The notes beneath the pieces were generated by a model. It did not search any database and was not told the origin of the DNA. It saw only the letters and a program-made list of their open reading frames with translations. Source: SAR116 cluster bacterium AG-355-O21 (GTDB lineage Bacteria > Pseudomonadota > Alphaproteobacteria > Thalassobaculales > Thalassobaculaceae). Taken from it: a stretch of 64,000 bases of DNA. Location: assembly GCA_003280605.1 (NCBI GenBank), contig QCEM01000010.1, positions 1 to 64,000 of the forward strand. The letters run 5' to 3'. How positions within the stretch are numbered: the first letter of the stretch is position 1; each line of letters begins with the position of its first letter. Position numbers and translations under genes: made by a program. Of this stretch, positions 1-64,000 are shown piece after piece.

Positions 1-305
1 CAGATTAACTATAACCCCAATATGGGCCATGGCGACTGCCCTGGGGCTTAGCTAGAAAGCATCTGTGGTTAATTGATCAAATCTGGATCACCTAACTGTT
101 GAACAAACTGTTGAACAAACCGTACCTGTTAATCAAACCAGAGAACGGGTTAATCTATTGTTATTGCTTGTGTTGATATGACTCTTGGTTCCTAAGATAA
201 GCATCTAACCCATCGTCTGGGCACCAACAAATCAATCTAAATTGATCTAAGTCATTGATCCACAAGCTTTCTATTGGCTTGAGGTTCTTTGGTGATGAAC
301 AAACT
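1..305 (-). repeat. Inverted repeat copy A of the recombinase-associated repeat family (cut by window start)
   Basis: This segment is the inverted partner of 1439-1744. Its inner 105 bases (201-305) match 1439-1543 in reverse complement with two mismatches that I can see. Further out the match is weaker but continuous to base 1, so the repeat probably extends beyond the window. It covers the last 11 codons and stop of the recombinase gene. It also carries, pointing the other way, a copy of that gene's promoter region and ATG (295-297). A tandem 12-base unit (AACAAACTGTTG-like) lies at 96-120. The same unit forms the first codons of the recombinase gene. Inner near-identity with divergent outer parts suggests gene conversion or selection on the inner part. 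Confidence 0.85.
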
Positions 306-1449
306 CATTCATCCAGCGACCCAACACCTCAATCGTGTAGCCATTGCCATAGCTGCTTCCCACGCTACTGCTGGACCAACCACCTATCTGGTCAATAATG
401 TCTGCAGGGCATTCGATCGTTCTTAGTCGGTCTCTCATGCTATGCCTGAATGAATGAACCACGCATCCCTCTGGAGCATGATTACGAAGCCATTTGTTCA
501 AAGCAGCGCTTGCTGAATTGGTCTTATGGCCCTCATCGGAGCAGTATTTAGGGATTGCGAAGGGTGTGTCAGGGCTCTGTTTAAGTACCCTCTTAACTGC
601 CCATAACGATGCTCCCACAAGAGGGATCTGTCGCTTGCTTCCTGGTGTTTTAAGGCGTCGCCAAGGGTGTGGTTTAAGATCGATGTAAGAGTTATCACCG
701 TCTATGACGATATCGCTTCTTAGCAGACCAATTGCTTCTCCAAGCCTCATGCCAGTGTCGCTCAGTAAAGCAATAATCCAGCGTAACTCGTCATCCTGTT
801 CAAAGCACTTTTGCTGAATCTTATGAATGTCAGACAATGGTATCGGCTGTCGTTGATTTACAGGTAAGCCCTCAGGCATGAAGGTACCTGAAAATGCGTT
901 TGAACAGCCCAAGCCTTGTTCCTTGATAGCTAGGTTGATGATTGACCTAATGCTGCCAAAGACCCTTTTTATGGTGTCTCTGGCCATCCCCTGATCAATT
1001 AACCAGTCACGAAATTTAGCTGCATCGACCGTCGAGTAGGATGACAGCGGATGATCGCCCAAGACCTTTATGACATACCCGACATTGCGATGGGCTCCCC
1101 TTACAAAGGTCTTATCTTTCCCGGCGCTCTTGAGGCGAAGATACAGATCCATTGCTTGGGATAAGTTCAGGCAATCATTAGTCACATCAGATAGAGGTGT
1201 TAGGACTAGATTAATTGCTGGAATATCGATCTGCTGAAGACGTAATCCAAGCCAATAATTTTCGAGGCGTTGGTTAATTGATTTAGCTGATCTGGCCGCA
1301 ACGGAAATTGATTTAGTGCGCAAGCTCAGGCAGACCCTGTCAGCTTTGTAATGCCGCCTCACATCACTCGGGACTCGTCGGATAAAATAGAAAACACCAG
1401 AGCGGAACCACAAATACGACGAGGAATTTTTGTTCAACAGTTTGTTCAT
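271..1449 (-). CDS. Tyrosine recombinase (phage-type integrase) bounded by inverted repeats
   Basis: This is a tyrosine site-specific recombinase of about 392 residues, which cuts and rejoins DNA through a phosphotyrosine intermediate. Numbering from the upstream TTG two codons before the chosen ATG, the catalytic set is complete: Arg237 in TGMRLGEAIGL, a Lys near 269-274, His334-x-x-Arg337 in HSFRHSMRD, Trp360 in GGW and nucleophile Tyr369. The N-terminal 60 residues resemble the short arm-binding domain common in alphaproteobacterial integrases. I chose the ATG at 1449, with a GAGG about nine bases upstream, over the TTG at 1455. Both ends of the gene lie inside the flanking inverted repeats, so its promoter and start codon belong to the repeat. 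No excisionase or tRNA target is visible beside it. Family certain; its recombination site is unknown. Confidence 0.93.
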   Translation of the reverse strand: MNKLLNKNSSSYLWFRSGVFYFIRRVPSDVRRHYKADRVCLSLRTKSISVAARSAKSINQRLENYWLGLRLQQIDIPAINLVLTPLSDVTNDCLNLSQAMDLYLRLKSAGKDKTFVRGAHRNVGYVIKVLGDHPLSSYSTVDAAKFRDWLIDQGMARDTIKRVFGSIRSIINLAIKEQGLGCSNAFSGTFMPEGLPVNQRQPIPLSDIHKIQQKCFEQDDELRWIIALLSDTGMRLGEAIGLLRSDIVIDGDNSYIDLKPHPWRRLKTPGSKRQIPLVGASLWAVKRVLKQSPDTPFAIPKYCSDEGHKTNSASAALNKWLRNHAPEGCVVHSFRHSMRDRLRTIECPADIIDQIGGWSSSSVGSSYGNGYTIEVLGRWMNEFVHHQRTSSQ

Positions 1450-1899
1450 CACCAAAGAACCTCAAGCTAATAGAAAGCTTGTGGATCAATGACTTAGATC
1501 AATTTAGATTGATTTGTTGGTGCCCAGAAGATGGGTTAGATGCCCTATTGAAGAACCAACTGTCACATTCATACATATCTTATCAATAGTTTAGCCAGGA
1601 ACTTGGTTGGATCAATAGGTAAGTTTTATGCCCCAGTTTGTGCCTCAGTCGATCACTGGTATTTTACCGAGCGATCACAGATGCTGTCTGACCGACCCCG
1701 GGCGGCAGCCATGGCCTAGGTGGGGGTAGTGGTTCATCAGGTCACCGGCACTTGTCCAAAATCACCGTCAACACATGAGGCGCTCATGTAAGAGTCACTG
1801 AGTCCGGTTAGGCATCTCAGCTAGGCGTGCAGCTAAGACCGGTCTAATGCCTGTGTATGATTCTTAGACTGCGTTAAATGAACAGTTTGATGGTTGGGT
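1439..1899 (+). repeat. Repeat copy B, inverted relative to A and C
   Basis: Bases 1439-1543 are an almost perfect inverted copy of 201-305 and hold the promoter and start of the recombinase gene. Bases about 1519-1899 match 8705-9100 in reverse complement along nearly 390 bases, at roughly two-thirds identity judged by eye. Shared blocks include the segment around AGAAGATGGG, the CCCAGTTTGTGCC block, AAATCACCGTCA, AAGAGT[C/G]ACTG and a long final block ending TTTGATGGTTGGGT. The match stops sharply after 1899. No reading frame is conserved between the copies, so the family is probably selected as DNA or RNA and not as protein. Confidence 0.8.
1829..1872 (+). other. Conserved stem-loop near the outer end of repeat B
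   Basis: Arms GCAGCTAAGA and TCTTAGACTGC pair with one bulged base around a loop of about 22 bases. The loop (CGGTCTAATGCCTG and following bases) is nearly unchanged in repeat C, while the stem bases differ in a paired way (CTAAG/CTTAG here, CTATG/CATAG in C). One compensatory change is only weak support for a conserved structure. A second small hairpin, ACATGAG-GCG-CTCATGT, lies just upstream at about 1773-1789. Confidence 0.5.
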
Positions 1900-2074
1900 A
1901 AGCAGGTGAGATTTTATGTATTTCCTACACATCGTTGATTTGTTGACAGTCAACTCATTCCTCATGGTTATCCATGTTACAGAGCCGAGAGCATTAGCGC
2001 CCAGGCTCTCTTCTTAGGTTAGATAGATGAGCTAGATAAGACGGCACGCGGGTGGCCCCATCTAGCCAACCTTC

Positions 2075-2422
2075 TTATTTTTCGATCAATTTCAGGGCAC
2101 ACGCGATAGCCAAGGGCCTGTTTACATCATTAGTACCTGGCATTTTGGCCCAGTCTTCTGAAGATATGAGCTCGAGCCTGTTGTAAGACGCCGCACGTTC
2201 AAGTTTTATTAATTTTTCCTCAAAACCCGCATCGCTTTTTGCGCGGCTGACGCATAGCGGCAAAAGACTTTCGGTAACCTTTGCAGTCGATGCATCTTCG
2301 ATTAATACGGCGGCTTTGCTGCCTGTTATCCATCCACCAAAATTAAAGCCAATAATAATTGTTAGGATGCACCCTATTACTAACCCTAAACTGATGTATT
2401 TTACGCTAAATGAAACTGCCAT
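2075..2422 (-). CDS. Small single-pass membrane protein of unknown function
   Basis: A protein of about 115 residues with an N-terminal membrane helix (about residues 8-27) ending in a GGW-x-TGS segment. A soluble helical tail follows, with a conserved-looking LCVSRAK motif, an aromatic WAKMPG segment and a Cys near the end (ACALK). Small proteins of this general layout occur in Rhodospirillales-like genomes without assigned function; I recall the pattern but cannot search it. I chose the ATG at 2422 because AAGGGG lies about seven bases upstream; an earlier ATG at 2452 lacks such a site. It lies between repeat B and the IS remnant. The 1900-2074 stretch downstream holds nothing I can name. 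Confidence 0.6.
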   Translation of the reverse strand: MAVSFSVKYISLGLVIGCILTIIIGFNFGGWITGSKAAVLIEDASTAKVTESLLPLCVSRAKSDAGFEEKLIKLERAASYNRLELISSEDWAKMPGTNDVNRPLAIACALKLIEK

Positions 2423-2597
2423 TTTTACCCCTTTTATTTTCTGTATGGTCACAATGTCACAAATAATTTTAATGTCCTAATAAATAAAATATTTATCAAA
2501 AATAATAAAATTTATATTTGTTTATTTTTTTATAATGCTAATTATTTTCTTAAATTTACGAATTTGAATATTTTCTGCATTTTCAGGGTGTATAGCC

Positions 2598-3065
2598 TCA
2601 ATTGTACAGGCCATAAATTTGCCGTTTCTCCAGTAAAATTTCAGGTGCTGGCGGTTGCATATTCAGCGCGTGAGGTGGCCTGATTTGATTGTATTGTCGG
2701 CGCCAGATGTTGATGGCGATTTGAACTTCTCTGGTTGAGTAGACCCACTCGACATTCACGACTTCCTGGCGCAAGCGACCGTTGAAGCGCTCGTTATAAC
2801 CATTCTCCGGGGGACTGCGTGGGTAGATCCGGATGGGTTTGATGCCGACCTTGATGAGTCACGCCGACAATGGAGCCGCGACGCACTCTGGGCCGTTGTC
2901 GGAGCGGATATAGACAGGGCCGCCCCGTTCCAGGATCAGCGGATGTAAAGCCTCCAGAACGTCATTGCCACTCATCTTCGCCGGCACGGCCACCCACAGC
3001 GCCGCGCGCGTGAACGCCTCAAAGACCGTAAGCATCTTCAATGGGCGCCGGCGGGCGGTTGGCCA
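2598..3065 (-). pseudogene. IS3-family transposase (OrfB integrase core) remnant
   Basis: Reading on the minus strand, the DDE integrase core is clear: LTVFEAFTR (first Asp region altered), then YIRSDNGPEC with the second catalytic Asp, then SPPENGYNERFNGRLR with the catalytic Glu, and RPPHALNMQPPAPE near the C-terminus. The gene has lost its 5' part; homology begins near 3065 with RRRPLKML. A TGA at 2859-2861 interrupts the frame where this family usually has Trp (as in ..DW[IL]..VG..). The first Asp appears to be Glu (VFEAF). No terminal inverted repeats or orfA are visible. It is a dead insertion sequence fused against the promoter side of the downstream hydrolase gene. Confidence 0.88.
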
Positions 3066-3167
3066 TCGGCAAATTATTGGCCTGTTCATGGGGGCGACAA
3101 GGAGAAGATCATTGAAGCTGCGATCGGTTTCACGCAAGCTAGGGGCTGATGAATTTGGGAGCAGCAC

Positions 3168-4064
3168 ATGGCTAGCGAGACCGAGAGCGCAGAAATTGTC
3201 TGGGGCGGCATGACGCAAGACGCTCTAGACGCCGCCTATGACCAGGCGGTCTATGCTGCCAATATGCAACAAATTTTTGCGCGCTGGGAAGCACATAGCG
3301 AGGACATACGGACCCGCCTTGGAAAACCTGAACGCCATGACTACGGCCCTGGTCCCAATGAGGGGCTAGACCTTTACAAATCGCACCGGCCGAATGCCCC
3401 GATCCACTTGTTTGTCCATGGGGGCGCCTGGCGCGGGCGCAAGGCTAACGACAGTGCGATCGCAGCCGAGACTTTTGTGAATGCGGGCGCATGTTTTGTC
3501 GTGATTGATTTTGATTGGGTGCAAGACCGCGATGGTGATTTGATGCCGATCGCCGAACAAACCCGCCAAGCAATTGCTTGGACGTGGCGAAATGCAGCGA
3601 AAATTGGTGGCGATCCCAATCGTTTATTTGTGTCGGGACATTCGTCGGGTGCGCATATGGTTGCGGTCGCGCTCACAACTGACTGGCCGGCAACCCATAA
3701 GGTGCCAGCGGATTTGATAAAAGGCGCCGCACTTTGTAGCGGTATTTATGATTTAACGCCAGTCAGCCTGTCGGCCCGGAGTTCTTATGTGAACTTCACC
3801 GCCGTCAGCATTGATGCGCTGAGCCCAATGCGGCGGCTGGATCAGATTACCTGCCCGCTGATCGTTGCCCATGGCAGCTTAGACACGCCAGAGTTCCAAC
3901 GCCAAAGCCGCGATTTTGCCGCCGCCCTGCAGCAGCAAGGTCATGCTTGTCAAACCTTGGTCGGGGCGCATTATAATCACTTCGAACTTTTAGAGACGAT
4001 GGCCAATCCACTGGGTTTGATAGGCCGGGCCGCTTTGGCGCAAATGGGTTTAGGATCGCATTAA
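3168..4064 (+). CDS. Alpha/beta hydrolase, kynurenine formamidase/carboxylesterase-like
   Basis: A 298-residue soluble alpha/beta hydrolase of the HGGAW class. The oxyanion-hole motif HGGAW is at about 84-88 and the nucleophile elbow GHSSG at about 157-161 (Ser159). An Asp follows in HGSLDTPEF and a His in the C-terminal YNHFEL segment, so the triad is complete. Relatives include arylformamidases (kynurenine formamidase) and esterases that open amide or ester bonds in small molecules. A GGGAG site seven bases before the ATG supports this start. The gene heads an operon with a TauABC/SsuABC-like transporter and a second hydrolase, so it probably acts on whatever that transporter imports. The exact substrate is not readable. 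Confidence 0.85.
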   Translation: MASETESAEIVWGGMTQDALDAAYDQAVYAANMQQIFARWEAHSEDIRTRLGKPERHDYGPGPNEGLDLYKSHRPNAPIHLFVHGGAWRGRKANDSAIAAETFVNAGACFVVIDFDWVQDRDGDLMPIAEQTRQAIAWTWRNAAKIGGDPNRLFVSGHSSGAHMVAVALTTDWPATHKVPADLIKGAALCSGIYDLTPVSLSARSSYVNFTAVSIDALSPMRRLDQITCPLIVAHGSLDTPEFQRQSRDFAAALQQQGHACQTLVGAHYNHFELLETMANPLGLIGRAALAQMGLGSH

Positions 4065-4132
4065 TCACCATCAGTCGCTTGCTAAAACTCCAAAGAAAAT
4101 TAGTCTCAGAGCTCCAGGGGGAAGGTGCAGAG

Positions 4133-4912
4133 ATGTCAGACTGCGTTCTTGAATTTGATAATGTGCGGCTGAATTTCGGTCAGGAAATGATTTATGACCA
4201 GCTCAGCTTTACGGTCGAGGCGGGCGAATTTTTATGTATTCTTGGCCCAAGCGGCTGCGGTAAATCAACCTCGCTGCGCCTCATGGGCGATCTGATCTCG
4301 GCCGATGGCGGCAGCATCAAAGTCACGGGTCTGTCACCAGCCGAAGGTTGGCGCAAGCTTGCATATGTCTTTCAGTCACCACGGTTGGTCGCTTGGCGTA
4401 CTGCCCTTGATAACGTCATTTTGGGCATGGAGTTGCGCTTTAAGAACATCACCAAAGCTGAGATGACCGAAAAGGCGGAAAGCCTTCTTGAACTCGTCGG
4501 CCTTGGCAAGGATATGGCGAAATATCCAAGCATGCTGTCCGGTGGAGAGCGTCAGCGTGTCGCGATCGCCCGGGCTTTGTCTGTCGACCCTGAAATTATT
4601 TTGATGGATGAACCCTTTTCCGCCCTCGACTTGAATACTAGGCGGCGGATGCGGGCAGAAATTGTGCGGATTTGGGAGCAAACTGGTAAGACCGTGATTT
4701 TTGTTACCCATGACGTTGATGAAGCCCTGGTACTGGCCAACCGGATCCTGTTATTGTCTAACAAGCCCACCAACGTATTGAAAACAATTACTTTGAATGA
4801 GGCACGGCCCCGTGACCTTGACAATTCGCAATCCTTAGCGCGCCACAAGGAACATATGGTTTCCTTATTTCGCCAACTTGAAGGCCCGTTAGAAGGTAAC
4901 GCAGCTGACTGA
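4133..4912 (+). CDS. ABC transporter ATPase, TauB/SsuB/NrtD-like
   Basis: A 259-residue cytoplasmic ATPase that powers import. Walker A GPSGCGKST is at 38-46, the Q-loop at VFQSPRL, the signature LSGGERQR at about 135-142, Walker B IILMDEP at about 155-161 and the switch histidine in FVTHDVDEA. These features fit the nitrate/taurine/sulfonate-type importer family. I placed the start at the ATG at 4133, which gives the usual N-terminus (SDCVLEFDNVRL); an upstream in-frame ATG at 4079 would add 18 atypical residues. It works with the binding protein and the two permeases immediately downstream. Confidence 0.92.
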   Translation: MSDCVLEFDNVRLNFGQEMIYDQLSFTVEAGEFLCILGPSGCGKSTSLRLMGDLISADGGSIKVTGLSPAEGWRKLAYVFQSPRLVAWRTALDNVILGMELRFKNITKAEMTEKAESLLELVGLGKDMAKYPSMLSGGERQRVAIARALSVDPEIILMDEPFSALDLNTRRRMRAEIVRIWEQTGKTVIFVTHDVDEALVLANRILLLSNKPTNVLKTITLNEARPRDLDNSQSLARHKEHMVSLFRQLEGPLEGNAAD

Positions 4913-4952
4913 TCGGCGTGCAATCACCTACAGCAGAAAGGACTAAGATTTC

Positions 4953-5960
4953 ATGAAAATATTTAAAATCATCAGCCGTATAACCCAATTAACGGCTGTT
5001 GCCGCCATTGCCGTTATCGCAGGTTTTTCGCAGTCTGATGCCAAAGAGAAGGTGACCTACGCCTATTTGGCCGACCCGGCCCTTGAGGGCATCCTTTACG
5101 CTATCAAGAGTGGCAAAGTCACCTCGGACCTGATTGACGTTGAGGCCAGCGCATTGCAAATCCCAGCCTTGATTTCTTCAACGCCGGCAAAAAAGTATGA
5201 TGTGATCATGAATGCCGTGATGGCCATCCCATTTGCCAAAAAACGTGGCTTAGATTTGGTCGTTCTGTCGTCTGCATTGCGCTCTGCACCGGGGCGTGAG
5301 GGCGCCGGCATTTGGGTCAAAAAAGACAGCCCCTACAAAACATTGGCTGACCTTAAAGGTAAAAAGATTGGCAGCTACTCCTTGCGTGCGACCGGCACCA
5401 CCTGGATCCGCATCGCGCTTTGGAAAAAATATGGCATCAATGTCTCCTATAAGGGCGGCGATTACGAATGGGTTCAAATTCCGGCACCGGCCCTCCTTTC
5501 ATCGCTCGAAACCGGGCGCGTGGACGCGGCAACTTTGATTCATTCCCAAGCTTATAAGGCGCGGGCGACAAACGACTACCGGGTGCTGACATGGACCAGC
5601 AAGGATAATTTTGAGTTGTTTGGTGCCGATACCCTGTCGGCAGTCAATGTGACCTATCCGGAAAAACTTAAAGTCCGCCCGGAAGCCTTTAAGGAGTTCA
5701 ATCGGATGCTGCATGAATCGGTGCAGTATGCGGTCAACAATCCTGACCAGGTGGGCGCGGCGATCGCAAAACAAACCACCAAGATCACTGCCGACTATTT
5801 CAAAGCTTGGCTGAAAGATTATGCCTATTTCCCGGCTGTGATCAGCGAGGCGGATAAAAAAGCCATGACCACGGTTTGGACCATGTCGAAAGAAATGGGC
5901 ATTCTGAAAAACGTCCCGGACGTGAACGCAGTGATCTGGGCGCATGCGATTAAAGAATAA
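4953..5960 (+). CDS. Periplasmic substrate-binding protein, NMT1/TauA/SsuA-like
   Basis: A 335-residue exported binding protein. Residues 1-30 form a Sec signal peptide (Lys-rich start, hydrophobic core TAVAAIAVIAG, likely cleavage after SDA). The mature part has the NMT1/TauA-type fold order, with LADLKGKKIG at about 130-139 as the recognisable segment lining the ligand cleft. AGAAAGGA precedes the ATG. It captures the ligand in the periplasm and delivers it to the two permeases downstream. The family binds sulfonates, nitrate, pyrimidine precursors and aromatic acids, so the ligand cannot be named from sequence alone. Confidence 0.9.
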   Translation: MKIFKIISRITQLTAVAAIAVIAGFSQSDAKEKVTYAYLADPALEGILYAIKSGKVTSDLIDVEASALQIPALISSTPAKKYDVIMNAVMAIPFAKKRGLDLVVLSSALRSAPGREGAGIWVKKDSPYKTLADLKGKKIGSYSLRATGTTWIRIALWKKYGINVSYKGGDYEWVQIPAPALLSSLETGRVDAATLIHSQAYKARATNDYRVLTWTSKDNFELFGADTLSAVNVTYPEKLKVRPEAFKEFNRMLHESVQYAVNNPDQVGAAIAKQTTKITADYFKAWLKDYAYFPAVISEADKKAMTTVWTMSKEMGILKNVPDVNAVIWAHAIKE

Positions 5961-5985
5961 TCGCGACCTGCCTCAGCGTTAAGAT

Positions 5986-6765
5986 ATGCGAGCCGAAGCA
6001 ACTGGCCGTCCCTGGTGGACACCACGCAAAGCGGCCCATGCGTTTACCCTGTTTTTTTTGGGGGCATGGGCTGCTTTCAGCATGGTGGTTGAGAGTTATG
6101 TGATGCCAAGCCCCTGGGCCGTTGTCGTTCGTTTGGCGGCAATGTTCCAGGACATCCATGAATTTAGCCACATGCTGTATTCATTCGGCCACATCATTGC
6201 GGCTGTGGGCATTTCTTTCGTGATTGGCACGGTTCTGGCCTTCATGGCCTATTATCTCAATATACTCCGGCCAGCAATTCAAGATCGGGCGACGCCATTC
6301 TTGAATTCTTTCTCAGGGGTTGGCTGGACTTTCCTAGCGATCATTTGGTTCGGCATCTCCGATGTCACCGTCGTGTTTGTGATTTCGTTGGTCTTGATTC
6401 CATTTGCCATCATCAACATGCGCGAAGGCCTTGCAAACCTCGATGGCGAAATCTTGGAGATGGCGCAAAGCTTCTCACGCTCTCCCTGGCAGCGGTTTCG
6501 ATGGATCATTCTGCCTTCCCTTTACCCGTTCATTTTTGCCACGATCCGCATCAGTTTTGGGGTTGCCTGGAAAGTTGCCCTGACCGCCGAGCTTTTTGGC
6601 GGCAATACGGGGCTGGGGTATATGCTGAACCTGGCACGGCAAGATTTTGATATGCCATTGGTGCTGGCTGTCATCGTCGTTATCATTGCCTTTGTTTATA
6701 CAACTGACCGCTTCATCTTCCAGCCGTTGCAATCTGTCTTGGCGAGGCACCATGGCGTTGTCTAG
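5986..6765 (+). CDS. ABC transporter permease, TauC/SsuC-like (first of two)
   Basis: A 259-residue inner-membrane permease with about six hydrophobic segments and the BPD_transp_1 fold. The EAA loop that contacts the ATPase is visible in the stretch EMAQSFSRSPWQRFRWI, followed by the LPS-l-P segment usual for this family. It is followed with a 14-base overlap by a second permease of the same family, so the channel is probably a heterodimer, whereas classical TauABC and SsuABC systems use one permease gene. Confidence 0.9.
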   Translation: MRAEATGRPWWTPRKAAHAFTLFFLGAWAAFSMVVESYVMPSPWAVVVRLAAMFQDIHEFSHMLYSFGHIIAAVGISFVIGTVLAFMAYYLNILRPAIQDRATPFLNSFSGVGWTFLAIIWFGISDVTVVFVISLVLIPFAIINMREGLANLDGEILEMAQSFSRSPWQRFRWIILPSLYPFIFATIRISFGVAWKVALTAELFGGNTGLGYMLNLARQDFDMPLVLAVIVVIIAFVYTTDRFIFQPLQSVLARHHGVV

Positions 6766-7549
6766 CCAAAATGCTGATGACCGTGATGATCGGTGGCGGC
6801 GCTGGCTAGCCCGTATTACGGCTGATGGCATGGTGGTTGTCCTGCTCGCCACCTGGTGGCTGTTTGCGCAAGATATGCCGGAATTCTTACTGCCTAGCCC
6901 GGATGTGGTCGGGCGCCGAATTTGGGAACTTTTTACCGACCCGCGCTATCTTGTACATGTCGCAGCAAGTAGTGCACGGGTTGTCATTGCAGTTGTTTTG
7001 GCGGTGATCCTGGGCGCCCTTTTAGCGTTTTTGCCGCGCTGGCTCAAAATAACCGAAGTCATAGTCCATGATCGGATCAAACCGTTCTTGAACTCTTTTC
7101 CGTCGGTTGGTTGGGCAATTCTAGCGATCATCTGGTTTGGCCCCTCTCATGGCACCGTTGTTTTTGTCATGGTGATGATTTTGACGCCATTCTGCTTGGT
7201 CAACCTTTCGGAGGGGCTGAAGGAAATCGATACTGAAATTTTGGAAATGGCCCGAAGTTTCACCCGCCGACGCTGGGTGGTCATTTTCAAGATTACCTTG
7301 CCTTTGCTGATCCCATATGTGGTCTCAGCTTTACGAATCGCCTATGGCGTTGGCTGGAAAATCGCCTTGGTGGCGGAGCTTTTTGGTACTGAAAGCGGCC
7401 TTGGATTTCTTTTGCAACAAGCGCAGTCGATTGCTGATGCAGCGACCGTATTTGCCACCTGCTTGTCGATTGTTATTGTGTTTTGGCTCGGCGAAAAGGC
7501 CATCATCGACCCATTGTCTCGAAAGTTCACACCCATTTCATCGGCCTAA
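6752..7549 (+). CDS. ABC transporter permease, TauC/SsuC-like (second of two)
   Basis: A 265-residue permease paralogous to the preceding gene: both share FLNSF-S/P-GVGW/SVGW, AIIWFG, and an EMARSFTRRRW EAA loop. The start ATG at 6752 lies inside the end of the upstream gene (14-base overlap, different frame) with GAGG just before it, which indicates translational coupling. An upstream in-frame ATG at 6647 would be deep in the previous gene and gives a non-family N-terminus. About six membrane helices. Confidence 0.9.
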   Translation: MALSSQNADDRDDRWRRWLARITADGMVVVLLATWWLFAQDMPEFLLPSPDVVGRRIWELFTDPRYLVHVAASSARVVIAVVLAVILGALLAFLPRWLKITEVIVHDRIKPFLNSFPSVGWAILAIIWFGPSHGTVVFVMVMILTPFCLVNLSEGLKEIDTEILEMARSFTRRRWVVIFKITLPLLIPYVVSALRIAYGVGWKIALVAELFGTESGLGFLLQQAQSIADAATVFATCLSIVIVFWLGEKAIIDPLSRKFTPISSA

Positions 7550-7559
7550 CGGAGGCAGT

Positions 7560-8369
7560 ATGACCGACATTAAAACTGAGCGCATCCTCGAGAACCCAAA
7601 AATTTGCGTCGACTATGCCGGTGAAGGGGAGCTGCTGGTCCTGATGCATGGGATTGGCGGTAACCGAAGTAATTGGACTGAACAAGTTGAGGCTTTTGCG
7701 CCGCACTTTAAAACAGTTGCCTGGGACGCCCGCGGTTACGGCGATAGTGATGATTATGACGGGCCGCTTGATTTCGAAGATTTCTCTCGTGATTTGCTGG
7801 CATTGCTTGATCATTTCAAAGTCGAAAAAGCCCATATTTGCGGGCTATCGATGGGAGGGCGCATCGCTCAGGATTTTTATCGTATGTATCCTGCGCGCGT
7901 GAAGTCGATGGTTCTTGTCGCAACTTTTGCCGGCTTCAAACGGTTGAGCGAGCCGGAGCGCCAGAGGTTTGTCGAATTGCGCCTCAAGCCCCTGAAAGAA
8001 GGCGGCAAAGAGCCAAAAGATATCGCACCCGTGGTTGCCAAAACCTTGGTTGGTCCAGTTGCCGCGCCAGCGCATTACGACCGCTTGGTGGCCAGTATGG
8101 AGCGGCTCCATAAGGCCAGCTATATCAAGACTATTGAGGCCTCCACTGCGCATGAAAAAGCGTTGGCGCTCAATACCGTGACAGTACCGACGCAGTTAAT
8201 TTTCGGCGAATTTGATACCCTCACCCCGCCGGAAGTTGGGCGCAATATGGCAGATCAGATTAGCGGCTCTGTTTACACGGAAATCCCTAACTCCGGACAT
8301 CTCATCAATATTGAGCAAGCCGAGCAATTTAATAAAATAACGCTCGATTTTCTGCTTGCTCAAAATTGA
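7560..8369 (+). CDS. Alpha/beta hydrolase, 3-oxoadipate enol-lactonase/esterase-like
   Basis: A 269-residue alpha/beta hydrolase. LMHGIGGNR forms the oxyanion region, GLSMGGR is the nucleophile elbow (Ser within residues 95-101), Asp is in FGEFDTLTPP and His in NSGHLINIE. The overall layout resembles enol-lactonases (PcaD) and C-C bond or ester hydrolases. GGAGG lies five bases before the ATG, and the gap to the second permease is ten bases, so it belongs to the transporter operon. Two hydrolases of different types flank one importer, which suggests uptake and stepwise hydrolysis of an ester or amide compound. The compound is not identified. Confidence 0.88.
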   Translation: MTDIKTERILENPKICVDYAGEGELLVLMHGIGGNRSNWTEQVEAFAPHFKTVAWDARGYGDSDDYDGPLDFEDFSRDLLALLDHFKVEKAHICGLSMGGRIAQDFYRMYPARVKSMVLVATFAGFKRLSEPERQRFVELRLKPLKEGGKEPKDIAPVVAKTLVGPVAAPAHYDRLVASMERLHKASYIKTIEASTAHEKALALNTVTVPTQLIFGEFDTLTPPEVGRNMADQISGSVYTEIPNSGHLINIEQAEQFNKITLDFLLAQN

Positions 8370-8704
8370 CAGCTAAGTTGGGGGCGGCCATTCAGGATTG
8401 GTCATAACGCTGACGGCCGCGAAGGGTATAAATGGCTGTCTAGAAAACAGCAAAGGGGCTGTCGGTATCCCGACCCTATCCCGGGTAAAATTGCCAAAAG
8501 TGTAATCAGCCTTGGTGTAGCCCCGTCCCCCTGCTCATGCCTGAGGTTAATCAATTGTTTTTATTTAGAAAATCAGAATGGCTAAATGCCTAAATTATAA
8601 AAATTCTGTATTTGTGTTTACGAACTTATCGATATTTGAAATGAACTCAATTAGGTCACCGCGCAATTAACACCCTGTAAACAGTACAGAATGCCTATTG
8701 TTTC

Positions 8705-9120
8705 CACCCAACCATCAAACCGCTCATTAAACGCATTCTATGCGTCATACCCAGGCATTAGACCGATCATAGCTGCACACTACCTCCTTGCGTGAGCGAA
8801 CCGGACGCAGTCACTCTTATATGCGCGTCTATCTGGTGACGGTGATTTCAAGTAAGTGCCAGTGGGCAGCTCTACCATTACCGGGTAGGGTGGCCTGGCT
8901 ACCGCCCCCAGGGTGGCGAGGACGCATCTGAGATAAACCAAAGAAGTCTAGGTAAACAACGGGGGCGCAAACTGGGGCACAAACTGGGAGTAAACTTTGC
9001 CTGTTGATCAACCCCGGTTCCCGGCTAACCTCGGAATGCGATAAGTATGGACGTGACCGTTGGTTCCTCAGATAGGTAACGAGCCCATCTTCCGAGCACC
9101 ATTGCCATCAAGGACGATCC
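8705..9120 (-). repeat. Repeat copy C, inverted relative to B, without a recombinase gene
   Basis: Read on the minus strand, this matches 1519-1899 over about 390 bases with several nearly unchanged blocks, for example CCCAGTTTGTGCC, AAATCACCGTCA, AAGAGTGACTG, and TCTAATGCCTG followed by GTATGA. Three tandem 12-base units (GGGCGCAAACTG, GGGCACAAACTG, GGAGTAAACTTT) at about 8963-8998 correspond to the tandem units in copies A and B. The homology fades near 9120, where copies A and B continue into the recombinase promoter. A possible 60-codon frame here (8829-9011, minus) is not conserved in the other copies. Bases 8370-8704 are AT-rich and show no gene. Confidence 0.75.
8733..8776 (-). other. 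Conserved stem-loop in repeat C
   Basis: On the minus strand GCAGCTATG pairs with CATAGAATGC (five paired bases CTATG/CATAG, an internal mismatch and a closing GCA/TGC). The loop is nearly the same as the loop at 1839-1860 in repeat B. The base pair that differs between copies differs on both arms. The structure is therefore the best conserved part of the repeat family seen in this window. Confidence 0.45.
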
Positions 9121-9145
9121 TGTCACCCCTCCGACTGCCGGCGTT

Positions 9146-9370
9146 ATGAGCTTAGCACTCGCGGGTTTTACCGCTCTGTTTGGCAGCTTTGACATCTGGT
9201 TTTGGCGCGATCAAAGCGATGACGTCTTATTCACCGACGACCCGCCGGTGATTGGGGCCGGCGCCGCAGATGATTGTATTTATCTCAACGGTGCCGAGAT
9301 CGGCTATGGCAATCCCCTAGCTGCGGCTGCCAGGTGTTTAGGTGAAGGCAGTATTTCCAGGCGGGCATAG
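9146..9370 (+). other. Short open frame, doubtful gene or gene fragment
   Basis: A 74-codon frame just outside repeat C. It has a hydrophobic start and an acidic, Gly-rich centre (VIGAGAADDCIYLNG) that vaguely recalls RTX-type calcium-binding repeats. No ribosome binding site is evident and no family is recognised. It could be the end of a gene cut by the island. The rest of 9121-9449 shows nothing else. Confidence 0.2.
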
Positions 9371-9449
9371 CCGGGGGGCGAGCCTGCGATCCCGGCAGCG
9401 CGCCCGGTAAATAGACTTTCTGCCAATCAAAAATGCGATGAACCTGATT

Positions 9450-10301
9450 TCATCCTTGCCGCTGCAAAAGCAATTCAGCCGTGATCAAGATGGGGTTTTT
9501 ACCCCGTTGCAAGACACCATGGCGAAGATCATCCGGATCAATGCCGACAATGGCTATCTCGGGGCCGCTGGCAAGCGATCCATCGGCCCGTGCCTCGGCG
9601 TTCAGGATGAGGAATTCCGTTGCTAGACTATCTAAGGTACTGCCGTCGTCAAAGCGGGCCCCAATAAGACTGCCTTGACCAAATACTTTGGCGCTTTGCC
9701 AGCCAAGCTCAGCGCAGACAAGATCAAGCGCTGTGCTGAACTCTTGGTTAGGGGCCAACCGCAGCAAGGCATAGGGGGCATCACTGGCGGCGAGGGCGTC
9801 GCCGGTGGGTTGGAATAAATTAAAATTCGTCTCAGGGTCGGGGCGGCGATCAAAGTAAGCATTGCCGAAGCCAATACGCTGGGCAATGACAGGCGCACTT
9901 AACACGGTTTGTTGTGCCAGAATATGTCCCATGGCAGCCGCACCTGTTGCCGGTGACCAGCGCCCATGACCATGCAGAAACCAGGCACCTTCATCGCGGC
10001 CAACCATCATGCCCAGATGATGGATGGTGCCGCGGCCATCGAAACGATAAGTCTCAGACCACCAGGCCGCATGCTCTGCATCAGGCGCAAGTGCCGGGGT
10101 GACATAGGACAGGGCAACGACATCAGCTGATTTAATTTCCAGCCATGCGCCAGCGCAGTTTTCAGCATCCAAAGCTTCGCCGATAGCGTCTGCCAGGGGG
10201 ATATCGGGGCGCAGGGTAACGGCAATCGGTCGGCAATCGGCCGGGACGATATCGCGGCGGGTTTCGGCGACCGGTCCTGGTTGCGTAACGGCCGGCATCA
10301 T
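9450..10301 (-). CDS. PPC (DUF296) domain protein, tandem copy
   Basis: A 283-residue protein that appears to hold two copies of the Plants-and-Prokaryotes-Conserved (PPC/DUF296) domain. The first half shows HHLGMMVGRDEG followed by FLHGHGRW and GHILAQQTVL, where PPC folds place conserved His/Gly residues. The second half keeps a weaker version ending in AIVGIDPDDLRHG. PPC proteins form trimers; bacterial ones have no firmly assigned reaction. The start codon overlaps the stop of the acyl-CoA ligase by four bases (ATGA), so the two are translationally coupled. That coupling is the best clue: it probably acts on or near a CoA-thioester pathway. Confidence 0.72.
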   Translation of the reverse strand: MMPAVTQPGPVAETRRDIVPADCRPIAVTLRPDIPLADAIGEALDAENCAGAWLEIKSADVVALSYVTPALAPDAEHAAWWSETYRFDGRGTIHHLGMMVGRDEGAWFLHGHGRWSPATGAAAMGHILAQQTVLSAPVIAQRIGFGNAYFDRRPDPETNFNLFQPTGDALAASDAPYALLRLAPNQEFSTALDLVCAELGWQSAKVFGQGSLIGARFDDGSTLDSLATEFLILNAEARADGSLASGPEIAIVGIDPDDLRHGVLQRGKNPILITAELLLQRQG

Positions 10302-11890
10302 GTGTTTTTTCCCTTTGCCTGAAGCCGGGTTTCAAGTTCGGCACGAATGATGCGCTTTGACAATTTGCCATAGCCACTTTTGGGCAGTTCATCCCAGAAA
10401 AAATATTGCCGCGGCAACTTATACGAAGCTAGGCGCTCGCGCAGATAATCATCAAGCGCCCCTGCATCAAGGTCATGACCCTCCTCCAGAACACAAACGG
10501 CAACGCCAATTTCCCCCCATTTAGGGTCGGGCATGCCAAAGACAGCGGTTTCTGTAATCGCTGGATGATATAGAATTTTTTCTTCAATCTCGCGCGGGTA
10601 TATGTTGGAGCCACCGGAGATAAACATGTCCGAGGCCCGGCCGGTGATATACACATAGCCGTTGTCATCCATCATCCCGATATCGCCGGTTCGGAACCAG
10701 CCATTCCTGAAGCTTTCTGCATTGGCCTCGGGGTTTTGCCAATAGCCGGCAAAGACGGCCCCGCCGACGACACAGATTTCCCCCGTTTCGCCCGCGGCAA
10801 GGGCCTTGCCTGTGTCATCTTGAATTTCGACCTGCATGCCAGTGCGCGCAAAACCACAGGTGCCAACCCGCATGTCGGTCCCCGTGGAATGATCGCGCGG
10901 CGGTAACACCGTAATTGCACCTGTGACTTCGCCCAAGCCAAAGTACTGCACCAGCACCTGGCCCAGGACGTCCTGAGCTTTAATCTGGTCATTGCGGTAC
11001 ATGGGCGCGCCTGCATAGATGATGTGGCGCAGGCTGGAATGATCAACCCGCTCAACCGCAGGAGCCTCAACCATCATTTTTAAGATGGTCGGCACAGTGA
11101 ACATATTTGTGACTTTGTAGTGTTCGATCAGAGACCAAATCTCGTCGGTATCAAAACGCGGGCTGACGGGCAGGATGGTCGGCGCACCACGTGCCATCAG
11201 CATCAATTGATGCATCCCTGCCCCATGGGAAAGCGGGGCGACAACAAGCGAAGCATCCACCTCTGTTGCCCCAGGCACTAAATCCGACAAATGGTTGTTA
11301 ATGACAAATGAAAGTTGGCCATGGGTGAGCACAGATGCCTTTGGTCGCCCGGAGGTGCCAGAGGTGAAAAATAACCAAGCTGGGTCATCCCGGTCAACGG
11401 CGGCCAATGGCGGGCTTGCGCCCGTATGGTTTTCCATCAGCGTGTCAATATCACGGCCAAAATCAGCGCTGCCGATGGACAAGCGCGTCGCAAGATTGGG
11501 AGCCTCAATGGCAGCATGTTCTGGGAATGCAGCATTGCAGATCAGCACCTTGGCCGCGGATAATTCAACCATCCAAGCAAGGTCGCTTGGCATGCCGCGG
11601 AAATTGGCAGGCACCCAAATGGCCCCCAGCCGAAAACACGCAAACATGCTTTCAAATAATTGGTTACAGTTCTGCGATTGCACCAACACCCGGTCGCCCT
11701 TTTGAACCTCACCCTCTGTTGCCAAAACAGCTGCCATGGCTTTCACACGGGCATCGAAGGCCTGCCAATTCCAGGTCGCATCACCCCAGATAAAAGCGGG
11801 ATGATCTGGCAGGCGGCGGGCCTGCTGCTCTACCAAATGGGCGAGATTCATTGCCCGTGTGCTAAAGGGAGAAGCGGTATCTTTGCTCAT
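10298..11890 (-). CDS. AMP-forming acyl-CoA synthetase/ligase
   Basis: A 530-residue ANL-family adenylating enzyme that makes an acyl-AMP and then an acyl-CoA. The phosphate-binding loop FTSGTSGRPKASVLTHG and the hinge region with YITGRASDMFISGG and NIYPREIEE are clear. The catalytic Lys near the C-terminus is in the KSGYGKLSKR segment. I chose the ATG at 11890 because it gives the usual length; the upstream ATG at 11950 adds 20 atypical residues. It resembles long-chain or aryl/feruloyl-type ligases but the acid is not readable. It lies 248 bases downstream of the aconitase-like gene on the same strand and is coupled to the PPC gene. Confidence 0.9.
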   Translation of the reverse strand: MSKDTASPFSTRAMNLAHLVEQQARRLPDHPAFIWGDATWNWQAFDARVKAMAAVLATEGEVQKGDRVLVQSQNCNQLFESMFACFRLGAIWVPANFRGMPSDLAWMVELSAAKVLICNAAFPEHAAIEAPNLATRLSIGSADFGRDIDTLMENHTGASPPLAAVDRDDPAWLFFTSGTSGRPKASVLTHGQLSFVINNHLSDLVPGATEVDASLVVAPLSHGAGMHQLMLMARGAPTILPVSPRFDTDEIWSLIEHYKVTNMFTVPTILKMMVEAPAVERVDHSSLRHIIYAGAPMYRNDQIKAQDVLGQVLVQYFGLGEVTGAITVLPPRDHSTGTDMRVGTCGFARTGMQVEIQDDTGKALAAGETGEICVVGGAVFAGYWQNPEANAESFRNGWFRTGDIGMMDDNGYVYITGRASDMFISGGSNIYPREIEEKILYHPAITETAVFGMPDPKWGEIGVAVCVLEEGHDLDAGALDDYLRERLASYKLPRQYFFWDELPKSGYGKLSKRIIRAELETRLQAKGKNT

Positions 11891-12138
11891 ATTTTCACAA
11901 CCAATTTTGATAAATGTACGACCTTGAGGGGCAAACTTTATGACGATCAACTTACCTGCTCGGTATGATAGGCCATGACCGCGTCATCTTCCAACTGAAT
12001 GAAGCCAACCTCGGCCTTCTGCTGCAACGCCGCCCCTTGGGCAGACGCAAGCGTGAACGCCAGCATCGGATAAAGCCAGAGCTTGCAGACACAGTTTGCG
12101 CGGTATGCGCTGTGTGTCGCATCGTCGATGTTGCCGAG

Positions 12139-14802
12139 TTAGGCGGAATCTAAAGCTTCCCGCAAACAATAATGCAACATGCCGCCGTGACGGTAGTAGG
12201 CGACCTCAACGTCTGTATCGAGACGACAGATCAGGTCAACAGCATCAATCGACCCATCGCTGCGCGTGATGGTCATTTTAACCGTCATTTGTGGCTCAAT
12301 GCCCTGCTCAAGGCCGGTGAGATCAAAAGTCTCCGAGCCGTCCAAGCTAAGCGTCTTTCGGCTAATACCTGGCGGGAACTGCAGCGGCAATACCCCCATT
12401 CCAATAAGATTTGAGCGATGAATCCGCTCTAGCCCCTCGGCGACGACAGCACGGATACCAAGAAATTTTGTCCCTTTTGCCGCCCAATCCCGAGACGATC
12501 CAGTTCCGTAGGCGTCACCACCGATCACCACCAGCGGTGTTTGCCTGGCGGCATAGCGCATGGCGGCATCATAGATCGCCAGAACCTCGCCGGATGGCTG
12601 ATGCACCGTATATCCGCCTTCGATGCCGGGCACCATCTCGTTGCGCAGTCGAATATTGGCGAATGTGCCTCGGATCATGACTTCATGGTTTGTGCGCCGG
12701 GCCCCATAGATATTGAAATCCTCTGGAGCCACACCAAGCTCCTGCAGATATTTCCCGGCTGGAACGTCCGCCGGAATCGCGCCGACAGGTGATATGTGAT
12801 CCGTCGTCGTCATATCACCAAATATCACTAACGCGCGCGCTCCGCGGATATCTGCTATGTCGCCCGGGGCCGACTTAAATTCGTCGAATAGGGGCGGACG
12901 TTGGATGTAGGTGCTGCATTGCTCCCACTCGAAAAGAGTGCTTTCGCTGGCCGGCAATGCTTGCCAATTGGCATCGCCATTCTTGGCCGTGGCATATCGC
13001 GTCAAATAGAGATCTGGCGAAACGGCCGAATGGATTGCCGCCGCAATCTCTTGGGACGTCGGCCAGATGTCCTTTAGGAAGACCGGCCGGCCATCACCAT
13101 CGACACCCAGTGCGTCAGACCGCATGTTGCACGTGAGATGACCCGCCAAAGCGTATGCCACGACCAACATCGGCGAGGCCAAGTAATTAACGCGGCAGAG
13201 GGCATGTACCCGCCCTTCGAAATTCCGATTACCGGAAAGAACCGCAGCAACTGTCAGGTCATGGTTTTGAATCGTGTCGGTAATTGGCTCCGGCAGTGGC
13301 CCCGAGAGTCCAACGCAGCTCATACAACCAAACCCCGTGACGTGAAAACCAAGCGCATCAAGGTCATCTTGAAGACCGGATTTTTTGAGGTAGTCGGCGA
13401 CCACGACCGATCCTGGTGAAAGCGATGTTTTGACCCATGGTTTGGCACTCAACCCGCGTCGAACCGCGTTCCGCGCGAGGATACCGGCACCGATCATCAC
13501 CGCTGGATTTGAGGTGTTGGTGCAGCTGGTAATCGCCGCAAGAACGACGGCACCATTGGACAATTCTTGCGCATTCTTAGCCACCTGCCCGACCTGCGCG
13601 GCGCGCCCCATATCCACCATCGCATCATGATAGCTCTGCGGCACTTGACTAAGTGATGTCCGTTGATTTGGACGAAATGGCCCGGCCAAGCAGGGTTCGA
13701 CCTCGGACAGGTCAATATCGACGGTTTCGGTAAAGACCGGTGCCTCGGCGTCTCGCCATAACCCTTGTTCTTTGGCATAGGCCTCAACCAATGCCACCTG
13801 GTCTGCGTCCCGGCCGGTCATTTCAAGAAACCCCAAGGTTTGAGCGTCGATCGGGAAGAACCCCATGGTTGCACCATACTCAGGCGACATATTCGACAAG
13901 GTCGCGCGGTCCGTTAGCGCTAAATTATCCAAACCGGGGCCAAAGTACTCGACAAATTTGCCAACGACTCCATGCGCACGTAGCCGTTCTGTGACCGTGA
14001 GAACAGCATCGGTCGTCGTGGTGCCTTCCGGCAAATGTCCAATGACACGAACGCCCACCACATTCGGGATTAACATCGATACTGCTTGGCCAAGCATAGC
14101 CGCGCCCGCTTCCAGCCCGCCAACGCCCCAGCCAAACACACTGAGCGCATTTATCATCGGGGTATGGCTGTCCATCCCGAGCATGGCGTCCGGATACGCA
14201 CGCCGCCGACCGCCATCGTTATCTGACCAGACAATGCGCGCGATATGCTCGAGGTTTACCTGATGAAGAATCCCCATACCGGGTGGCACAACACTAATAT
14301 TTTCATACGTTTGCTTCGCCCATTTGACAAATCGATAGCGCTCGCTGTTCCTTTGGAATTCCAGAGCCATGTTTTTCCGCAAGGCGTCGGCACTGCCGTG
14401 ATGGTCGACATTGACAGAGTGATCGACAACAAGATCGATGGGCAGCCGGGGTTTGATTTTCGTTGGGTCGCCGCCGAATTCATGAACAGCATCACGCATC
14501 GCAGAAAGATCGACCAACAGCGGAATGCCTGAAATTTCTGGCATCAGGATCCGTACTGGGTGGTAGGCAACCTCCCTGATCATCGTCGGATCACTGGTCC
14601 AACGACCCAGGCAGCGGATATCATCTTCACTGACGGCATGCTTATCACAATTCCGCAGCAGATTTTCACCAAGGACCTTTAGCGACTTGGGCAACCGGTT
14701 AAAAGCGCCAAATCCCGCAGCTTCGGCTTTTGCTAAGCTGTAATAGAGGACCTGCTCACCGGCAACAGATAGGGTAGCCTCAAAGTCAGTTGGCGATGCC
14801 AT
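12139..14802 (-). CDS. Aconitase-family hydratase, AcnA/AcnD-like
   Basis: An 887-residue aconitase with a 4Fe-4S cluster set: Cys427 in ITSCTNTSNP and Cys493/Cys496 in GFGCMSCVG. The C-terminal swivel domain has GDAYGTGSSRDWAAKGT. Several signatures deviate from housekeeping AcnA: PPGMGILHQ where AcnA has a Cys (GICHQ), DSHTPM where AcnA has DSHTTM, and the VALVEAYAKEQGLW segment. These are closer to AcnD, the 2-methylcitrate dehydratase. AAGGAGAT precedes the ATG. The PrpB-like lyase just upstream in the same operon fits a methylcitrate-type route. I am sure of the family; the substrate (citrate, methylcitrate or a related acid) is inference. Confidence 0.85.
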   Translation of the reverse strand: MASPTDFEATLSVAGEQVLYYSLAKAEAAGFGAFNRLPKSLKVLGENLLRNCDKHAVSEDDIRCLGRWTSDPTMIREVAYHPVRILMPEISGIPLLVDLSAMRDAVHEFGGDPTKIKPRLPIDLVVDHSVNVDHHGSADALRKNMALEFQRNSERYRFVKWAKQTYENISVVPPGMGILHQVNLEHIARIVWSDNDGGRRRAYPDAMLGMDSHTPMINALSVFGWGVGGLEAGAAMLGQAVSMLIPNVVGVRVIGHLPEGTTTTDAVLTVTERLRAHGVVGKFVEYFGPGLDNLALTDRATLSNMSPEYGATMGFFPIDAQTLGFLEMTGRDADQVALVEAYAKEQGLWRDAEAPVFTETVDIDLSEVEPCLAGPFRPNQRTSLSQVPQSYHDAMVDMGRAAQVGQVAKNAQELSNGAVVLAAITSCTNTSNPAVMIGAGILARNAVRRGLSAKPWVKTSLSPGSVVVADYLKKSGLQDDLDALGFHVTGFGCMSCVGLSGPLPEPITDTIQNHDLTVAAVLSGNRNFEGRVHALCRVNYLASPMLVVAYALAGHLTCNMRSDALGVDGDGRPVFLKDIWPTSQEIAAAIHSAVSPDLYLTRYATAKNGDANWQALPASESTLFEWEQCSTYIQRPPLFDEFKSAPGDIADIRGARALVIFGDMTTTDHISPVGAIPADVPAGKYLQELGVAPEDFNIYGARRTNHEVMIRGTFANIRLRNEMVPGIEGGYTVHQPSGEVLAIYDAAMRYAARQTPLVVIGGDAYGTGSSRDWAAKGTKFLGIRAVVAEGLERIHRSNLIGMGVLPLQFPPGISRKTLSLDGSETFDLTGLEQGIEPQMTVKMTITRSDGSIDAVDLICRLDTDVEVAYYRHGGMLHYCLREALDSA

Positions 14803-14814
14803 ATGCCGATCTCC

Positions 14815-15675
14815 TTAGGTGGCGTAACGTGAGTCGAGTTCCATGTACTTTGCGGTGTTAATTGCTTCCTCACGGTCATCGAAAGACGCCATTTGGCCCT
14901 TCAGAGATTCTGTGTGGCCTTGCGTTAAGATCGCCTCCGCCGCTTGCCGCATCACATGCATTGCGGCGCGTTGCATGTCCCCCGGCACAATTACCAGATT
15001 GAAGCCCCACGCTGTCAGCTTGTCTTTCGGCACCACCGGCGTTTTGCCGCCCCAGAACATATTCAAAAGTTTTGGATAAGGCAGATCTACCGATAATTGT
15101 TCAATTTGCTCAACGGTTTGTGGTGCCTCAATGAAAGCCACATCGGCGCCAGCTGCCATATACTGATGCATGCGCGTGATGGCCCCATCATAGCCCTCAA
15201 CCGCCAGGGCATCCGTGCGGGCAATGACCACAAGGTCGGGATCGATGCGGTTTTCCTTAATTGCCCGAATTTTTGCAGCTAACTCGTCTGCTGGTACCAG
15301 GGCCTTGCCCTCAAGATGGCCGCACCTTTTCGGGAAGACTTGGTCTTCGATGTGAAATCCAGCAACACCAGCGCGTTCAAATCCTTTCAATGTGTGCAAA
15401 GCATTCAGCGCATTGCCATATCCGGTATCAAAATCTGCAATGACGGGGAGATCGACGGCATCGACAATTTGTTCGAGGCGTTCAGTGATTTGCACCGGAT
15501 TGATCAGTCCCATATCGGGGATCCCGGTACTCCGTGCGATGCCGCCGCCGGTGGCATAAATTAGGCTTGCGCCGGCCGCTTGCGCGATCCTTGCTGACAG
15601 CCCATCGTAGACCCCCGGAATCAAGATGGTCTTGCCGGAAGCGATCATCTCTCGCAGTTTTGTAGTCTTACGCAT
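14815..15675 (-). CDS. Isocitrate lyase/PEP mutase family lyase (PrpB-like)
   Basis: A 286-residue TIM-barrel lyase. DFDTGYGNA at about 81-89 holds metal-binding Asp residues, and PKRCGH at 115-120 is the K[KR]CGH active-site loop shared by isocitrate lyase and 2-methylisocitrate lyase. IARTDAL follows. Members cleave methylisocitrate to pyruvate and succinate, or act on other 2-hydroxy acids. GGAGA lies before the ATG at 15675; an earlier start at 15831 gives a Pro-rich, non-family extension. The aconitase-like gene follows 13 bases downstream, a likely sequential dehydratase-lyase pair. No citrate synthase paralogue is visible in this window. Confidence 0.88.
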   Translation of the reverse strand: MRKTTKLREMIASGKTILIPGVYDGLSARIAQAAGASLIYATGGGIARSTGIPDMGLINPVQITERLEQIVDAVDLPVIADFDTGYGNALNALHTLKGFERAGVAGFHIEDQVFPKRCGHLEGKALVPADELAAKIRAIKENRIDPDLVVIARTDALAVEGYDGAITRMHQYMAAGADVAFIEAPQTVEQIEQLSVDLPYPKLLNMFWGGKTPVVPKDKLTAWGFNLVIVPGDMQRAAMHVMRQAAEAILTQGHTESLKGQMASFDDREEAINTAKYMELDSRYAT

Positions 15676-15928
15676 TATACTCTCCTTGAGCACGTCGCCG
15701 GGCGAATCTTGCGCGCTGGGACACAGCAGGATCGCCGTCCGATCTGTTGGCAACACTTCTTTTAAACTATTCGGCGGCGGCGGCGTATTTGCAATCACCC
15801 CTAAAACGGTTGCGGCCGCGTTTTTCACCAAACAGCTTTTCTGGTAATGCTAAAACAGCGTCGTTCATTTCTCTTGCCTTCAATTCCAGCACAGCCACTG
15901 CTGCGCAATGGCGATCACTTTCGAGAGA

Positions 15929-15970
15929 GTGTAAGCGAAGCTGACCGAAGACAACACAAATCGCTTACAC
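15929..15970. promoter_or_regulatory. Palindromic operator candidate upstream of the lyase/aconitase operon
   Basis: GTGTAAGCGA at 15929-15938 is repeated perfectly in inverted orientation as TCGCTTACAC at 15961-15970. The centres are 32 bases apart, close to three helical turns, as expected for two half-sites bound by a dimeric repressor or activator. It is about 250 bases upstream of the minus-strand operon and 270 upstream of the plus-strand gene at 16238, so either could be controlled. The rest of the 15676-16237 intergenic stretch shows no gene. Confidence 0.45.
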
Positions 15971-16237
15971 GGATTAAGCCATAGCGCATTCTTTACCTTC
16001 ATAGCTATCGCCGCCCACCTGTGTCCATCGCGCCGGTTGACGTGTCACAAACCGTATTTGTTGTCGGGTGTTTCGCTCCCTAACCGGACACGGCGGCCTG
16101 GTCCCCATGGACCCAAACTGCGGCAGATCATTCGCTCATCCCCAATATTTCTTATCCGGGGTATTCTGCCTATATATTGGCAATGGCCGGCATACACTCC
16201 GGGCGCATTTTAAAACCTCAGGAAACACGACCTTTAG

Positions 16238-17302
16238 ATGGATTCACTCACCCAATTTGCTCTTGGCGCGGCCGTCTCGACGATTTGCCTCGGTAAGACA
16301 CTTGGACCGCGCAAAGCTGCTTTGCTGGGCGGCGTCCTTGGTACCCTGCCTGACCTTGACGTTTTTCTGCCAGCCGACGACCCAGTGGATGATTTTGTTT
16401 TCCACCGTGGTTGGACGCATTCTGTCTTTGTTCATTTGCTGGCAGCACCGTTTATCGGTGAACTCCTGGTGCGATCTATGCGCCTTTTGAAAGATCATCG
16501 ATTTTTGGTTTGGATGGCGGTTTTTTTATGTTTGTCGACCCATGCCATCATTGACGCAATGACAGTTTATGGCACCCGCATTTTATGGCCAATACATGCC
16601 GATCCCGTTGGTATCGGATCTATTTTTATCATTGATCTGGCCTACACCTTGCCGCTGCTTGGGGTGGTTATTTGGGCCTTCAAAAGTCAGTGCTGGTCAA
16701 ACCGCCTCAGAAACGGCGTGGCGACCGCCCTGATCGTCAGTTCAGCGTATCTGGCGCTGACGGTGGTGTGGCAGGCCAATGCCACAAACCGCGCCAGCGT
16801 TATTTTTGCCAGGGCCGGAATCGAGGCAAAAAGCATTTTTGCCATCGCAAGCCCCATCAATTTGGTTTGGCGCGTCATTAGCTTAGAGAACGACCGTTAT
16901 CATAATCTTTATCTGTCACCTTTTGATGATGATCTGCAGGCGATGATTTATAGCCACCCAAGACATCCAGAACTGGTCGCCTGTCTGCGCGGCAATGATG
17001 CTTTTGAAAAACTTAAGTGGTTCAGCAGAGGGTACTACCGATCAGATTTGGAAGCTAACCAGATCGTTGTATCAGACCTGCGGATGGGCCTGACACCACA
17101 TTATATTTTCAAGTTCGCCATCGCTGAATATGACAATGGAATTGCGCAGGCGATTTCTCCCAAACCAAGCGGCGGGCAAATGAATGTGAGCGGCCAAGAC
17201 CTGGACTGGCTGACGACCCGCCTTCAGGGAAAGCCCGCAATACGCGCAACAGAGACCCCCAAAACTGCGCTCAACGCTAAAAAGCGGCATGCAAGCTGTT
17301 AA
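16238..17302 (+). CDS. Integral membrane protein, YdjM/DUF457 (metal-dependent hydrolase) family
   Basis: A 354-residue protein whose N-terminal 200 residues carry the DUF457/YdjM pattern: MDSLTQFALGAA, LPDLDVFLPADDP, HRGWTHSVF and STHAIIDAMTVYGTRILWP. These hold the conserved Asp and His residues that give the family its predicted metal-dependent hydrolase name. About four membrane helices span residues 30-190. The C-terminal 150 residues look periplasmic. No substrate is established for the family. The start is supported by AGGAAA upstream, though spacing is long. The gene stands alone. Confidence 0.78.
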   Translation: MDSLTQFALGAAVSTICLGKTLGPRKAALLGGVLGTLPDLDVFLPADDPVDDFVFHRGWTHSVFVHLLAAPFIGELLVRSMRLLKDHRFLVWMAVFLCLSTHAIIDAMTVYGTRILWPIHADPVGIGSIFIIDLAYTLPLLGVVIWAFKSQCWSNRLRNGVATALIVSSAYLALTVVWQANATNRASVIFARAGIEAKSIFAIASPINLVWRVISLENDRYHNLYLSPFDDDLQAMIYSHPRHPELVACLRGNDAFEKLKWFSRGYYRSDLEANQIVVSDLRMGLTPHYIFKFAIAEYDNGIAQAISPKPSGGQMNVSGQDLDWLTTRLQGKPAIRATETPKTALNAKKRHASC

Positions 17303-17423
17303 TACCGGATAAAACAACCAAGGTTCCGGCGGCAATCACCAAACCGAGCCAGTTGCGATGTGCCGCAATAATCTAATTAGATTATTTGGCAGGCGAGACA
17401 CTGACGATGACATTCCAACATGT

Positions 17424-18411
17424 GAGCTGAGGCAACCTGCGCTACCTCGGTAATCCCGTTGACTTCGGTGTTGGCGATTTTAATGGGGGGCGTTGGCGAT
17501 TTTAATGGCGATGGCGTGGACGATATTGTCTTTGCGGGGCCATCGTGGGACAGGTCCAGTTGGGATAGGAGTGCGTTGTCACCCATCGGTGTGTCATCAA
17601 ACGGCGTTGGGTCCTTCGGTGTTTCAGTCCCCAGTCACCTCACCAAAACAATTCACACGGTACATTGAAACTGGTGATTTAACGGGAAATAGCCGAGACG
17701 ATTTTTTCTTCTTTGACTCCGGGCATGATGTTGACCCTTTTGCGGGCGGGTTGGCATGGCCGCGCCGTCCATGTCTTTAGGAACAATGATGACGGCACCT
17801 TCAGGGACGAGACATCGAGCCGTATTCCAAATGGCGAAAATGTCGCTGCTAACGGCCAATATGTGCCCGATCTGGAACTGACGGATTTTAACAATGATGG
17901 GCACCTGGACATCTGCATGATTTACGGCTCCATGGAGCAAGCCAATCAGCGAGCCTATGCAGGGGGCCCGGTAACGAACATTGCAATTTTGATGCCGAAC
18001 GACGGCGCCGGAGGTTTTTCTTTTCTTACGGGTGAGAATATTGGTCTTGGCAACAGCCGCATGCTTCCTGTGACTGGCGGGTATATCCACCACGACATTG
18101 GCATTTATGCGCCTGCCGGCGAATACCAGAACTGGCAAGGGGGCTCACAGCTCTATTTTATGTCTGGTCGTTACAGCACCGCCAAAAACCGTGAGGATGG
18201 TGCGACCTTTGGTGCTGCCGACTTCAATGAGGCCTATTACCTCAACAGCAATGCTGATGTGGAAGCCCTTGTCACCGGCGGCCAGTTAGCGTCTGGCCTT
18301 AACCACTATCTGATGGTGGGAAGATCGGAGGGGCGTTTAGGGATGGCCAGGAGCCGACATTCAATAATTATGAAAAACGCGAAAAAATTTATTGTATTTT
18401 ATTTAAATTAG
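17424..18411 (+). pseudogene. Decayed FG-GAP/VCBS repeat protein
   Basis: Reading across three frames gives pieces of one FG-GAP repeat protein: VGDFNGDGVDDIVFAGP (about 17490-17545), YIETGDLTGNSRDDFFFF (about 17660-17710) and LTDFNNDGHLDICMIYG (about 17880-17930). The C-terminus has the DFNEAYYLNSNADV...GLNHYLMVGRSEGR module common in large secreted alphaproteobacterial proteins. A 22-base tandem duplication at about 17469-17512 (GTTGGCGATTTTAATGG twice) explains one frame change. No start with a credible upstream frame remains; a TGA precedes the first fragment. It lies directly before the FG-GAP flagellin and may share ancestry with that insert. Confidence 0.75.
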
Positions 18412-18472
18412 TTGTTTTATAGGGACAGGCAGAATGCTGTTCGATCAAAAGTACAAAACTTAAGACTCCGAG

Positions 18473-20410
18473 ATGACGATGATATCAACAAAATACGCGA
18501 CCGTGTCTCTGGTTCACAACGTTGCCGAGGCAGCACACAATAAAGCCAATAGCGGTGCCCGTCTGACCACCGGCCTGCGCGTCGCAAATGCCCGCGACAA
18601 TGCCTCAAGCTTTGCGATCGCCCAAGGCCTGCGCAGCAAGATGCGCGGTCAAACAGCCGTCTTGCAAGGCATCAACAGCACCAAATGCGCCATGAAAACG
18701 GCCCTGGCCGGTGCCAATGCAATTGGCGAAATTTTAGCTCAAATGCGGGCCAAAGCAATTGAAGCATCAAGCCCTGGGATCACCAATAGGCAAAAGGATA
18801 GCCTCACAGACCAACTACGGGATCTCACGCTGCAGATCGATCAAATCGCCACCAGCGCCCGTTTCAACGGCATCAATCTCTTGGTGGAAAGCCGGTCGGA
18901 TTTGGATAGCAACACCTTTGATGTGAGCGCGCAACTTAGCACATCAAGGCCATCACTCGCAGCTGCCGGCGACGTTGACGGCGATGATGATATTGATTTG
19001 GTGTACAGTAACTCGACGAACGAAATCGCGTTGCTGAGCAATGATGGGAGCGGCACATTCACCGCCAGCGATTTACAAGCCGCAACTGGCAGTACGGCCT
19101 ATACCCGTCCAGTTTTGGCAGATTTTGATGGTGACGGCGACAATGACCTCGTCATGGGTATTTACACCTCGGCGGCGAGCGGTTCGGCCGCTGAATATTT
19201 TGAAAATGACGGCAGCGGAGCATTCACAAGCACCGGTGTGATCGCCGACGCGCCGGCACGAAACGGCGCGTCTGGCCAATTCAACGAAGACCTGATGAGC
19301 GGCGATATCGACAATAATGGTCGCCCAGATCTGGTCTCAATCGACCAAAACGGCAATCCTGTGACGCTGCTTTCGAACGGTGACGGCAGCTTCACGGGGG
19401 TTACCTCCACCCTGTCGCCGACGCTCTCCGACAGCGACGGCAATGGTATCCTGACCACGGGCTTCAGCATTGGTGACGTCGATGGTGACGGTAATATCGA
19501 CATTATGGTGCAGGACCAAGACGGTGATCAAATGATCCTCGGTCTTGGAGATGGCAGCGGTGAGTTTGATTTCTCAAATGGTAAAACCGTTGCATTGGAC
19601 AGTCAGGTGCAGACCGCGCATCTGTCTGATCTCGACAATGACGGTAATCTTGATCTGCTGGTCGCCCGTTACAATTATCTGGAGACATTCACCGGCGACG
19701 GCAACGGTAACTTTACCGAGGTTGAGGAGCTGGCGACCGATGCGGTGCATCGAACAAACGGATTGAGTGCCGTTGCCGATCTCAACGATGACGGCATCAA
19801 AGATTATATTTCCTCATCACGAGACGACGCTACGGTGAGTGTTTTTCAAGGCGACGGCGACGGCAGCTTCACCCTGGCCGAAAACATCAGCGTTTCAGGG
19901 CGCGGCTTCGGCGTTTCCAGCGGCGATTTTGACGGCGACGGGGCGACCGATTTTGCGGTTGGGACGAATACTGGCGGCACCGTTGATATTTTTCTCAACG
20001 CCAATCCTGACAGCGTGAATACCGCCCAAACCGTCACCGTTCTTACCTCGACCGATGGTGAAAGCCAGACCATCACCTATCAAAGCATGCAGGCTCATAA
20101 CTTCGATTTGGATTGGGAGACCATTAAAGAAGACCCAAGCGGCCAATTGGCCACCATCGAAGCCGCGATCATCCGCCACCAGAGGCAGGTTACAAACCTT
20201 GGTGCCGAATTGCGCAACCTTGAAGCCAATCATGACTTTCAGAGCCAGATCGCAGATGCGACAGCATCGAAAGTCGGCAATATGGTTGACGTTGATATCG
20301 CCCGTGAGGCCGCGGCTTTCACCGCCGCCCAGGTTCGTGAACAATTAGCGACGCAAAGCTTGTCGATCGCCAACGACCAGCCACGCCTGCTTCTCAACCT
20401 ATTTCGTTAG
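18473..20410 (+). CDS. Flagellin with a central seven-repeat FG-GAP/VCBS beta-propeller
   Basis: A 645-residue flagellin-type protein. Residues 1-145 are the flagellin N-domain (MISTKYATVSL, RLTTGLRVANARDNASSFAIAQGL). Residues 540-645 are the C-domain, ending with DVDIAREAAAF and QSLSIANDQPRLLLNLFR. These coiled regions build the filament core. The variable centre (about 160-512) is replaced by seven D-x-[DN]-x-[DN]-G-type calcium-loop repeats near residues 167, 217, 278, 335, 386, 436 and 485, spaced 50-60 residues, the number and spacing of an integrin-like seven-bladed propeller. Translation may start at Met3 (18479). No signal peptide is expected, since flagellins leave through the flagellar export system. 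The insert should be displayed on the filament surface, for adhesion or ligand binding (inference). Confidence 0.88.
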   Translation: MTMISTKYATVSLVHNVAEAAHNKANSGARLTTGLRVANARDNASSFAIAQGLRSKMRGQTAVLQGINSTKCAMKTALAGANAIGEILAQMRAKAIEASSPGITNRQKDSLTDQLRDLTLQIDQIATSARFNGINLLVESRSDLDSNTFDVSAQLSTSRPSLAAAGDVDGDDDIDLVYSNSTNEIALLSNDGSGTFTASDLQAATGSTAYTRPVLADFDGDGDNDLVMGIYTSAASGSAAEYFENDGSGAFTSTGVIADAPARNGASGQFNEDLMSGDIDNNGRPDLVSIDQNGNPVTLLSNGDGSFTGVTSTLSPTLSDSDGNGILTTGFSIGDVDGDGNIDIMVQDQDGDQMILGLGDGSGEFDFSNGKTVALDSQVQTAHLSDLDNDGNLDLLVARYNYLETFTGDGNGNFTEVEELATDAVHRTNGLSAVADLNDDGIKDYISSSRDDATVSVFQGDGDGSFTLAENISVSGRGFGVSSGDFDGDGATDFAVGTNTGGTVDIFLNANPDSVNTAQTVTVLTSTDGESQTITYQSMQAHNFDLDWETIKEDPSGQLATIEAAIIRHQRQVTNLGAELRNLEANHDFQSQIADATASKVGNMVDVDIAREAAAFTAAQVREQLATQSLSIANDQPRLLLNLFR

Positions 20411-20441
20411 AACCATGCATGAATGAGACCACATTAACCGC

Positions 20442-20495
20442 CACGCTGCGCAACATATATTGCTGACTTGCAGGCCCTATATTTGCCGCAGCGTG
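20442..20495. terminator. Stem-loop between convergent genes
   Basis: CACGCTGCG (20442-20450) and CGCAGCGTG (20487-20495) form a perfect nine-base stem in the 106-base gap between the flagellin and the convergent MmgE/PrpD gene. The loop is long (36 bases) and no T-run follows, so intrinsic termination is uncertain. Confidence 0.35.
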
Positions 20496-20516
20496 CCGGC
20501 ACGGTGCAGAGGCTTG

Positions 20517-21866
20517 CTAAAGCAGCGCCGTCAGTGCCGACACCTCGGCCTCATCAACAGCAAAGCATTGATCATAGATCGCGGCGGCTTTTTCTTCCGA
20601 CCAAACCCTGTGGGTTAGATCAAAATACTTTGCGTCTAACTCGTCATCATCATAGGGCGCTTCGGTATCCCCACGATTGGTCTTGGTTTCCGCCGTTGCG
20701 ATACGCCCGTCATGGAAGGTGATCGTCACCCGCGCCGGCCGAAAGTCAGGCATCATCGCCGTCATTTCCGGTGCTTCGACAACGTCGACCTTGTCGGCGA
20801 AAGCTTGAATTGCAGGATCGCGAATTTTATCCCAGGTAAAGCTGGCCACCCCGCTGCTGCCATTTAACAAGGTTGTGGCAATTGAAAAGGGCAGCGAAAA
20901 CTTACCCGCCAAGGTATTGCGTGGACTGCGGTCCGAGAGCTGGGCCGCAAGGCTGTAAGTCTCCACCTTCACATGCGCCACGGCACTTGGCGCAACACCG
21001 CCTTCGGCATCCAAAATCATCGCCAACGCATCCAGCGCGCCGTGGTTATATCGGCAGCAGGCATGGCGCTTGAAATAATTGCGGGCAATTTCATAGCGGC
21101 TGCCAAGATCCGCAACCATTTCGGCCGGTTGCCAATCGGTCGATGAAACCGTGCCCCAAATCGTGGCCAAACCGTCGGCCTCGCCGGTAAAGCCACAGTC
21201 CACCAAATGCCATGCGGTCAACCCGTTTTGCCCTGAAAAACCGGCGAAACTATTGCGAACTGTACCCCCCTGTAACATCGTCTGCCGGCTGGTCGCCAGC
21301 CCCAGTGTTGAGGCGACATTGATGGTTTCTGCCATGGTTGCTTGATCGGCGTTATGCAGTTTTGCCACCGCCACTGCCGCCCCGACCGTGCCCCAAGTTC
21401 CATGGGGGTGCATGCTTGGCAAAATTTTAGAGGCCATGCCAATGCGAGCGCCAACCTCATAGCCAAGCACCATGGCCGTCGCAAAGGCTTGGCCGGAAAC
21501 GGGCCGGCCGGCCTGGGCGCATTCCTCCGCCACCGCCAAGGCAACCGGCAGCACATGGATGCCTGGATGCCCGCGGCTGTATTGATTGCCTTCATCAAGC
21601 TCCAAAAACGTCCCGGCAGTGCCATTTATAAATGCTGCGGTCGCGGTTGCCGCCTGGCCGCTTTGACCAATCAGGCTGGCCACGCCCGGGGCCCCTGGCA
21701 GCAACTTTGCCGTCAGTGCCTGCACTTCCGGCTCACCGGCACCGGCGGCGATGGCGGCAATGCTATCGGACAAAACCCGGCGGCTGCGCAGCACCGCTGC
21801 TGCCGGCAGATCTGCAAATTGAGTGTCACTCAAAAACCGCGCAAGCTGGTTTAGATATGCTGTCAT
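20517..21866 (-). CDS. MmgE/PrpD family protein
   Basis: A 449-residue protein of the MmgE/PrpD fold, which includes 2-methylcitrate dehydratase (PrpD), cis-aconitate decarboxylase and many unassigned members. Recognisable blocks are FINGTAGTFLELDEGN, SRGHPGIHVLPVALA, HPHGTWGTVGAA, RNYFKRHACCRYNHGALDA and FSLPFSIATTLLNG. Length is normal. GGGAAGC precedes the ATG. It could belong with the amino-acid ABC transporter genes upstream on the same strand (44-base gap), or functionally with the PrpB- and AcnD-like genes 5 kb away. Sequence alone does not separate PrpD from the other subfamilies. Confidence 0.85.
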   Translation of the reverse strand: MTAYLNQLARFLSDTQFADLPAAAVLRSRRVLSDSIAAIAAGAGEPEVQALTAKLLPGAPGVASLIGQSGQAATATAAFINGTAGTFLELDEGNQYSRGHPGIHVLPVALAVAEECAQAGRPVSGQAFATAMVLGYEVGARIGMASKILPSMHPHGTWGTVGAAVAVAKLHNADQATMAETINVASTLGLATSRQTMLQGGTVRNSFAGFSGQNGLTAWHLVDCGFTGEADGLATIWGTVSSTDWQPAEMVADLGSRYEIARNYFKRHACCRYNHGALDALAMILDAEGGVAPSAVAHVKVETYSLAAQLSDRSPRNTLAGKFSLPFSIATTLLNGSSGVASFTWDKIRDPAIQAFADKVDVVEAPEMTAMMPDFRPARVTITFHDGRIATAETKTNRGDTEAPYDDDELDAKYFDLTHRVWSEEKAAAIYDQCFAVDEAEVSALTALL

Positions 21867-21909
21867 TTTAGCTTCCCTTCTTGGTGCATCAGCCGCCGCC
21901 GGGCAGGAA

Positions 21910-22587
21910 TTAACGTGCCGCCAACACCCGTCGTTCCAACCGCGACAGTAACCGCACCAGCGGCCACAGCATGAGCAAATAAATCACGGCGACAGCGATC
22001 AGCGGTGTGGCGTTATAGACAAGTCCCTGGGCAACCCGTCCCATGCGCAGCAATTCAGGCAAGGCAACAACACTGGCGATTGATGTCGCTTTGATCAACT
22101 CCAAGGTGTTGGAGGTCAAATCAGGGGCAACATTGCGGACCGCTTGCGGCAAGACCACATGCATCATCGCTTGCCAGCGCCCAAGACCGGTGGAACGCGC
22201 GGCTTCCAGTTGACCGGCCGGAATACTTTCGATCCCGGCGCGAACAATCTCCCCATAATAGGCCGCGCTATTGATCGTGAAGGCCACCAGCACGGCGCCG
22301 AAAGCAGGCACATCAAAACCCAGTAACGGCAGCCCATAAACCGTATAAATCAACAGCACCAAGGGCGGGATCGAGCGAAAGAAATCAACCAACGCGATCA
22401 GCAGCCAGTTGACCCAGCGAATTTTAAAGCTGTGCACGGTCGCGATCATGGCCCCGAGCGCGAAGCCAAGCGGCACAACGGCAACACAAAGCTTGATGGT
22501 CATCCACCAACCTTTCAACAGCAGCGGATAAACCTGCGCAATGCTGTCGAGATTGAAAAAACTAAAGCGAATAACCTCCCAATCCAT
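21910..22587 (-). CDS. Polar amino-acid ABC transporter permease (second)
   Basis: A 225-residue inner-membrane permease of the His/Glu/Gln/Arg/opine family. FRSIPPLVLLIYTVYGLP, the EIVRAGIESIPAGQLEAARSTGL EAA region and the VLPQAVRNVAPDL segment are typical. The ATG at 22587 lies four bases after the stop of the first permease, indicating coupling; a longer frame from 22620 would overlap it with an atypical N-terminus. It pairs with the adjacent permease. Confidence 0.9.
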   Translation of the reverse strand: MDWEVIRFSFFNLDSIAQVYPLLLKGWWMTIKLCVAVVPLGFALGAMIATVHSFKIRWVNWLLIALVDFFRSIPPLVLLIYTVYGLPLLGFDVPAFGAVLVAFTINSAAYYGEIVRAGIESIPAGQLEAARSTGLGRWQAMMHVVLPQAVRNVAPDLTSNTLELIKATSIASVVALPELLRMGRVAQGLVYNATPLIAVAVIYLLMLWPLVRLLSRLERRVLAAR

Positions 22588-22591
22588 AGCG

Positions 22592-23263
22592 TCACCGTTT
22601 CCAAGCAAATCGTGTTTCAACCCAGCGGCTGAGAATCACCAGCGGGAAAAACACCAACAAATAGCCAATTGCCGCCAGTGTTAACGGCGAGGTATTGGCC
22701 GCATAAGCAAGCGATGTTTGCGCGACGGTGAGCATTTCTTGCACCGCCACAACGGACGCCAAGGCCGTGTTTTTGGTAATCGCAATGGTCCGGTTGGTGA
22801 GCGGCGGAATGGTCATTCGCAGCGCTTGCGGGATCACCACATAGATGAGCGTTTCCCCAAAGCTTAGCCCAGTTGAGCGCGACGCCTCCCATTGACCTTT
22901 TTGAACCGAGGTAATGCCTGCCCAAAAAATCTCCTCAGCAAAAGCTGCCAAGACGAACGACAGACACAGCCAACTGATGGTGAAACCCGACAGGGCCAGG
23001 CCCGCATAGGGTAAGCCAAAATATCCGATAATAAGCAGCACCAGCGGTGGCAGGGCGCGAAATAAATCAACAAATAGGACAATCCCTAAATTGATAACCC
23101 GCCATTGAAAAGCCCGCAGGCAAGCCAGTAGCAGGCCCAAAATCAGCCCGGTCGCAATCACGCTTAAGGCCAGCGCAAGGGTGATCCAAAAGCCGCCGAT
23201 CACGTCCGGCAGATATTTGATCATCACATCAAGATTAAAAAATTGATCGATAAAAGCGTCCAT
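22592..23263 (-). CDS. Polar amino-acid ABC transporter permease (first)
   Basis: A 223-residue permease of the HisM/GlnP type, paralogous to its downstream neighbour. DLFRALPPLVLLIIGYFGLP, EEIFWAGITSVQKGQWEASRSTGL and PQALRMTIPPLTNRTI are the family blocks; the EAA loop is ASRSTGLSFGE. About five helices. It follows the ATPase gene by 12 bases. With its partner it forms the membrane channel of the importer. Confidence 0.9.
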   Translation of the reverse strand: MDAFIDQFFNLDVMIKYLPDVIGGFWITLALALSVIATGLILGLLLACLRAFQWRVINLGIVLFVDLFRALPPLVLLIIGYFGLPYAGLALSGFTISWLCLSFVLAAFAEEIFWAGITSVQKGQWEASRSTGLSFGETLIYVVIPQALRMTIPPLTNRTIAITKNTALASVVAVQEMLTVAQTSLAYAANTSPLTLAAIGYLLVFFPLVILSRWVETRFAWKR

Positions 23264-23275
23264 GATCCTGGCCCG

Positions 23276-24022
23276 CTAGTTGCCGCTAACGCGGGACAAA
23301 AAGCTGCGGGTTCGATCATGCTGGGTATTGTTAAAAACTTGCTCGGGCGTGCCCTGTTCAACAATCAGACCTTGATCCATGAACAACACGCGATCGGCGG
23401 CTTCAGCAGCGAAGCGCATTTCATGGCTGACCACCACCATGGTCATGCCGCTGGCCCGCAGCTCGCGCATCACTTCCAGCACCGAGCCGACCAATTCAGG
23501 GTCAAGGGCCGATGTTGGCTCGTCAAATAAGATCACTTCCGGTTCCATGGCGATGGCCCGGGCAATTGCCACACGTTGCTGTTGGCCACCGCTTAACTCG
23601 TTCGGAAAACTGCTTGCTTTATGGCTTAAACCAACCCGCCGCAGGGCCTCATGAGCGAGCGCCTCGGCCTCGGTGCGCGGGATTTTTTTGACTTTCCGCA
23701 AAGCCAGCGCGACATTGCCGAGCGCCGACATATGCGGATATAGATTGAAGCTTTGAAAGACCATGCCGATCCGTTGGCGCACTTGGTTAATATCAACACC
23801 TTTAGCGGTAATTTCTTCGCCCATGATGTGGATTGTGCCGGCGGTTGGCTGTTCCAAAAGGTTACAGCAGCGCAGCAAGGTGCTTTTGCCGGAACCTGAG
23901 GGGCCGATGATGAACACCAATTCTTGTGGCGCGACTTGCAGGTCAACACCGAACAGAACCTTCAAATCACCAAATGATTTTTCAATATTCTGGGCGTCGA
24001 CAATCGGCTGCTGGCGGTTCAT
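23276..24022 (-). CDS. Polar amino-acid ABC transporter ATPase (GlnQ/HisP-like)
   Basis: A 248-residue ATPase. Walker [15 protein letters not shown]-loop [15 protein letters not shown], signature [14 protein letters not shown], Walker [15 protein letters not shown] and switch VSHEMRFA are all intact. These match the polar amino-acid subfamily closely. Length is normal. It lies 77 bases downstream of the binding-protein gene, separated by a strong hairpin. Confidence 0.93.
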
Positions 24023-24059
24023 GTCAAACTCACGCTAGGTGCAAATCTTCGAGAGCAAT

Positions 24060-24084
24060 GTGCCGGCCACACGGCGGCCGGCAC
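24060..24084 (-). terminator. Hairpin between binding-protein and ATPase genes
   Basis: GTGCCGGCC and GGCCGGCAC form a perfect nine-base GC-rich stem with a seven-base loop. There is no T-run after it on the minus strand. Such a hairpin after a binding-protein gene commonly stabilises its mRNA or partly stops transcription so that the binding protein is made in excess over the membrane parts. Confidence 0.5.
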
Positions 24085-24099
24085 CTCAAAAATGATGTC

Positions 24100-24939
24100 T
24101 TAGTTCGCGCAGCCACTATTAGATGGCGTGCTGTCATAATTGGCGAAACCCGGAACGCCGATGCCGGCGACAACCTTATAGGCTGCGCCCCCAGCGACAG
24201 GCTTCTGGCCAGTCCATTTTTCATGGATTTTCGCAATCGTGCCGTCAGCTTTCATGCATTCCATAACTTTTTCGAACTTTTTGCGCATGTCACCGCTGGT
24301 TGTGTGAAACGCCATGGCGCCCACGCGACCGGAGGAAATCACCAAATTTGACGGCTCAACTAGAGGGTTTTTCTGAGCTGTCCAGCCCATCACCGTATCG
24401 CCGGCAAAATTGGCATCGGCGCGGCCTGCGGCAACGGCTGCAATGGCGTCAGCATTCTTGCCAAAGCGCACCAATTTCCACTTGTACTTGTTCAGACGTT
24501 CCGGCGCCGACAACCATTTGTCGTAGAAATTACCTTTGTTAACGGCAATTGTCTTACCGGCGAGATCATCCAGACTGTTAACTTGCGGTGCGCCCTTTTT
24601 AATCAAGAATTGAAAGTTAACCTCGAAATATGGCTCACCAAACAACATCTTGTCGGAACGCTCTTTGGTCACTGTCGTTGGCGCAATAATGACCACGTAT
24701 TTGCCGGCGGCCAATCCCGCAAAAATGCCAGACCATTCTTGGTCGATGACCTCATGCTTGACGCCCATGCGTTTTGCCATTTCTGCAATAATATCGACGT
24801 TATAACCTTCGACACCGCCGCTTGCAGAAGCCATCACATGCGGCGAATATCCAACGTCCGCAGCAACCTTCATGGTTTCAGCAGACGCACTGCCCGCCGC
24901 CATCAGAGACATAGCGATCCCCGCAACGAGTTTTTTCAT
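24100..24939 (-). CDS. Periplasmic amino-acid-type substrate-binding protein
   Basis: A 279-residue exported binding protein (SBP_bac_3 family). A Sec signal peptide with core VAGIAMSLMAAGSASA is cleaved after about residue 20. Mature-domain blocks include GVEGYNVDIIAEMAKRMG, SLDDLAGKTIAVNKGNF and the usual ligand-contact region near FAGDTVMGW. It delivers ligand to the two permeases downstream. The family mostly binds amino acids and opines; the neighbouring hydantoin and ureide-type genes make a nitrogenous catabolite another option. Confidence 0.9.
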   Translation of the reverse strand: MKKLVAGIAMSLMAAGSASAETMKVAADVGYSPHVMASASGGVEGYNVDIIAEMAKRMGVKHEVIDQEWSGIFAGLAAGKYVVIIAPTTVTKERSDKMLFGEPYFEVNFQFLIKKGAPQVNSLDDLAGKTIAVNKGNFYDKWLSAPERLNKYKWKLVRFGKNADAIAAVAAGRADANFAGDTVMGWTAQKNPLVEPSNLVISSGRVGAMAFHTTSGDMRKKFEKVMECMKADGTIAKIHEKWTGQKPVAGGAAYKVVAGIGVPGFANYDSTPSNSGCAN

Positions 24940-25198
24940 TTGATCACCCCTTCGGCATAAAGTTTCAGATAAAATATGAGCGTGGCAGCCGCACGAACTA
25001 ATCGCTTTTAGCTAAAACCAACACGAGCCATGTCAGCACACTTTCAACAAGTTGGAAAGTCATTGGTTTTTGAGGCGATTATTCGCAAAAGACTCGAAAA
25101 ATATCGATATCGAAAACCAACACCCGATCGTTAACATCGACAAAAGATAGCTTCAGCCGCTATTTTATCGGCTCATCAAGATTGCAAGCGAGCACCCT
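24940..25198. promoter_or_regulatory. Divergent promoter region with palindromes
   Basis: This 259-base gap separates the minus-strand transporter operon from the plus-strand deacetylase gene. It holds a perfect 12-base palindrome TTTTAGCTAAAA (25006-25017) and a near-palindrome CTTTCAACAAGTTGGAAAG (25041-25059). Either could bind a regulator shared by both transcription units. No regulator gene is nearby. Confidence 0.4.
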
Positions 25199-26119
25199 GT
25201 GACAGACAGCATTATCCGCGACCTTGTCGGCTATGCCGGTAACTCACCGCAACCAAATTGGCCGCATCGGGCGCGGCTGGCGGTCAATTTTGTCCTCAAC
25301 GTCGAAGAAGGCTCCGAGCGATCGGTCAGTCTCGGCGACGGGGTCAACGAAACCGGCCTGGCCGAAGTTTCCGGCGGCCGCCATCCCGCAGGTATCCGCG
25401 ACCTCGGACTGCAAAGTTTATACGATTATGGCTCCCGGGCCGGTGTCTGGCGGGTTTTGCAGCTTTTCCAAGAACGCCAGATGCCGATGACCGTCTATGC
25501 CTGCGCGATGGCGTTGGAGTGTAACCCTGCGATGACCGAGGCATTGGCCGCCGCAGGCTGCGATTTCGCAGGTCACGGTTGGCGCTGGATCAATCATTTT
25601 GAACTTGATGAAGACAGCGAGCGTGCGCATATCGCCAAAGCCGTGGAAATTATTCAGCGGCTCACCGGCGAGCGCCCCTATGGTTGGTACTGCCGATATG
25701 CACCAAGTGACAACACCCGCCGGCTGTTGGTCGAAGAAGGCGGGTTTTTATATGATTCCGATTCCTATGCCGACGACGTGCCCTATTGGCAAGAATTGGC
25801 CGGTAAATCACATCTGATCATCCCCTATACCCTCGATACTAATGATTTGAAATTTGGGGCACCGGCCTCTTACGGCTCCGGTGAAGACTTCTTCAACCAT
25901 CTGCGTGATAGTTTCGATCAGCTGTATGAGGAAGGTGCAACGGCCCCGAAAATGCTGTCGGTTGGCCTCCACACACGCTTGGTCGGGCGGCCTGGACGCG
26001 CCCGCGCCCTGGCGCGTTTCCTCGACCATGTGCAAAACCATCCGGACGTTTGGGTCACACGGCGGGTTGATATCGCACGCCACTGGATCGCCCATCATCA
26101 GCCAAACAATCAACCATAA
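25199..26119 (+). CDS. Polysaccharide deacetylase-fold protein, PuuE allantoinase-like
   Basis: A 306-residue cytoplasmic NodB-fold protein. VNFVLNVEEGSE, a region with GSRAGVWRVLQLF, the FAGHGWRWI segment with the conserved His, and WYCRYAPSDNTRRLL match the PuuE-type clade, which hydrolyses allantoin or related cyclic amides without sugar chemistry. The start is GTG at 25199 with only a weak upstream GCGAG; no better ATG gives the family N-terminus. It is followed by a flavin reductase-like gene and faces the amino-acid transporter across a shared promoter region. Function as a ureide or cyclic-amide hydrolase is plausible, not proven. Confidence 0.8.
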   Translation: MTDSIIRDLVGYAGNSPQPNWPHRARLAVNFVLNVEEGSERSVSLGDGVNETGLAEVSGGRHPAGIRDLGLQSLYDYGSRAGVWRVLQLFQERQMPMTVYACAMALECNPAMTEALAAAGCDFAGHGWRWINHFELDEDSERAHIAKAVEIIQRLTGERPYGWYCRYAPSDNTRRLLVEEGGFLYDSDSYADDVPYWQELAGKSHLIIPYTLDTNDLKFGAPASYGSGEDFFNHLRDSFDQLYEEGATAPKMLSVGLHTRLVGRPGRARALARFLDHVQNHPDVWVTRRVDIARHWIAHHQPNNQP

Positions 26120-26130
26120 GGAGCCGTGCC

Positions 26131-26742
26131 GTGATCACCTTCGACCTGGCGGCACTGTCCGCTGCCGATGGCTACAAGCTGTTACGTAATGTGGTGACAC
26201 CGCGGCCCATAGCTTTGGTGACGACAGTTGATGGTGATGGTGTCGTTAACGCCGCACCGTTCTCATTTTTCAATGCCATCGCATTTGATCCGTGCATGGT
26301 TGTCCTTGGGCTCGAAGCCCGCCCTGACGGCAGCCCGAAAGATACCTCACGCAATATCCGTTTAAACCGAGAGTTTGTGGTGAACATCGTTGATCATGCG
26401 GCCGCCGAGAAGATGAACCTGTGTTCAACGCCACTTGAACCCGGGCAATCGGAGCTGCCGCTGGCCGGCTTCACGGTCAGCCCATCGAGCCTGGTTAAGC
26501 CACCCCGGCTGGCCGACCTGCCGGCAGCCTTGGAATGTGTCCGCCATACAACTTTGGAACTTGGCAATCTGCGGGAAATCGTTGTCGGTGAGGTGCGCGC
26601 CATTGCCCTGCGTGACGATGTCATTGACCCACAAAACCTGCATGTTGATGCGGCAAAGCTCGATACCATTGGGCGGCTTGGCAGCAATCTATATAGCACC
26701 AGCCGTGACCAGTTCGCCCTTGACCGGCCGGACGGCAAATAA
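26131..26742 (+). CDS. Flavin reductase-like (DIM6/NTAB) family protein
   Basis: A 203-residue FMN-binding split-barrel protein. RPIALVTTVDGDGVVNAAPFS and the NIRLNREFVVNI segment are typical of the flavin reductase-like domain. Members reduce flavins or bind FMN for partner oxygenases. The GTG start at 26131 has AAGGAG about eight bases upstream, and the gap after the deacetylase stop is 11 bases, so the two are one operon. It ends convergently with the SnoaL gene. No partner monooxygenase is visible here. Confidence 0.85.
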   Translation: MITFDLAALSAADGYKLLRNVVTPRPIALVTTVDGDGVVNAAPFSFFNAIAFDPCMVVLGLEARPDGSPKDTSRNIRLNREFVVNIVDHAAAEKMNLCSTPLEPGQSELPLAGFTVSPSSLVKPPRLADLPAALECVRHTTLELGNLREIVVGEVRAIALRDDVIDPQNLHVDAAKLDTIGRLGSNLYSTSRDQFALDRPDGK

Positions 26743-26761
26743 CGCCTGCCGATCAACGCCG

Positions 26762-27166
26762 CTAGCTGTCTTTATCAAGCGTGTTTTCACCCGCCATATA
26801 AACGGCAACGGTGCTAAAACGACCGTCTGTGATGGTGAAGAAATTGCAGTTTGATTTATACACCAACTGCCCGGAATGCAGGGTATTCACAACCCGAAAC
26901 TGGGCCGCAATCCGGCCTTCCGACGGCGCACTGACAAACTGAAAATGATCGTGTTGAACAGCGTCATGGCTGCGCCATAAGCGGGTAAACATGCCGCTGA
27001 TTTCAGCATGGCCGTGTAACACCACCCCATGAGTTTCAACCGTGAACCGGCAATCCGCGCTAAGGGTGGCCAGAACGGCCGCCATATCTTCGCCATCCAC
27101 CGCCGCAAAATAACGCTTCACCAAGGCAATCATGGCCGCCGCATCAGGGGCATCAGGGGCACCCAT
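26762..27166 (-). CDS. SnoaL/NTF2-like protein
   Basis: A 134-residue small protein with the SnoaL-like alpha-beta barrel pattern: ALVKRYFAAVDGEDMAAVL at the start, RFTVETHGVVLHGHAEI, and a C-terminal beta region (FFTITDGRFSTVAVYM). These proteins are isomerases, hydratases or ligand-binding partners. The ATG at 27166 overlaps the stop of the flavoprotein gene (TGATG), so it is the last gene of the hyuB-hyuA operon; a longer frame to 27265 would run inside the flavoprotein gene. Confidence 0.78.
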   Translation of the reverse strand: MGAPDAPDAAAMIALVKRYFAAVDGEDMAAVLATLSADCRFTVETHGVVLHGHAEISGMFTRLWRSHDAVQHDHFQFVSAPSEGRIAAQFRVVNTLHSGQLVYKSNCNFFTITDGRFSTVAVYMAGENTLDKDS

Positions 27167-28569
27167 CAGGCGGTCCGATCGCGCAGCAGCGCCGTCGCTC
27201 GAAGGCCGGCGATATGCCCAAGGGTCACCGCCGTCAGCAGCCCATTGCCCGACAGGTAACCCCAATCGGACGGCCCGGAAACCCCACGCGCCGCGCCGCC
27301 GCCCGCAAATAGATTTGGCATTTTACGGCCATCCTCCCGCAAGACCTGCGCATCCTTGTCGACGATCAGGCCGCCTTGGGTATGGAACAGCGCACCGGTC
27401 ACCAAAACTGCATGATAGGGCGGCGTTAGCGCCGCTTTATCAAAACGTCGGCCGAAGCGATCGGTTGCCTTTTGATCAGCCGCCAGCGCCGTTTCCGCCA
27501 AGGTTTTTTCAAGGGCCGCTTGCGGCAATCCGGTTATGGCCGCCAATTCGGCCACATCCGCCGCTGTTTTTACGGCGCCGGCGGCGAAAGCTTGGCGGTA
27601 ATCGTCAAACTCCAGCCCAAGGGTGTGGCGGGCGGCATCAAAAATATTCCACGCCTTACTGCCCGGTTGCGCAATCACCCGGCGGGCTTGTTCAGAATAG
27701 CCGGAATGTTCATTGGCGAATCTCTCGCCGTCCTGATTGACCTGGATCGCACCTTCCATCATCAGCGCCCAGGTGATTAAAATACCATGCGGTTGCGCAA
27801 CCGACCCATGCCCTTGGTAGGAACCAAGGTCACCAAGCCCGGCGCCAAGCTCGCGGGCCCAAAGGATGGCATCACCTTGGTTGCCGCGATGGCCAAAATA
27901 ATCCGCCTCCCGCATATCCGGGATCAGCTCGGCAACCATCGCCGGGTTACCGCCAAAGCCATTGCAGGCCAAAATCAGCGCGCCGCAACCAAAATCCTCA
28001 ACCGTTCCATCGGGGCGCTGAAAGCGGACGCCGCGGATATGGCCATCGGCATCGGCGAACAGGCCGGTGACATGGGCATTGGTAACAATCGGAATCTCCG
28101 CAGCATCAACAGCGCGGCTTAGCCCCCCAATCAGCTCACCACCGGTGCGCGATGCGGTGCCATGCATTCTGTAGGCACTGTGTCCGGGATACAGGAAACT
28201 ATCGATCACATCTAAGTTCAGATTATGGTTTTGATTAAGCCAGTCAATGGTGACGGTTGATTGCCGGCACAGCACATCCACCATCTCAGGATCGGTTTCA
28301 TGATGGGCTTTGGCTAAAATGTCTGCGGCCATACAGGCGACATCATCATCGATGTCTTTGGCCTTTTGAGCGGCAGTGGCGCAGGCCGGAATCAAACCCG
28401 AGGACAGCTCCGTCGAGCCACTTGGCAAAGCGTCACGTTCCAGCAAAACAGCCTCACCACCGGCACCATGGACGGCCAGACCTGCCACCATCCCGCAAGC
28501 ACCAGCACCAATAATGACGACCTCGGCGCCGGCCTCAAAGGTGGCGGTATCGGCAGCTAAAATCGTCAC
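27166..28569 (-). CDS. FAD-dependent oxidoreductase, fumarate reductase flavoprotein-like
   Basis: A 467-residue flavoprotein. The N-terminal FAD dinucleotide fold VVIIGAGACGMVAGL is followed by VLLERD. The C-terminal FAD segment ends with FAGGGAARGVSGPSDWGYLSGNGLL, and GGNPAM is mid-protein. The layout matches the soluble fumarate reductase/3-ketosteroid dehydrogenase superfamily. I chose the GTG at 28569: GGAGG lies six bases upstream and the codon is directly after the stop of the preceding gene. An ATG at 28764 would add 65 residues that overlap that gene. Likely reduces or desaturates a product of the hydantoinase-type enzymes. Confidence 0.85.
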   Translation of the reverse strand: MTILAADTATFEAGAEVVIIGAGACGMVAGLAVHGAGGEAVLLERDALPSGSTELSSGLIPACATAAQKAKDIDDDVACMAADILAKAHHETDPEMVDVLCRQSTVTIDWLNQNHNLNLDVIDSFLYPGHSAYRMHGTASRTGGELIGGLSRAVDAAEIPIVTNAHVTGLFADADGHIRGVRFQRPDGTVEDFGCGALILACNGFGGNPAMVAELIPDMREADYFGHRGNQGDAILWARELGAGLGDLGSYQGHGSVAQPHGILITWALMMEGAIQVNQDGERFANEHSGYSEQARRVIAQPGSKAWNIFDAARHTLGLEFDDYRQAFAAGAVKTAADVAELAAITGLPQAALEKTLAETALAADQKATDRFGRRFDKAALTPPYHAVLVTGALFHTQGGLIVDKDAQVLREDGRKMPNLFAGGGAARGVSGPSDWGYLSGNGLLTAVTLGHIAGLRATALLRDRTA

Positions 28570-28570
28570 C

Positions 28571-29179
28571 TCAACCTCCAAACGCGCGGACCGCCTCATC
28601 GACCTCGGCAACTTCCGAGATCGTGGCGAGCGCTGCAATGGTCGCATCGTGTGCAGACTGGCTGAAGGCGGCACAGCCATCGGCCAGAACGACCGTATGA
28701 AAGTCGCGAACATGGGCGTCACGCACGGTCGAGGCAACACCGCCATTGGTAACAATGCCGCCAAAAATCAGCGTGTCGATGCCAGCCCGCGCCAACATCC
28801 ATTCCATCCGGCTCTGGTAGAATGCGGAGAAAGCCACTTTTTCAACTTTCAAATCACTGGGCTGCAGCACCTCGATCAAATCCTGACCAAAGCTGCCGGG
28901 TGCAAAATCACCGGCGGTCAGAAATGGTCGTAAGCGCTTTAAATGCGGCGATATAAACGGCGCACCGCCGCGGCCGGGGACCAGGGTAAAATGCGTTGAA
29001 ACGATCCACCCGCCAGCCGACCGAACCGCATCAGCAAGTCTTTTATGCCGCTCCGGCAGGGCCGCAATCGCAGCTGATTTCTGTTCGGCCCGGCCATAAG
29101 CGCCCTCAGGATGCAAAAAATCATTCTGCATATCGACGATGACAAATGCGGCCTTTTGGGGATCGTGAAGCGTGATCAT
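28571..29179 (-). CDS. Isochorismatase-fold hydrolase without the catalytic Cys
   Basis: A 202-residue cysteine-hydrolase-fold protein. Asp16 in VIVDMQNDF and Lys114 in the KVAFSAF block are conserved. The nucleophile position, normally Cys in VTNVCVES, reads VTNGGVAST here, with Gly147 in place of Cys. The fold should be intact, but N-carbamoyl amide hydrolysis by a Cys thiol is not possible. Family members that act on vinyl ethers (isochorismatase proper) also lack that Cys. Five bases separate it from hyuA upstream. Confidence 0.85.
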   Translation of the reverse strand: MITLHDPQKAAFVIVDMQNDFLHPEGAYGRAEQKSAAIAALPERHKRLADAVRSAGGWIVSTHFTLVPGRGGAPFISPHLKRLRPFLTAGDFAPGSFGQDLIEVLQPSDLKVEKVAFSAFYQSRMEWMLARAGIDTLIFGGIVTNGGVASTVRDAHVRDFHTVVLADGCAAFSQSAHDATIAALATISEVAEVDEAVRAFGG

Positions 29180-29184
29180 GGTGC

Positions 29185-31230
29185 CTAATCCTGCTGCCTG
29201 ATAATCAAATTTCCAAACTGATCGACAGTTGCGCTCAAACCTGGGTCGACGAAAATGGTGGTATCGGTTTGCTCGAGCAGCGCCGGCCCGGCGATGGTTG
29301 CGCCGACAGCCAGCAAGGGCCGTTCATAGATGGCAGCCTGATGCCAGCCCCCATCGGCCCACACCGCCCGTTCCCCTGTTTGCGCGTCGACCCCGGCGGC
29401 AATTTTTGGTGCCAGTAATTTAAGGTCCAACTTGTTGCGATGGCCAATCACCGCCACCCGCAGATTCAACACCCGGATCGCAATCCCTGAAAGCGGCTTG
29501 CCGAAAACGGTGCGATAGCGGGCTTCAAAGCTGCTGCGGATAACATCTGTGTCAATCGCCGCATCCACCGGCAAGGTCACATCGACCGTGTGGGTTTGGC
29601 CAAGATAGGACATATCCAGCGCGAAAACCGTGCTCTGCCCGGCAAAGCTGACCGCCGCCTTGGCCAACAGCTGGTGCCCGGTGGCCGCAAAGCTTTCGAT
29701 CATCACCGTCAATGCGGCCGTATCGAGATCGTCCAACATGGTATTTAAGGTTTGAACAAAGTCGTGCCGCATATCAGCCACCGTGCAACCCAGCGCCGAC
29801 GTCACCCCTGGATAAAGCGGCACAACTGCAGCCTTCAAGCCAACATCCTTGATCAAGGCACCAGCATGAAGCGCGCCACCACCGCCAAAGGGCATGGCCA
29901 CAAAATCGCTGGGATTATGACCACGCTCGATCGACACCAAGCGAATGGCACCGGCCATCCGGGCATTGGCGACACGCACAATCGCTTCTGCTGCCGTCAT
30001 CACATCAAGCCCCAGCGGGGTGCCCACTGCGGCCATGATGGCGTTGCGGGCCGCATCAACATCAAGCCGCTCCAAAGCCCCACCGATGGGGCGATCGGCA
30101 TTAATCCGCCCGAGCACAACATTTGCGTCGGTCACGGTGGGCCGGGTATTGCCGGCGCCGTAGCAAACAGGCCCGGGATCAGACCCGGCCGATTCCGGGC
30201 CAATTTGCAGCAACCCGCCGCGGTCGACCCAGGCAATCGACCCACCGCCTGCGCCAATGGTGGTCATTCCGATCATCGGTGTGCGAATAACCATGCCGAA
30301 ATCGACGGAGGCTTGGGTGGTTAACGCACTTTCACCGTCGACAACCAAGGAAACATCAAAACTGGTGCCGCCCATATCGCAGGTGATAACATTCGAAAAC
30401 CCTGCGTTACCGGCGATATAGGCGCTGGCGATCACACCTGCGGCCGGTCCTGACAGGGCCGTGCGGATTGGCCGTTCACAAGCGGTATCAAGCGACATCA
30501 CCCCACCGTTTGATTGCACGATCAAGACTTCACCGGCGAAATTTTCTGCGCCTAAAGCGCCTTCTAAGCGCCTCAGATAATCGGCAATCGCCGGCTGCAA
30601 ATACGCATTCAGCGTGGTTGTTGAGGTGCGCTCAAATTCGCGGATTTCCGGTAAAATTTCATGCGAGGTGACAACATAGTCGTTGGGCCAAACATTCTTG
30701 ACCGCTGCCAAGGCAGCCTGCTCATTGGCGGCATTGGCATAGGCGTTGATAAAGACAATCGCCACCGCTTCGGCGCCGCTGGCCAGAAGTTGCCTGGCCG
30801 CCGCTTCAACCTCACCTGGGTCAACAGCGGTATGGCAACTGCCGTCTGCAAGGGTTCTTTCGGCCACCTCAAGGCGCATATCACGGTCCACAACCGGGGT
30901 GAATTGCCCCCAAAGACCCCAGGTGTGCGGGCGATCTCGGCGGCGCATCTCCAAGGTATCACGGAAGCCGGCGGTTGTAATGATGCCCGTCGGTGCGCCC
31001 TTCTTCTCTAAAAGCGCATTGGTAGCCACGGTTGTGCCGTGAATCACGGTTGAGATGTCGGCAAAATCGGCGACCTCGGCTTTGATGCCGGCAAGGAAGC
31101 CTGCCGATTGATCTGGTTTCGAGGTCGGCACTTTGGCAACCGTGCAAGCGCCCGTGCTCTCATCAAGGAAAAACACATCGGTAAATGTGCCGCCGACATC
31201 GACACCAACAATTTTTCGTGCCTGGCTCAT
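29185..31230 (-). CDS. hyuA: Hydantoinase/oxoprolinase subunit A
   Basis: A 681-residue ATP-dependent hydrolase subunit. VGVDVGGTFTDVFFLDE at the N-terminus and CDMGGTSFDVSLV near the middle are the ASKHA phosphate-binding motifs, and FGGGGALHAG is also conserved. With HyuB it hydrolyses hydantoins, N-methylhydantoin or 5-oxoproline using ATP. Its ATG overlaps the hyuB stop by four bases. A single A/B pair without a gamma subunit argues against acetone/acetophenone carboxylase. Confidence 0.9.
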   Translation of the reverse strand: MSQARKIVGVDVGGTFTDVFFLDESTGACTVAKVPTSKPDQSAGFLAGIKAEVADFADISTVIHGTTVATNALLEKKGAPTGIITTAGFRDTLEMRRRDRPHTWGLWGQFTPVVDRDMRLEVAERTLADGSCHTAVDPGEVEAAARQLLASGAEAVAIVFINAYANAANEQAALAAVKNVWPNDYVVTSHEILPEIREFERTSTTTLNAYLQPAIADYLRRLEGALGAENFAGEVLIVQSNGGVMSLDTACERPIRTALSGPAAGVIASAYIAGNAGFSNVITCDMGGTSFDVSLVVDGESALTTQASVDFGMVIRTPMIGMTTIGAGGGSIAWVDRGGLLQIGPESAGSDPGPVCYGAGNTRPTVTDANVVLGRINADRPIGGALERLDVDAARNAIMAAVGTPLGLDVMTAAEAIVRVANARMAGAIRLVSIERGHNPSDFVAMPFGGGGALHAGALIKDVGLKAAVVPLYPGVTSALGCTVADMRHDFVQTLNTMLDDLDTAALTVMIESFAATGHQLLAKAAVSFAGQSTVFALDMSYLGQTHTVDVTLPVDAAIDTDVIRSSFEARYRTVFGKPLSGIAIRVLNLRVAVIGHRNKLDLKLLAPKIAAGVDAQTGERAVWADGGWHQAAIYERPLLAVGATIAGPALLEQTDTTIFVDPGLSATVDQFGNLIIRQQD

Positions 31231-32957
31231 GCTTTGGCGTCCTTCCGGCAGGCCGCCGTCGCAGCCTGATCAAGGGTGCCGTCGGCGGCGACAATAACGG
31301 CGTAATCAGCTTTCGCCGCCGCAACGCTCACATAACCAAGGCGAACATCTTCAGCAACCCGTTCAGGTTCTCGGTCTAAGGCCTGGCCGTAACCGCCGCC
31401 GCCTGGCGTTTCCAGGCGCAAATGCTGGCCGCGCAATAATTTCACCCCAACCATCTTCGAGCCCATTGCCGGGCTGTGCATGCCGTCGGCTTGCTGGTAA
31501 TAAAACCGATTGCCGGCGCCGGCACCGCCGGCAACCACACCAGGCGGATCAAAGCGGCCGCGCTCGCCAAACAAAAATACATCGGCATCCTGTTCCAGCA
31601 ATTCAATTTCATAGATTGCCCCCAGACCGCCGCGATTATGACCCACACCACCGGAATCAGGACGCAATGCCCATTGCTTAAAAAACACCGGATAGGCCGC
31701 TTCCAAAATCTCTGCCGGCGGAATGGTGGCTGTCGAAATTGGCGCATTGCCGTGATTTAAGCCATCGCCTTCGGGATGGCCGCCATGGCCGCCACCGAAG
31801 AAGCTAAACATCACCCAGCGCCGCCCATCGCTGCGGTGGCCGGCCAGCGACAGGGCGTTGATGGTGCCATAAGCGCAGGCGTTTGAGCGTTCCGGCGCAA
31901 CCTCGGCAATGGCCCGGTGAACATTGTCAATCACCCGCAAGATGGTTTCCGTATAGCCACCAACAGGCTTTGGCGCGGTGACGGACAAAAGCATGCCATC
32001 GGGGATGATAATATTAATCGGCTCCAGCACCCCGGCATTGGCCGGGACATCGGTGAAAATATGTTTGATGGCCACATAAACCGAGGCAATGGCCGTTGAC
32101 CGCGAAATGTTGACGGGCCCAGCACAGGCCGGTGAACTGCGCGAGAAATCAAGGCTCATAACATCACCGTCGATGGTAAGATCGAGGGCAATTTTCAACG
32201 GTTCATCAACCACCCCATCATTATCAAGCCAGTCGTCAACACTGAATTTGCCGTCCGGCAATTCAGCGATATTAGCACGCATTAATTGGGCCGCGCGCTG
32301 CTGCAATTCAGCAAACACCGTGGTTAATGTTGCGGCGCTAAACTCGCTCAATAATTCCGCCAGCCGGCGGGCACCGAGGTCGAGGGCATTGATCTGCCCG
32401 CTCAAATCTCCAATCAAACTGCCGGGAAGCCGCGAGTTAGCGGCCAAGATATCGACAATATCTTGGCGCAGTTCACCTTTTGAAAACAGCTTCACCGGCG
32501 GAATAAGCATCCCCTCTTGAAAGCATTCGGTGGCAACCGGGTTGTAATTACCCGGCACATTGCCGCCGACATCATGCCAATGCCCCACCGAGGCCAGATA
32601 ACAAAACACCTCACCGTCGTGGTAATACGGGCGGACCAGCTTAAAATCCGATAAATGCGTACCGCCATCATACGGGTCGTTAAAGATATAAACGTCACCT
32701 GGTGCAAGATCGCCATCGCGGGCGACTTTCTCGATCACGGCTTTGACCGCAAAGGACATCGCCCCGACAAAAATGGGCAGACCGGATTTACCCTGGATAA
32801 GGGTCGCGCCGGTGGTGGCGTCATACAAGCCATGCGAGGCATCATGGGCCTCAGCAATGATCGGATTGAAAGCCGAGCGGAACAGTGTTGCATCCATCTC
32901 ATCGGCGATTTGCTCAAGGCGGCCCTTCAGGACTGCCAATGTGACGGGATCAATCAT
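31227..32957 (-). CDS. hyuB: Hydantoinase/oxoprolinase subunit B
   Basis: A 576-residue subunit. IDPVTLAVLKGRLEQIADEM at the start, IFNDPYDGGTHLSDFKLVRP, and PDSGGVGHNRGGLGAIYEIE are characteristic. The GGGYGQAL segment sits near the C-terminus. It overlaps the tautomerase gene upstream by four bases and hyuA downstream by four, so the three are translationally coupled. The operon composition suggests degradation of a cyclic amide; the compound is not identified. Confidence 0.92.
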   Translation of the reverse strand: MIDPVTLAVLKGRLEQIADEMDATLFRSAFNPIIAEAHDASHGLYDATTGATLIQGKSGLPIFVGAMSFAVKAVIEKVARDGDLAPGDVYIFNDPYDGGTHLSDFKLVRPYYHDGEVFCYLASVGHWHDVGGNVPGNYNPVATECFQEGMLIPPVKLFSKGELRQDIVDILAANSRLPGSLIGDLSGQINALDLGARRLAELLSEFSAATLTTVFAELQQRAAQLMRANIAELPDGKFSVDDWLDNDGVVDEPLKIALDLTIDGDVMSLDFSRSSPACAGPVNISRSTAIASVYVAIKHIFTDVPANAGVLEPINIIIPDGMLLSVTAPKPVGGYTETILRVIDNVHRAIAEVAPERSNACAYGTINALSLAGHRSDGRRWVMFSFFGGGHGGHPEGDGLNHGNAPISTATIPPAEILEAAYPVFFKQWALRPDSGGVGHNRGGLGAIYEIELLEQDADVFLFGERGRFDPPGVVAGGAGAGNRFYYQQADGMHSPAMGSKMVGVKLLRGQHLRLETPGGGGYGQALDREPERVAEDVRLGYVSVAAAKADYAVIVAADGTLDQAATAACRKDAKA

Positions 32958-33157
32958 TTATCTGCCTGCGCCGCCCCGGGCGTCCGCTGGTGGCGGCCAC
33001 GCATGTAATTGGCCGCCGGCACTTCATTGACGATCACGGTGACACCATCAAGCGGTGCCGCGATGGTCGCCGTCACCGCGTCGGTGAGCCGCCGGCATAA
33101 CTGCTGACGTGTCTGTTCGTCGTAGCCTTCCATTAATGTCACCGTAACGACCGGCAT
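32954..33157 (-). CDS. 4-oxalocrotonate tautomerase-family protein
   Basis: A 67-residue protein that begins MPVVTVTLMEGYDEQ. After Met removal the N-terminal Pro would be the catalytic base of a 4-OT-type tautomerase. The internal start at 33157 is chosen because it exposes Pro1 and has GAGAGG upstream; the earlier start at 33166 would bury it. It is slightly longer than the usual 60-62 residues. It is the first gene of the hyuB operon and may tautomerise an unsaturated product. Bases 33158-33423 are intergenic. Confidence 0.8.
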   Translation of the reverse strand: MPVVTVTLMEGYDEQTRQQLCRRLTDAVTATIAAPLDGVTVIVNEVPAANYMRGRHQRTPGAAQADK

Positions 33158-33423
33158 AACAAGCACCTCTCGGGTTTGCGATCACGGCTGGCGCTCCTGC
33201 ACAAGGGTTCACCTCGGCAGGTGCCTCAGCACGGTCTTTTTCGTGATGGGCGGAATATTTGGCCTTACACTCTAAATTAACGCATTCATACCAGTACACA
33301 CAGCAGTGCGCTAGGCTGCTGGGGAATATTGCGTCAAACGTGCGCGCTGGCGCCTGTTTCGAACCTGCTGACGGAACGCGGCAGGTATTATGATCGCCTT
33401 GGTGACGAAGGGAGACCAAAGAC

Positions 33424-34455
33424 ATGCTTGGCAAGCTCATCCCGACCACATTGGTTGGCAGCTATCCGCAGCCCAATTGGCTGATAAACCGCGACCTCTT
33501 GCTGACCGAAGCACCGCCACGCGTGCGGCTGCGCGACATTTGGAAGGTCGCCCCGGCGGAATTGGAAGAGGCCCAGAATGATGCCACACTGACAGCCATT
33601 CACGACCAACAGCGGGCCGGTATCGATATTCTCAGCGACGGTGAGATTCGCCGCGAAAGCTATTTCAATCACTTCGCGAATGCCCTTGAGGGCCTGGATA
33701 TCGATAACCCGGCATTTCTACTCAATCGCCGAAATGTTGCCATACCGGTGCCCCGCGTGGTTGCGGAAATTAAGCGTGTTCGTCCGGTTCAAGTTGCCGA
33801 TGTGAGCTTTCTTCGCAAGCACACAAAATGACCCATAAAGGTCACCATTCCAGGTGCCTTCACCATGGCAAAACTTGCCAAAGATGACTATTACGGCGAC
33901 TTTGCAGCCTTTGTCGCCGCCTATGGTAAAGCCGTCAATGGCGAGCTTTTAGATATGAAAGCTGCCGGCGCAGATGTTGTGCAAATTGATGAGCCCTATT
34001 TACAAGCCTATCCGGAAGACGCCGATAAATATGGTCTGGCCGCCATCAACACCGCTTTGGCCGGGGTGCCCGGGCCAACGGTGGTGCATCTGTGTTTTGG
34101 CTACGCCTATGTGGTAAAGGACAAGCCTGCAGGCTATTCCTTCTTACCGCAGCTCAATGCCTGTGCCGCCGATTATGTGTCGGTTGAGGCCGCACAACCC
34201 AATCTTGATCCTGCCATTCTGGCAGAACTGCCGGCGAAAAAATTTCTATTCGGATGCATCGATCTTGGCAGTGATGAGGTGGAAACGCCGCATTTGGTTG
34301 CTGAACGCTTGCGCGGGGCGCTGCGGTATATTCGCCCCGAGCAGTTGGTCGCGGCACCTGATTGCGGCATGAAATATCTGTCGCGCCCGGTCGCCTTCGC
34401 TAAGCTGCAAGCCTTGGCGGACGGTGCCGCAATGGTGCGGGCCGAAGTTTGTTAA
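33424..34455 (+). pseudogene. MetE-like methionine synthase II, interrupted by an in-frame TGA
   Basis: The frame encodes a cobalamin-independent methionine synthase C-terminal-like protein of about 343 codons. Identifiable blocks are TTLVGSYPQP, IDILSDGEIRRESY, GADVVQIDEPYL, VHLCFGY and KFLFGCIDLGSDEVETP, with VAAPDCGMKYL near the end. TGA at 33829-33831 (codon 136) stops it in HTK-stop-PIKVTIPGAFTM, where the family usually has Arg, consistent with a single CGA to TGA change. Both sides stay in one frame. A second initiation at 33865 is possible, but the product would lack the N-terminal third. It may be a recent nonsense allele. Confidence 0.85.
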
Positions 34456-34484
34456 TGTCGCGCCGGCCCGGCGATGCGGCCAGG

Positions 34485-35282
34485 TTAGGGCCAGTCCTGG
34501 GCGCAACGGAAACCAATATATACGACGGCCATATCCGGCGGCTTTCCGGCGCTGTGGTCACTGTGCATTTGGGCAGCGCCATACCACCATGAGCCGCCCA
34601 GGGTCAGGCGACGATCACGGCGGTCTGCATCGGCCCAGGTATCAACCCATTCCCAGACATTGGCCGCCATATCATACAAACCGTTAACCCCGGCTTTCGA
34701 GCGGCCGGCTGGGGCGTGACCAATGCCGCGACGTAATACCGCGCGATGATCAATGGCGGCGGTAGCGCCGCAGTTTTGATAACAATTTGCCCCCATCGGT
34801 GTGTCGCCGATTGGATAGGGGTAGCTGCGCCCCTGGCGAAACGGCGGCGGCGCGGCGGGGCGCATTTCAGTATATGCCGCCAGTCGCCATTCCGACGCCC
34901 GCGGCAAGCGTTTGCCGGCCCAACGGCAGAAGGCCGCAGCCTCATCAAACGTCACATGAACAGCAGGCTCATCATCCCCTGCGGGCACGCCAAACGGCGT
35001 CGCCCATGTCCATCCAGGTTGCCGTTGCCAGCCAGCGGCATAGACCAAGCCGCCGTTTTGCCGCTCAGCCAAAGTGACGGTACCGGTGGCGTCGACAAAT
35101 TGCCTAAAGCTGCCAATTGTGACTTCGGTGAGGTCAATATCAAAACCCTGGATCGGGCGCATGTCGCTGTTGGCCGGACCGGCCGCAACCGCGCTCAGCA
35201 CAGCGACGAGGGCCAATAACCGGCGGCCGATCAAGGCCGAAAACGGCGACCTTCGATCGCCGGTACATTTATTTTTGGACAC
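34485..35282 (-). CDS. SUMF1/FGE-domain protein, secreted, without the FGE Cys pair
   Basis: A 265-residue protein with an N-terminal signal peptide (RRLLALVAVLSAVAAGPANS) and a formylglycine-generating enzyme-like domain. FDEAAAFCRWAGKRLPRASEW and the YDMAANVWEWVDTW and LGGSWWYG segments are typical. True FGE places two Cys near the C-terminal GGS region; here the region reads WWYGAAQMHSDH with no such pair. It is therefore more likely a ligand-binding or structural SUMF1 protein. It is convergent with the MetE-like pseudogene. Confidence 0.8.
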   Translation of the reverse strand: MSKNKCTGDRRSPFSALIGRRLLALVAVLSAVAAGPANSDMRPIQGFDIDLTEVTIGSFRQFVDATGTVTLAERQNGGLVYAAGWQRQPGWTWATPFGVPAGDDEPAVHVTFDEAAAFCRWAGKRLPRASEWRLAAYTEMRPAAPPPFRQGRSYPYPIGDTPMGANCYQNCGATAAIDHRAVLRRGIGHAPAGRSKAGVNGLYDMAANVWEWVDTWADADRRDRRLTLGGSWWYGAAQMHSDHSAGKPPDMAVVYIGFRCAQDWP

Positions 35283-35400
35283 TGACCAACCTCTTTGCCC
35301 TCACCCATGGCATCGCCGTGACGTCGCCGCCGCTGCATGTATCTCGCCGATATACGGCAAGCATGCTATATCTTCAACAACACTAGCAGGAGTAAAACCG

Positions 35401-35829
35401 ATGGTCGCACAAACCCCCAACACCGCCGCCCACGATGCCCTGGCAACGCTTGCCTCGCGGTATATCAACGTCGATAGTCTGCCGTGGGTTGCCACAAAAT
35501 ATGCCGGTATCGACATGAAAACCCTTGTTGAAGATCCAGAAAGCGGTCTGGTCACCGGCTTATTCCGCTTCCAGCCCGGTGCCCAGTTGCCCTATCACGA
35601 GCATGTTGAGATTGAACAAAGCTGGATTTTGCAAGGCGCCTTGCATGACCATGAAGGGGTTGCCCGAGAAGGTGATTTTGTTTGGCGGCCGGCCGGTAAC
35701 CGCCATGCCGCCTGGAGCGAGGAAGGATGCATCGCGCTCAGTTTCTTTTTGAAACCCAATAAATTTTTCTTGGAAGATGGCGAACATACGGGATGGGACC
35801 AAGACCCTGCGGCGGCAACAACCACCTAA
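35401..35829 (+). CDS. Cupin (ChrR-like) protein
   Basis: A 142-residue cupin. The metal-binding motif is PYHEHVEIEQSWILQG, with two His and a Glu, followed by a second-motif His in PAGNRHAAWS. It resembles the ChrR cupin fold found in anti-sigma factors and small dioxygenase-like proteins. AGGAG lies nine bases before the ATG at 35401. An upstream frame to 35074 overlaps the SUMF1 gene on the other strand and is disregarded. No linked sigma factor is seen. Confidence 0.82.
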   Translation: MVAQTPNTAAHDALATLASRYINVDSLPWVATKYAGIDMKTLVEDPESGLVTGLFRFQPGAQLPYHEHVEIEQSWILQGALHDHEGVAREGDFVWRPAGNRHAAWSEEGCIALSFFLKPNKFFLEDGEHTGWDQDPAAATTT

Positions 35830-36010
35830 GCTGTGCCGGGCGGCGGCGTATCTGTCCCATGGACCATCGCAAGCAAACCCATCGTTAACATCCACATCGC
35901 AGCCGGAGAAAGACAGTTGTGCCATACGATCACTGGCATGACAGGCCTATTTCCCGCATCCTGACAGGCCAGATTGAAGCAACACATTACGTCGATTTGG
36001 AGGCGATGGC

Positions 36011-36859
36011 ATGGCTGTTTTAGAACTCCCTGATTTACGGCTAAGTTATCAGCGTGCCGGCAGCGGCCTGCCCCTGGTCCTGCTGCATGGCTGGCCAGAA
36101 TGGTCCGGCATTTGGCGACATAACCTGCCGGCGCTGGCTGAAAACTTTGACGTGGTCGCCCCTGACTTGCGAAACTTCGGGGCCAGTGTCGGCGCCCCGG
36201 CCCGTGACGTCGACCATTATGTTGCCGACTTGGCAGCCTTGGTCGATGATCTTGGTTTCGAGCGCTTTGGCTTGGTCAGCCATGACGTCGGGGCGTTTTT
36301 AGCGCAAGACTATGCCCGCGCAAATCCCCACCGCCTGGCCGGGTTGTTTTTTTTCGACTGCCCACATTTCGGCATTGGCCCACGCTGGGTCGCCAATGGT
36401 CAACTGCGGGAGATTTGGTATCAAAGCTTTCAACAACTTCCCTTAGCCGCTGATCTCGTCGGCCTGTCACGGGACAGTTGCCGACTTTATTTCAGACATT
36501 TCTTACAGCACTGGGCCAGCAATCCGCATCGTTTTGACGATGTGCTTGAGGAATGGGTCGACACTTTCATGCAGCCCGGCCGGATCGCCGGCGGTTTCCG
36601 CTGGTATGCGGCAGCCAATGAACGCCGCCGGAAAGCCATGGCCGGGGATCAGCCGGCAGCGGCGCGGATCGACGTGCCGGCGTATTCGCTCTGGGGCCAA
36701 GACGATCCAATCTTGCGTGTTGACTGGCAGCCGACCTTGACCGAGGTTTTCAGTGATATCGCGTTACACCAAGCGCCCGACGCAGGGCATTTTGTCGCCT
36801 GGGAGACCCCTGGCCTGGCCAACCGCGCGATCACGACGTTTTTTGCTGGCCGCCGGTAA
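36011..36859 (+). CDS. Alpha/beta hydrolase, haloacid dehalogenase/epoxide hydrolase-like
   Basis: A 282-residue enzyme with an Asp nucleophile. LLHGWPEWSGIW is the HGxP oxyanion motif. GLVSHDVGAF holds the Asp where esterases have Ser, as in epoxide hydrolases and haloacetate dehalogenases. LWGQDDPIL and DAGHFVAWE provide the acid and His. GGAGG precedes the ATG at 36011. It has no operon partner; a small gap follows before a convergent deacetylase gene. The substrate class (epoxide or C-halogen) cannot be resolved from these motifs. Confidence 0.85.
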   Translation: MAVLELPDLRLSYQRAGSGLPLVLLHGWPEWSGIWRHNLPALAENFDVVAPDLRNFGASVGAPARDVDHYVADLAALVDDLGFERFGLVSHDVGAFLAQDYARANPHRLAGLFFFDCPHFGIGPRWVANGQLREIWYQSFQQLPLAADLVGLSRDSCRLYFRHFLQHWASNPHRFDDVLEEWVDTFMQPGRIAGGFRWYAAANERRRKAMAGDQPAAARIDVPAYSLWGQDDPILRVDWQPTLTEVFSDIALHQAPDAGHFVAWETPGLANRAITTFFAGRR

Positions 36860-36905
36860 ACAGGTAACGAGCTTATTGCCGGCGGCCCCCTCGCCGTGCT
36901 GCCGA

Positions 36906-37799
36906 TTAGGCAACCTGTGCGCCTTCGGTGCCGTCGGCGGCGCGGAACCAATCACCAATATCCGAGGAGGTAACGAAAATCGTGTCGTCACGCTGCATCA
37001 GCAGGTCCAATGCCTTCTCAAAATGGTAGGCCACATGTGGCACGCCGATAACATGTGGGTGCAGGCCGAAGGTCAGCACCCGCGGTTGCTTTTCGGCCTC
37101 CCGCTCAAACATCGCGACGGTGGCTTGCAAGCGCTTCAAAACCTCATCTGAGGAACTGTTCTGGATTGCATAAATCAGCACGTCATTCAGCTCAAACGTA
37201 TACGGCAGGCCGATCATCGGGCCATGCTTGGTGCGAATCCAAAAGGGCAGATCGTCAAGCACCCAATCGTGCAGAAATTCAAACCCTTGGGCCTTCAAGA
37301 GATCTGCGGTATCTGATGTCTCGGCAAGCCCTGGCCCCAGCCACGCCCGCGGTGCCTGCCCCGAAAGCGCCGTCAGCTTTTCGGCGCATTGCCGGATAAC
37401 CGCTGCTTCATCATCGGCTTGTTTCAAGGATTGTTGGAACCAGCCATGGCCGACCAATTCCCATTTCGCCGCCAGCACCGCCGCCATTAAGGACGGATAG
37501 ACATCTGCGACTTGCGCGTTCAAAAAGGCCGATGCCGGCAAGTTACGCGCCGCCAACATATCCATGATCCGCGGCATGCCGCAGCGCAGACCGTATTCGA
37601 CCCAAGAGAAATTCGGAACGTCCGGCGGCGGCAATTGCATGCCGTGCGGCGGCGGCAAGACACCGCGCGGCATCGGCCGGTCAAACGGCCAGTATTCAAT
37701 GTTCATACACAAATGCACCATGATCGGCTTGCCGTTCAACGGCTCTCACGGCGGCCGCTCACTGCTCATCTGGAATGGCACCCGTGGGTTGGACCACAT
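36906..37799 (-). pseudogene. Polysaccharide deacetylase-fold gene with an early in-frame TGA
   Basis: The gene should start at the ATG at 37799, six bases after AAGGAG, and read MWSNPRVPFQMSSERPP before a TGA at 37746-37748 (codon 18). The same frame then continues as EPLNGKPIMVHLCMNIEYW and is open for another 277 residues of NodB-like sequence (ELVGHGWFQQSLK, AWLGPGLAETSDT, LTFGLHPHVIG). Residual initiation at the in-frame ATG at 37739 could still give a near-complete protein. The intact part resembles the PuuE-type deacetylase at 25199, so the window has two of this clade. Confidence 0.8.
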
Positions 37800-37888
37800 A
37801 ACGCTCTCCTTTTCGGTCAGATCGACAGCATGACTTTGGCGACGGCGTAAATCTAGATCAAACATACCAGCGTACCGAGGATCATTTT

Positions 37889-37951
37889 GACGCCCCAGAA
37901 CAGCGCTGACGCCCGAGGACAGCGCGGACGCCTGAGGACAGCGCCGACGCC
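37889..37951 (+). repeat. Short tandem repeat, 19-base unit
   Basis: Three units of 19 bases (GACGCCCGAGGACAGCGCG and close variants) follow one another, with a six-base start of a fourth. They lie in the intergenic gap between the polysaccharide deacetylase gene and the plus-strand dioxygenase gene. They do not form a CRISPR, since there are no spacers. Confidence 0.75.
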
Positions 37952-38117
37952 AAGCCGGCCACTGGCCATCGCAGCAACCGCAGGACTGCTGATAAGTTTC
38001 TGAGAAGGCGACGATTTAGGGACAAATCAATGTCTGTCCGACGACAGACTTAACACCCTTTCAAGGTGATAATCGCGGCTACCGTTGAAAGTTGATCGGC
38101 CACGCGGAGGTATGTCG

Positions 38118-39224
38118 ATGCACTTTGAAAAGCAAAACCGTGACGGTAAAATCACCATCATCGCCCACGCCAATGGCAATCGGCAGCCCCTGCCGGCGTT
38201 ATGGCTACGGGAACGCGCACCAACCCCAGACCAGCTTGATGGCGACACCCATCAGCGCTTAATCAACCCGCATCAATTTGACGTTGACTTGCACCTCACT
38301 GCCGCCGAAATCACCGGCGACGCCCTGTATTTGGAATTTTCCGATGCCTATCAGGCCGCCTATCCCTCGGCGCTGCTCGCATCCTGGATAGAGCCGCCGG
38401 CTCGGTTGCCGGAAAAAATCCAATGGCGTGCCGACAGTCACATCAATTGGCGCTTTTCATGGCCTGACGTGCAAACAGCGGCAGGCCATTTCGCTGCCGT
38501 CGAGCAGTTTTTGAAACATGGCCTGATCATCCTGACCGATAGCCCCCGGCGACCGGGCACAATTCGCCAACTGGCAAAGCGGTTTGGCTATATTCGGGAC
38601 ACCAATTTTGGGCAAATTTTTGATGTCCGGGTGAAAACCGCAGCCAATGACCTGGCCTATAAACCAATTGCCCTTGGCCCGCATACCGACAATCCCTACC
38701 GTGAGCCCACCCCCGGCATCCAGCTGCTGCACTGTTTGCGCAATGACACCTCGGGCGGGGAGACGACGATGGTTGACTCCTTGGCCTGTGTCGCTCGCCT
38801 GCAGCAGCTTGATCCCGAGGGCTATCAACTTTTGGCAACGGTGCCGGTACGTTTTGCCTTCCAAGACCGCGATGACAGCCTGGAAGTTGACCGACCGATA
38901 TTGGCCACCGATGCTCGGGGCCAACTGTTGGGCTTGCATTACAGTCCCCGCTTGGATTGGCTGCCGCTCATTGACGAAGACCGTCTCAAGGCTTACCAGC
39001 GGGCCCGAAAGACCCTATCGGCGCTGTTTGTTGATCCGGCCTATGAGCTGCGGTTTCGGCTGAACCCCGGCGACTGTGCCATGTTTGACAACAATCGCAT
39101 CCTGCATGGGCGCACCGGCTATGATGATGGTGAAGGACGCCGGCATCTGCAAGGCTGTTATATTGACCGGGATGGCCCGGAAAGCCTGTACCGGCGTTGG
39201 CGGCGCGATCAGCAAAAGCTGTGA
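38118..39224 (+). CDS. 2-oxoglutarate/Fe(II) dioxygenase, TmpA/gamma-butyrobetaine hydroxylase-like
   Basis: A 368-residue TauD/GBBH-family oxygenase. The iron facial triad is seen as HTDNPYREPTPG at about 189-200 (His-x-Asp) and the distal His in RILHGRTGY, with an Arg for 2-oxoglutarate downstream. The N-terminal GBBH-like domain starts LPALWLRERAPTPD and lacks the zinc Cys cluster of classic GBBH. I chose the ATG at 38118, seven bases after GGAGG. It precedes an HD-domain gene by 59 bases, the pairing seen for TmpA-TmpB and PhnY-PhnZ, which break down organophosphonates. Assignment to TmpA is by context and N-domain; carnitine hydroxylase is the alternative. Confidence 0.82.
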   Translation: MHFEKQNRDGKITIIAHANGNRQPLPALWLRERAPTPDQLDGDTHQRLINPHQFDVDLHLTAAEITGDALYLEFSDAYQAAYPSALLASWIEPPARLPEKIQWRADSHINWRFSWPDVQTAAGHFAAVEQFLKHGLIILTDSPRRPGTIRQLAKRFGYIRDTNFGQIFDVRVKTAANDLAYKPIALGPHTDNPYREPTPGIQLLHCLRNDTSGGETTMVDSLACVARLQQLDPEGYQLLATVPVRFAFQDRDDSLEVDRPILATDARGQLLGLHYSPRLDWLPLIDEDRLKAYQRARKTLSALFVDPAYELRFRLNPGDCAMFDNNRILHGRTGYDDGEGRRHLQGCYIDRDGPESLYRRWRRDQQKL

Positions 39225-39283
39225 TCAGGTGATAAAATGTGGCATGCAGAAATGACGACGCCGACAGATTAACAGGAACAGCT

Positions 39284-39868
39284 ATGAACCAGATGACCGA
39301 AGTTTCCTTTCGCCGCATGGATCAAGGCACCCGCGCTGACTACGCCTTTTTGCACCGCCAAGAGCAAGCCTATATCACGGCCTTGCCGGAGCGGCTTTTA
39401 GAGGCTCTCCGGCGGCTTGATCAATCAATTGCCGGTTACCAAGTCAGCAGGCTTGAACATTCCTTGCAGTCAGCCAGCCGCGCCGAGGCCGACGGCGCCG
39501 ATATCGAGCTGATTGTGGCAGCTTTAATTCACGACCTTGGCGATGATTTAGCACCCGAAAATCATTCCCAAATGGCGGCTGCCATCATCCGCCCCTATGT
39601 GCGCGCCGAAGTAACCTGGATCGTTGAGATGCACGGGGTTTTTCAGATGAAATATTTTGCCGATAAGGTGGATCTAAATCCCGATGAACGCGAGCGTTGG
39701 CGCAGCCACAAATGGTTCGACGGCTGTGAGCGGTTTTGCCGCGACTGGGACCAGATGTCGTTTGATCCGAGCTATCCCAGCAAACCTCTCGGCCATTTTG
39801 AACCAATGCTGCGGCAAATCTTCAGCCGGCCACCGTTTGACCCCGATATCATTGGTGACACCGCATAA
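39284..39868 (+). CDS. HD-domain oxygenase, TmpB/PhnZ-like
   Basis: A 194-residue HD-superfamily protein. Metal ligands expected in the mixed-valent di-iron oxygenases are visible: His in SRLEHSLQ, His-Asp in ALIHDLGDD, His in ENHSQM, His in VEMHGVF and a late Asp in FDPSYPSKP. Such enzymes (PhnZ, TmpB) oxidatively cleave C-P bonds of hydroxylated phosphonates. The upstream dioxygenase would provide the hydroxyl group. A RBS ACAGGAAC precedes the ATG at 39284. Specific assignment to the trimethylaminoethylphosphonate pathway is inferred from the GBBH-like partner. Confidence 0.82.
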   Translation: MNQMTEVSFRRMDQGTRADYAFLHRQEQAYITALPERLLEALRRLDQSIAGYQVSRLEHSLQSASRAEADGADIELIVAALIHDLGDDLAPENHSQMAAAIIRPYVRAEVTWIVEMHGVFQMKYFADKVDLNPDERERWRSHKWFDGCERFCRDWDQMSFDPSYPSKPLGHFEPMLRQIFSRPPFDPDIIGDTA

Positions 39869-39920
39869 CGCGGCCCCGCCGTGGCCGCTGATCAAACGCC
39901 AGCAGGATGCGGCGCTTTCT

Positions 39921-41048
39921 TCAGACGGCTGGCGGTTTGCCATGCTCCGCGCCGGCGGCACACAGCATGGCTTGCAGTTTGCGCGATTGCCGGCGGCCGT
40001 CAAATTCGGCCTGCAAGCGCTTTTGGCCGGCGACAACCAGATCATGGCCACTGTCGGCACGGGCCAGCATAGCTGCCATGGCGGCGCATAAACTGCCGGC
40101 ATCGCCTTCCGCTACCAGCAAGCCGGTTTGGCCATTTTCAATAATTTCCGGGATCCCGGCATGGTCGCTGGCGATCACCGGTGCAGCCGCCCGCAGGGCC
40201 TCAAGAACCACTGTCGGCAGGCCTTCGCAATCACCGTTACTGGCCTCTTTACTGGGCACAATCACGGCCCGGCAACGCGCCCATTTTGCAGCCAGTTCAT
40301 CGGCTGCTTGCCAGCCAAGAAATCGAATTTCCGGAAGCCCTGCCGCCAATGCCCGCAACCGTGCTTCCTCAGGCCCGCTGCCGGCAATCTCAAGCACCGG
40401 AACAGTTGCTGCCGGCTGTTCCTGCAACAGCTGGCGATAGGCTTTGATCAAAACATCAAAGCCCTTTTTTTCAACCAACCGGCCGACCGCAAGAAAACCG
40501 CCGTCACGCGGCGCCGGCGCGGCCATGCTTGCCAAATCAAGACCGATATAATGGGTCTGTAATTTATCCTTTGGAAAGCCTTGCGCTTGCAACCGCCGGG
40601 CAACAAAATCAGAGACACACAGAAAGGCTGTTGCACGCGCCAGTAACGCCTTGCGTCGACGCTGGTAAATGGTCGGCAAAAGTCGCCGCCGGGTATGGGT
40701 TTCTTTGGTCGCGTCACCGCCGTGGAAGGTGACAAATAATGGCAGCCCTAATTGCTCGGCCAGGGGCAAAGCTAAAGCGCCGCCGCGGCCAAAGTGAGCA
40801 TGGATAGCAATCGGCGCCGTGGCACGCAGTTTTGCCAGCGCGTCGGTCCATCCTAATTGCCGAAAAATCAGCCGCCCAATCGCTTCCCGCGCCGTCGCGA
40901 TCCTGGGGCTCTGCAGTTCCGCATGCCGGCCCTCAAACCGATTGGCCACGTAAACAGGCTGCAGGTCATCAAAGCCAACATAATGCGACGTGATAAAACC
41001 TTCCGAGGGCATTAATAGTTTGTCTCGGAATACTAAACAGGATGACAT
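39921..41048 (-). CDS. Glycosyltransferase family 4
   Basis: A 375-residue GT-B glycosyltransferase. HAHFGRGGALALPLA and FVTFHGGDATK are N-domain features. The C-domain has FLAVGRLVEKKGFDVLIKA, GSGPEEARLR, and the donor-binding EGLPTVVLEAL (E-x7-E type) segment. It transfers a sugar from a nucleotide donor to a lipid, polysaccharide or protein acceptor, which is not readable. The ATG at 41048 is preferred to the one at 41123. It stands alone, convergent with the TmpB-like gene. Confidence 0.85.
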   Translation of the reverse strand: MSSCLVFRDKLLMPSEGFITSHYVGFDDLQPVYVANRFEGRHAELQSPRIATAREAIGRLIFRQLGWTDALAKLRATAPIAIHAHFGRGGALALPLAEQLGLPLFVTFHGGDATKETHTRRRLLPTIYQRRRKALLARATAFLCVSDFVARRLQAQGFPKDKLQTHYIGLDLASMAAPAPRDGGFLAVGRLVEKKGFDVLIKAYRQLLQEQPAATVPVLEIAGSGPEEARLRALAAGLPEIRFLGWQAADELAAKWARCRAVIVPSKEASNGDCEGLPTVVLEALRAAAPVIASDHAGIPEIIENGQTGLLVAEGDAGSLCAAMAAMLARADSGHDLVVAGQKRLQAEFDGRRQSRKLQAMLCAAGAEHGKPPAV

Positions 41049-41521
41049 CGCGTAATTTCGCTCTCTGGCTCGCCCGACTCGACGGAGTCGCAGCAATGAT
41101 ATCGTTGTTCCATTCATTGGCAAAGTACCCGTTTTTCAAATAATCGCCAGTATTGTCCGACATTCAAACAGTCAGTCCAAAATATCATCTGTTTTGGCAT
41201 TGCGCCGCACGCAATCATTTTTCTGTTAATTACTCGTTTTAGTTGTTATTGTGAGGTTTAATCGGTCGGAAGACCAGCAAAGGAACACACTGTTTATTGA
41301 GGTGATAAACAACCATGTAAGACTTTCTTCAGCCATAGCGGTGCACCGTCAAGCCCCCTCCTTGGTGACGGTGATATGCACTAAACGTACCGCTATCTGA
41401 GCTATTGCTGCCGCCCGATTTGCCGCTGGCACCGCCAGCCGAGCAGAGCTTTTATCGCGCGAGCAGAAATGGTGCCATGCACCCTGATGTCTCGCCACGT
41501 TCGATAATGGGAGATGTTGAA
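41049..41521. other. Intergenic region with a hairpin
   Basis: This 470-base AT-rich stretch holds no gene I can support. At 41344-41373 CACCGTCA and TGACGGTG form an eight-base stem with a 14-base loop, without a T-run. It may be part of the promoter or leader of the iorA gene downstream. Confidence 0.35.
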
Positions 41522-41974
41522 ATGGTGAAAATAACCATCAATGAAAAATCGCTGGATCTTGCTGGCCAAGCAGACACCAATCTGCTCTGGGCAATCCGAG
41601 ATCTTGCCGGCCTGCCAGGCACAAAATTTGGCTGTGGCACGGGTCTTTGTGGCTCCTGCACCGTGCATGTCGATGGTGTTGCCGTGCGATCCTGTTTGGC
41701 CACATTAGAGGAGGTGGAGGGCAAAGCCGTCACCACCATCGAAGGGCTTTCGGACGATGGCCAGCATCCACTACAAGTTGCATGGCGACAATTAGGCGTG
41801 CCGCAGTGCGGCTATTGCCAGGTCGGCCAAATCATGCAGGCAGCCAGCCTGCTTTCTGAAAATCCACGTCCCAGCGACAGCGAAATCCTCGAGAGCATGT
41901 CAGGCAATATCTGCCGGCGCGGATGTTACGAGCGAATTGTCGCCGCCGTGCGTTTAGCATCAACGGGGGCTTAA
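41522..41974 (+). CDS. iorA: [2Fe-2S] subunit of a molybdenum hydroxylase, isoquinoline 1-oxidoreductase alpha-like
   Basis: A 150-residue subunit with both iron-sulfur domains of the xanthine oxidase family. The plant-type ferredoxin motif is GCGTGLCGSCTVHVDG with a fourth Cys in VRSCLATL. The helical domain has QCGYCQVGQIM and NICRRGC. GGGAGA precedes the ATG at 41522. It passes electrons from the molybdenum subunit encoded just downstream, three bases after its stop. That partner is interrupted by two stop codons, so this subunit may have lost its function. Confidence 0.88.
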   Translation: MVKITINEKSLDLAGQADTNLLWAIRDLAGLPGTKFGCGTGLCGSCTVHVDGVAVRSCLATLEEVEGKAVTTIEGLSDDGQHPLQVAWRQLGVPQCGYCQVGQIMQAASLLSENPRPSDSEILESMSGNICRRGCYERIVAAVRLASTGA

Positions 41975-41977
41975 GCG

Positions 41978-44302
41978 ATGTTGAGAGATATTAGCCAAGA
42001 TCCAACCACCGCCAGAACCCTGCAGGGTGCTGGTCATGTCGAAATCCAAAACATTTCCCGCCGTGGCTTTCTGGGAGTCAGTGGAAAGGCATTTGCACTT
42101 GCTTTGTTCCCGGCACCCGTCCAGGCCTTTACCCGCTTTAAAGTCCGCGGCAGTTCAATGCCGCAAGGCTTGCGCGAGGACCCATTGCTGTTTGTCTCGC
42201 TGACAGCCGACGGGTTGGTGACGGTGATTGTTCACCGGTCGGAGATGGGACAAGGGATCCGCACCTCCTTTGCGATGGTGATCGCCGATGAGCTCGGCGC
42301 CGATTGGACGCAGATGCGGGTCCGTCAAGCACCGGGCGACGAGCCAAAATACGGCAATCAAGATACGGACGGTTCGCGCTCGATGCGCCATCACATTCAG
42401 GCCTTGCGATACATGGGCGCGGCGATGCGGCAAATGCTGATCAATGCAGCCGCAGCTGAATGGGGCGTTGATGCAAGTCAGGTCAGCGCCGGTGTCAACG
42501 AAATCAAATCAGCCTCCCGCTCGGCAACTTTCGGTGAGCTTGCGGCCGGCGCGATGCAACAACCGGTGCCTCGGTTCGAGGACTTAACTTTTAAAACCGA
42601 GGAGCAATTTCGATATATCGGCAAGGGCAGTATTCTTGCCATCGACCTGGATGATATTGTTACCGGTAAAGCTGTTTACGGTGCCGATGTGGCGCTTGCA
42701 GGAATGAAATATGCGGTCATTGCGCGACCACCCGTGATAGGTGCAAAAGTGCTAAGCTATGATAGCGAAGCAGCCCTGGAAGTTCCCGGCGTGGAGCGGA
42801 TTTTAATGATCCCGGTAAACGATCTGCCAATCGGCTTTGCGCCGCTTGGCGGCATTGCCGTGATTGCCGCACATACCGATGCGGCGATCAAAGGCCGCGA
42901 CGCCCTGGTCATCAATTGGGGCGACAGCCGCCATGATGGCTATGATTCCTAAGCCTTCACGGCCGAGATGCGCGCCACCGCCAAAAAGCCCGGCAAAGTT
43001 ATCCGTGCGGAAGGTCAGCCAAAGGTCCCCTTTGAGAAGGCCGCGCGGGTATTTGGCCGTGAATACGGGCAAGCACATATGGCGCACGCCCCCATGGAAC
43101 CGCCGGTCGCGGTTGCAGATGTTCGCAACGGTAAGGCGGAGATTTGGGGACCGTTACAATCACCCTATCGCGCCCGCCAAGAAATCGCCAAAATTATCGG
43201 CCTTGATGTGGAAAATGTCACCATCAACGTGACCTTGCTTGGCGGCGGTTTTGGGCGCAAATCAGTTCCCGACTTTGCCGCCGAGGCGGCGATTTTAAGC
43301 CAGAAAGTCGGCGCGCCGATCAAGGTGCAATGGCCTCGTGAGGACGATATCCAGCACAGCATGTATCATACCACCGCCGTTGAACGCTTAGAGGTTGCGC
43401 TTGATGCCGACAATCAGGTCACCGGCTGGCGGCATAACTCTGTTGCACCGTCATTGTTATCGACCTTTGCACCTGATAGCGGCCATCAGTTTTTTATCGA
43501 GCACGTTCAAGGACATGTGGATATGCCGTTCGATATTCCACATGTCAGCATCGAAAATGGCCCGGCTTTGGCGCACACCCGCATTGGTTGGTTCCGATCG
43601 GTCTCAAATGTGCACCGTGCTTGGGCGGTTCAAACGTTTATTTCCGAACTTGCCGCCGAGCTTGGCCAAGACGAGCTTGACCTGCAATTGCGTCTGCTTG
43701 GTGCCGACCGGCATCTGCAACCAAGCAAACAAGGCTTCCCAAAGGATTTTTGGAACTACGGAGAAGACGGTGAAGCCTACCCAATTGACACCAAGCGAAT
43801 CAAAAATGTTCTCAGACGGGCTGCCAAAGAGGCCGACTGGGGGCGGCCAATGCCAACCGGTGAAGGCCTGGGACTTGTTGTTCACCGATCGTTCGTTTCC
43901 TATGTGGCCAGCTGTGTACATGTCAAAATCGTTGATGGGCAGGTCACGGTACCTACTGTGCATACGGCAATTGACTGCGGGTTCGCTGCCAATCCGGAGC
44001 GTATTCGCAGCCAGGTGTAAGGTTCCGCAGTGATGGGGATGACGTTGGCGCTGCATAGCAAAGTGACCTATGAAAACGGCGCTGCAACCCAGTCCAATTT
44101 CCATGATTACGAAATGGTCAGGGCCGATAACTTTCCGCAAAAAAGCCACCCACACATCATCCAGCAACCGTTTTCGGCGCCGCCCGGCGGTGTTGGTGAA
44201 CCTGCCGTGCCACCTTTTGCGCCGGCGCTTGGAAATGCCATTTTTAATGCCACAGGCAAACGCCTGCGTGATTTACCTTTCGGCAACACGCTAGAGTTGT
44301 AG
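41978..44302 (+). pseudogene. iorB: Molybdopterin-binding subunit, isoquinoline 1-oxidoreductase beta-like, with two in-frame TAA codons
   Basis: One frame of 774 codons encodes the large molybdenum-cofactor subunit, interrupted at 42950-42952 (codon 325) and 44018-44020 (codon 681). A Tat signal, ISRRGFLGVSG, starts the protein. HRSEMGQGIRTSFAMV, LLGGGFGRKS, HMAHAPMEPP and the C-terminal GEPAVPPFAPALGNAIF are clear family blocks. Around the stops the reading is YDS-stop-AFTAEM and RSQV-stop-GSAV, where a Glu would fit (GAA to TAA). Frame and length are otherwise normal. Without readthrough the product cannot bind cofactor. Confidence 0.85.
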
Positions 44303-44534
44303 GCCGTTATAAGTCCGGAAGCGTAAGGGAGCTCGGTCAATTCGCCGAGCTCCTGTCGTATCTGCCACCATTGCCATGGACCAAGCAGCAACCTAGAGCC
44401 GTTTTTATCTGCCATAAAATGCCTCGTTAGGTTGTTTTTTTGGGCTGAAAGATTTATTTAATGGTGCCTGCAGAAAGGTACGGGCGTTTCTTGCAACATT
44501 TGCGAAACGTCCATTTTGCGGGTTTTGAGCACAG

Positions 44535-45476
44535 ATGAGCCAACATGAAAAATACCTCAACCTGTCTTTTTGGGCCGTAATTATCATTTTACCTGGTATT
44601 TTTCTATTCTTCGCCGGCCTGTACAAAGTGACGGAAAACCGCAGTTTTTCTCCATCCCATGCAACTGAGGACATACCGTCGATGACGACGGCAAGGCCAT
44701 CACGCCCCGCGCAAAAAACGGCCTATAGCCCCCTGACAGAAGGGCGGAAAATTGCCACCTTGGTTTTTGCCGCCTATTCATCTCCGGATATTACGGCTGT
44801 CACAGACCTGCGTTTTGCCCATCACCGGACCAGCTCGGCCCTTGCCGGCAAAGGCCGGACGATTGATCACGGCAACCTTGAGGTAAGCTATCGTCAGTCA
44901 AACAGTTTTCATCATCAGGTAACTTTTAGGTTGTCCCATGACCGCCAGCATCGAACCGTCGGCCCACTATCGACGAATTTTGGTAATCCGCTGATTTGGG
45001 TGCATTTGGAATCAACCACCCGCACAATCAGCGCACTGACCGGCGTCAGTCCGTTTTATATCCGTGACCGATTGAAAACCGCGCTGCGCGCTTCGGGGCT
45101 GGTGCAGCCAATCACCGCGGTTTTCGGAAAACGGCAGATCCAGGCACGCGAGATCGTTTTAAAGCCTTTCAGAGGTGATCCATTGGACGCTCGCTTGGGT
45201 GTCTTTGCCAAGCTACAATTGCGCTTTCAGATCACAGATGCGGTGCCGGATAATTTCCTAAAACTTATCGCTGAAACACCGCCGAATGCTGACGGCAGCC
45301 AGACCTTCCAAGAAAGCCTAAGCTTACAACCAGCGCCTTACAGCAAAGCTAACCCGCGCCCGCCGTCACCAGAGAGGTGCCACCGTCAGGCCCGATACCG
45401 GTCTAAGAATTGCGCCAAATCAGCCGTCAACCGATCGAGAACAGGCTGCCAATCGCCAGGCACGGTTTGCCGGTAA
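44535..45476 (+). CDS. Unrecognised single-pass anchored protein
   Basis: A 313-residue frame with an N-terminal membrane helix (AVIIILPGIFLFFAGLY, residues 14-30) and a soluble, probably periplasmic remainder. No family is recognised. The last 30 residues are rich in Arg, Cys and Ser and run 91 bases into the antisense of the convergent TPR gene, so the original stop may be lost or a frameshift lies near 45300-45400. Upstream bases 44303-44534 hold no gene. Confidence 0.45.
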   Translation: MSQHEKYLNLSFWAVIIILPGIFLFFAGLYKVTENRSFSPSHATEDIPSMTTARPSRPAQKTAYSPLTEGRKIATLVFAAYSSPDITAVTDLRFAHHRTSSALAGKGRTIDHGNLEVSYRQSNSFHHQVTFRLSHDRQHRTVGPLSTNFGNPLIWVHLESTTRTISALTGVSPFYIRDRLKTALRASGLVQPITAVFGKRQIQAREIVLKPFRGDPLDARLGVFAKLQLRFQITDAVPDNFLKLIAETPPNADGSQTFQESLSLQPAPYSKANPRPPSPERCHRQARYRSKNCAKSAVNRSRTGCQSPGTVCR

Positions 45477-46933
45477 AGCCGCGCCGAAGGGTAGTGATCA
45501 TCCCTGTCCCGCGTCAGACCCCAACGGCAATCGGGAGCAGAATCAAGACAGACCCAAACAGGGACACCAACAGCACCTGCGATATGAACTGTGCTGTTGG
45601 CAACGCTAATGACCAAATCACAGGCGGCAACCTGTGCGGCAAAGTCATCCAGATTGACGGCAGCATCGATCGCCGGGTCAAGATGCAAATGATGCGCAAA
45701 CTGCCGGCCAGCGCGGATAATCTCCCGGTCATGATTACCGAATTGCAACGAGATCACATTCAACCGGTCATTGCCGATGATCGCCTGCCAGTCGGCTAGC
45801 GGGATGCTGCGGCGTTGGCGTGCAGTGATGTTACCGCTGCGCCATGAGATGCCAATAATCGGTCCCGAGCGCTGCGCCTGGTAGCGCTGTCGAATGTCAG
45901 CCACGAGATCGGCATCCGGCACCAAAAACGCCGTTTTAGTCAAAACCTGCGGGTTTAAATCAGGGCGCAGGACAGCCATTAGGCTGGCCGCCGGGATCTG
46001 TCGTTGCCAGAGGGCCTGCAGTAATTCGGCGGCGGCCGGCTCGGATTTTTCATAAATCGCAAAATGGGGGAATGATCGCGCCAGTAATGGCCGCATCCGC
46101 GGTGCACATTCCACAGCAACCGGACCATCAAGTTGTTCCAAAGCCGTAAACAAGCTGGCGTAATACACCTCATCGCCAATTCCTTGCTCGCACCAAACCA
46201 CAAGCCCGGCCCCATTCAAGGCTTCGCCTTGCCACCGTTGATGGGGCAAATTACGCCTTTCAACACCTTTTTCAGCGCCCTCACCATAGATATCAAAGCG
46301 ATATTCAAATGCCGCCCAGCCCTCATCAAACTCGCCTCTTGCGATCAGAATTTGAGCGAGATTGTAATGTCCGGCGGCAAGCTCCGGTGCTGCCGTCACA
46401 ACCTCCCGGGCCAGTGCCAAGGCGGTATCAACCTGCCCGCGCCGCAGTTCTGCCTCGCTCAGATTTAACCGCGCCGCCACCGACACAGGATTAAGCTCAA
46501 GGGCTTTGTGATAGGCCCTAACAGCTTCATTCACATACGTCATGTGAAGCATGACATTGCCCATGGTTAACCAGTAAACCGGCTCCTGACCGCGTTCGCC
46601 TAGGGCCGCTTTTAAGGTCGCATAAGCGATGTCGCCCTGGCCGTTTCGCGCCAGCACCGAAACCAAGCGGTAAAAACCATCACGATAATTCGGATCGCAG
46701 GCCAGCACCCGTTGATAGGCGTCAATAGCACTGTCCAGGGAGTCGATTTGCTGCGCAACAAAGCCCAGTAAAAACAGAGCGTTGACGTTGGTCTCGTCGT
46801 TTTCAACGATCGGCGCGAGGACATTTAAAGCCGCATCAAATTCCCGCCCGGCAATGAGCGCTTCCGCCTTTGTCAGAGCGGCGGCAATGTTGTCCGGCAG
46901 GTGGCTGCTCGCTTTGGTCATCGAAAATATCAA
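45386..46933 (-). CDS. TPR protein with a glycosyltransferase-like C-terminal domain (copy 2)
   Basis: A 515-residue protein. TPR units occupy about residues 30-210 (for example AIDAYQRVLACDPNYRDGFY, AVRAYHKALELNPVSVAARL). The C-terminal half contains WRSGNITARQRRSIPL, ACDLVISVANSTVHIAGAVG and a final W-x-P segment, a GT-B-like donor-binding layout akin to heptosyltransferase/GT41 folds. It resembles TPR-glycosyltransferases linked to flagellin glycosylation in alphaproteobacteria. The homologous gene lies 19 bases upstream. Acceptor unknown. Confidence 0.75.
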   Translation of the reverse strand: MIFSMTKASSHLPDNIAAALTKAEALIAGREFDAALNVLAPIVENDETNVNALFLLGFVAQQIDSLDSAIDAYQRVLACDPNYRDGFYRLVSVLARNGQGDIAYATLKAALGERGQEPVYWLTMGNVMLHMTYVNEAVRAYHKALELNPVSVAARLNLSEAELRRGQVDTALALAREVVTAAPELAAGHYNLAQILIARGEFDEGWAAFEYRFDIYGEGAEKGVERRNLPHQRWQGEALNGAGLVVWCEQGIGDEVYYASLFTALEQLDGPVAVECAPRMRPLLARSFPHFAIYEKSEPAAAELLQALWQRQIPAASLMAVLRPDLNPQVLTKTAFLVPDADLVADIRQRYQAQRSGPIIGISWRSGNITARQRRSIPLADWQAIIGNDRLNVISLQFGNHDREIIRAGRQFAHHLHLDPAIDAAVNLDDFAAQVAACDLVISVANSTVHIAGAVGVPVWVCLDSAPDCRWGLTRDRDDHYPSARLYRQTVPGDWQPVLDRLTADLAQFLDRYRA

Positions 46934-46952
46934 CTATCCTGGGTGCCGTATA

Positions 46953-48593
46953 TCATCGGCGCAGTGCCACGTTGATGTCGTGCTGAAGCTGATCGAGGAC
47001 AGCTTGCCACGAGGCGGCGGCGCCACGCCGATAAAGATGTGCCGACGGATACCAAATACTCTCAGGCCCGGCGAGCTGCCAGCGCCAGTCGCTGCGTTGC
47101 GCCAGCAAAACTTTTAAATCCGCCCCTAAGGCGCCGGCCAAATCGGCGGTGACATTGGCGATGGAGACAACCATATCACAGGCTGAAATTGTCGCCGCAA
47201 GACCATCCAGATCCTTAAAATTATCAACCATCGGCAAGTCAATCACATCGATGCCGGTCGCTAATTTCAGTTGCTGTCGCTCGCCCAGCGTATCGCCATA
47301 TTGCAAGTTAACAAAGATCAACTGCGGATGCGCAACAGCCGCCGCTAAAGCTGCCAGCGACAAACTTTTTAAGCTGCCGGTATCTTTGCTTTCACTCCGC
47401 CAGCTCAAGCCACAAATCCGCGGCCGGCCGATCGCTTGGGCAGTGTCGGGCACCGCCGCCGCCCGATAAATGGCCGCGCGCAGACGACCGGTTTGCGTCG
47501 GATCGGCGCGCAGATAGCCCTGCGGCACAGCCTGAATGCGTGCCGTGCTGGCGCGCAAATATTTGCCCGCCGAGACGATTGAAATCTGCGCATCAAAACC
47601 GGCATCCGAAAAATCTTCGGTGCGCGCTTGAAAAACAACATCAGCCGGCGATGAGCGTGCCATCAACGGGATCAAACGCCGATCTGCAAGAACTGTTAAC
47701 TGCTCACATTGGGCGCGCAGCTCAGGAATCACGGAGGCGCATAATATTTCATCACCAACCCCTTGCTCGGCCCATAACAGCAGCCGCCGAGACGGGGTTT
47801 CCGGGTGCCATTCCGGTGCCGTTAAATGCGGTTTAATATGCGCTGCCCCTGGTCGACTCCAGCGCCAATCACAGGCCTTCCAAGCAGCGGAAAATTCACC
47901 TTTTTTGAGCAATGCCAGGCCACGATTGTGATGTGTCTCCGGGTCATCTGACTGCAACACCAACGCCCGATCGAAATGCCGCAATGCTTCCTCGACCCGG
48001 CCAATATCACTCAAACTCGACGCCAGATTATTATAACCTTTAAAAAATCCTGGTTGCAGCAGCAGGCATTTCCTAACGCTGTCAATCGCCCCCGCAAAAG
48101 CCCCAATCTTATGATTGGATATACCAAGATTGTAATAGGCGTCACGGTATAAAGGATCGGCAACAGTGGCACAGCGATAGTGGCGCGCCGCCATCTCTCC
48201 GGCCCCGGTTTTATGTAACGCCAGTCCAAGATTGTATCGTGCCGCCGCTGAACCCGGCATCACCATTAAGGCGCGAACGAAACACATAACCGCCGGTGCA
48301 ATCTGATTTTGCGAATTTAAAAGCACGCCCAAGTTATTGTAGGCGTCCAACAACAGCGGATCAATTTCCAACGACCGCCGAAAATGACCGATTGCGGCTT
48401 CGGTCTTGCCAAGCCCGGCCTGCGCCGCGCCAAGTAATAAGGCAATCGCCGACGCTTTTGGAAAAGCTGCAACAAGCTGCGCCTCTTGAGCCGCAATCAT
48501 ATCTAGATGACCACGCTCATACAGCCGTGTCAGGCGCGCGACAGACGGCGCCAAATCCACCGATATTTGATCTTGATCTGTCGAAACGTCCAT
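46953..48593 (-). CDS. TPR protein with a glycosyltransferase-like C-terminal domain (copy 1)
   Basis: A 546-residue paralogue of the next gene. TPR units run from about 45 to 245 (DAYNNLGVLLNSQNQIAPAV, DAYYNLGISNHKIGAFAGAI). The C-terminal domain has RLLLWAEQGVGDEILCASVI, CGLSWRSESKDTG, and SACDMVVSIANVTADLAGALG, again GT-B-like. The two are almost certainly a tandem duplication that has diverged. Their position next to fliG, 28 kb from a flagellin, suggests modification of flagellar or surface protein; direct evidence is absent. Confidence 0.75.
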   Translation of the reverse strand: MDVSTDQDQISVDLAPSVARLTRLYERGHLDMIAAQEAQLVAAFPKASAIALLLGAAQAGLGKTEAAIGHFRRSLEIDPLLLDAYNNLGVLLNSQNQIAPAVMCFVRALMVMPGSAAARYNLGLALHKTGAGEMAARHYRCATVADPLYRDAYYNLGISNHKIGAFAGAIDSVRKCLLLQPGFFKGYNNLASSLSDIGRVEEALRHFDRALVLQSDDPETHHNRGLALLKKGEFSAAWKACDWRWSRPGAAHIKPHLTAPEWHPETPSRRLLLWAEQGVGDEILCASVIPELRAQCEQLTVLADRRLIPLMARSSPADVVFQARTEDFSDAGFDAQISIVSAGKYLRASTARIQAVPQGYLRADPTQTGRLRAAIYRAAAVPDTAQAIGRPRICGLSWRSESKDTGSLKSLSLAALAAAVAHPQLIFVNLQYGDTLGERQQLKLATGIDVIDLPMVDNFKDLDGLAATISACDMVVSIANVTADLAGALGADLKVLLAQRSDWRWQLAGPESIWYPSAHLYRRGAAASWQAVLDQLQHDINVALRR

Positions 48594-48800
48594 CTGCTCG
48601 CTGCCTGATGCCGAGGTCTTGGTAATATGCTCTTTATATTACCAGGATTTCATGTGATGGAGACAAAAGAACCAGAGTTAGAAAATTTCAGCGCCCCCGA
48701 TGATCGAAGTTAAACGCCTGTTTCTTTAACAATTCTCGCGCACCCAAGGACAGATACACCACAATGGCTGATGGTGTTTTTGAGCTTGCTGCAACCATAG

Positions 48801-48820
48801 ACTAATATTATTATATTAGT
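48801..48820. promoter_or_regulatory. AT-rich palindrome upstream of fliG
   Basis: ACTAATAT-TATT-ATATTAGT is a perfect eight-base inverted repeat, 87 bases before the fliG start and 210 bases before the divergent TPR gene. It could be an operator, or a cruciform-prone AT element. The 48594-48906 gap shows nothing else clear. Confidence 0.35.
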
Positions 48821-48906
48821 AATAAACCAATAATCAAAACAGCAGAGCGGACCCAGCAGGTTCCGACCGATGGGTTAGCCGCGATGATTTTTGAGGAGTA
48901 CGCGAA

Positions 48907-49929
48907 ATGGCGACGCAAGATGACATTCGGTCCGTCTCCGGGCCGCAAAAAGCTGCCATATTGTTGATGTCTCTGCATCCTGATCAGGCTGCCATCATTT
49001 TTGCCGGCTTAGACGACGAAGAAATAAAAGAAATATCTCAAACCATGTCGACGCTGGGTGCGGTAAGTGCCGAAGTCATCGAAAAACTGCTTCTTGAATT
49101 TATCGACCAGCTGTCCTCGACAGACGCACTTTTTGGATCCGCAGAAGTTGCTCAGCGATTGCTCTCTAACATTCTTGGAGAGAAAAAAGTCACCGCCATT
49201 ATGGATGAAATCCGAGGTCCGGCGGGTCGAACCATCTGGGATAAACTCGCCAATGTCGACGCCTCGATCCTGGCAAATTTTCTGAAAAACGAATACCCGC
49301 AAACAGCTGCCGTTATCCTCGCGAAACTTGACCCGCAGCATGCCGCACAAGTTCTTGCCGCTTTGCCTGAGGCCTTCGCAAGCGATGTTATTATGCGGAT
49401 TTTACGCATCGAAGCTGTCGACAAAGAAATTGAGCAAGATGTCGAACGTACCTTGCGCACCGAGTTTATGTCCAACCTCAGTCGCAGCAATCAAAATGAT
49501 CCCTTTGAATTGATGGCCGGTATCTTCAATGATTTCAGCAGCAGCACCGAGCAGCGGTTTTTTGAAATCCTGGAACAAAGCAATTTACCGGCGGCAGAAC
49601 GTATTCGCGCCTTGATGTTCACATTTGACGATTTGTTGCGGCTTGACCCCGGCGGCGTTCAATCCTTGCTGAGAGTCGCCGATAAAACCCATCTCACTGC
49701 CGCCCTGAAGGGCGGTTCGGAAGAAATCAGAAAGCTTTTCTTTTCAAATATGTCCAACCGCGCCGCCAAAATCTTAAAAGACGACATATCCTCCATGGGT
49801 GCCATTCGATTAAGCGATGTGGAAAAAAGCCAGGCCGCGATCATTCAAGCAACCAAAGAATTGATCGAACGTGGTGACGCGATCTTGACCGACGGCAACG
49901 GTGACGGCAATGACGAGCTTGTTTACTGA
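48907..49929 (+). CDS. fliG: Flagellar motor switch protein FliG
   Basis: A 340-residue FliG, which links the MS ring to the C ring and meets the stator. The N-domain begins SGPQKAAILLMSL; the middle domain has the NEYPQTAAVILAKL segment (EHPQ-type) that contacts FliM. The C-domain with FDDLLRLDPGGVQSLLR carries charged residues that interact with MotA. Length is normal. A site GAGGAGTACGCGAA precedes the ATG. It stands alone, not next to fliF or fliH as usual, so the motor genes have been dispersed in this genome. Confidence 0.95.
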   Translation: MATQDDIRSVSGPQKAAILLMSLHPDQAAIIFAGLDDEEIKEISQTMSTLGAVSAEVIEKLLLEFIDQLSSTDALFGSAEVAQRLLSNILGEKKVTAIMDEIRGPAGRTIWDKLANVDASILANFLKNEYPQTAAVILAKLDPQHAAQVLAALPEAFASDVIMRILRIEAVDKEIEQDVERTLRTEFMSNLSRSNQNDPFELMAGIFNDFSSSTEQRFFEILEQSNLPAAERIRALMFTFDDLLRLDPGGVQSLLRVADKTHLTAALKGGSEEIRKLFFSNMSNRAAKILKDDISSMGAIRLSDVEKSQAAIIQATKELIERGDAILTDGNGDGNDELVY

Positions 49930-49982
49930 ACACCGCGACGTTTACGAACCGCCAAGATGTTTATTGACCGCCACGAGGGCGC

Positions 49983-50804
49983 TTATGGCAGTCGCTGGAC
50001 GCCGGTATTTTGCCCCGGGTCATACCCGACAACCTGATACAATGGCCGCCGGCCATATGACACCAGATGGCCGCTGGAATTTGTCTTATCGGGATAGCTG
50101 CGATCGAACAATGCGCTGCTGGGCATGAAACGGTAAACCAGGCCGGCGCGGCGGCGGCCGGATGTGTTGGCGTTTGAGCCGTGCACCATATGCACGTCAA
50201 ACAGCACCAATTGCCCTGGCGATAACACAATATCAATTGCTGCCGAGGGGTCAAAATGCTCCTGACTGACGGTCTGATCGAGGGCGATATGATCACGCTT
50301 ATCCAAGACATGCGGCAACGGCCCTTGTGCATGCGATCCGGGGATAAGCCGTAAGCCACCATTATCCGGCCCAACAGGATCAATCGCAATCCATGCCGAC
50401 ATGGTTGCCATCGGTGTGATTGGCCAATAGTCACCATCTTGATGCCAAGGCAAGGCCATACCGGTTTGGGCGGGCTTACAAAATAACTGACTACCCCACA
50501 ATAGGACCTGCGGTCCAAGCAGGCTGGCGGCCAAAGACCGCAATCCAGGCACCGCCGCAAAGCTTAAAAACAACGCGTGGAAATCGCCTTTGATCGGTTT
50601 GGTTGCTCCGCCATCCAGATGTGGGCAGACCAACTGTTCTGGACGGTGATCAGGGTTGGCGGCGACAATGCCCTCAACGGCGGCCTGCATGTTGGCAACA
50701 TCGGCATCGGAGAATTGCCAGTCCGGGACGACATAGCCTTGCGCATGATAGGCGCTAATCTGCGCCGCCGTTAATGTTGCGGCAAGTTCTGGATCACCTG
50801 GCAT
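49983..50804 (-). CDS. Phytanoyl-CoA dioxygenase (PhyH) family oxygenase
   Basis: A 273-residue Fe(II)/2-oxoglutarate oxygenase. The iron triad is PWHQDGDYW (His-x-Asp) plus a distal His in DVHMVHGSNANTSG, and the Arg that binds 2-oxoglutarate follows in RRRAGLVYR. I chose the ATG at 50804 (MPGDPELAATLTAAQ) with GAGGACGAG upstream; an open extension to 51140 crosses the antisense RNase D gene. Substrate unknown. It is divergent from the next gene. Confidence 0.85.
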   Translation of the reverse strand: MPGDPELAATLTAAQISAYHAQGYVVPDWQFSDADVANMQAAVEGIVAANPDHRPEQLVCPHLDGGATKPIKGDFHALFLSFAAVPGLRSLAASLLGPQVLLWGSQLFCKPAQTGMALPWHQDGDYWPITPMATMSAWIAIDPVGPDNGGLRLIPGSHAQGPLPHVLDKRDHIALDQTVSQEHFDPSAAIDIVLSPGQLVLFDVHMVHGSNANTSGRRRAGLVYRFMPSSALFDRSYPDKTNSSGHLVSYGRRPLYQVVGYDPGQNTGVQRLP

Positions 50805-50993
50805 CTCGTCCTCACTGGCAGCGAACTTGGCATCAAGCCAAGCAAATATAGCACGCCCGCCAGGCGAGACAAATATGACAAGCGGTTGTCGCCAACAGTT
50901 GATTTCGTTACAAAGCCTCAGCGGCCGCATGTGCTGGCGGTCAACCAAGAGGTAATGGCACGATATCGGCCAATCAGGCGATGAGGACGAAAT

Positions 50994-51605
50994 ATGACGA
51001 TAACTCTGCATGAAGGCGACCTGCCCGAGGGTCTTGATCTTGGCGGCGTTGTCGCAATTGACAGCGAAACAATGGGCCTCCGCCCCGAGCGTGACCGCCT
51101 GTGCCTGGTGCAACTTTCTGCCGGTGACGGCGATGCACATTTGGTAAGATTTGCCAAAGGGCAGTATGACGCCCCGCGTCTAAAGGCGTTATTAACCGAT
51201 CCAAAGCGGCTGAAGCTGTTTCATTACGCACGGTTTGATATCGCCGTCATGAAGGCCTATCTGGGCGTTGATACGGCGTCAATCTACTGTACCAAGATTG
51301 CGTCGAAACTGGTCCGCACCTATACCGATCGCCACGGCTTAAAGGATCTTTGCCGCGAACTTCTAAGTGTTGAAATTTCAAAACAACAGCAATCATCGGA
51401 TTGGGGTGCAGCGACTCTTTCCGCCGAGCAGTTGGCCTATGCTGCTTCTGACGTGCTTTATTTGCACCAATTACGCGAGCACCTCAATGACATGCTGAAG
51501 CGTGAAAATCGCATGGATATTGCCACTGCCTGTTTTCAATTTCTGCCCACACGTGCCGATTTAGATCTAATCGGCTATGGCGATAGCGATATCTTTTCGC
51601 ACTAG
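50994..51605 (+). CDS. Ribonuclease D-like 3'-5' exonuclease
   Basis: A 203-residue DEDDy exonuclease without the HRDC domains of full-length RNase D. Motif I is IDSETMGLRPERDRLCLVQL, motif II HYARFDIAVM, and motif III YAASDVLYLHQL with the Tyr. It trims RNA 3' ends. In alphaproteobacteria a short RNase D commonly precedes the lpt genes, as here; the sugar isomerase gene often found between them is absent. The stop is followed by 165 bases before lptC. Confidence 0.9.
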   Translation: MTITLHEGDLPEGLDLGGVVAIDSETMGLRPERDRLCLVQLSAGDGDAHLVRFAKGQYDAPRLKALLTDPKRLKLFHYARFDIAVMKAYLGVDTASIYCTKIASKLVRTYTDRHGLKDLCRELLSVEISKQQQSSDWGAATLSAEQLAYAASDVLYLHQLREHLNDMLKRENRMDIATACFQFLPTRADLDLIGYGDSDIFSH

Positions 51606-51769
51606 TCGGCATAATCGACTGAATGAGGCGGTTCTTTGGGTAAAACCCAGCTTGTGCAGTTGACCCAGACCGCCTGCACAGTCATACTTTGTTTTTTGTG
51701 AAGCAAAGATCAGGCCAATTTTTATCTGCATCTGCATCAAAGACTTATGGCCTATGGAAACCGAACGAG

Positions 51770-52474
51770 ATGGATCACACGCGCGATAGTCGGCAGATAC
51801 CGCTGAACAGCACAAATGCGGCTACGGCTCCAAAGCAATCGCCTCGATCCGTTACCTGGTCCCGCAATACGGTCCGTGATCATGGCCGCGCCAGCAGATT
51901 GGTTCGGCTGATGAAAATCATCCTGCCGTCAACTGCGTTGGCGCTGTTGGCGCTGGTTGTCGCATGGCCACAATTGCGGGAAAATGACCGCGCCGTTCGG
52001 GCCGGCGCCGCGCAGGTCCAAGTGACTGATTTTGAAGGCCTGACCATGATAAACCCACGGTTTATTGGGGTCGATTCAGACGGCGGCGGTAGCTTTGAAA
52101 TGACCGCTGCACGCGCCTTTCAAAAAAGTAAGGACGCCATCCAAATTTCTTTGGTCGAGCCGAAAGCCGATTTGATGACGAAGAACGACCGCTGGCTGGC
52201 TTTGAGTGCCGATGACGGCATCTATGATAAGAACGCCCAGACCGTGAAGTTAGACGGGGCGGTAACACTGTTCCGTGATGATGGTTATGTCTTTGAGACG
52301 ACGGCACTGGATGTTAACCTGCAGGCAGGTGTTGCCCGCAGTGACCAGCGTGTGACCGCAAACGGACCAGCCGGCTCAGCATTTGCGGAAGGCATCGAAG
52401 TCGTTAAACGCGGCGAACGCATCATCCTCAAGGGTCAATCGAAGCTCATTCTGACGTCGGCGCGAAAACCATGA
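51770..52474 (+). CDS. lptC: LPS export protein LptC
   Basis: About 234 residues with one N-terminal membrane anchor (KIILPSTALALLALVVAWP) and a periplasmic beta-jellyroll region (VDLS-like strands such as YDKNAQTVKLDGAVTLF). It links the LptBFG motor to LptA in LPS transport. Start choice is uncertain: the ATG at 51770 gives a normal length; one at 51689 adds 27 residues without a visible ribosome site. The lptA ATG overlaps its stop by four bases. Confidence 0.85.
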   Translation: MDHTRDSRQIPLNSTNAATAPKQSPRSVTWSRNTVRDHGRASRLVRLMKIILPSTALALLALVVAWPQLRENDRAVRAGAAQVQVTDFEGLTMINPRFIGVDSDGGGSFEMTAARAFQKSKDAIQISLVEPKADLMTKNDRWLALSADDGIYDKNAQTVKLDGAVTLFRDDGYVFETTALDVNLQAGVARSDQRVTANGPAGSAFAEGIEVVKRGERIILKGQSKLILTSARKP

Positions 52475-53292
52475 TGCCTGCACCGGTTCGATTAAGCTTC
52501 ATTTTCGCAGCACTGCTAAGCATGACCAGCGCGGCGCAGGCGCAAAGCCTATCTTTTGGCGGTGATACAGCCAACCAACCTTTAACCATTGAAGCACAAA
52601 ACGGCATCGAATGGCTACGTGACACACGAACCTATGTTGCCCGCGGCAACGCAAAAGTGAACCGCGGCAACTTGGCGATACACGCCGATATCTTAACAGC
52701 CCGCTACCGCGAAACACCAGCCGAACAAACTGAAATTTATCAGATTGAAGCCGTGGGACGGGTTGTGCTCACGTCGCCTAGTCAAACGGCGCGCGGTGAG
52801 AAATTACTCTACAATATGGATCAAGCTTACATCACCCTGCATGGCGGCCCGGTTGAGTTTAAAACCACAGGACAAGTGCTGACCGCCAATGAAAGCCTAT
52901 CTTATTGGCCCGACAAGCAGACAGCAATCGCCAAAGGCCGGGCCCGCGTTAATCGCGCCGGGCGGGTTCTTACCGCCGATACTTTAACCGCGCTTTTTGA
53001 AGATGCCGGCGATGGTAACGTCACCTTGAAACAAGCTTTCGCGGAAGGCGATGTGCAAATCCAGACAGACGGTGAAACGGCGTTTGGCGATACCGGCCAA
53101 TATGATACCCGAACCGACACCGCCACTTTGACCGGCGATGTCCGCCTGGTTCGCGGCGATGATCAGCTTCGGGGGGCACATGCCGAGGTCGATTTTGGAA
53201 CCGGCATCAGCCGACTCCTGGCCCGCAAAGGCAGTGGCCGTGTGCAAGGTATTTTCACCCCAAAACCGCAACCTAAACCGCAAAAGGAGTAG
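52471..53292 (+). CDS. lptA: LPS export protein LptA
   Basis: A 273-residue periplasmic OstA/LptA protein. Signal peptide core FIFAALLSMTSAAQA is cleaved after AQA. Repeated strands with the D-G-N-V and A-R-G motifs (TYVARGNAKVNRG, AEGDVQIQTDGETAFGD) form the LptA bridge that carries LPS across the periplasm. The C-terminal Pro-Lys tail is typical of this class. It overlaps lptC by four bases (ATGA) and precedes lptB. Confidence 0.9.
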   Translation: MMPAPVRLSFIFAALLSMTSAAQAQSLSFGGDTANQPLTIEAQNGIEWLRDTRTYVARGNAKVNRGNLAIHADILTARYRETPAEQTEIYQIEAVGRVVLTSPSQTARGEKLLYNMDQAYITLHGGPVEFKTTGQVLTANESLSYWPDKQTAIAKGRARVNRAGRVLTADTLTALFEDAGDGNVTLKQAFAEGDVQIQTDGETAFGDTGQYDTRTDTATLTGDVRLVRGDDQLRGAHAEVDFGTGISRLLARKGSGRVQGIFTPKPQPKPQKE

Positions 53293-53300
53293 CTTCGGAC

Positions 53301-54068
53301 ATGGAGATGAACGGGCAAAAAGAAACGCCACGGATCGTTGCCGAAGCCGCTGGTTTAGAAGCCTATAACATCGGCAAACAGATCAAGCGTCGATCGGTTC
53401 TGCGCAATGTTAGCGTCAATGTTAAACGCGGTGAGGCTGTCGGTTTACTGGGGCCAAATGGTGCCGGTAAGACCACTTTCTTTTATATTTTGACCGGCCT
53501 GGTTGCGGCCGATTACGGCACCGTGAAAATCAACAACGCCGATGTAACAAATCTACCGATGTACCGGCGGGCCAGACTTGGGCTTGGCTATTTGCCGCAA
53601 GAGACGTCAATTTTTCGCGGCCTTTCCGTTGAGCAAAACATCATGGCCGTGCTCGAAGTGGTGGAATCGATTCCGGCGCGCAGATCAATTATTTTGGAAG
53701 AATTATTGGTTGAATTCTCTCTCAGCCATTTGCGCCAAGCGCCCGCACTCGGACTATCAGGCGGTGAACGGCGCCGCGTCGAAATTGCTCGGGCATTAGC
53801 CTCCCAACCGCATTTCATTTTATTAGATGAACCCCTGGCCGGCATTGATCCGATCGCCGTTGCCGATATTCGTGACTTAATCGCACATTTGAAGAACCGC
53901 GGCATTGGCGTGCTGATCACCGACCATAATGTCCGCGACACATTACAGATTGTTGACCGTGCTTATATTCTGCACGAAGGCGAAGTTTTGATGGAAGGCG
54001 AACCGTCTGAAATCGTTACCCACAATGATGTTCGGCGCGTTTATCTCGGCGAACGTTTTAATCTTTAA
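53301..54068 (+). CDS. lptB: LPS export ABC ATPase LptB
   Basis: A 255-residue ATPase. Walker A GPNGAGKTTFF, signature LGLSGGERRRVEIARAL, Walker B FILLDEPLAGIDP and the switch HNVRDTL are typical for LptB. It powers LPS extraction with LptFG, which are not encoded here. It is preceded by lptA and followed 24 bases later by rpoN, the standard order. Confidence 0.95.
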   Translation: MEMNGQKETPRIVAEAAGLEAYNIGKQIKRRSVLRNVSVNVKRGEAVGLLGPNGAGKTTFFYILTGLVAADYGTVKINNADVTNLPMYRRARLGLGYLPQETSIFRGLSVEQNIMAVLEVVESIPARRSIILEELLVEFSLSHLRQAPALGLSGGERRRVEIARALASQPHFILLDEPLAGIDPIAVADIRDLIAHLKNRGIGVLITDHNVRDTLQIVDRAYILHEGEVLMEGEPSEIVTHNDVRRVYLGERFNL

Positions 54069-54092
54069 TCGCCTAAAGAGAGGCAAAATTTA

Positions 54093-55688
54093 ATGGCGCT
54101 GACGGCTCGGCTGGATATTCGCCAAGCGCAAGGCTTGGTTATGACGCCGCAACTTCAGCAGGCAATCAAACTGCTGCAGCTGAATAATCAAGAATTAGCG
54201 GCCTATGTTGACGGTGAACTCGAGCAAAACCCTTTTCTCGATAAGGATGAGGGCGACGGACCGGCGATGGCAGATGCTGTTGCCGCCGACAATCTGTTAA
54301 TCCATGACAATCCCTCAAGCGCTGACGGCAGCGATGGTTCAGCCAGCGTGGAAGACACCAGCGGCTGGGAAACCGACATCGATGCCAGCGACCGCGACAC
54401 CTTTGACGACACGTCATCGGTCACAATGCCGACCGAAAATGATGATCCAGGTGACAGCGATTACGACAATAATTGGAGCAGCGCCGACGCCCCAGGGTTA
54501 ACGGACCCGGGCGGGGCAAGCAGCCTTTCTAACTGGCGGGAGAATAGCGGCGGCGGGCAGTTCGGTGATGATGAATTTTCATTGGAACAAACCCTCGAGG
54601 CGCGAACAACTTTGCGTGATCATCTGCTGGCGCAGCTTAGCCTTGATACCGATCATCCAGCAGAGCGTTTAATTGGCCTGCATTTAATCGAAATGGTCGA
54701 CGATTCCGGCTATTTGGTTGGCGACATTGACACTGTTGCAAGCCAGCTTAACTGCCAACTGAGCGAGGTTGAAGCAATCCTCAACAGGCTTCAGCATTTT
54801 GACCCGCCAGGGATCATGGCACGCAGTTTGGCCGAATGTCTGGGCGCCCAGCTGCGCGATAAGAACCGCCTTGACCCGGCGATGCAAGCGCTGCTCGATA
54901 ACCTTGACCTGCTGGCAAAGCGTGACCTGCCGACGATCCGCAAATTATGCGAAGTAGACCAAGACGATCTGGTTGAGATGATTGCCGAAATTCGCGCCCT
55001 CAACCCGAAGCCGGGAGAAGGCTTCATGCGTGACGATAACGATGTCATCACACCGGATGTCATCATGCGGCCACGCCCTGACGGCGGCTGGCTGGTGGAA
55101 CTGAATGCCGATAACCTGCCGCGGCTGCTGGTGAATAATTCCTATTTGGCCGAAGTGAATGTGAAAAATGCCAGCAAGGAAGATCGTGGTTATATCAACC
55201 AGTGTCAGCAGTCTGCCAACTGGTTGGTGAAAGCCCTGAACCAACGGGCCACAACGATCTTAAAAGTAGCGACCGAAATCATCCGCCAGCAAGAAGGGTT
55301 TTTTCTTTACGGCATTCAATATTTAAAGCCCTTGGTTTTGCGTGACATCGCCGAGGCAATTGAGATGCATGAAAGTACCGTCAGCCGAGTGACCTCAAAT
55401 AAATTCATGGCCTCACCGCGCGGTATTTTCGAGTTGAAATATTTCTTCACGGCGTCGATTGCGACAGCCGATGGCGGTGCCAATCTGTCGGCGGAAGCCG
55501 TGCGCGCACGGATCAAAGCATTGATCGATGCGGAATCCCCGAAAAAGATCCTCTCCGATGATAAGCTGGTCGACATTTTGCGCGCCGAAGGCATTGATAT
55601 CGCGCGTCGGACGGTCGCCAAATACCGCGAGGCACTGCGGCTACCGTCGTCGGTTCAACGCCGCCGCGAAAAAGCGATGAGCCTTTAA
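54093..55688 (+). CDS. rpoN: RNA polymerase sigma-54 factor
   Basis: A 531-residue RpoN. Region I starts LDIRQAQGLVMTPQLQQAIKLLQ. An acidic linker follows at about 50-140, then the core-binding region and the C-terminal RpoN box ARRTVAKYREALRLPSS, which reads the -24 promoter element. AGAGAGG precedes the ATG. It acts with enhancer-binding proteins; ptsN downstream is a classic partner gene. Confidence 0.97.
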   Translation: MALTARLDIRQAQGLVMTPQLQQAIKLLQLNNQELAAYVDGELEQNPFLDKDEGDGPAMADAVAADNLLIHDNPSSADGSDGSASVEDTSGWETDIDASDRDTFDDTSSVTMPTENDDPGDSDYDNNWSSADAPGLTDPGGASSLSNWRENSGGGQFGDDEFSLEQTLEARTTLRDHLLAQLSLDTDHPAERLIGLHLIEMVDDSGYLVGDIDTVASQLNCQLSEVEAILNRLQHFDPPGIMARSLAECLGAQLRDKNRLDPAMQALLDNLDLLAKRDLPTIRKLCEVDQDDLVEMIAEIRALNPKPGEGFMRDDNDVITPDVIMRPRPDGGWLVELNADNLPRLLVNNSYLAEVNVKNASKEDRGYINQCQQSANWLVKALNQRATTILKVATEIIRQQEGFFLYGIQYLKPLVLRDIAEAIEMHESTVSRVTSNKFMASPRGIFELKYFFTASIATADGGANLSAEAVRARIKALIDAESPKKILSDDKLVDILRAEGIDIARRTVAKYREALRLPSSVQRRREKAMSL

Positions 55689-55695
55689 TCCGGGC

Positions 55696-56508
55696 TTAGC
55701 CAAACCGCTCACGAACAACTTTTTTAAAGCGCCGACTGACCGGCACCTCAACACCGTTATCCAATAGTAAAAACTGCCGCCCGGCACGGATGAACGACTT
55801 GTTAACATGGCCCCAGACCACCCAATGCGAACGATGCACCTGATTGCCCAGCGCTGCCGGTAAACAGGTTAAGGCATCAGCGAAACGCATCAGTACCATG
55901 CACTGCCCGGCGGTCGTGACCACTTCAACATAGTGATCCTGCATTTTCAGGTGGACCAAATCACGGCCCAAACGCAGCGGCACCTTTAAAAACAGCAAAT
56001 CATCGGCTGCTGGCTATTTGGTCTCTTGATCCGTGCCACCGGCCAGACGCGCCGTCTCGGCACCATATCGATCACGTAACCGAAACGGTGTCACCAGGGC
56101 CGAAACCGTGAGGCCGATGATGAATGTGTAAACATATAAGGCGGCAAAAGATAATTGATCAAAGCGGTGCGGCAAGATCAAATACTCAAGGGCCACAACC
56201 GTCATTGAGGTGGCAATGGCGGCCAAAATGTTCACGCCAAGCACAATGGCGATAACGTGCCGCAAGCTGCGCTTCTGGCGCGTCAGTATTAATTCTGTCG
56301 ATGTTGCCAAAACAATCCATGGCACGCCCATGGCGATGGCCCAATACAAAAGCCGGCCGGTAATTGATAATTCGGTAAAGGTGCCAAACGGCCCTGAAAC
56401 AGCCATCGCCGATAGCGCGATTAGATAGCCGATCAGATGCCACTTTAAGGCTTTCGATCTGATCCATTCGGTCGATTTACGCAGCGTCAATGACAGCAAT
56501 CCGGTCAT
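55696..56508 (-). pseudogene. LytTR-type membrane transcription regulator split by an amber codon
   Basis: The frame encodes 164 residues with about four membrane helices, a TAG at 56014-56016 (codon 165), then 106 more residues in the same frame that form a complete LytTR DNA-binding domain (LRLGRDLVHLKMQDHYVEVV, VHRSHWVVWGHV, PVSRRFKKVV). Related alphaproteobacterial proteins have both parts in one chain. Without suppression only the membrane part, or a separately started DNA-binding part from 55998, would be made. A separate two-gene arrangement is possible. Confidence 0.7.
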
Positions 56509-56605
56509 TCACGAATTCTCCCGCAGACACACGAACAGCGCCTTGCCGGCAGCAGACAAAAACCGTCCGCTGCAGTGTGTCGCAAAAACCATTTGGAGAA
56601 GGACT

Positions 56606-57058
56606 GTGAAACTCAACACCAAAATCTCATCCATCGCGTTGCTGATTACCTGCCTATTGGTACCCAATACTCTACAAGCGGGTTAAGGTGAGGTAAATAT
56701 TCGTAATATCGTTGTATTCAGCGGCAATATTATGATCGCGGTAACGCCGGAGACCGGGGCCGCAGATTTCCCTGAAGAAACAGCCGCGATCGTGAAATTT
56801 CAGATCGCCGCCAAACCTGGCGAGATGCGCCATAAATTTGAGCTGCCGGCCGGCCGCTACGCAATCTCGGTGTTTCATGACGTTGATTCGAACGGTCGTT
56901 TAAAGACCGGTATTTTTGGCATCCCACTGGAACCTGTTGGCTTTTCCAAAGATCCTAACTGGTATTTTGGGCCGCCAAAATTCGCCCAAGCCGCCTTTGA
57001 CGTGACCGCCGGCGACTTCCAGCTAACGGTTACCTTAAGCGAGCCGACAGCGGACTGA
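56606..57058 (+). pseudogene. DUF2141 family exported protein with an early in-frame TAA
   Basis: A GTG at 56606, seven bases after GGAGAAGG, begins a signal-peptide-like sequence (KLNTKISSIALLITCLLVPN) that ends at a TAA at 56684-56686 (codon 27). The same frame then runs on as GEVNIRNIVVFSG and IMIAVTPE through the DUF2141 beta-sandwich (RYAISVFHDVDSNGRLKTG, FGIPLEPVGFSKDP). The stop falls near the signal cleavage site, so the product could no longer be exported even if translation restarts at the ATG at 56732. The family's function is unassigned. Confidence 0.78.
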
Positions 57059-57107
57059 ACAATCAACAAATGACCAGCGACCAAACCCATCAAAAAGGAG
57101 AGGCATC

Positions 57108-58609
57108 ATGCATCCATTAAGCAGCCTTTCGCGGCGCCATTTTCTGGCACTTGGAGCCGGCAGTTTGCTGTCCCGGCCAGCGTTACCGGCGTCGCCTGAC
57201 CCGTGGGCGGCGGCTTTTGCCCGGCAACAGGCGCATCACCCGTGGTTAAGTGGCTATCAAAATGCACCACTGCATGGCTATGGCCCACTGGCAATAAGTT
57301 TACCGGCCACATGGCCAAAGCAAGTCAGCGGCACCCTTTATCGCAACGGTCCGGCCCTGCATCAGTTTGCCGGCCAGCGCTACCATCATTGGTTTGACGG
57401 CGATGGCATGGTGCATCGCTTCCACATTGCTAACGGCACGCTGCACTGTCACGCCCGCTTTGTGGAAACCGCTAAATTGACCGCCGAACGGGCGGCCGGC
57501 AAACGTCTGCGGGCAGGCTTCGGCACCTATTATCCAGGCCCGCCAACTCGCCACCCCGATGACCTTAATAGCGCCAATATCTCGGTGCTGTGGCATAACC
57601 AAAAACTGTTCGCGCTGTGGGAGGCCGGCAGCCCATATGAAATTGATCCGGGAACCTTGGCGACGAAAGGTCGGCATCGCTGGCAGGACGGTCATTATCT
57701 ACCCTTCACCGCCCATCCGAAGGTTGATGAAAATGGCCATCTATGGGCGATTGGCTATAGCAATGTCGGGCCCAATCGGCTGTTTCTGTACCATATTGGG
57801 CCAACAGGTGATCTTCGCCAGCAGCACACGCTCGCCGTTGATAACCTGCCGCCGGTGCATGACTTTGTGCTGACCAAGGATTTTTTGGTCATCCCACTGC
57901 CGCCGTTGAGTTTCAACCCCGCCACGGCGGCTGAGACGGCCTATATCGACAGCCATATATGGCAGGGCGATAAAGCCACCCGCATTCTCATCGTCGACCG
58001 CGCTGACTTCAGCAAGACGAAAATTGTCGAAACTGATCCATGGTGGGTATTCCACTATGCCGGTGGCTGGCAAGATGCCGACGGCACGATTCGCCTACAG
58101 GCGATCCAATATCCAAATACCGATATCATTTACGGACCGCTGCGCGATGTCATGCGCGGCCATGCCACGGCGAGCAAACCAGGTGATGCGCTGCCGGTCG
58201 AGATCACCATTTCACCCGGCGGCAAGGTTAACGGTACGGCAATGGCCGACCTCGTCGGCGAATTTCCGGTTCGCCCGGAGGCCAGCGCAACGGGGCGCTA
58301 TAACGATTTTTGCGTCCTTACCGCCAAACTTCAAGATCAACGCCCTCAGTTCACCGGGATTGCGCGCATTGACCTGAACAACGGCGTCGCCGACCGCTTT
58401 GAGTTTGGTAACCAGGTGAGCGTCGAAGAGCATTTGTGGCTGCCCGGCAAGCGCGGCGCGCCTGGCTGGTTGATTGGCATTATCTTTATCACCAACAACA
58501 GCATTCCGCCCTGTGTTTGTTCGATGCCAGAAACCTCAGCGATGGCCCGCGGTCGCGGATTGAGCTGCCACATATTATCCCTTTGGGATTGCATGGTTGT
58601 TTCATTTGA
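57108..58609 (+). pseudogene. Tat-exported carotenoid/lignostilbene oxygenase with a 3' frameshift
   Basis: A RPE65/carotenoid cleavage oxygenase of about 500 codons. The start is MHPLSSLSRRHFLALGAG, a twin-arginine signal. Family features include RNGPALHQF and HWFDGDGMVHRF and several iron His regions. Near 58478 one base appears missing: the zero frame runs to an aberrant tail and stop at 58625, while the +1 frame continues the family C-terminus (YLYHQQQHSALCLFDARNL to PLGLHGCF) and stops at 58607-58609. Loss of the last His region would inactivate the enzyme. It follows the DUF2141 gene by 49 bases. Confidence 0.8.
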
Positions 58610-58748
58610 GTCATACATCCCTTGACTCTTGAGGTGTGGGTGCATAAGTTTCCGCGCCTATCCGACGGCGGCCGAAAAGATGAAAAACAAGGTGCCGCAA
58701 TCGGAGAGATAAAGCCGCATAACATGCATCAACGGCAAGGTCTCGAGG

Positions 58749-59315
58749 ATGAATATCGATATCAAAGGTAAACAGTTGGATATTGGTGACGCCCTCCGTC
58801 TTCATATTGAGGACCGAGTCGTGCACATCGCTGAGAAATATTTCAGTGAACCGCTGGAAGCCTCGGTCACTGTGTCGCGTGAGGGCAATGACTTTCGCTC
58901 CGACGTGGTTGTCCATATCGGCCGCGGGATTACCGTCCATGGGCATTTTCAAGCAAATGATGCCTACGGGGCTTTCGATGGCTCGGCAGAGCATGTAGAT
59001 AAACGTTTGCGCCGCTATAAACGGCGGTTGCGTGATCATCATCGCAACCTGCCGGATGAAAAATTATTGGCGCAGAAATATATCTTAGCGGCTGAAAATC
59101 ATACCGATGAAGAACCTGCGGGCGACCATAGCCCGGTAATTGTTGCCGAGATGGCAACCGAAATTGAAATTATGACCGTTGGTGATGCGGTAATGCGGAT
59201 GGACATCGAGAACGTCTCGGCGTACATGTTCCGCAATACTGCACACGGGCGGATGAATGTTGTTTACCATCGCTCCGACGGGCACATTGGCTGGATCGAT
59301 CCAACCACCGTTTGA
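58749..59315 (+). CDS. hpf: Ribosome hibernation promoting factor, long form
   Basis: A 188-residue long HPF. The N-domain (IDIKGKQLDIGDALRLHIEDRV) binds the small ribosomal subunit and the C-domain (VRMDIENVSAYMFRNT-like, then GRMNVVYHRSDGHIGWIDP) drives 100S dimer formation. GAGG lies close before the ATG. It follows rpoN and precedes ptsN as in many proteobacteria, though here two decayed genes intervene. Confidence 0.93.
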   Translation: MNIDIKGKQLDIGDALRLHIEDRVVHIAEKYFSEPLEASVTVSREGNDFRSDVVVHIGRGITVHGHFQANDAYGAFDGSAEHVDKRLRRYKRRLRDHHRNLPDEKLLAQKYILAAENHTDEEPAGDHSPVIVAEMATEIEIMTVGDAVMRMDIENVSAYMFRNTAHGRMNVVYHRSDGHIGWIDPTTV

Positions 59316-59362
59316 TGCCGGCCTGCACTGTTGACGAGCGGTCAACTAACAAGAGTTTAGAC

Positions 59363-59830
59363 ATGGAATTGATCGACTTAATCACGCCGAATTGTGTCAT
59401 CCCAAGGATGCGTGCCACCTCTAAGAAACAAGCGCTGCAAGAACTTGCGCGTAAAGGTGCCGACATCAGCGGTCTGGAGCAGCGGGAGATATTCGACGTG
59501 CTGCTGGAACGCGAACGCCTGGGCACCACCGGAGTTGGCAACGGCATCGCCATCCCACATGGCAAGCATGATGGCCTCAAAGGCTTGGTTGGGGTTTTCG
59601 CACGCGCCGAAAAACCTGTGGATTTTGACGCTGTTGACGGTGCCCCGGTTGATTTGATGTTTTTACTGCTCGCGCCACGTTCGGCAGGCGCCGATCATCT
59701 GAAAGCATTGGCGCGCATTTCCCGCGCCCTCCGTGACCAAACGATTTGCACCAAACTTCGCGGTTGCGGCGATGCTGACGCGATCTTCGCGGTTCTTGCA
59801 GCCAGCGCCTCCACCTCAAACGCAGCGTGA
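59363..59830 (+). CDS. ptsN: PTS IIA-like nitrogen-regulatory protein PtsN
   Basis: A 155-residue EIIA-Ntr protein. His66 in GNGIAIPHGKHDG is the phosphorylation site. The start ATG at 59363 gives MELIDLITPNCV, matching the family; an earlier ATG at 59312 does not. It receives phosphate through EI-Ntr and NPr and adjusts potassium and nitrogen regulation. It lies 48 bases after hpf. Confidence 0.94.
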   Translation: MELIDLITPNCVIPRMRATSKKQALQELARKGADISGLEQREIFDVLLERERLGTTGVGNGIAIPHGKHDGLKGLVGVFARAEKPVDFDAVDGAPVDLMFLLLAPRSAGADHLKALARISRALRDQTICTKLRGCGDADAIFAVLAASASTSNAA

Positions 59831-59851
59831 GGCGGACTGCCGAACGTCCCG

Positions 59852-60067
59852 TCAGTGCAGACTAACAGGCTCTAAATCATTGTCCCGAACGGCCATTTCC
59901 GCGGTCAGACGGTCAGGAAGCACCGTTGCCTCCTCGCCGTCGGCCGTGTAGATCGCAAACTGCTGCTCGTTTTCAACGACCACCGGCTTGATATAGGCAA
60001 TATCGTCGAGGCCAAGGTCGATAAAATCCCGAACCGCCATCAACGGCGACTTTTCAAAATTGTTCAT
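59852..60067 (-). CDS. DUF1150 family protein
   Basis: A 71-residue alphaproteobacterial protein of unknown function. NNFEKSPLMAVRDFIDLGLDDIAYIKPV and the GEEATVLPDR segment match the family. AAGGAG eight bases before the ATG at 60067 favours this start over a GTG at 60076. The gene lies next to an Hsp20 gene, a pairing often seen in the class. Confidence 0.88.
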   Translation of the reverse strand: MNNFEKSPLMAVRDFIDLGLDDIAYIKPVVVENEQQFAIYTADGEEATVLPDRLTAEMAVRDNDLEPVSLH

Positions 60068-60123
60068 GTTTTTCACTCCTTGGTCTCGCGGCCTATGGGT
60101 TGCGACAACGCCAGGGCGGCTTT

Positions 60124-60582
60124 TTATCCGTCGGTACGCATATCAATGGTCTGGCCTTGGGAATTTTGGCCGGCCCGATTCTTAATCTCAATCTCTTGGA
60201 CGCGGGTTTCCAGTGGTTGTCGCCGCAAGTCGATATGCAGCAATCCATTATCTAGGGTCGCACCGCTAATTTCCATGCCCTCAGCAAGCACAAAGTTGCG
60301 ATAAAACTGTCGGGTGGCAATGCCGCGGTGCAAAAAAACCCGATCTGCGTCCTCATCCTGTTTGCCGCGGATGGCAAGCTGATTATCTTCCACCTGAACT
60401 GATAACTGCGACATGGTAAAACCCGCGACGGCCAGCGTAATACGCAATTCATTGTCGCCGGTTTGCTCGATGTTATAGGGTGGATAAGCGTCGGTTTGGG
60501 CCTTTGAAACACGGTCCAAAACACGCTCAAAATGGTCGAATCCAACCAAAAATGGCGAATTAAATACGGAAACACGGGCCAC
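60124..60582 (-). CDS. Small heat-shock protein, Hsp20/IbpA-like
   Basis: A 152-residue alpha-crystallin-domain chaperone. VFNSPFLVGFDHFERVLDRV at the start is typical of IbpA-type proteins. The alpha-crystallin core is at about 40-125 (YNIEQTGDNELRITLAVAGF, FYRNFVLAEGMEI). The start is GTG at 60582, nine bases after AAGGAGGAG. An ATG at 60699 would add 39 atypical residues. It holds unfolding proteins for refolding. The 60583-60897 gap to the histidine kinase is AT-rich and probably holds divergent promoters. Confidence 0.9.
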   Translation of the reverse strand: MARVSVFNSPFLVGFDHFERVLDRVSKAQTDAYPPYNIEQTGDNELRITLAVAGFTMSQLSVQVEDNQLAIRGKQDEDADRVFLHRGIATRQFYRNFVLAEGMEISGATLDNGLLHIDLRRQPLETRVQEIEIKNRAGQNSQGQTIDMRTDG

Positions 60583-60897
60583 GGGCGGCAACTCCTCCTT
60601 ACGTCGAGCGAGATGTGTCTGGCCAACTGATGCGACAGCCTTGCCATAAGCACTGCCTGCCAGCCGGTCACCTTCCAGAGGTGGTATAGCACCGGCCAAA
60701 TTTCAAGTTTCCACATCATCATGGAATCATGATTTTATCAATTTTGCCTCAGAAATTTGGCTTTTTTGCATATTAATTCTACTATAGATTAATTTTTGTA
60801 GAATTTACGGAGTAATCTGATTATTCAACCGCCTAATTCGATTTTTTCTGATCCAAAATTCGCTGCGTTCAGAAACCTGCTGTTAAGAACAAAAACG

Positions 60898-62040
60898 ATG
60901 AACAGCATTGATTTTATCAGCGAACTTGTAAAAGGCATTGGCAACGTCTTAGATGCAGATTTGACCTTTGTTTCCCGTGCCGTCGATATGCCAGTGACAC
61001 GGGCCAGGGGCATCGTCGGTTATAAAAACGGGGTTGCTCAAGAACCATGGGGATTCGACTTAAAGGATAATCCGTGCCAACTGACCTATGAGGGCAACCC
61101 GACATTTATTCCTTGCGACGTTGCCATCAGGTTCGCCGGCAAAAAAGATTCCGGCTTTGAAAGTTTCATTGGCGTTCCTTTATCTGACGAAGACGAACAG
61201 GTCATCGGCCATTTGGCGATCTATTCCTCGAAGGTCCAAGTGGCGGATGACTTTAAGTTCCTCTTGCTGCAGCTTTGCGCCTCTTGCGCCACAATTGGTG
61301 TTCGGCAATCGATCCATGAGGAGCAATTAACAGGGGATATCGAACACCTAGAAACACATGTTGATATGTTAAATGAGGCAGTATTGACGCTGACCCATGA
61401 TCTTCGCTCGCCACTTTCGGCGATGTTGAACTTTTTATCGGGCGTCTCTGACACAAAATTACCGCTCGACATCGAAAACGCTATTCGGCAGACCAAAAAT
61501 GGCGCTGAGCAATTATTAAATTTATCTAATGAATACATTGATTTAGCGCGCCTTGGCTTGGCCGTTTCAGATGCCAGCAAGACTGACATCAACATCGAAA
61601 AAATGGCCATCGACGCTGCCAAGGAAGCATCAATCCTTTGCTGCGACCGGAACATCAGAATCAATGTTGCCCCAAATGGCGGATTACCCTACGTCACAGC
61701 CGATGCACCTCAAATCAAACGGGTTTTTGCAAATCTGCTCTCCAACGCCACTGACTATTCGCCAAACAATGACGTGATTAGCGTTTGGTGTGAACGACAT
61801 GGTGACTTTATCCGGGTTGCGGTCATGGATAATGGCAAAGGCGTTGATGAGGCGTTCATCGAGAATATTTTTGACGCCTTTGTCGGCGAGGGGCCGGATT
61901 TCAACAGGGCGCAGTCGATAGGCCTCGGACTGTCGATCGCCAAGGCAATTGTGGAGCGCAATGGCGGCACGATCCGTGCTGAAAATAAATCTGTCGGTGT
62001 CTGTTTTAACTTTGATCTGCCGATCGTGGTTCGGCGTTGA
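60898..62040 (+). CDS. Sensor histidine kinase with an N-terminal GAF-like domain
   Basis: A 380-residue kinase. Residues 1-140 resemble a GAF fold (FESFIGVPL, VIGHLAIYS). The H-box LTLTHDLRSPLSAML holds phosphorylatable His167. N-box LLSNATDY, G1 DNGKGV and G2 GLGLSIAKAIVERNGG complete the ATP-binding region. There are no membrane helices, so it senses a cytoplasmic signal. No response regulator is next to it, so it is an orphan kinase in this window. Confidence 0.88.
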   Translation: MNSIDFISELVKGIGNVLDADLTFVSRAVDMPVTRARGIVGYKNGVAQEPWGFDLKDNPCQLTYEGNPTFIPCDVAIRFAGKKDSGFESFIGVPLSDEDEQVIGHLAIYSSKVQVADDFKFLLLQLCASCATIGVRQSIHEEQLTGDIEHLETHVDMLNEAVLTLTHDLRSPLSAMLNFLSGVSDTKLPLDIENAIRQTKNGAEQLLNLSNEYIDLARLGLAVSDASKTDINIEKMAIDAAKEASILCCDRNIRINVAPNGGLPYVTADAPQIKRVFANLLSNATDYSPNNDVISVWCERHGDFIRVAVMDNGKGVDEAFIENIFDAFVGEGPDFNRAQSIGLGLSIAKAIVERNGGTIRAENKSVGVCFNFDLPIVVRR

Positions 62041-62100
62041 CGTGCCGTAATCCGCAGCTTCAAGATCGCCACAACAAACAACAATCATTCGGCAAACAAA

Positions 62101-62132
62101 CCCCCTCAGAAATCACATCGATCTCTGAGGGG
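62101..62132 (-). terminator. Transcription terminator between histidine kinase and tRNA-Ala
   Basis: CCCCTCAGA and TCTGAGGGG pair over nine bases. On the plus strand TGTTTT follows, on the minus strand GTTTGTTTG, so it may end the kinase mRNA and the tRNA transcript. Confidence 0.7.
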
Positions 62133-62137
62133 TGTTT

Positions 62138-62213
<76 letters not shown>

Positions 62214-62269
62214 CAAACTCTGGGTCTTAATAACGGTTTTGAAACCGCTTTTTCAAGGCAAAACCACTG

Positions 62270-62617
62270 TTAGGTATTTGTCTCGTCATCATCGATGACG
62301 GCGACGACGCCCTCTTCTTCGATGTTTGCCTCATCTTCATCATCATCTAACAGCGGATCATCAGCGCCGTCGATATCCTCGTCATCAGCTTCTTCAAAAT
62401 CGCTGTCTTCTGCAACCTTATCTTCAGTCGCTTTCGGCCGTTCCGGAACCACCGGCTTGTCATCGCTGACAACACGCCCCCGCCGACTTTTTAAAATCGC
62501 CTCGGGATCGAGGGTTGCGCCGCACTCCGGGCACACAATCGGCGATTTATTCAAATCATAATAGCGGGTCCCGCATGCCTGACAGATCCGCTTGATACCT
62601 AATTCGGGGTTCGCCAA
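62270..62617 (-). CDS. TIGR02300 family zinc-ribbon protein
   Basis: A 115-residue protein with a zinc ribbon (Cys12, Cys15, Cys29, Cys32 in CQACG and CPECG), an RYYDLNKSP segment typical of the family, and a long acidic tail (many Asp/Glu from about residue 60). The start is TTG at 62617, with AGAGG upstream. The family is nearly confined to alphaproteobacteria and has no assigned function. Its place between tRNA-Ala and aroA is a conserved order. Confidence 0.88.
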   Translation of the reverse strand: MANPELGIKRICQACGTRYYDLNKSPIVCPECGATLDPEAILKSRRGRVVSDDKPVVPERPKATEDKVAEDSDFEEADDEDIDGADDPLLDDDEDEANIEEEGVVAVIDDDETNT

Positions 62618-62770
62618 AATCGCCTCTTATTACATTTGTTAAGAACGCTGCATGTGGAAAGCGGAGATAGTCAGTTCATCGCCTTATGTCAAAGCCAAAA
62701 TGAATTGACGTTGTTTCGGCAATCCGTGTTAAGAACCCCGAAATCATTTTATCAGTGGGATTCCAGTACG

Positions 62771-64000
62771 ATGTCGCACGCAATTAGCTCACATCCGTGT
62801 GCCGGATTGATTGGGGAGATTTTTGTTCCCGGCGATAAATCAATTTCACACCGCAGCCTCATTCTCGGCGGTTTAGCCACCGGCACCAGCCACGTTGACG
62901 GGCTTTTGCTAGGCGAGGATGTGTTGGCCACGGCGGCAGCGATGCGTGCCCTTGGGGCGAGCGTTGAACGGCTTGATTGCGGGCGCTGGCAGGTGACCGG
63001 CAACGGTCTTGGTGGCTTGCACGAACCAGAGGATGTTCTTGACCTGGGCAACAGCGGCACGGCAACGCGGCTGCTGATGGGGATCATCGCCGGTCACCCG
63101 ATGACCGCCATGATGACAGGTGACCATTCATTACGCAGCAGGCCCATGCAGCGGGTCATCACACCGCTTGAAATGATGGGCGCGAAATTTGTTTGCCGCA
63201 GCGGCGGCCGGCCACCGTTGAGCATTATCGGCACCGCCGACGGCAGGCCGCAAAGCTACACCTTGCCTGTTGCCTCGGCGCAGGTGAAATCGGCAATCCT
63301 GCTGATGGGCTTGACGATTGCCGGTGAGACTTCCGTAATCGAGCCACATGCAACCCGTGATCATACCGAGACCATGTTGCGGGCGATGGGCGCGACGGTC
63401 ACGGTTGCGGAAACGCCAAGCGGTGAGCGTCGGATCACCTTGGTCGGCCAACCGGAGCTGCAGGCAACTGATTTTTTGGTTCCGGGCGATCCCTCCTCCG
63501 CGGCTTTCCCAACCGTCGCCGCCCTAATCACCGACGGTTCAGACGTTACCATCAAAAATATCTGCACAAATCCGCTCCGCTTCGGCTTGTTTCAGACCTT
63601 GATTGAGATGGGTGGTGATATCAGCTTGCTTAATCCACGGACAATCGGCGGCGAGCCAATTGCCGACATTCGGGTACGCTCAAGTCAGTTGCATGGCATT
63701 GAGGTGCCGGCCAAGCGGGCGCCGTCGATGATTGATGAATATCCAATTTTAGCTGTCGCAGCAGCCCATGCGAACGGCGATACAAAAATGCAGGGCCTGG
63801 CTGAGCTGCGGGTTAAGGAAAGTGATCGGCTGGCGGCCACAGCGACAGGCCTGCGGGCGATCGGCGCTTTGGTAGACGAAGGTGCCGATAGCTTGACCGT
63901 GCGCGCCGGCGGAAATTTCCGCGGTGGCGCGACCATCGCTGCAAACCTTGACCACCGCATGGCCATGGCCTTTGTGGTGGCCGGCATGCGCACCGCCCAA
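62771..64000 (+). CDS. aroA: 3-phosphoshikimate 1-carboxyvinyltransferase, class II (EPSP synthase), 3' end cut off
   Basis: The frame is open from the ATG at 62771 to the window end, 410 codons of an expected 440-450. PGDKSISHRSLILG, LGNSGTATR, SAQVKSAILL, RDHTETMLR and RAPSMIDEYPILAVAAAH place it with class II (CP4-like) enzymes of the shikimate pathway. At the residue where the tolerant CP4 enzyme has Ala (GNAATG) this one has Gly (GNSGTA). The later N-x-T-R motif reads NPLR here. The gene is transcribed away from tRNA-Ala. Confidence 0.96.
   Translation, partial: MSHAISSHPCAGLIGEIFVPGDKSISHRSLILGGLATGTSHVDGLLLGEDVLATAAAMRALGASVERLDCGRWQVTGNGLGGLHEPEDVLDLGNSGTATRLLMGIIAGHPMTAMMTGDHSLRSRPMQRVITPLEMMGAKFVCRSGGRPPLSIIGTADGRPQSYTLPVASAQVKSAILLMGLTIAGETSVIEPHATRDHTETMLRAMGATVTVAETPSGERRITLVGQPELQATDFLVPGDPSSAAFPTVAALITDGSDVTIKNICTNPLRFGLFQTLIEMGGDISLLNPRTIGGEPIADIRVRSSQLHGIEVPAKRAPSMIDEYPILAVAAAHANGDTKMQGLAELRVKESDRLAATATGLRAIGALVDEGADSLTVRAGGNFRGGATIAANLDHRMAMAFVVAGMRTAQ

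Follow-up and report, generated by a model that had tools for sequence, protein, structure and literature searches.

A flagellin with a seven-bladed FG-GAP propeller in its surface position, and its recurrent relatives

Flagellin ends and the propeller between them

We have asked whether a gene in the 64,000-nt stretch of DNA analysed here (the window) encodes a flagellin whose variable region is a beta-propeller, and what such a domain might do on a filament. The gene is a single intact open frame of 645 aa at 18473..20410, coordinates and frame being exact, on the + strand as are all of its features given below; its identification is based on the open frame, Pfam and a search of its own genome. 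The preliminary description, made from this stretch of DNA, read flagellin domains at both ends, and Pfam bears this out, as Flagellin_N (residues 4-139, E 3.6e-19) and Flagellin_C (residues 560-644, E 4.7e-8) both match the encoded protein, P0001, above cut-off. The N-terminal D0/D1 helices occupy residues 1-139 (18473..18889), the first 140 residues matching flagellin residues up to ~137, and the C-terminal D1/D0 helices occupy residues 546-645 (20108..20407). Among solved structures, the C-terminal half is closest to the Caulobacter flagellins FljK, FljL and FljM, which are ~273 aa long and, unlike P0001, lack an outer domain; P0001 residues 521-645 match FljL residues 145-272 with E 3.6e-21. 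Because this alignment breaks at 140/521, P0001 jumping from residue 140 to 521 where FljL passes from ~140 to 145, the propeller is a clean insertion where D1 would otherwise end outwardly in a short loop. Ordinary flagellins of the same genome, 277-297 aa in length, have ~40 residues between their end segments compared with 407 in P0001. A cleavable signal peptide is absent from P0001.

The genome encodes canonical flagellins, FlgK and its own FlgL; its gene content and closest flagellins point to membership of the Alphaproteobacteria. Identity of P0001 as hook-associated FlgL or FlgK is ruled out, as flagellin models outscore FlgL (NCBIfam, 1.4e-17 versus 6.8e-5) and blastp with P0001 against its own genome matched that genome's flagellins at 6e-25 and did not match FlgL. 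Combined with a D0/D1 tree calculated without FlgL, the blastp result indicates that P0001 groups with the ordinary flagellins of its own lineage and not with FlgL. The FlgL reading is less clearly dismissed for the paralogue P0002, in which the FlgL-model score nearly equals the flagellin-model score.

Between the flagellin ends, residues 149-512 (18917..20008) correspond to a seven-bladed FG-GAP beta-propeller. Pfam FG-GAP_3 matches six stretches of P0001 (E 9.2e-40 for the whole protein), and seven calcium loops of the DxDxDG type are present, D167-D175 (18971..18997), D217-D225 (19121..19147), D278-D286 (19304..19330), D335-D343 (19475..19501), D386-D394 (19628..19654), D436-D444 (19778..19804) and D485-D493 (19925..19951), with successive spacings of 50, 61, 57, 51, 50 and 49 residues. 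A strict regular expression finds six of these because the first, DVDGDDDID, is degenerate; its Asp columns are invariant across alignment A3, and FG-GAP_3, searched against the genome, gives matches that begin exactly at all seven loop codons. Thus, seven repeats at residues 160-512, as initially described, are correct in count, place and spacing, the 50-60 residues given for the last measuring 49-61. A chance repeat or misread frame is ruled out by the Pfam E-values, the loop alignment and the relatives. Calcium-loop residues are kept in the alignment of P0001 with its relatives, and the propeller of P0001 is strongly acidic, with 64 D+E versus 10 K+R, and devoid of tryptophan.

Structure prediction, proposed at the outset as a check on the repeats, returned a propeller of 27 strands together with a short candidate closing strand. 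In the AlphaFold2 model of P0001, built with 27 aligned sequences, the propeller is located at residues 160-510 with pLDDT mostly 85-96, flagellin helices are observed at 2-33, 40-98, 105-128 and 548-644, and the linker returning to D1 (residues 513-545, 20009..20107) is of low confidence (pLDDT <50), Caulobacter flagellins aligning from residue ~520. The strands are grouped 4-4-4-4-4-4-3, and a two-residue strand at 150-151 would complete blade 7. This short strand falls within residues 147-155 (18911..18937), a segment that may act as the 'velcro' strand closing blade 7. It reads NTF, much as each FG-GAP repeat ends on an outermost strand beginning with GTF, and nearly all relatives have a comparable NTF/GTF-like motif ahead of loop 1. 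A fusion from another phylum, L024, was modelled with 28 strands and a propeller mostly at pLDDT 90-98, the strand at E174-177 occupying the closing position of blade 7. The models cover P0001 and L024. Strand assignments and motifs suggest that the ring of seven four-stranded blades is closed in both modelled proteins. Foldseek associates the ends of both models with flagellar filaments and their centres with the propellers of integrin alpha-V, the PVL/AAL2 lectins, KICSTOR and the LGI1-ADAM22 complex. TM-scores are modest, ~0.5-0.78 for the propellers depending on the target, in part owing to the use of entire two-domain chains as queries. Profiles, both AlphaFold2 models, the Foldseek matches and many relatives give strong support to an architecture in which flagellin ends carry, at the surface position, a single integrin-like propeller of seven blades.

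Relatives and origin of the fusion

Propeller flagellins are a recurrent class, which extends beyond what could be seen in the window. Searching for flagellin-FG-GAP fusions, a course suggested in the preliminary description, revealed a second copy in the same genome (P0002, 625 aa, contig C33), a third in the same-genus genome G001 and >100 further relatives, which together rule out a single odd gene or assembly chimera. The G001 copy (L016:5430-9422) is ~1,330 aa long, with several repeated modules between its blades, some of which resemble modules of the window-genome FlgK (E 2.7e-7) and FlgL (E 0.005). Within the window family (36 genomes), the fusion is confined to the window genus. A scan of GTDB genomes detected at least two further fusion genomes, the Deltaproteobacteria MAG UBA2409 and Co_bin.265, which belong to one candidate phylum of the former Deltaproteobacteria. 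Of the 46 genomes of this phylum examined, 20 give matches with E of at most 1e-60 and 19, on our reading of the match table, carry near-full-length fusions, corresponding to >100 near-full-length genes; the match in the twentieth, G424, lies inside the propeller only. Co_bin.265 encodes ~20 propeller flagellins among 36 Flagellin_N matches in a 4-Mb genome (G062). Four of these genes lie head to tail, and in its arrays (L133, L134, L137, L142) some copies are a few bases apart, set among housekeeping genes. Both genomes of the alphaproteobacterial order that includes G155 contain fusions, one of them three in tandem. Further full fusions were not found in 385 alphaproteobacterial and 398 Pseudomonadota genomes sampled, two to three candidates being scored per genome. 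The fusion census is at least these counts, and most other contig-search matches (L025-L102) are FG-GAP proteins.

All five further members subjected to Pfam contain Flagellin_N, FG-GAP_3 and Flagellin_C above cut-off. Among 38 fusions including P0001, the regular expression finds seven loops in 29, six in 6 and eight in 3; six-loop fusions usually have one degenerate loop, and the eighth loop is probably a spurious match. Separately, very long open frames of ~3,900-4,700 aa (G422:C60, G062:C14, G515:C76, G596:C173) were observed in the UBA2409 phylum and other Pseudomonadota, with propeller-like FG-GAP matches limited to the middle of the model.

The origin of the architecture was examined in a tree of D0/D1 segments from 60 proteins. 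Fusions of the window genus lie beside ordinary flagellins of the window family (100/100), although two window-genus sequences are long branches of unsure placement, those of the G155 order lie beside that order's ordinary flagellins (99/95), and those of the UBA2409 phylum beside that phylum's (89/96). As the fusions sit with the flagellins of their own lineage, the architecture originated or was transferred on at least three occasions, and the propeller either entered flagellins repeatedly or moved between flagellins. At least five changes of fusion state are needed, which disfavours one ancient, vertically inherited fusion, bearing in mind that the tree reflects kinship of the ends and not of the propellers. 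End branches of 0.73, 2.25 and 1.96 for P0001, P0002 and the G001 copy, respectively, indicate diverged D0/D1 in the window-genus fusions, and the D0/D1 of the window gene evolves faster than that of the same genome's ordinary flagellins.

Predicted role of the propeller on the filament

On balance, the window gene probably encodes a flagellin whose variable region is a closed seven-bladed calcium-blade propeller displayed on the filament as a ligand-binding fibre. P0001, without a cleavable signal peptide, would be exported through the flagellar type III system and its D0/D1 would polymerise together with the genome's ordinary flagellins, every propeller subunit showing one propeller on the filament exterior. 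Extracellular Ca2+ would fill the 1-2 loops on one propeller face, stabilising the fold, and the opposite face, composed of the 2-3 loops and blade-connecting segments, would bind a surface ligand, whether glycan, protein or particle; this face is expected to be the most variable part between paralogues, as diversifying selection would predict. With low-affinity sites repeated along its length, the filament would bind with high avidity, and the set of paralogues would offer a range of specificities on a common core. We infer that the protein is assembled into the filament, with an adhesive or ligand-binding role; the propeller is most likely a surface-displayed, calcium-stabilised ligand-binding domain that differs between paralogues. 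Such a subunit, polymerising in thousands of copies, would multiply weak propeller binding, so that the motility organelle would serve for attachment or sensing at long range. The expansion to ~20 genes in one candidate-phylum genome suggests that these filaments may work as displayed binding arrays.

Textbook Salmonella values for rise and protofilament number give a filament spacing of 52 Å axially and 34-51 Å laterally at a radius of 60-90 Å. With a propeller of 51 x 27 Å, as in AAL2 (PMC4483166), this geometry allows room for one propeller per subunit. The propeller diameter is also near the axial subunit repeat, so that propellers could touch along a protofilament, as would be expected if the propeller were an element of filament architecture and not a receptor, one that thickens, stiffens or screens the filament or makes propeller-propeller contacts, with Ca2+ tuning stiffness. 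Outer-domain dimerisation modulates motility in other flagellins (PMC8931119), giant flagellins form thick filaments in marine bacteria (PMC6248924) and blade number is constant in nearly all copies, all of which are consistent with this architectural role. We consider it unlikely, as it leaves unexplained both the ~20 copies kept by one genome and the divergence between neighbours, Co_bin.265 copies on one stretch being 67-96% identical at their ends but 31-39% in their propellers.

FliG and sigma-54 are encoded in the window, neither adjoining the propeller flagellin gene, which lies outside any flagellar cluster; its neighbours encode an enzyme of the MmgE/PrpD family and a membrane protein of the YdjM family. 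Neither a Shine-Dalgarno sequence nor a promoter of the sigma-54 or sigma-28 type could be recognised clearly upstream of the window gene. This and the fast-evolving D0/D1 of the window genus call for mild caution about the window gene; together with a decayed FG-GAP gene directly upstream, they would be compatible with a protein not assembled in quantity in the window organism, whether a decaying or minor paralogue, one that leaves the cell but does not polymerise, or one resembling a junction or cap protein. That P0001 is poorly assembled in any of these ways is nevertheless distinctly improbable, as the 645-aa frame is intact, the C-terminal D0 is well kept as judged from the FljL match, the genome has its own FlgL, and the paralogue on C33 has a sigma-54-like site 62 nt before its start, one mismatch from consensus (shuffle p 0.005). 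A MotA/TolQ/ExbB-type gene (L017:9184-9858, G000:C33; PF01618 E 4.3e-8) adjoins this paralogue.

The decayed upstream gene (17455-18411, +) consists of FG-GAP fragments that lie in differing frames and include a short locally duplicated stretch near 17470-17500, followed by an open 232-aa piece (FG-GAP_3 E 4.9e-7) that ends in a YYLNSNADVEAL...LNHYLMVGRSEGR module. In the window genome, intact FG-GAP_3 repeats are restricted to the two flagellins, this decayed gene being the one occurrence elsewhere. Its candidacy as propeller donor was rejected, as similarity is weak (E 2e-6, tblastn, one short sequence) and such as FG-GAP generally gives.

Returning to filament display, the arrays show how paralogues differ. 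Across 13 Co_bin.265 fusions, mean identity is 0.76 at the N-terminal end and 0.72 at the C-terminal end versus 0.35 in the propeller. Taken alone, the amino-acid pattern of kept ends and a variable centre could result from the usual structural demands on a flagellin. In most pairs, fourfold-site identity of the propellers is close to the 0.27 expected at random, whereas some pairs are 0.75-0.81 alike at the C-terminal end; for neighbouring copies in L137 (G062:C45), fourfold identity is 0.75 at the C-terminus, 0.27 at the N-terminus and 0.30 in the propeller. This mosaic, involving few sites, is suggestive of recombination between paralogue ends. A tentative extension of the display reading is polymorphic display, in which filaments of the candidate phylum, and of two or more lineages of Alphaproteobacteria, share a core that carries interchangeable calcium-propeller receptors; propellers would be exchanged or would diversify, and recombination would meanwhile maintain the similarity of the ends. 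This is possible and, if true, a single cell could present a range of binding specificities along its flagella. The least probable of the three alternatives, antigenic or phage-receptor variation, by which propellers would diversify to evade phages, grazers or hosts with no positive ligand, fits a highly divergent surface domain on constrained ends, the fourfold contrast above and tandem arrays that invite recombination, but the window genome has just two copies, and arbitrary sequence has replaced neither the seven-blade fold nor the calcium loops. With this recurrent and expanded class, the long-open question of the purpose of flagellin surface domains becomes testable, as a predicted well-folded domain is available in dozens of natural variants on one scaffold.

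Comparison with known systems

In common with integrin alpha and other FG-GAP 'calcium blade' propellers (PF01839, PF13517; PMC3123361), the domain has seven blades, FG-GAP profile matches and a DxDxDG loop between strands 1 and 2. Unlike in integrin alpha, the propeller is borne by flagellin ends and not by a membrane receptor, and the loop is present in 7/7 blades compared with three in integrin alpha-V (table in PMC3123361). Fold, blade count and, as predicted from strands and motifs, strand-shifted closure are shared with the PVL/AAL2 lectins, AAL2 having the same one-strand offset between sequence repeats and blades (PMC4483166), and PVL-type lectins are among the highest-identity Foldseek propeller matches (18-20%). 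The GlcNAc pocket of PVL-type lectins has the motif N/D-x5-GG-W in a connecting segment (PMC4483166); N-x5-GGW was found in none of 38 propeller flagellins, which rules out a PVL-type GlcNAc lectin. Giant flagellins of marine gammaproteobacteria similarly bear a very large surface domain on normal D0/D1, but their inserts, unlike the propeller, are domain-extension repeats that match annotated flagellins only (PMC6248924).

Within the open-access literature, nothing was found that links flagellin with FG-GAP or such a propeller, papers naming both being unrelated reviews. The initial impression that the fusion class is undescribed has thus held in that literature, including the ten most frequent domains of a 2017 survey of flagellin surface domains, and the class is apparently undescribed. 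Sialidases are themselves propellers. That survey, by Eckhard et al., reports 61 flagellin surface domains, the ten commonest of which include vWFA and sialidase and not FG-GAP (PMC5595980). Flagellinolysin filaments bear an active surface enzyme (PMC5595980), a precedent for a functional domain on the filament, and the HExxH metallopeptidase responsible has no counterpart in P0001, in which the Pfam scan detected no peptidase family. Propeller flagellins resemble flagellinolysin-type flagellins (PMC5595980) in that a folded domain of foreign origin fills the hypervariable region between the N- and C-terminal helices of flagellin, in being scattered across phyla and in that they may coexist with ordinary flagellins. 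They differ in having a calcium-blade propeller in place of the metallopeptidase, and in their large paralogue arrays.
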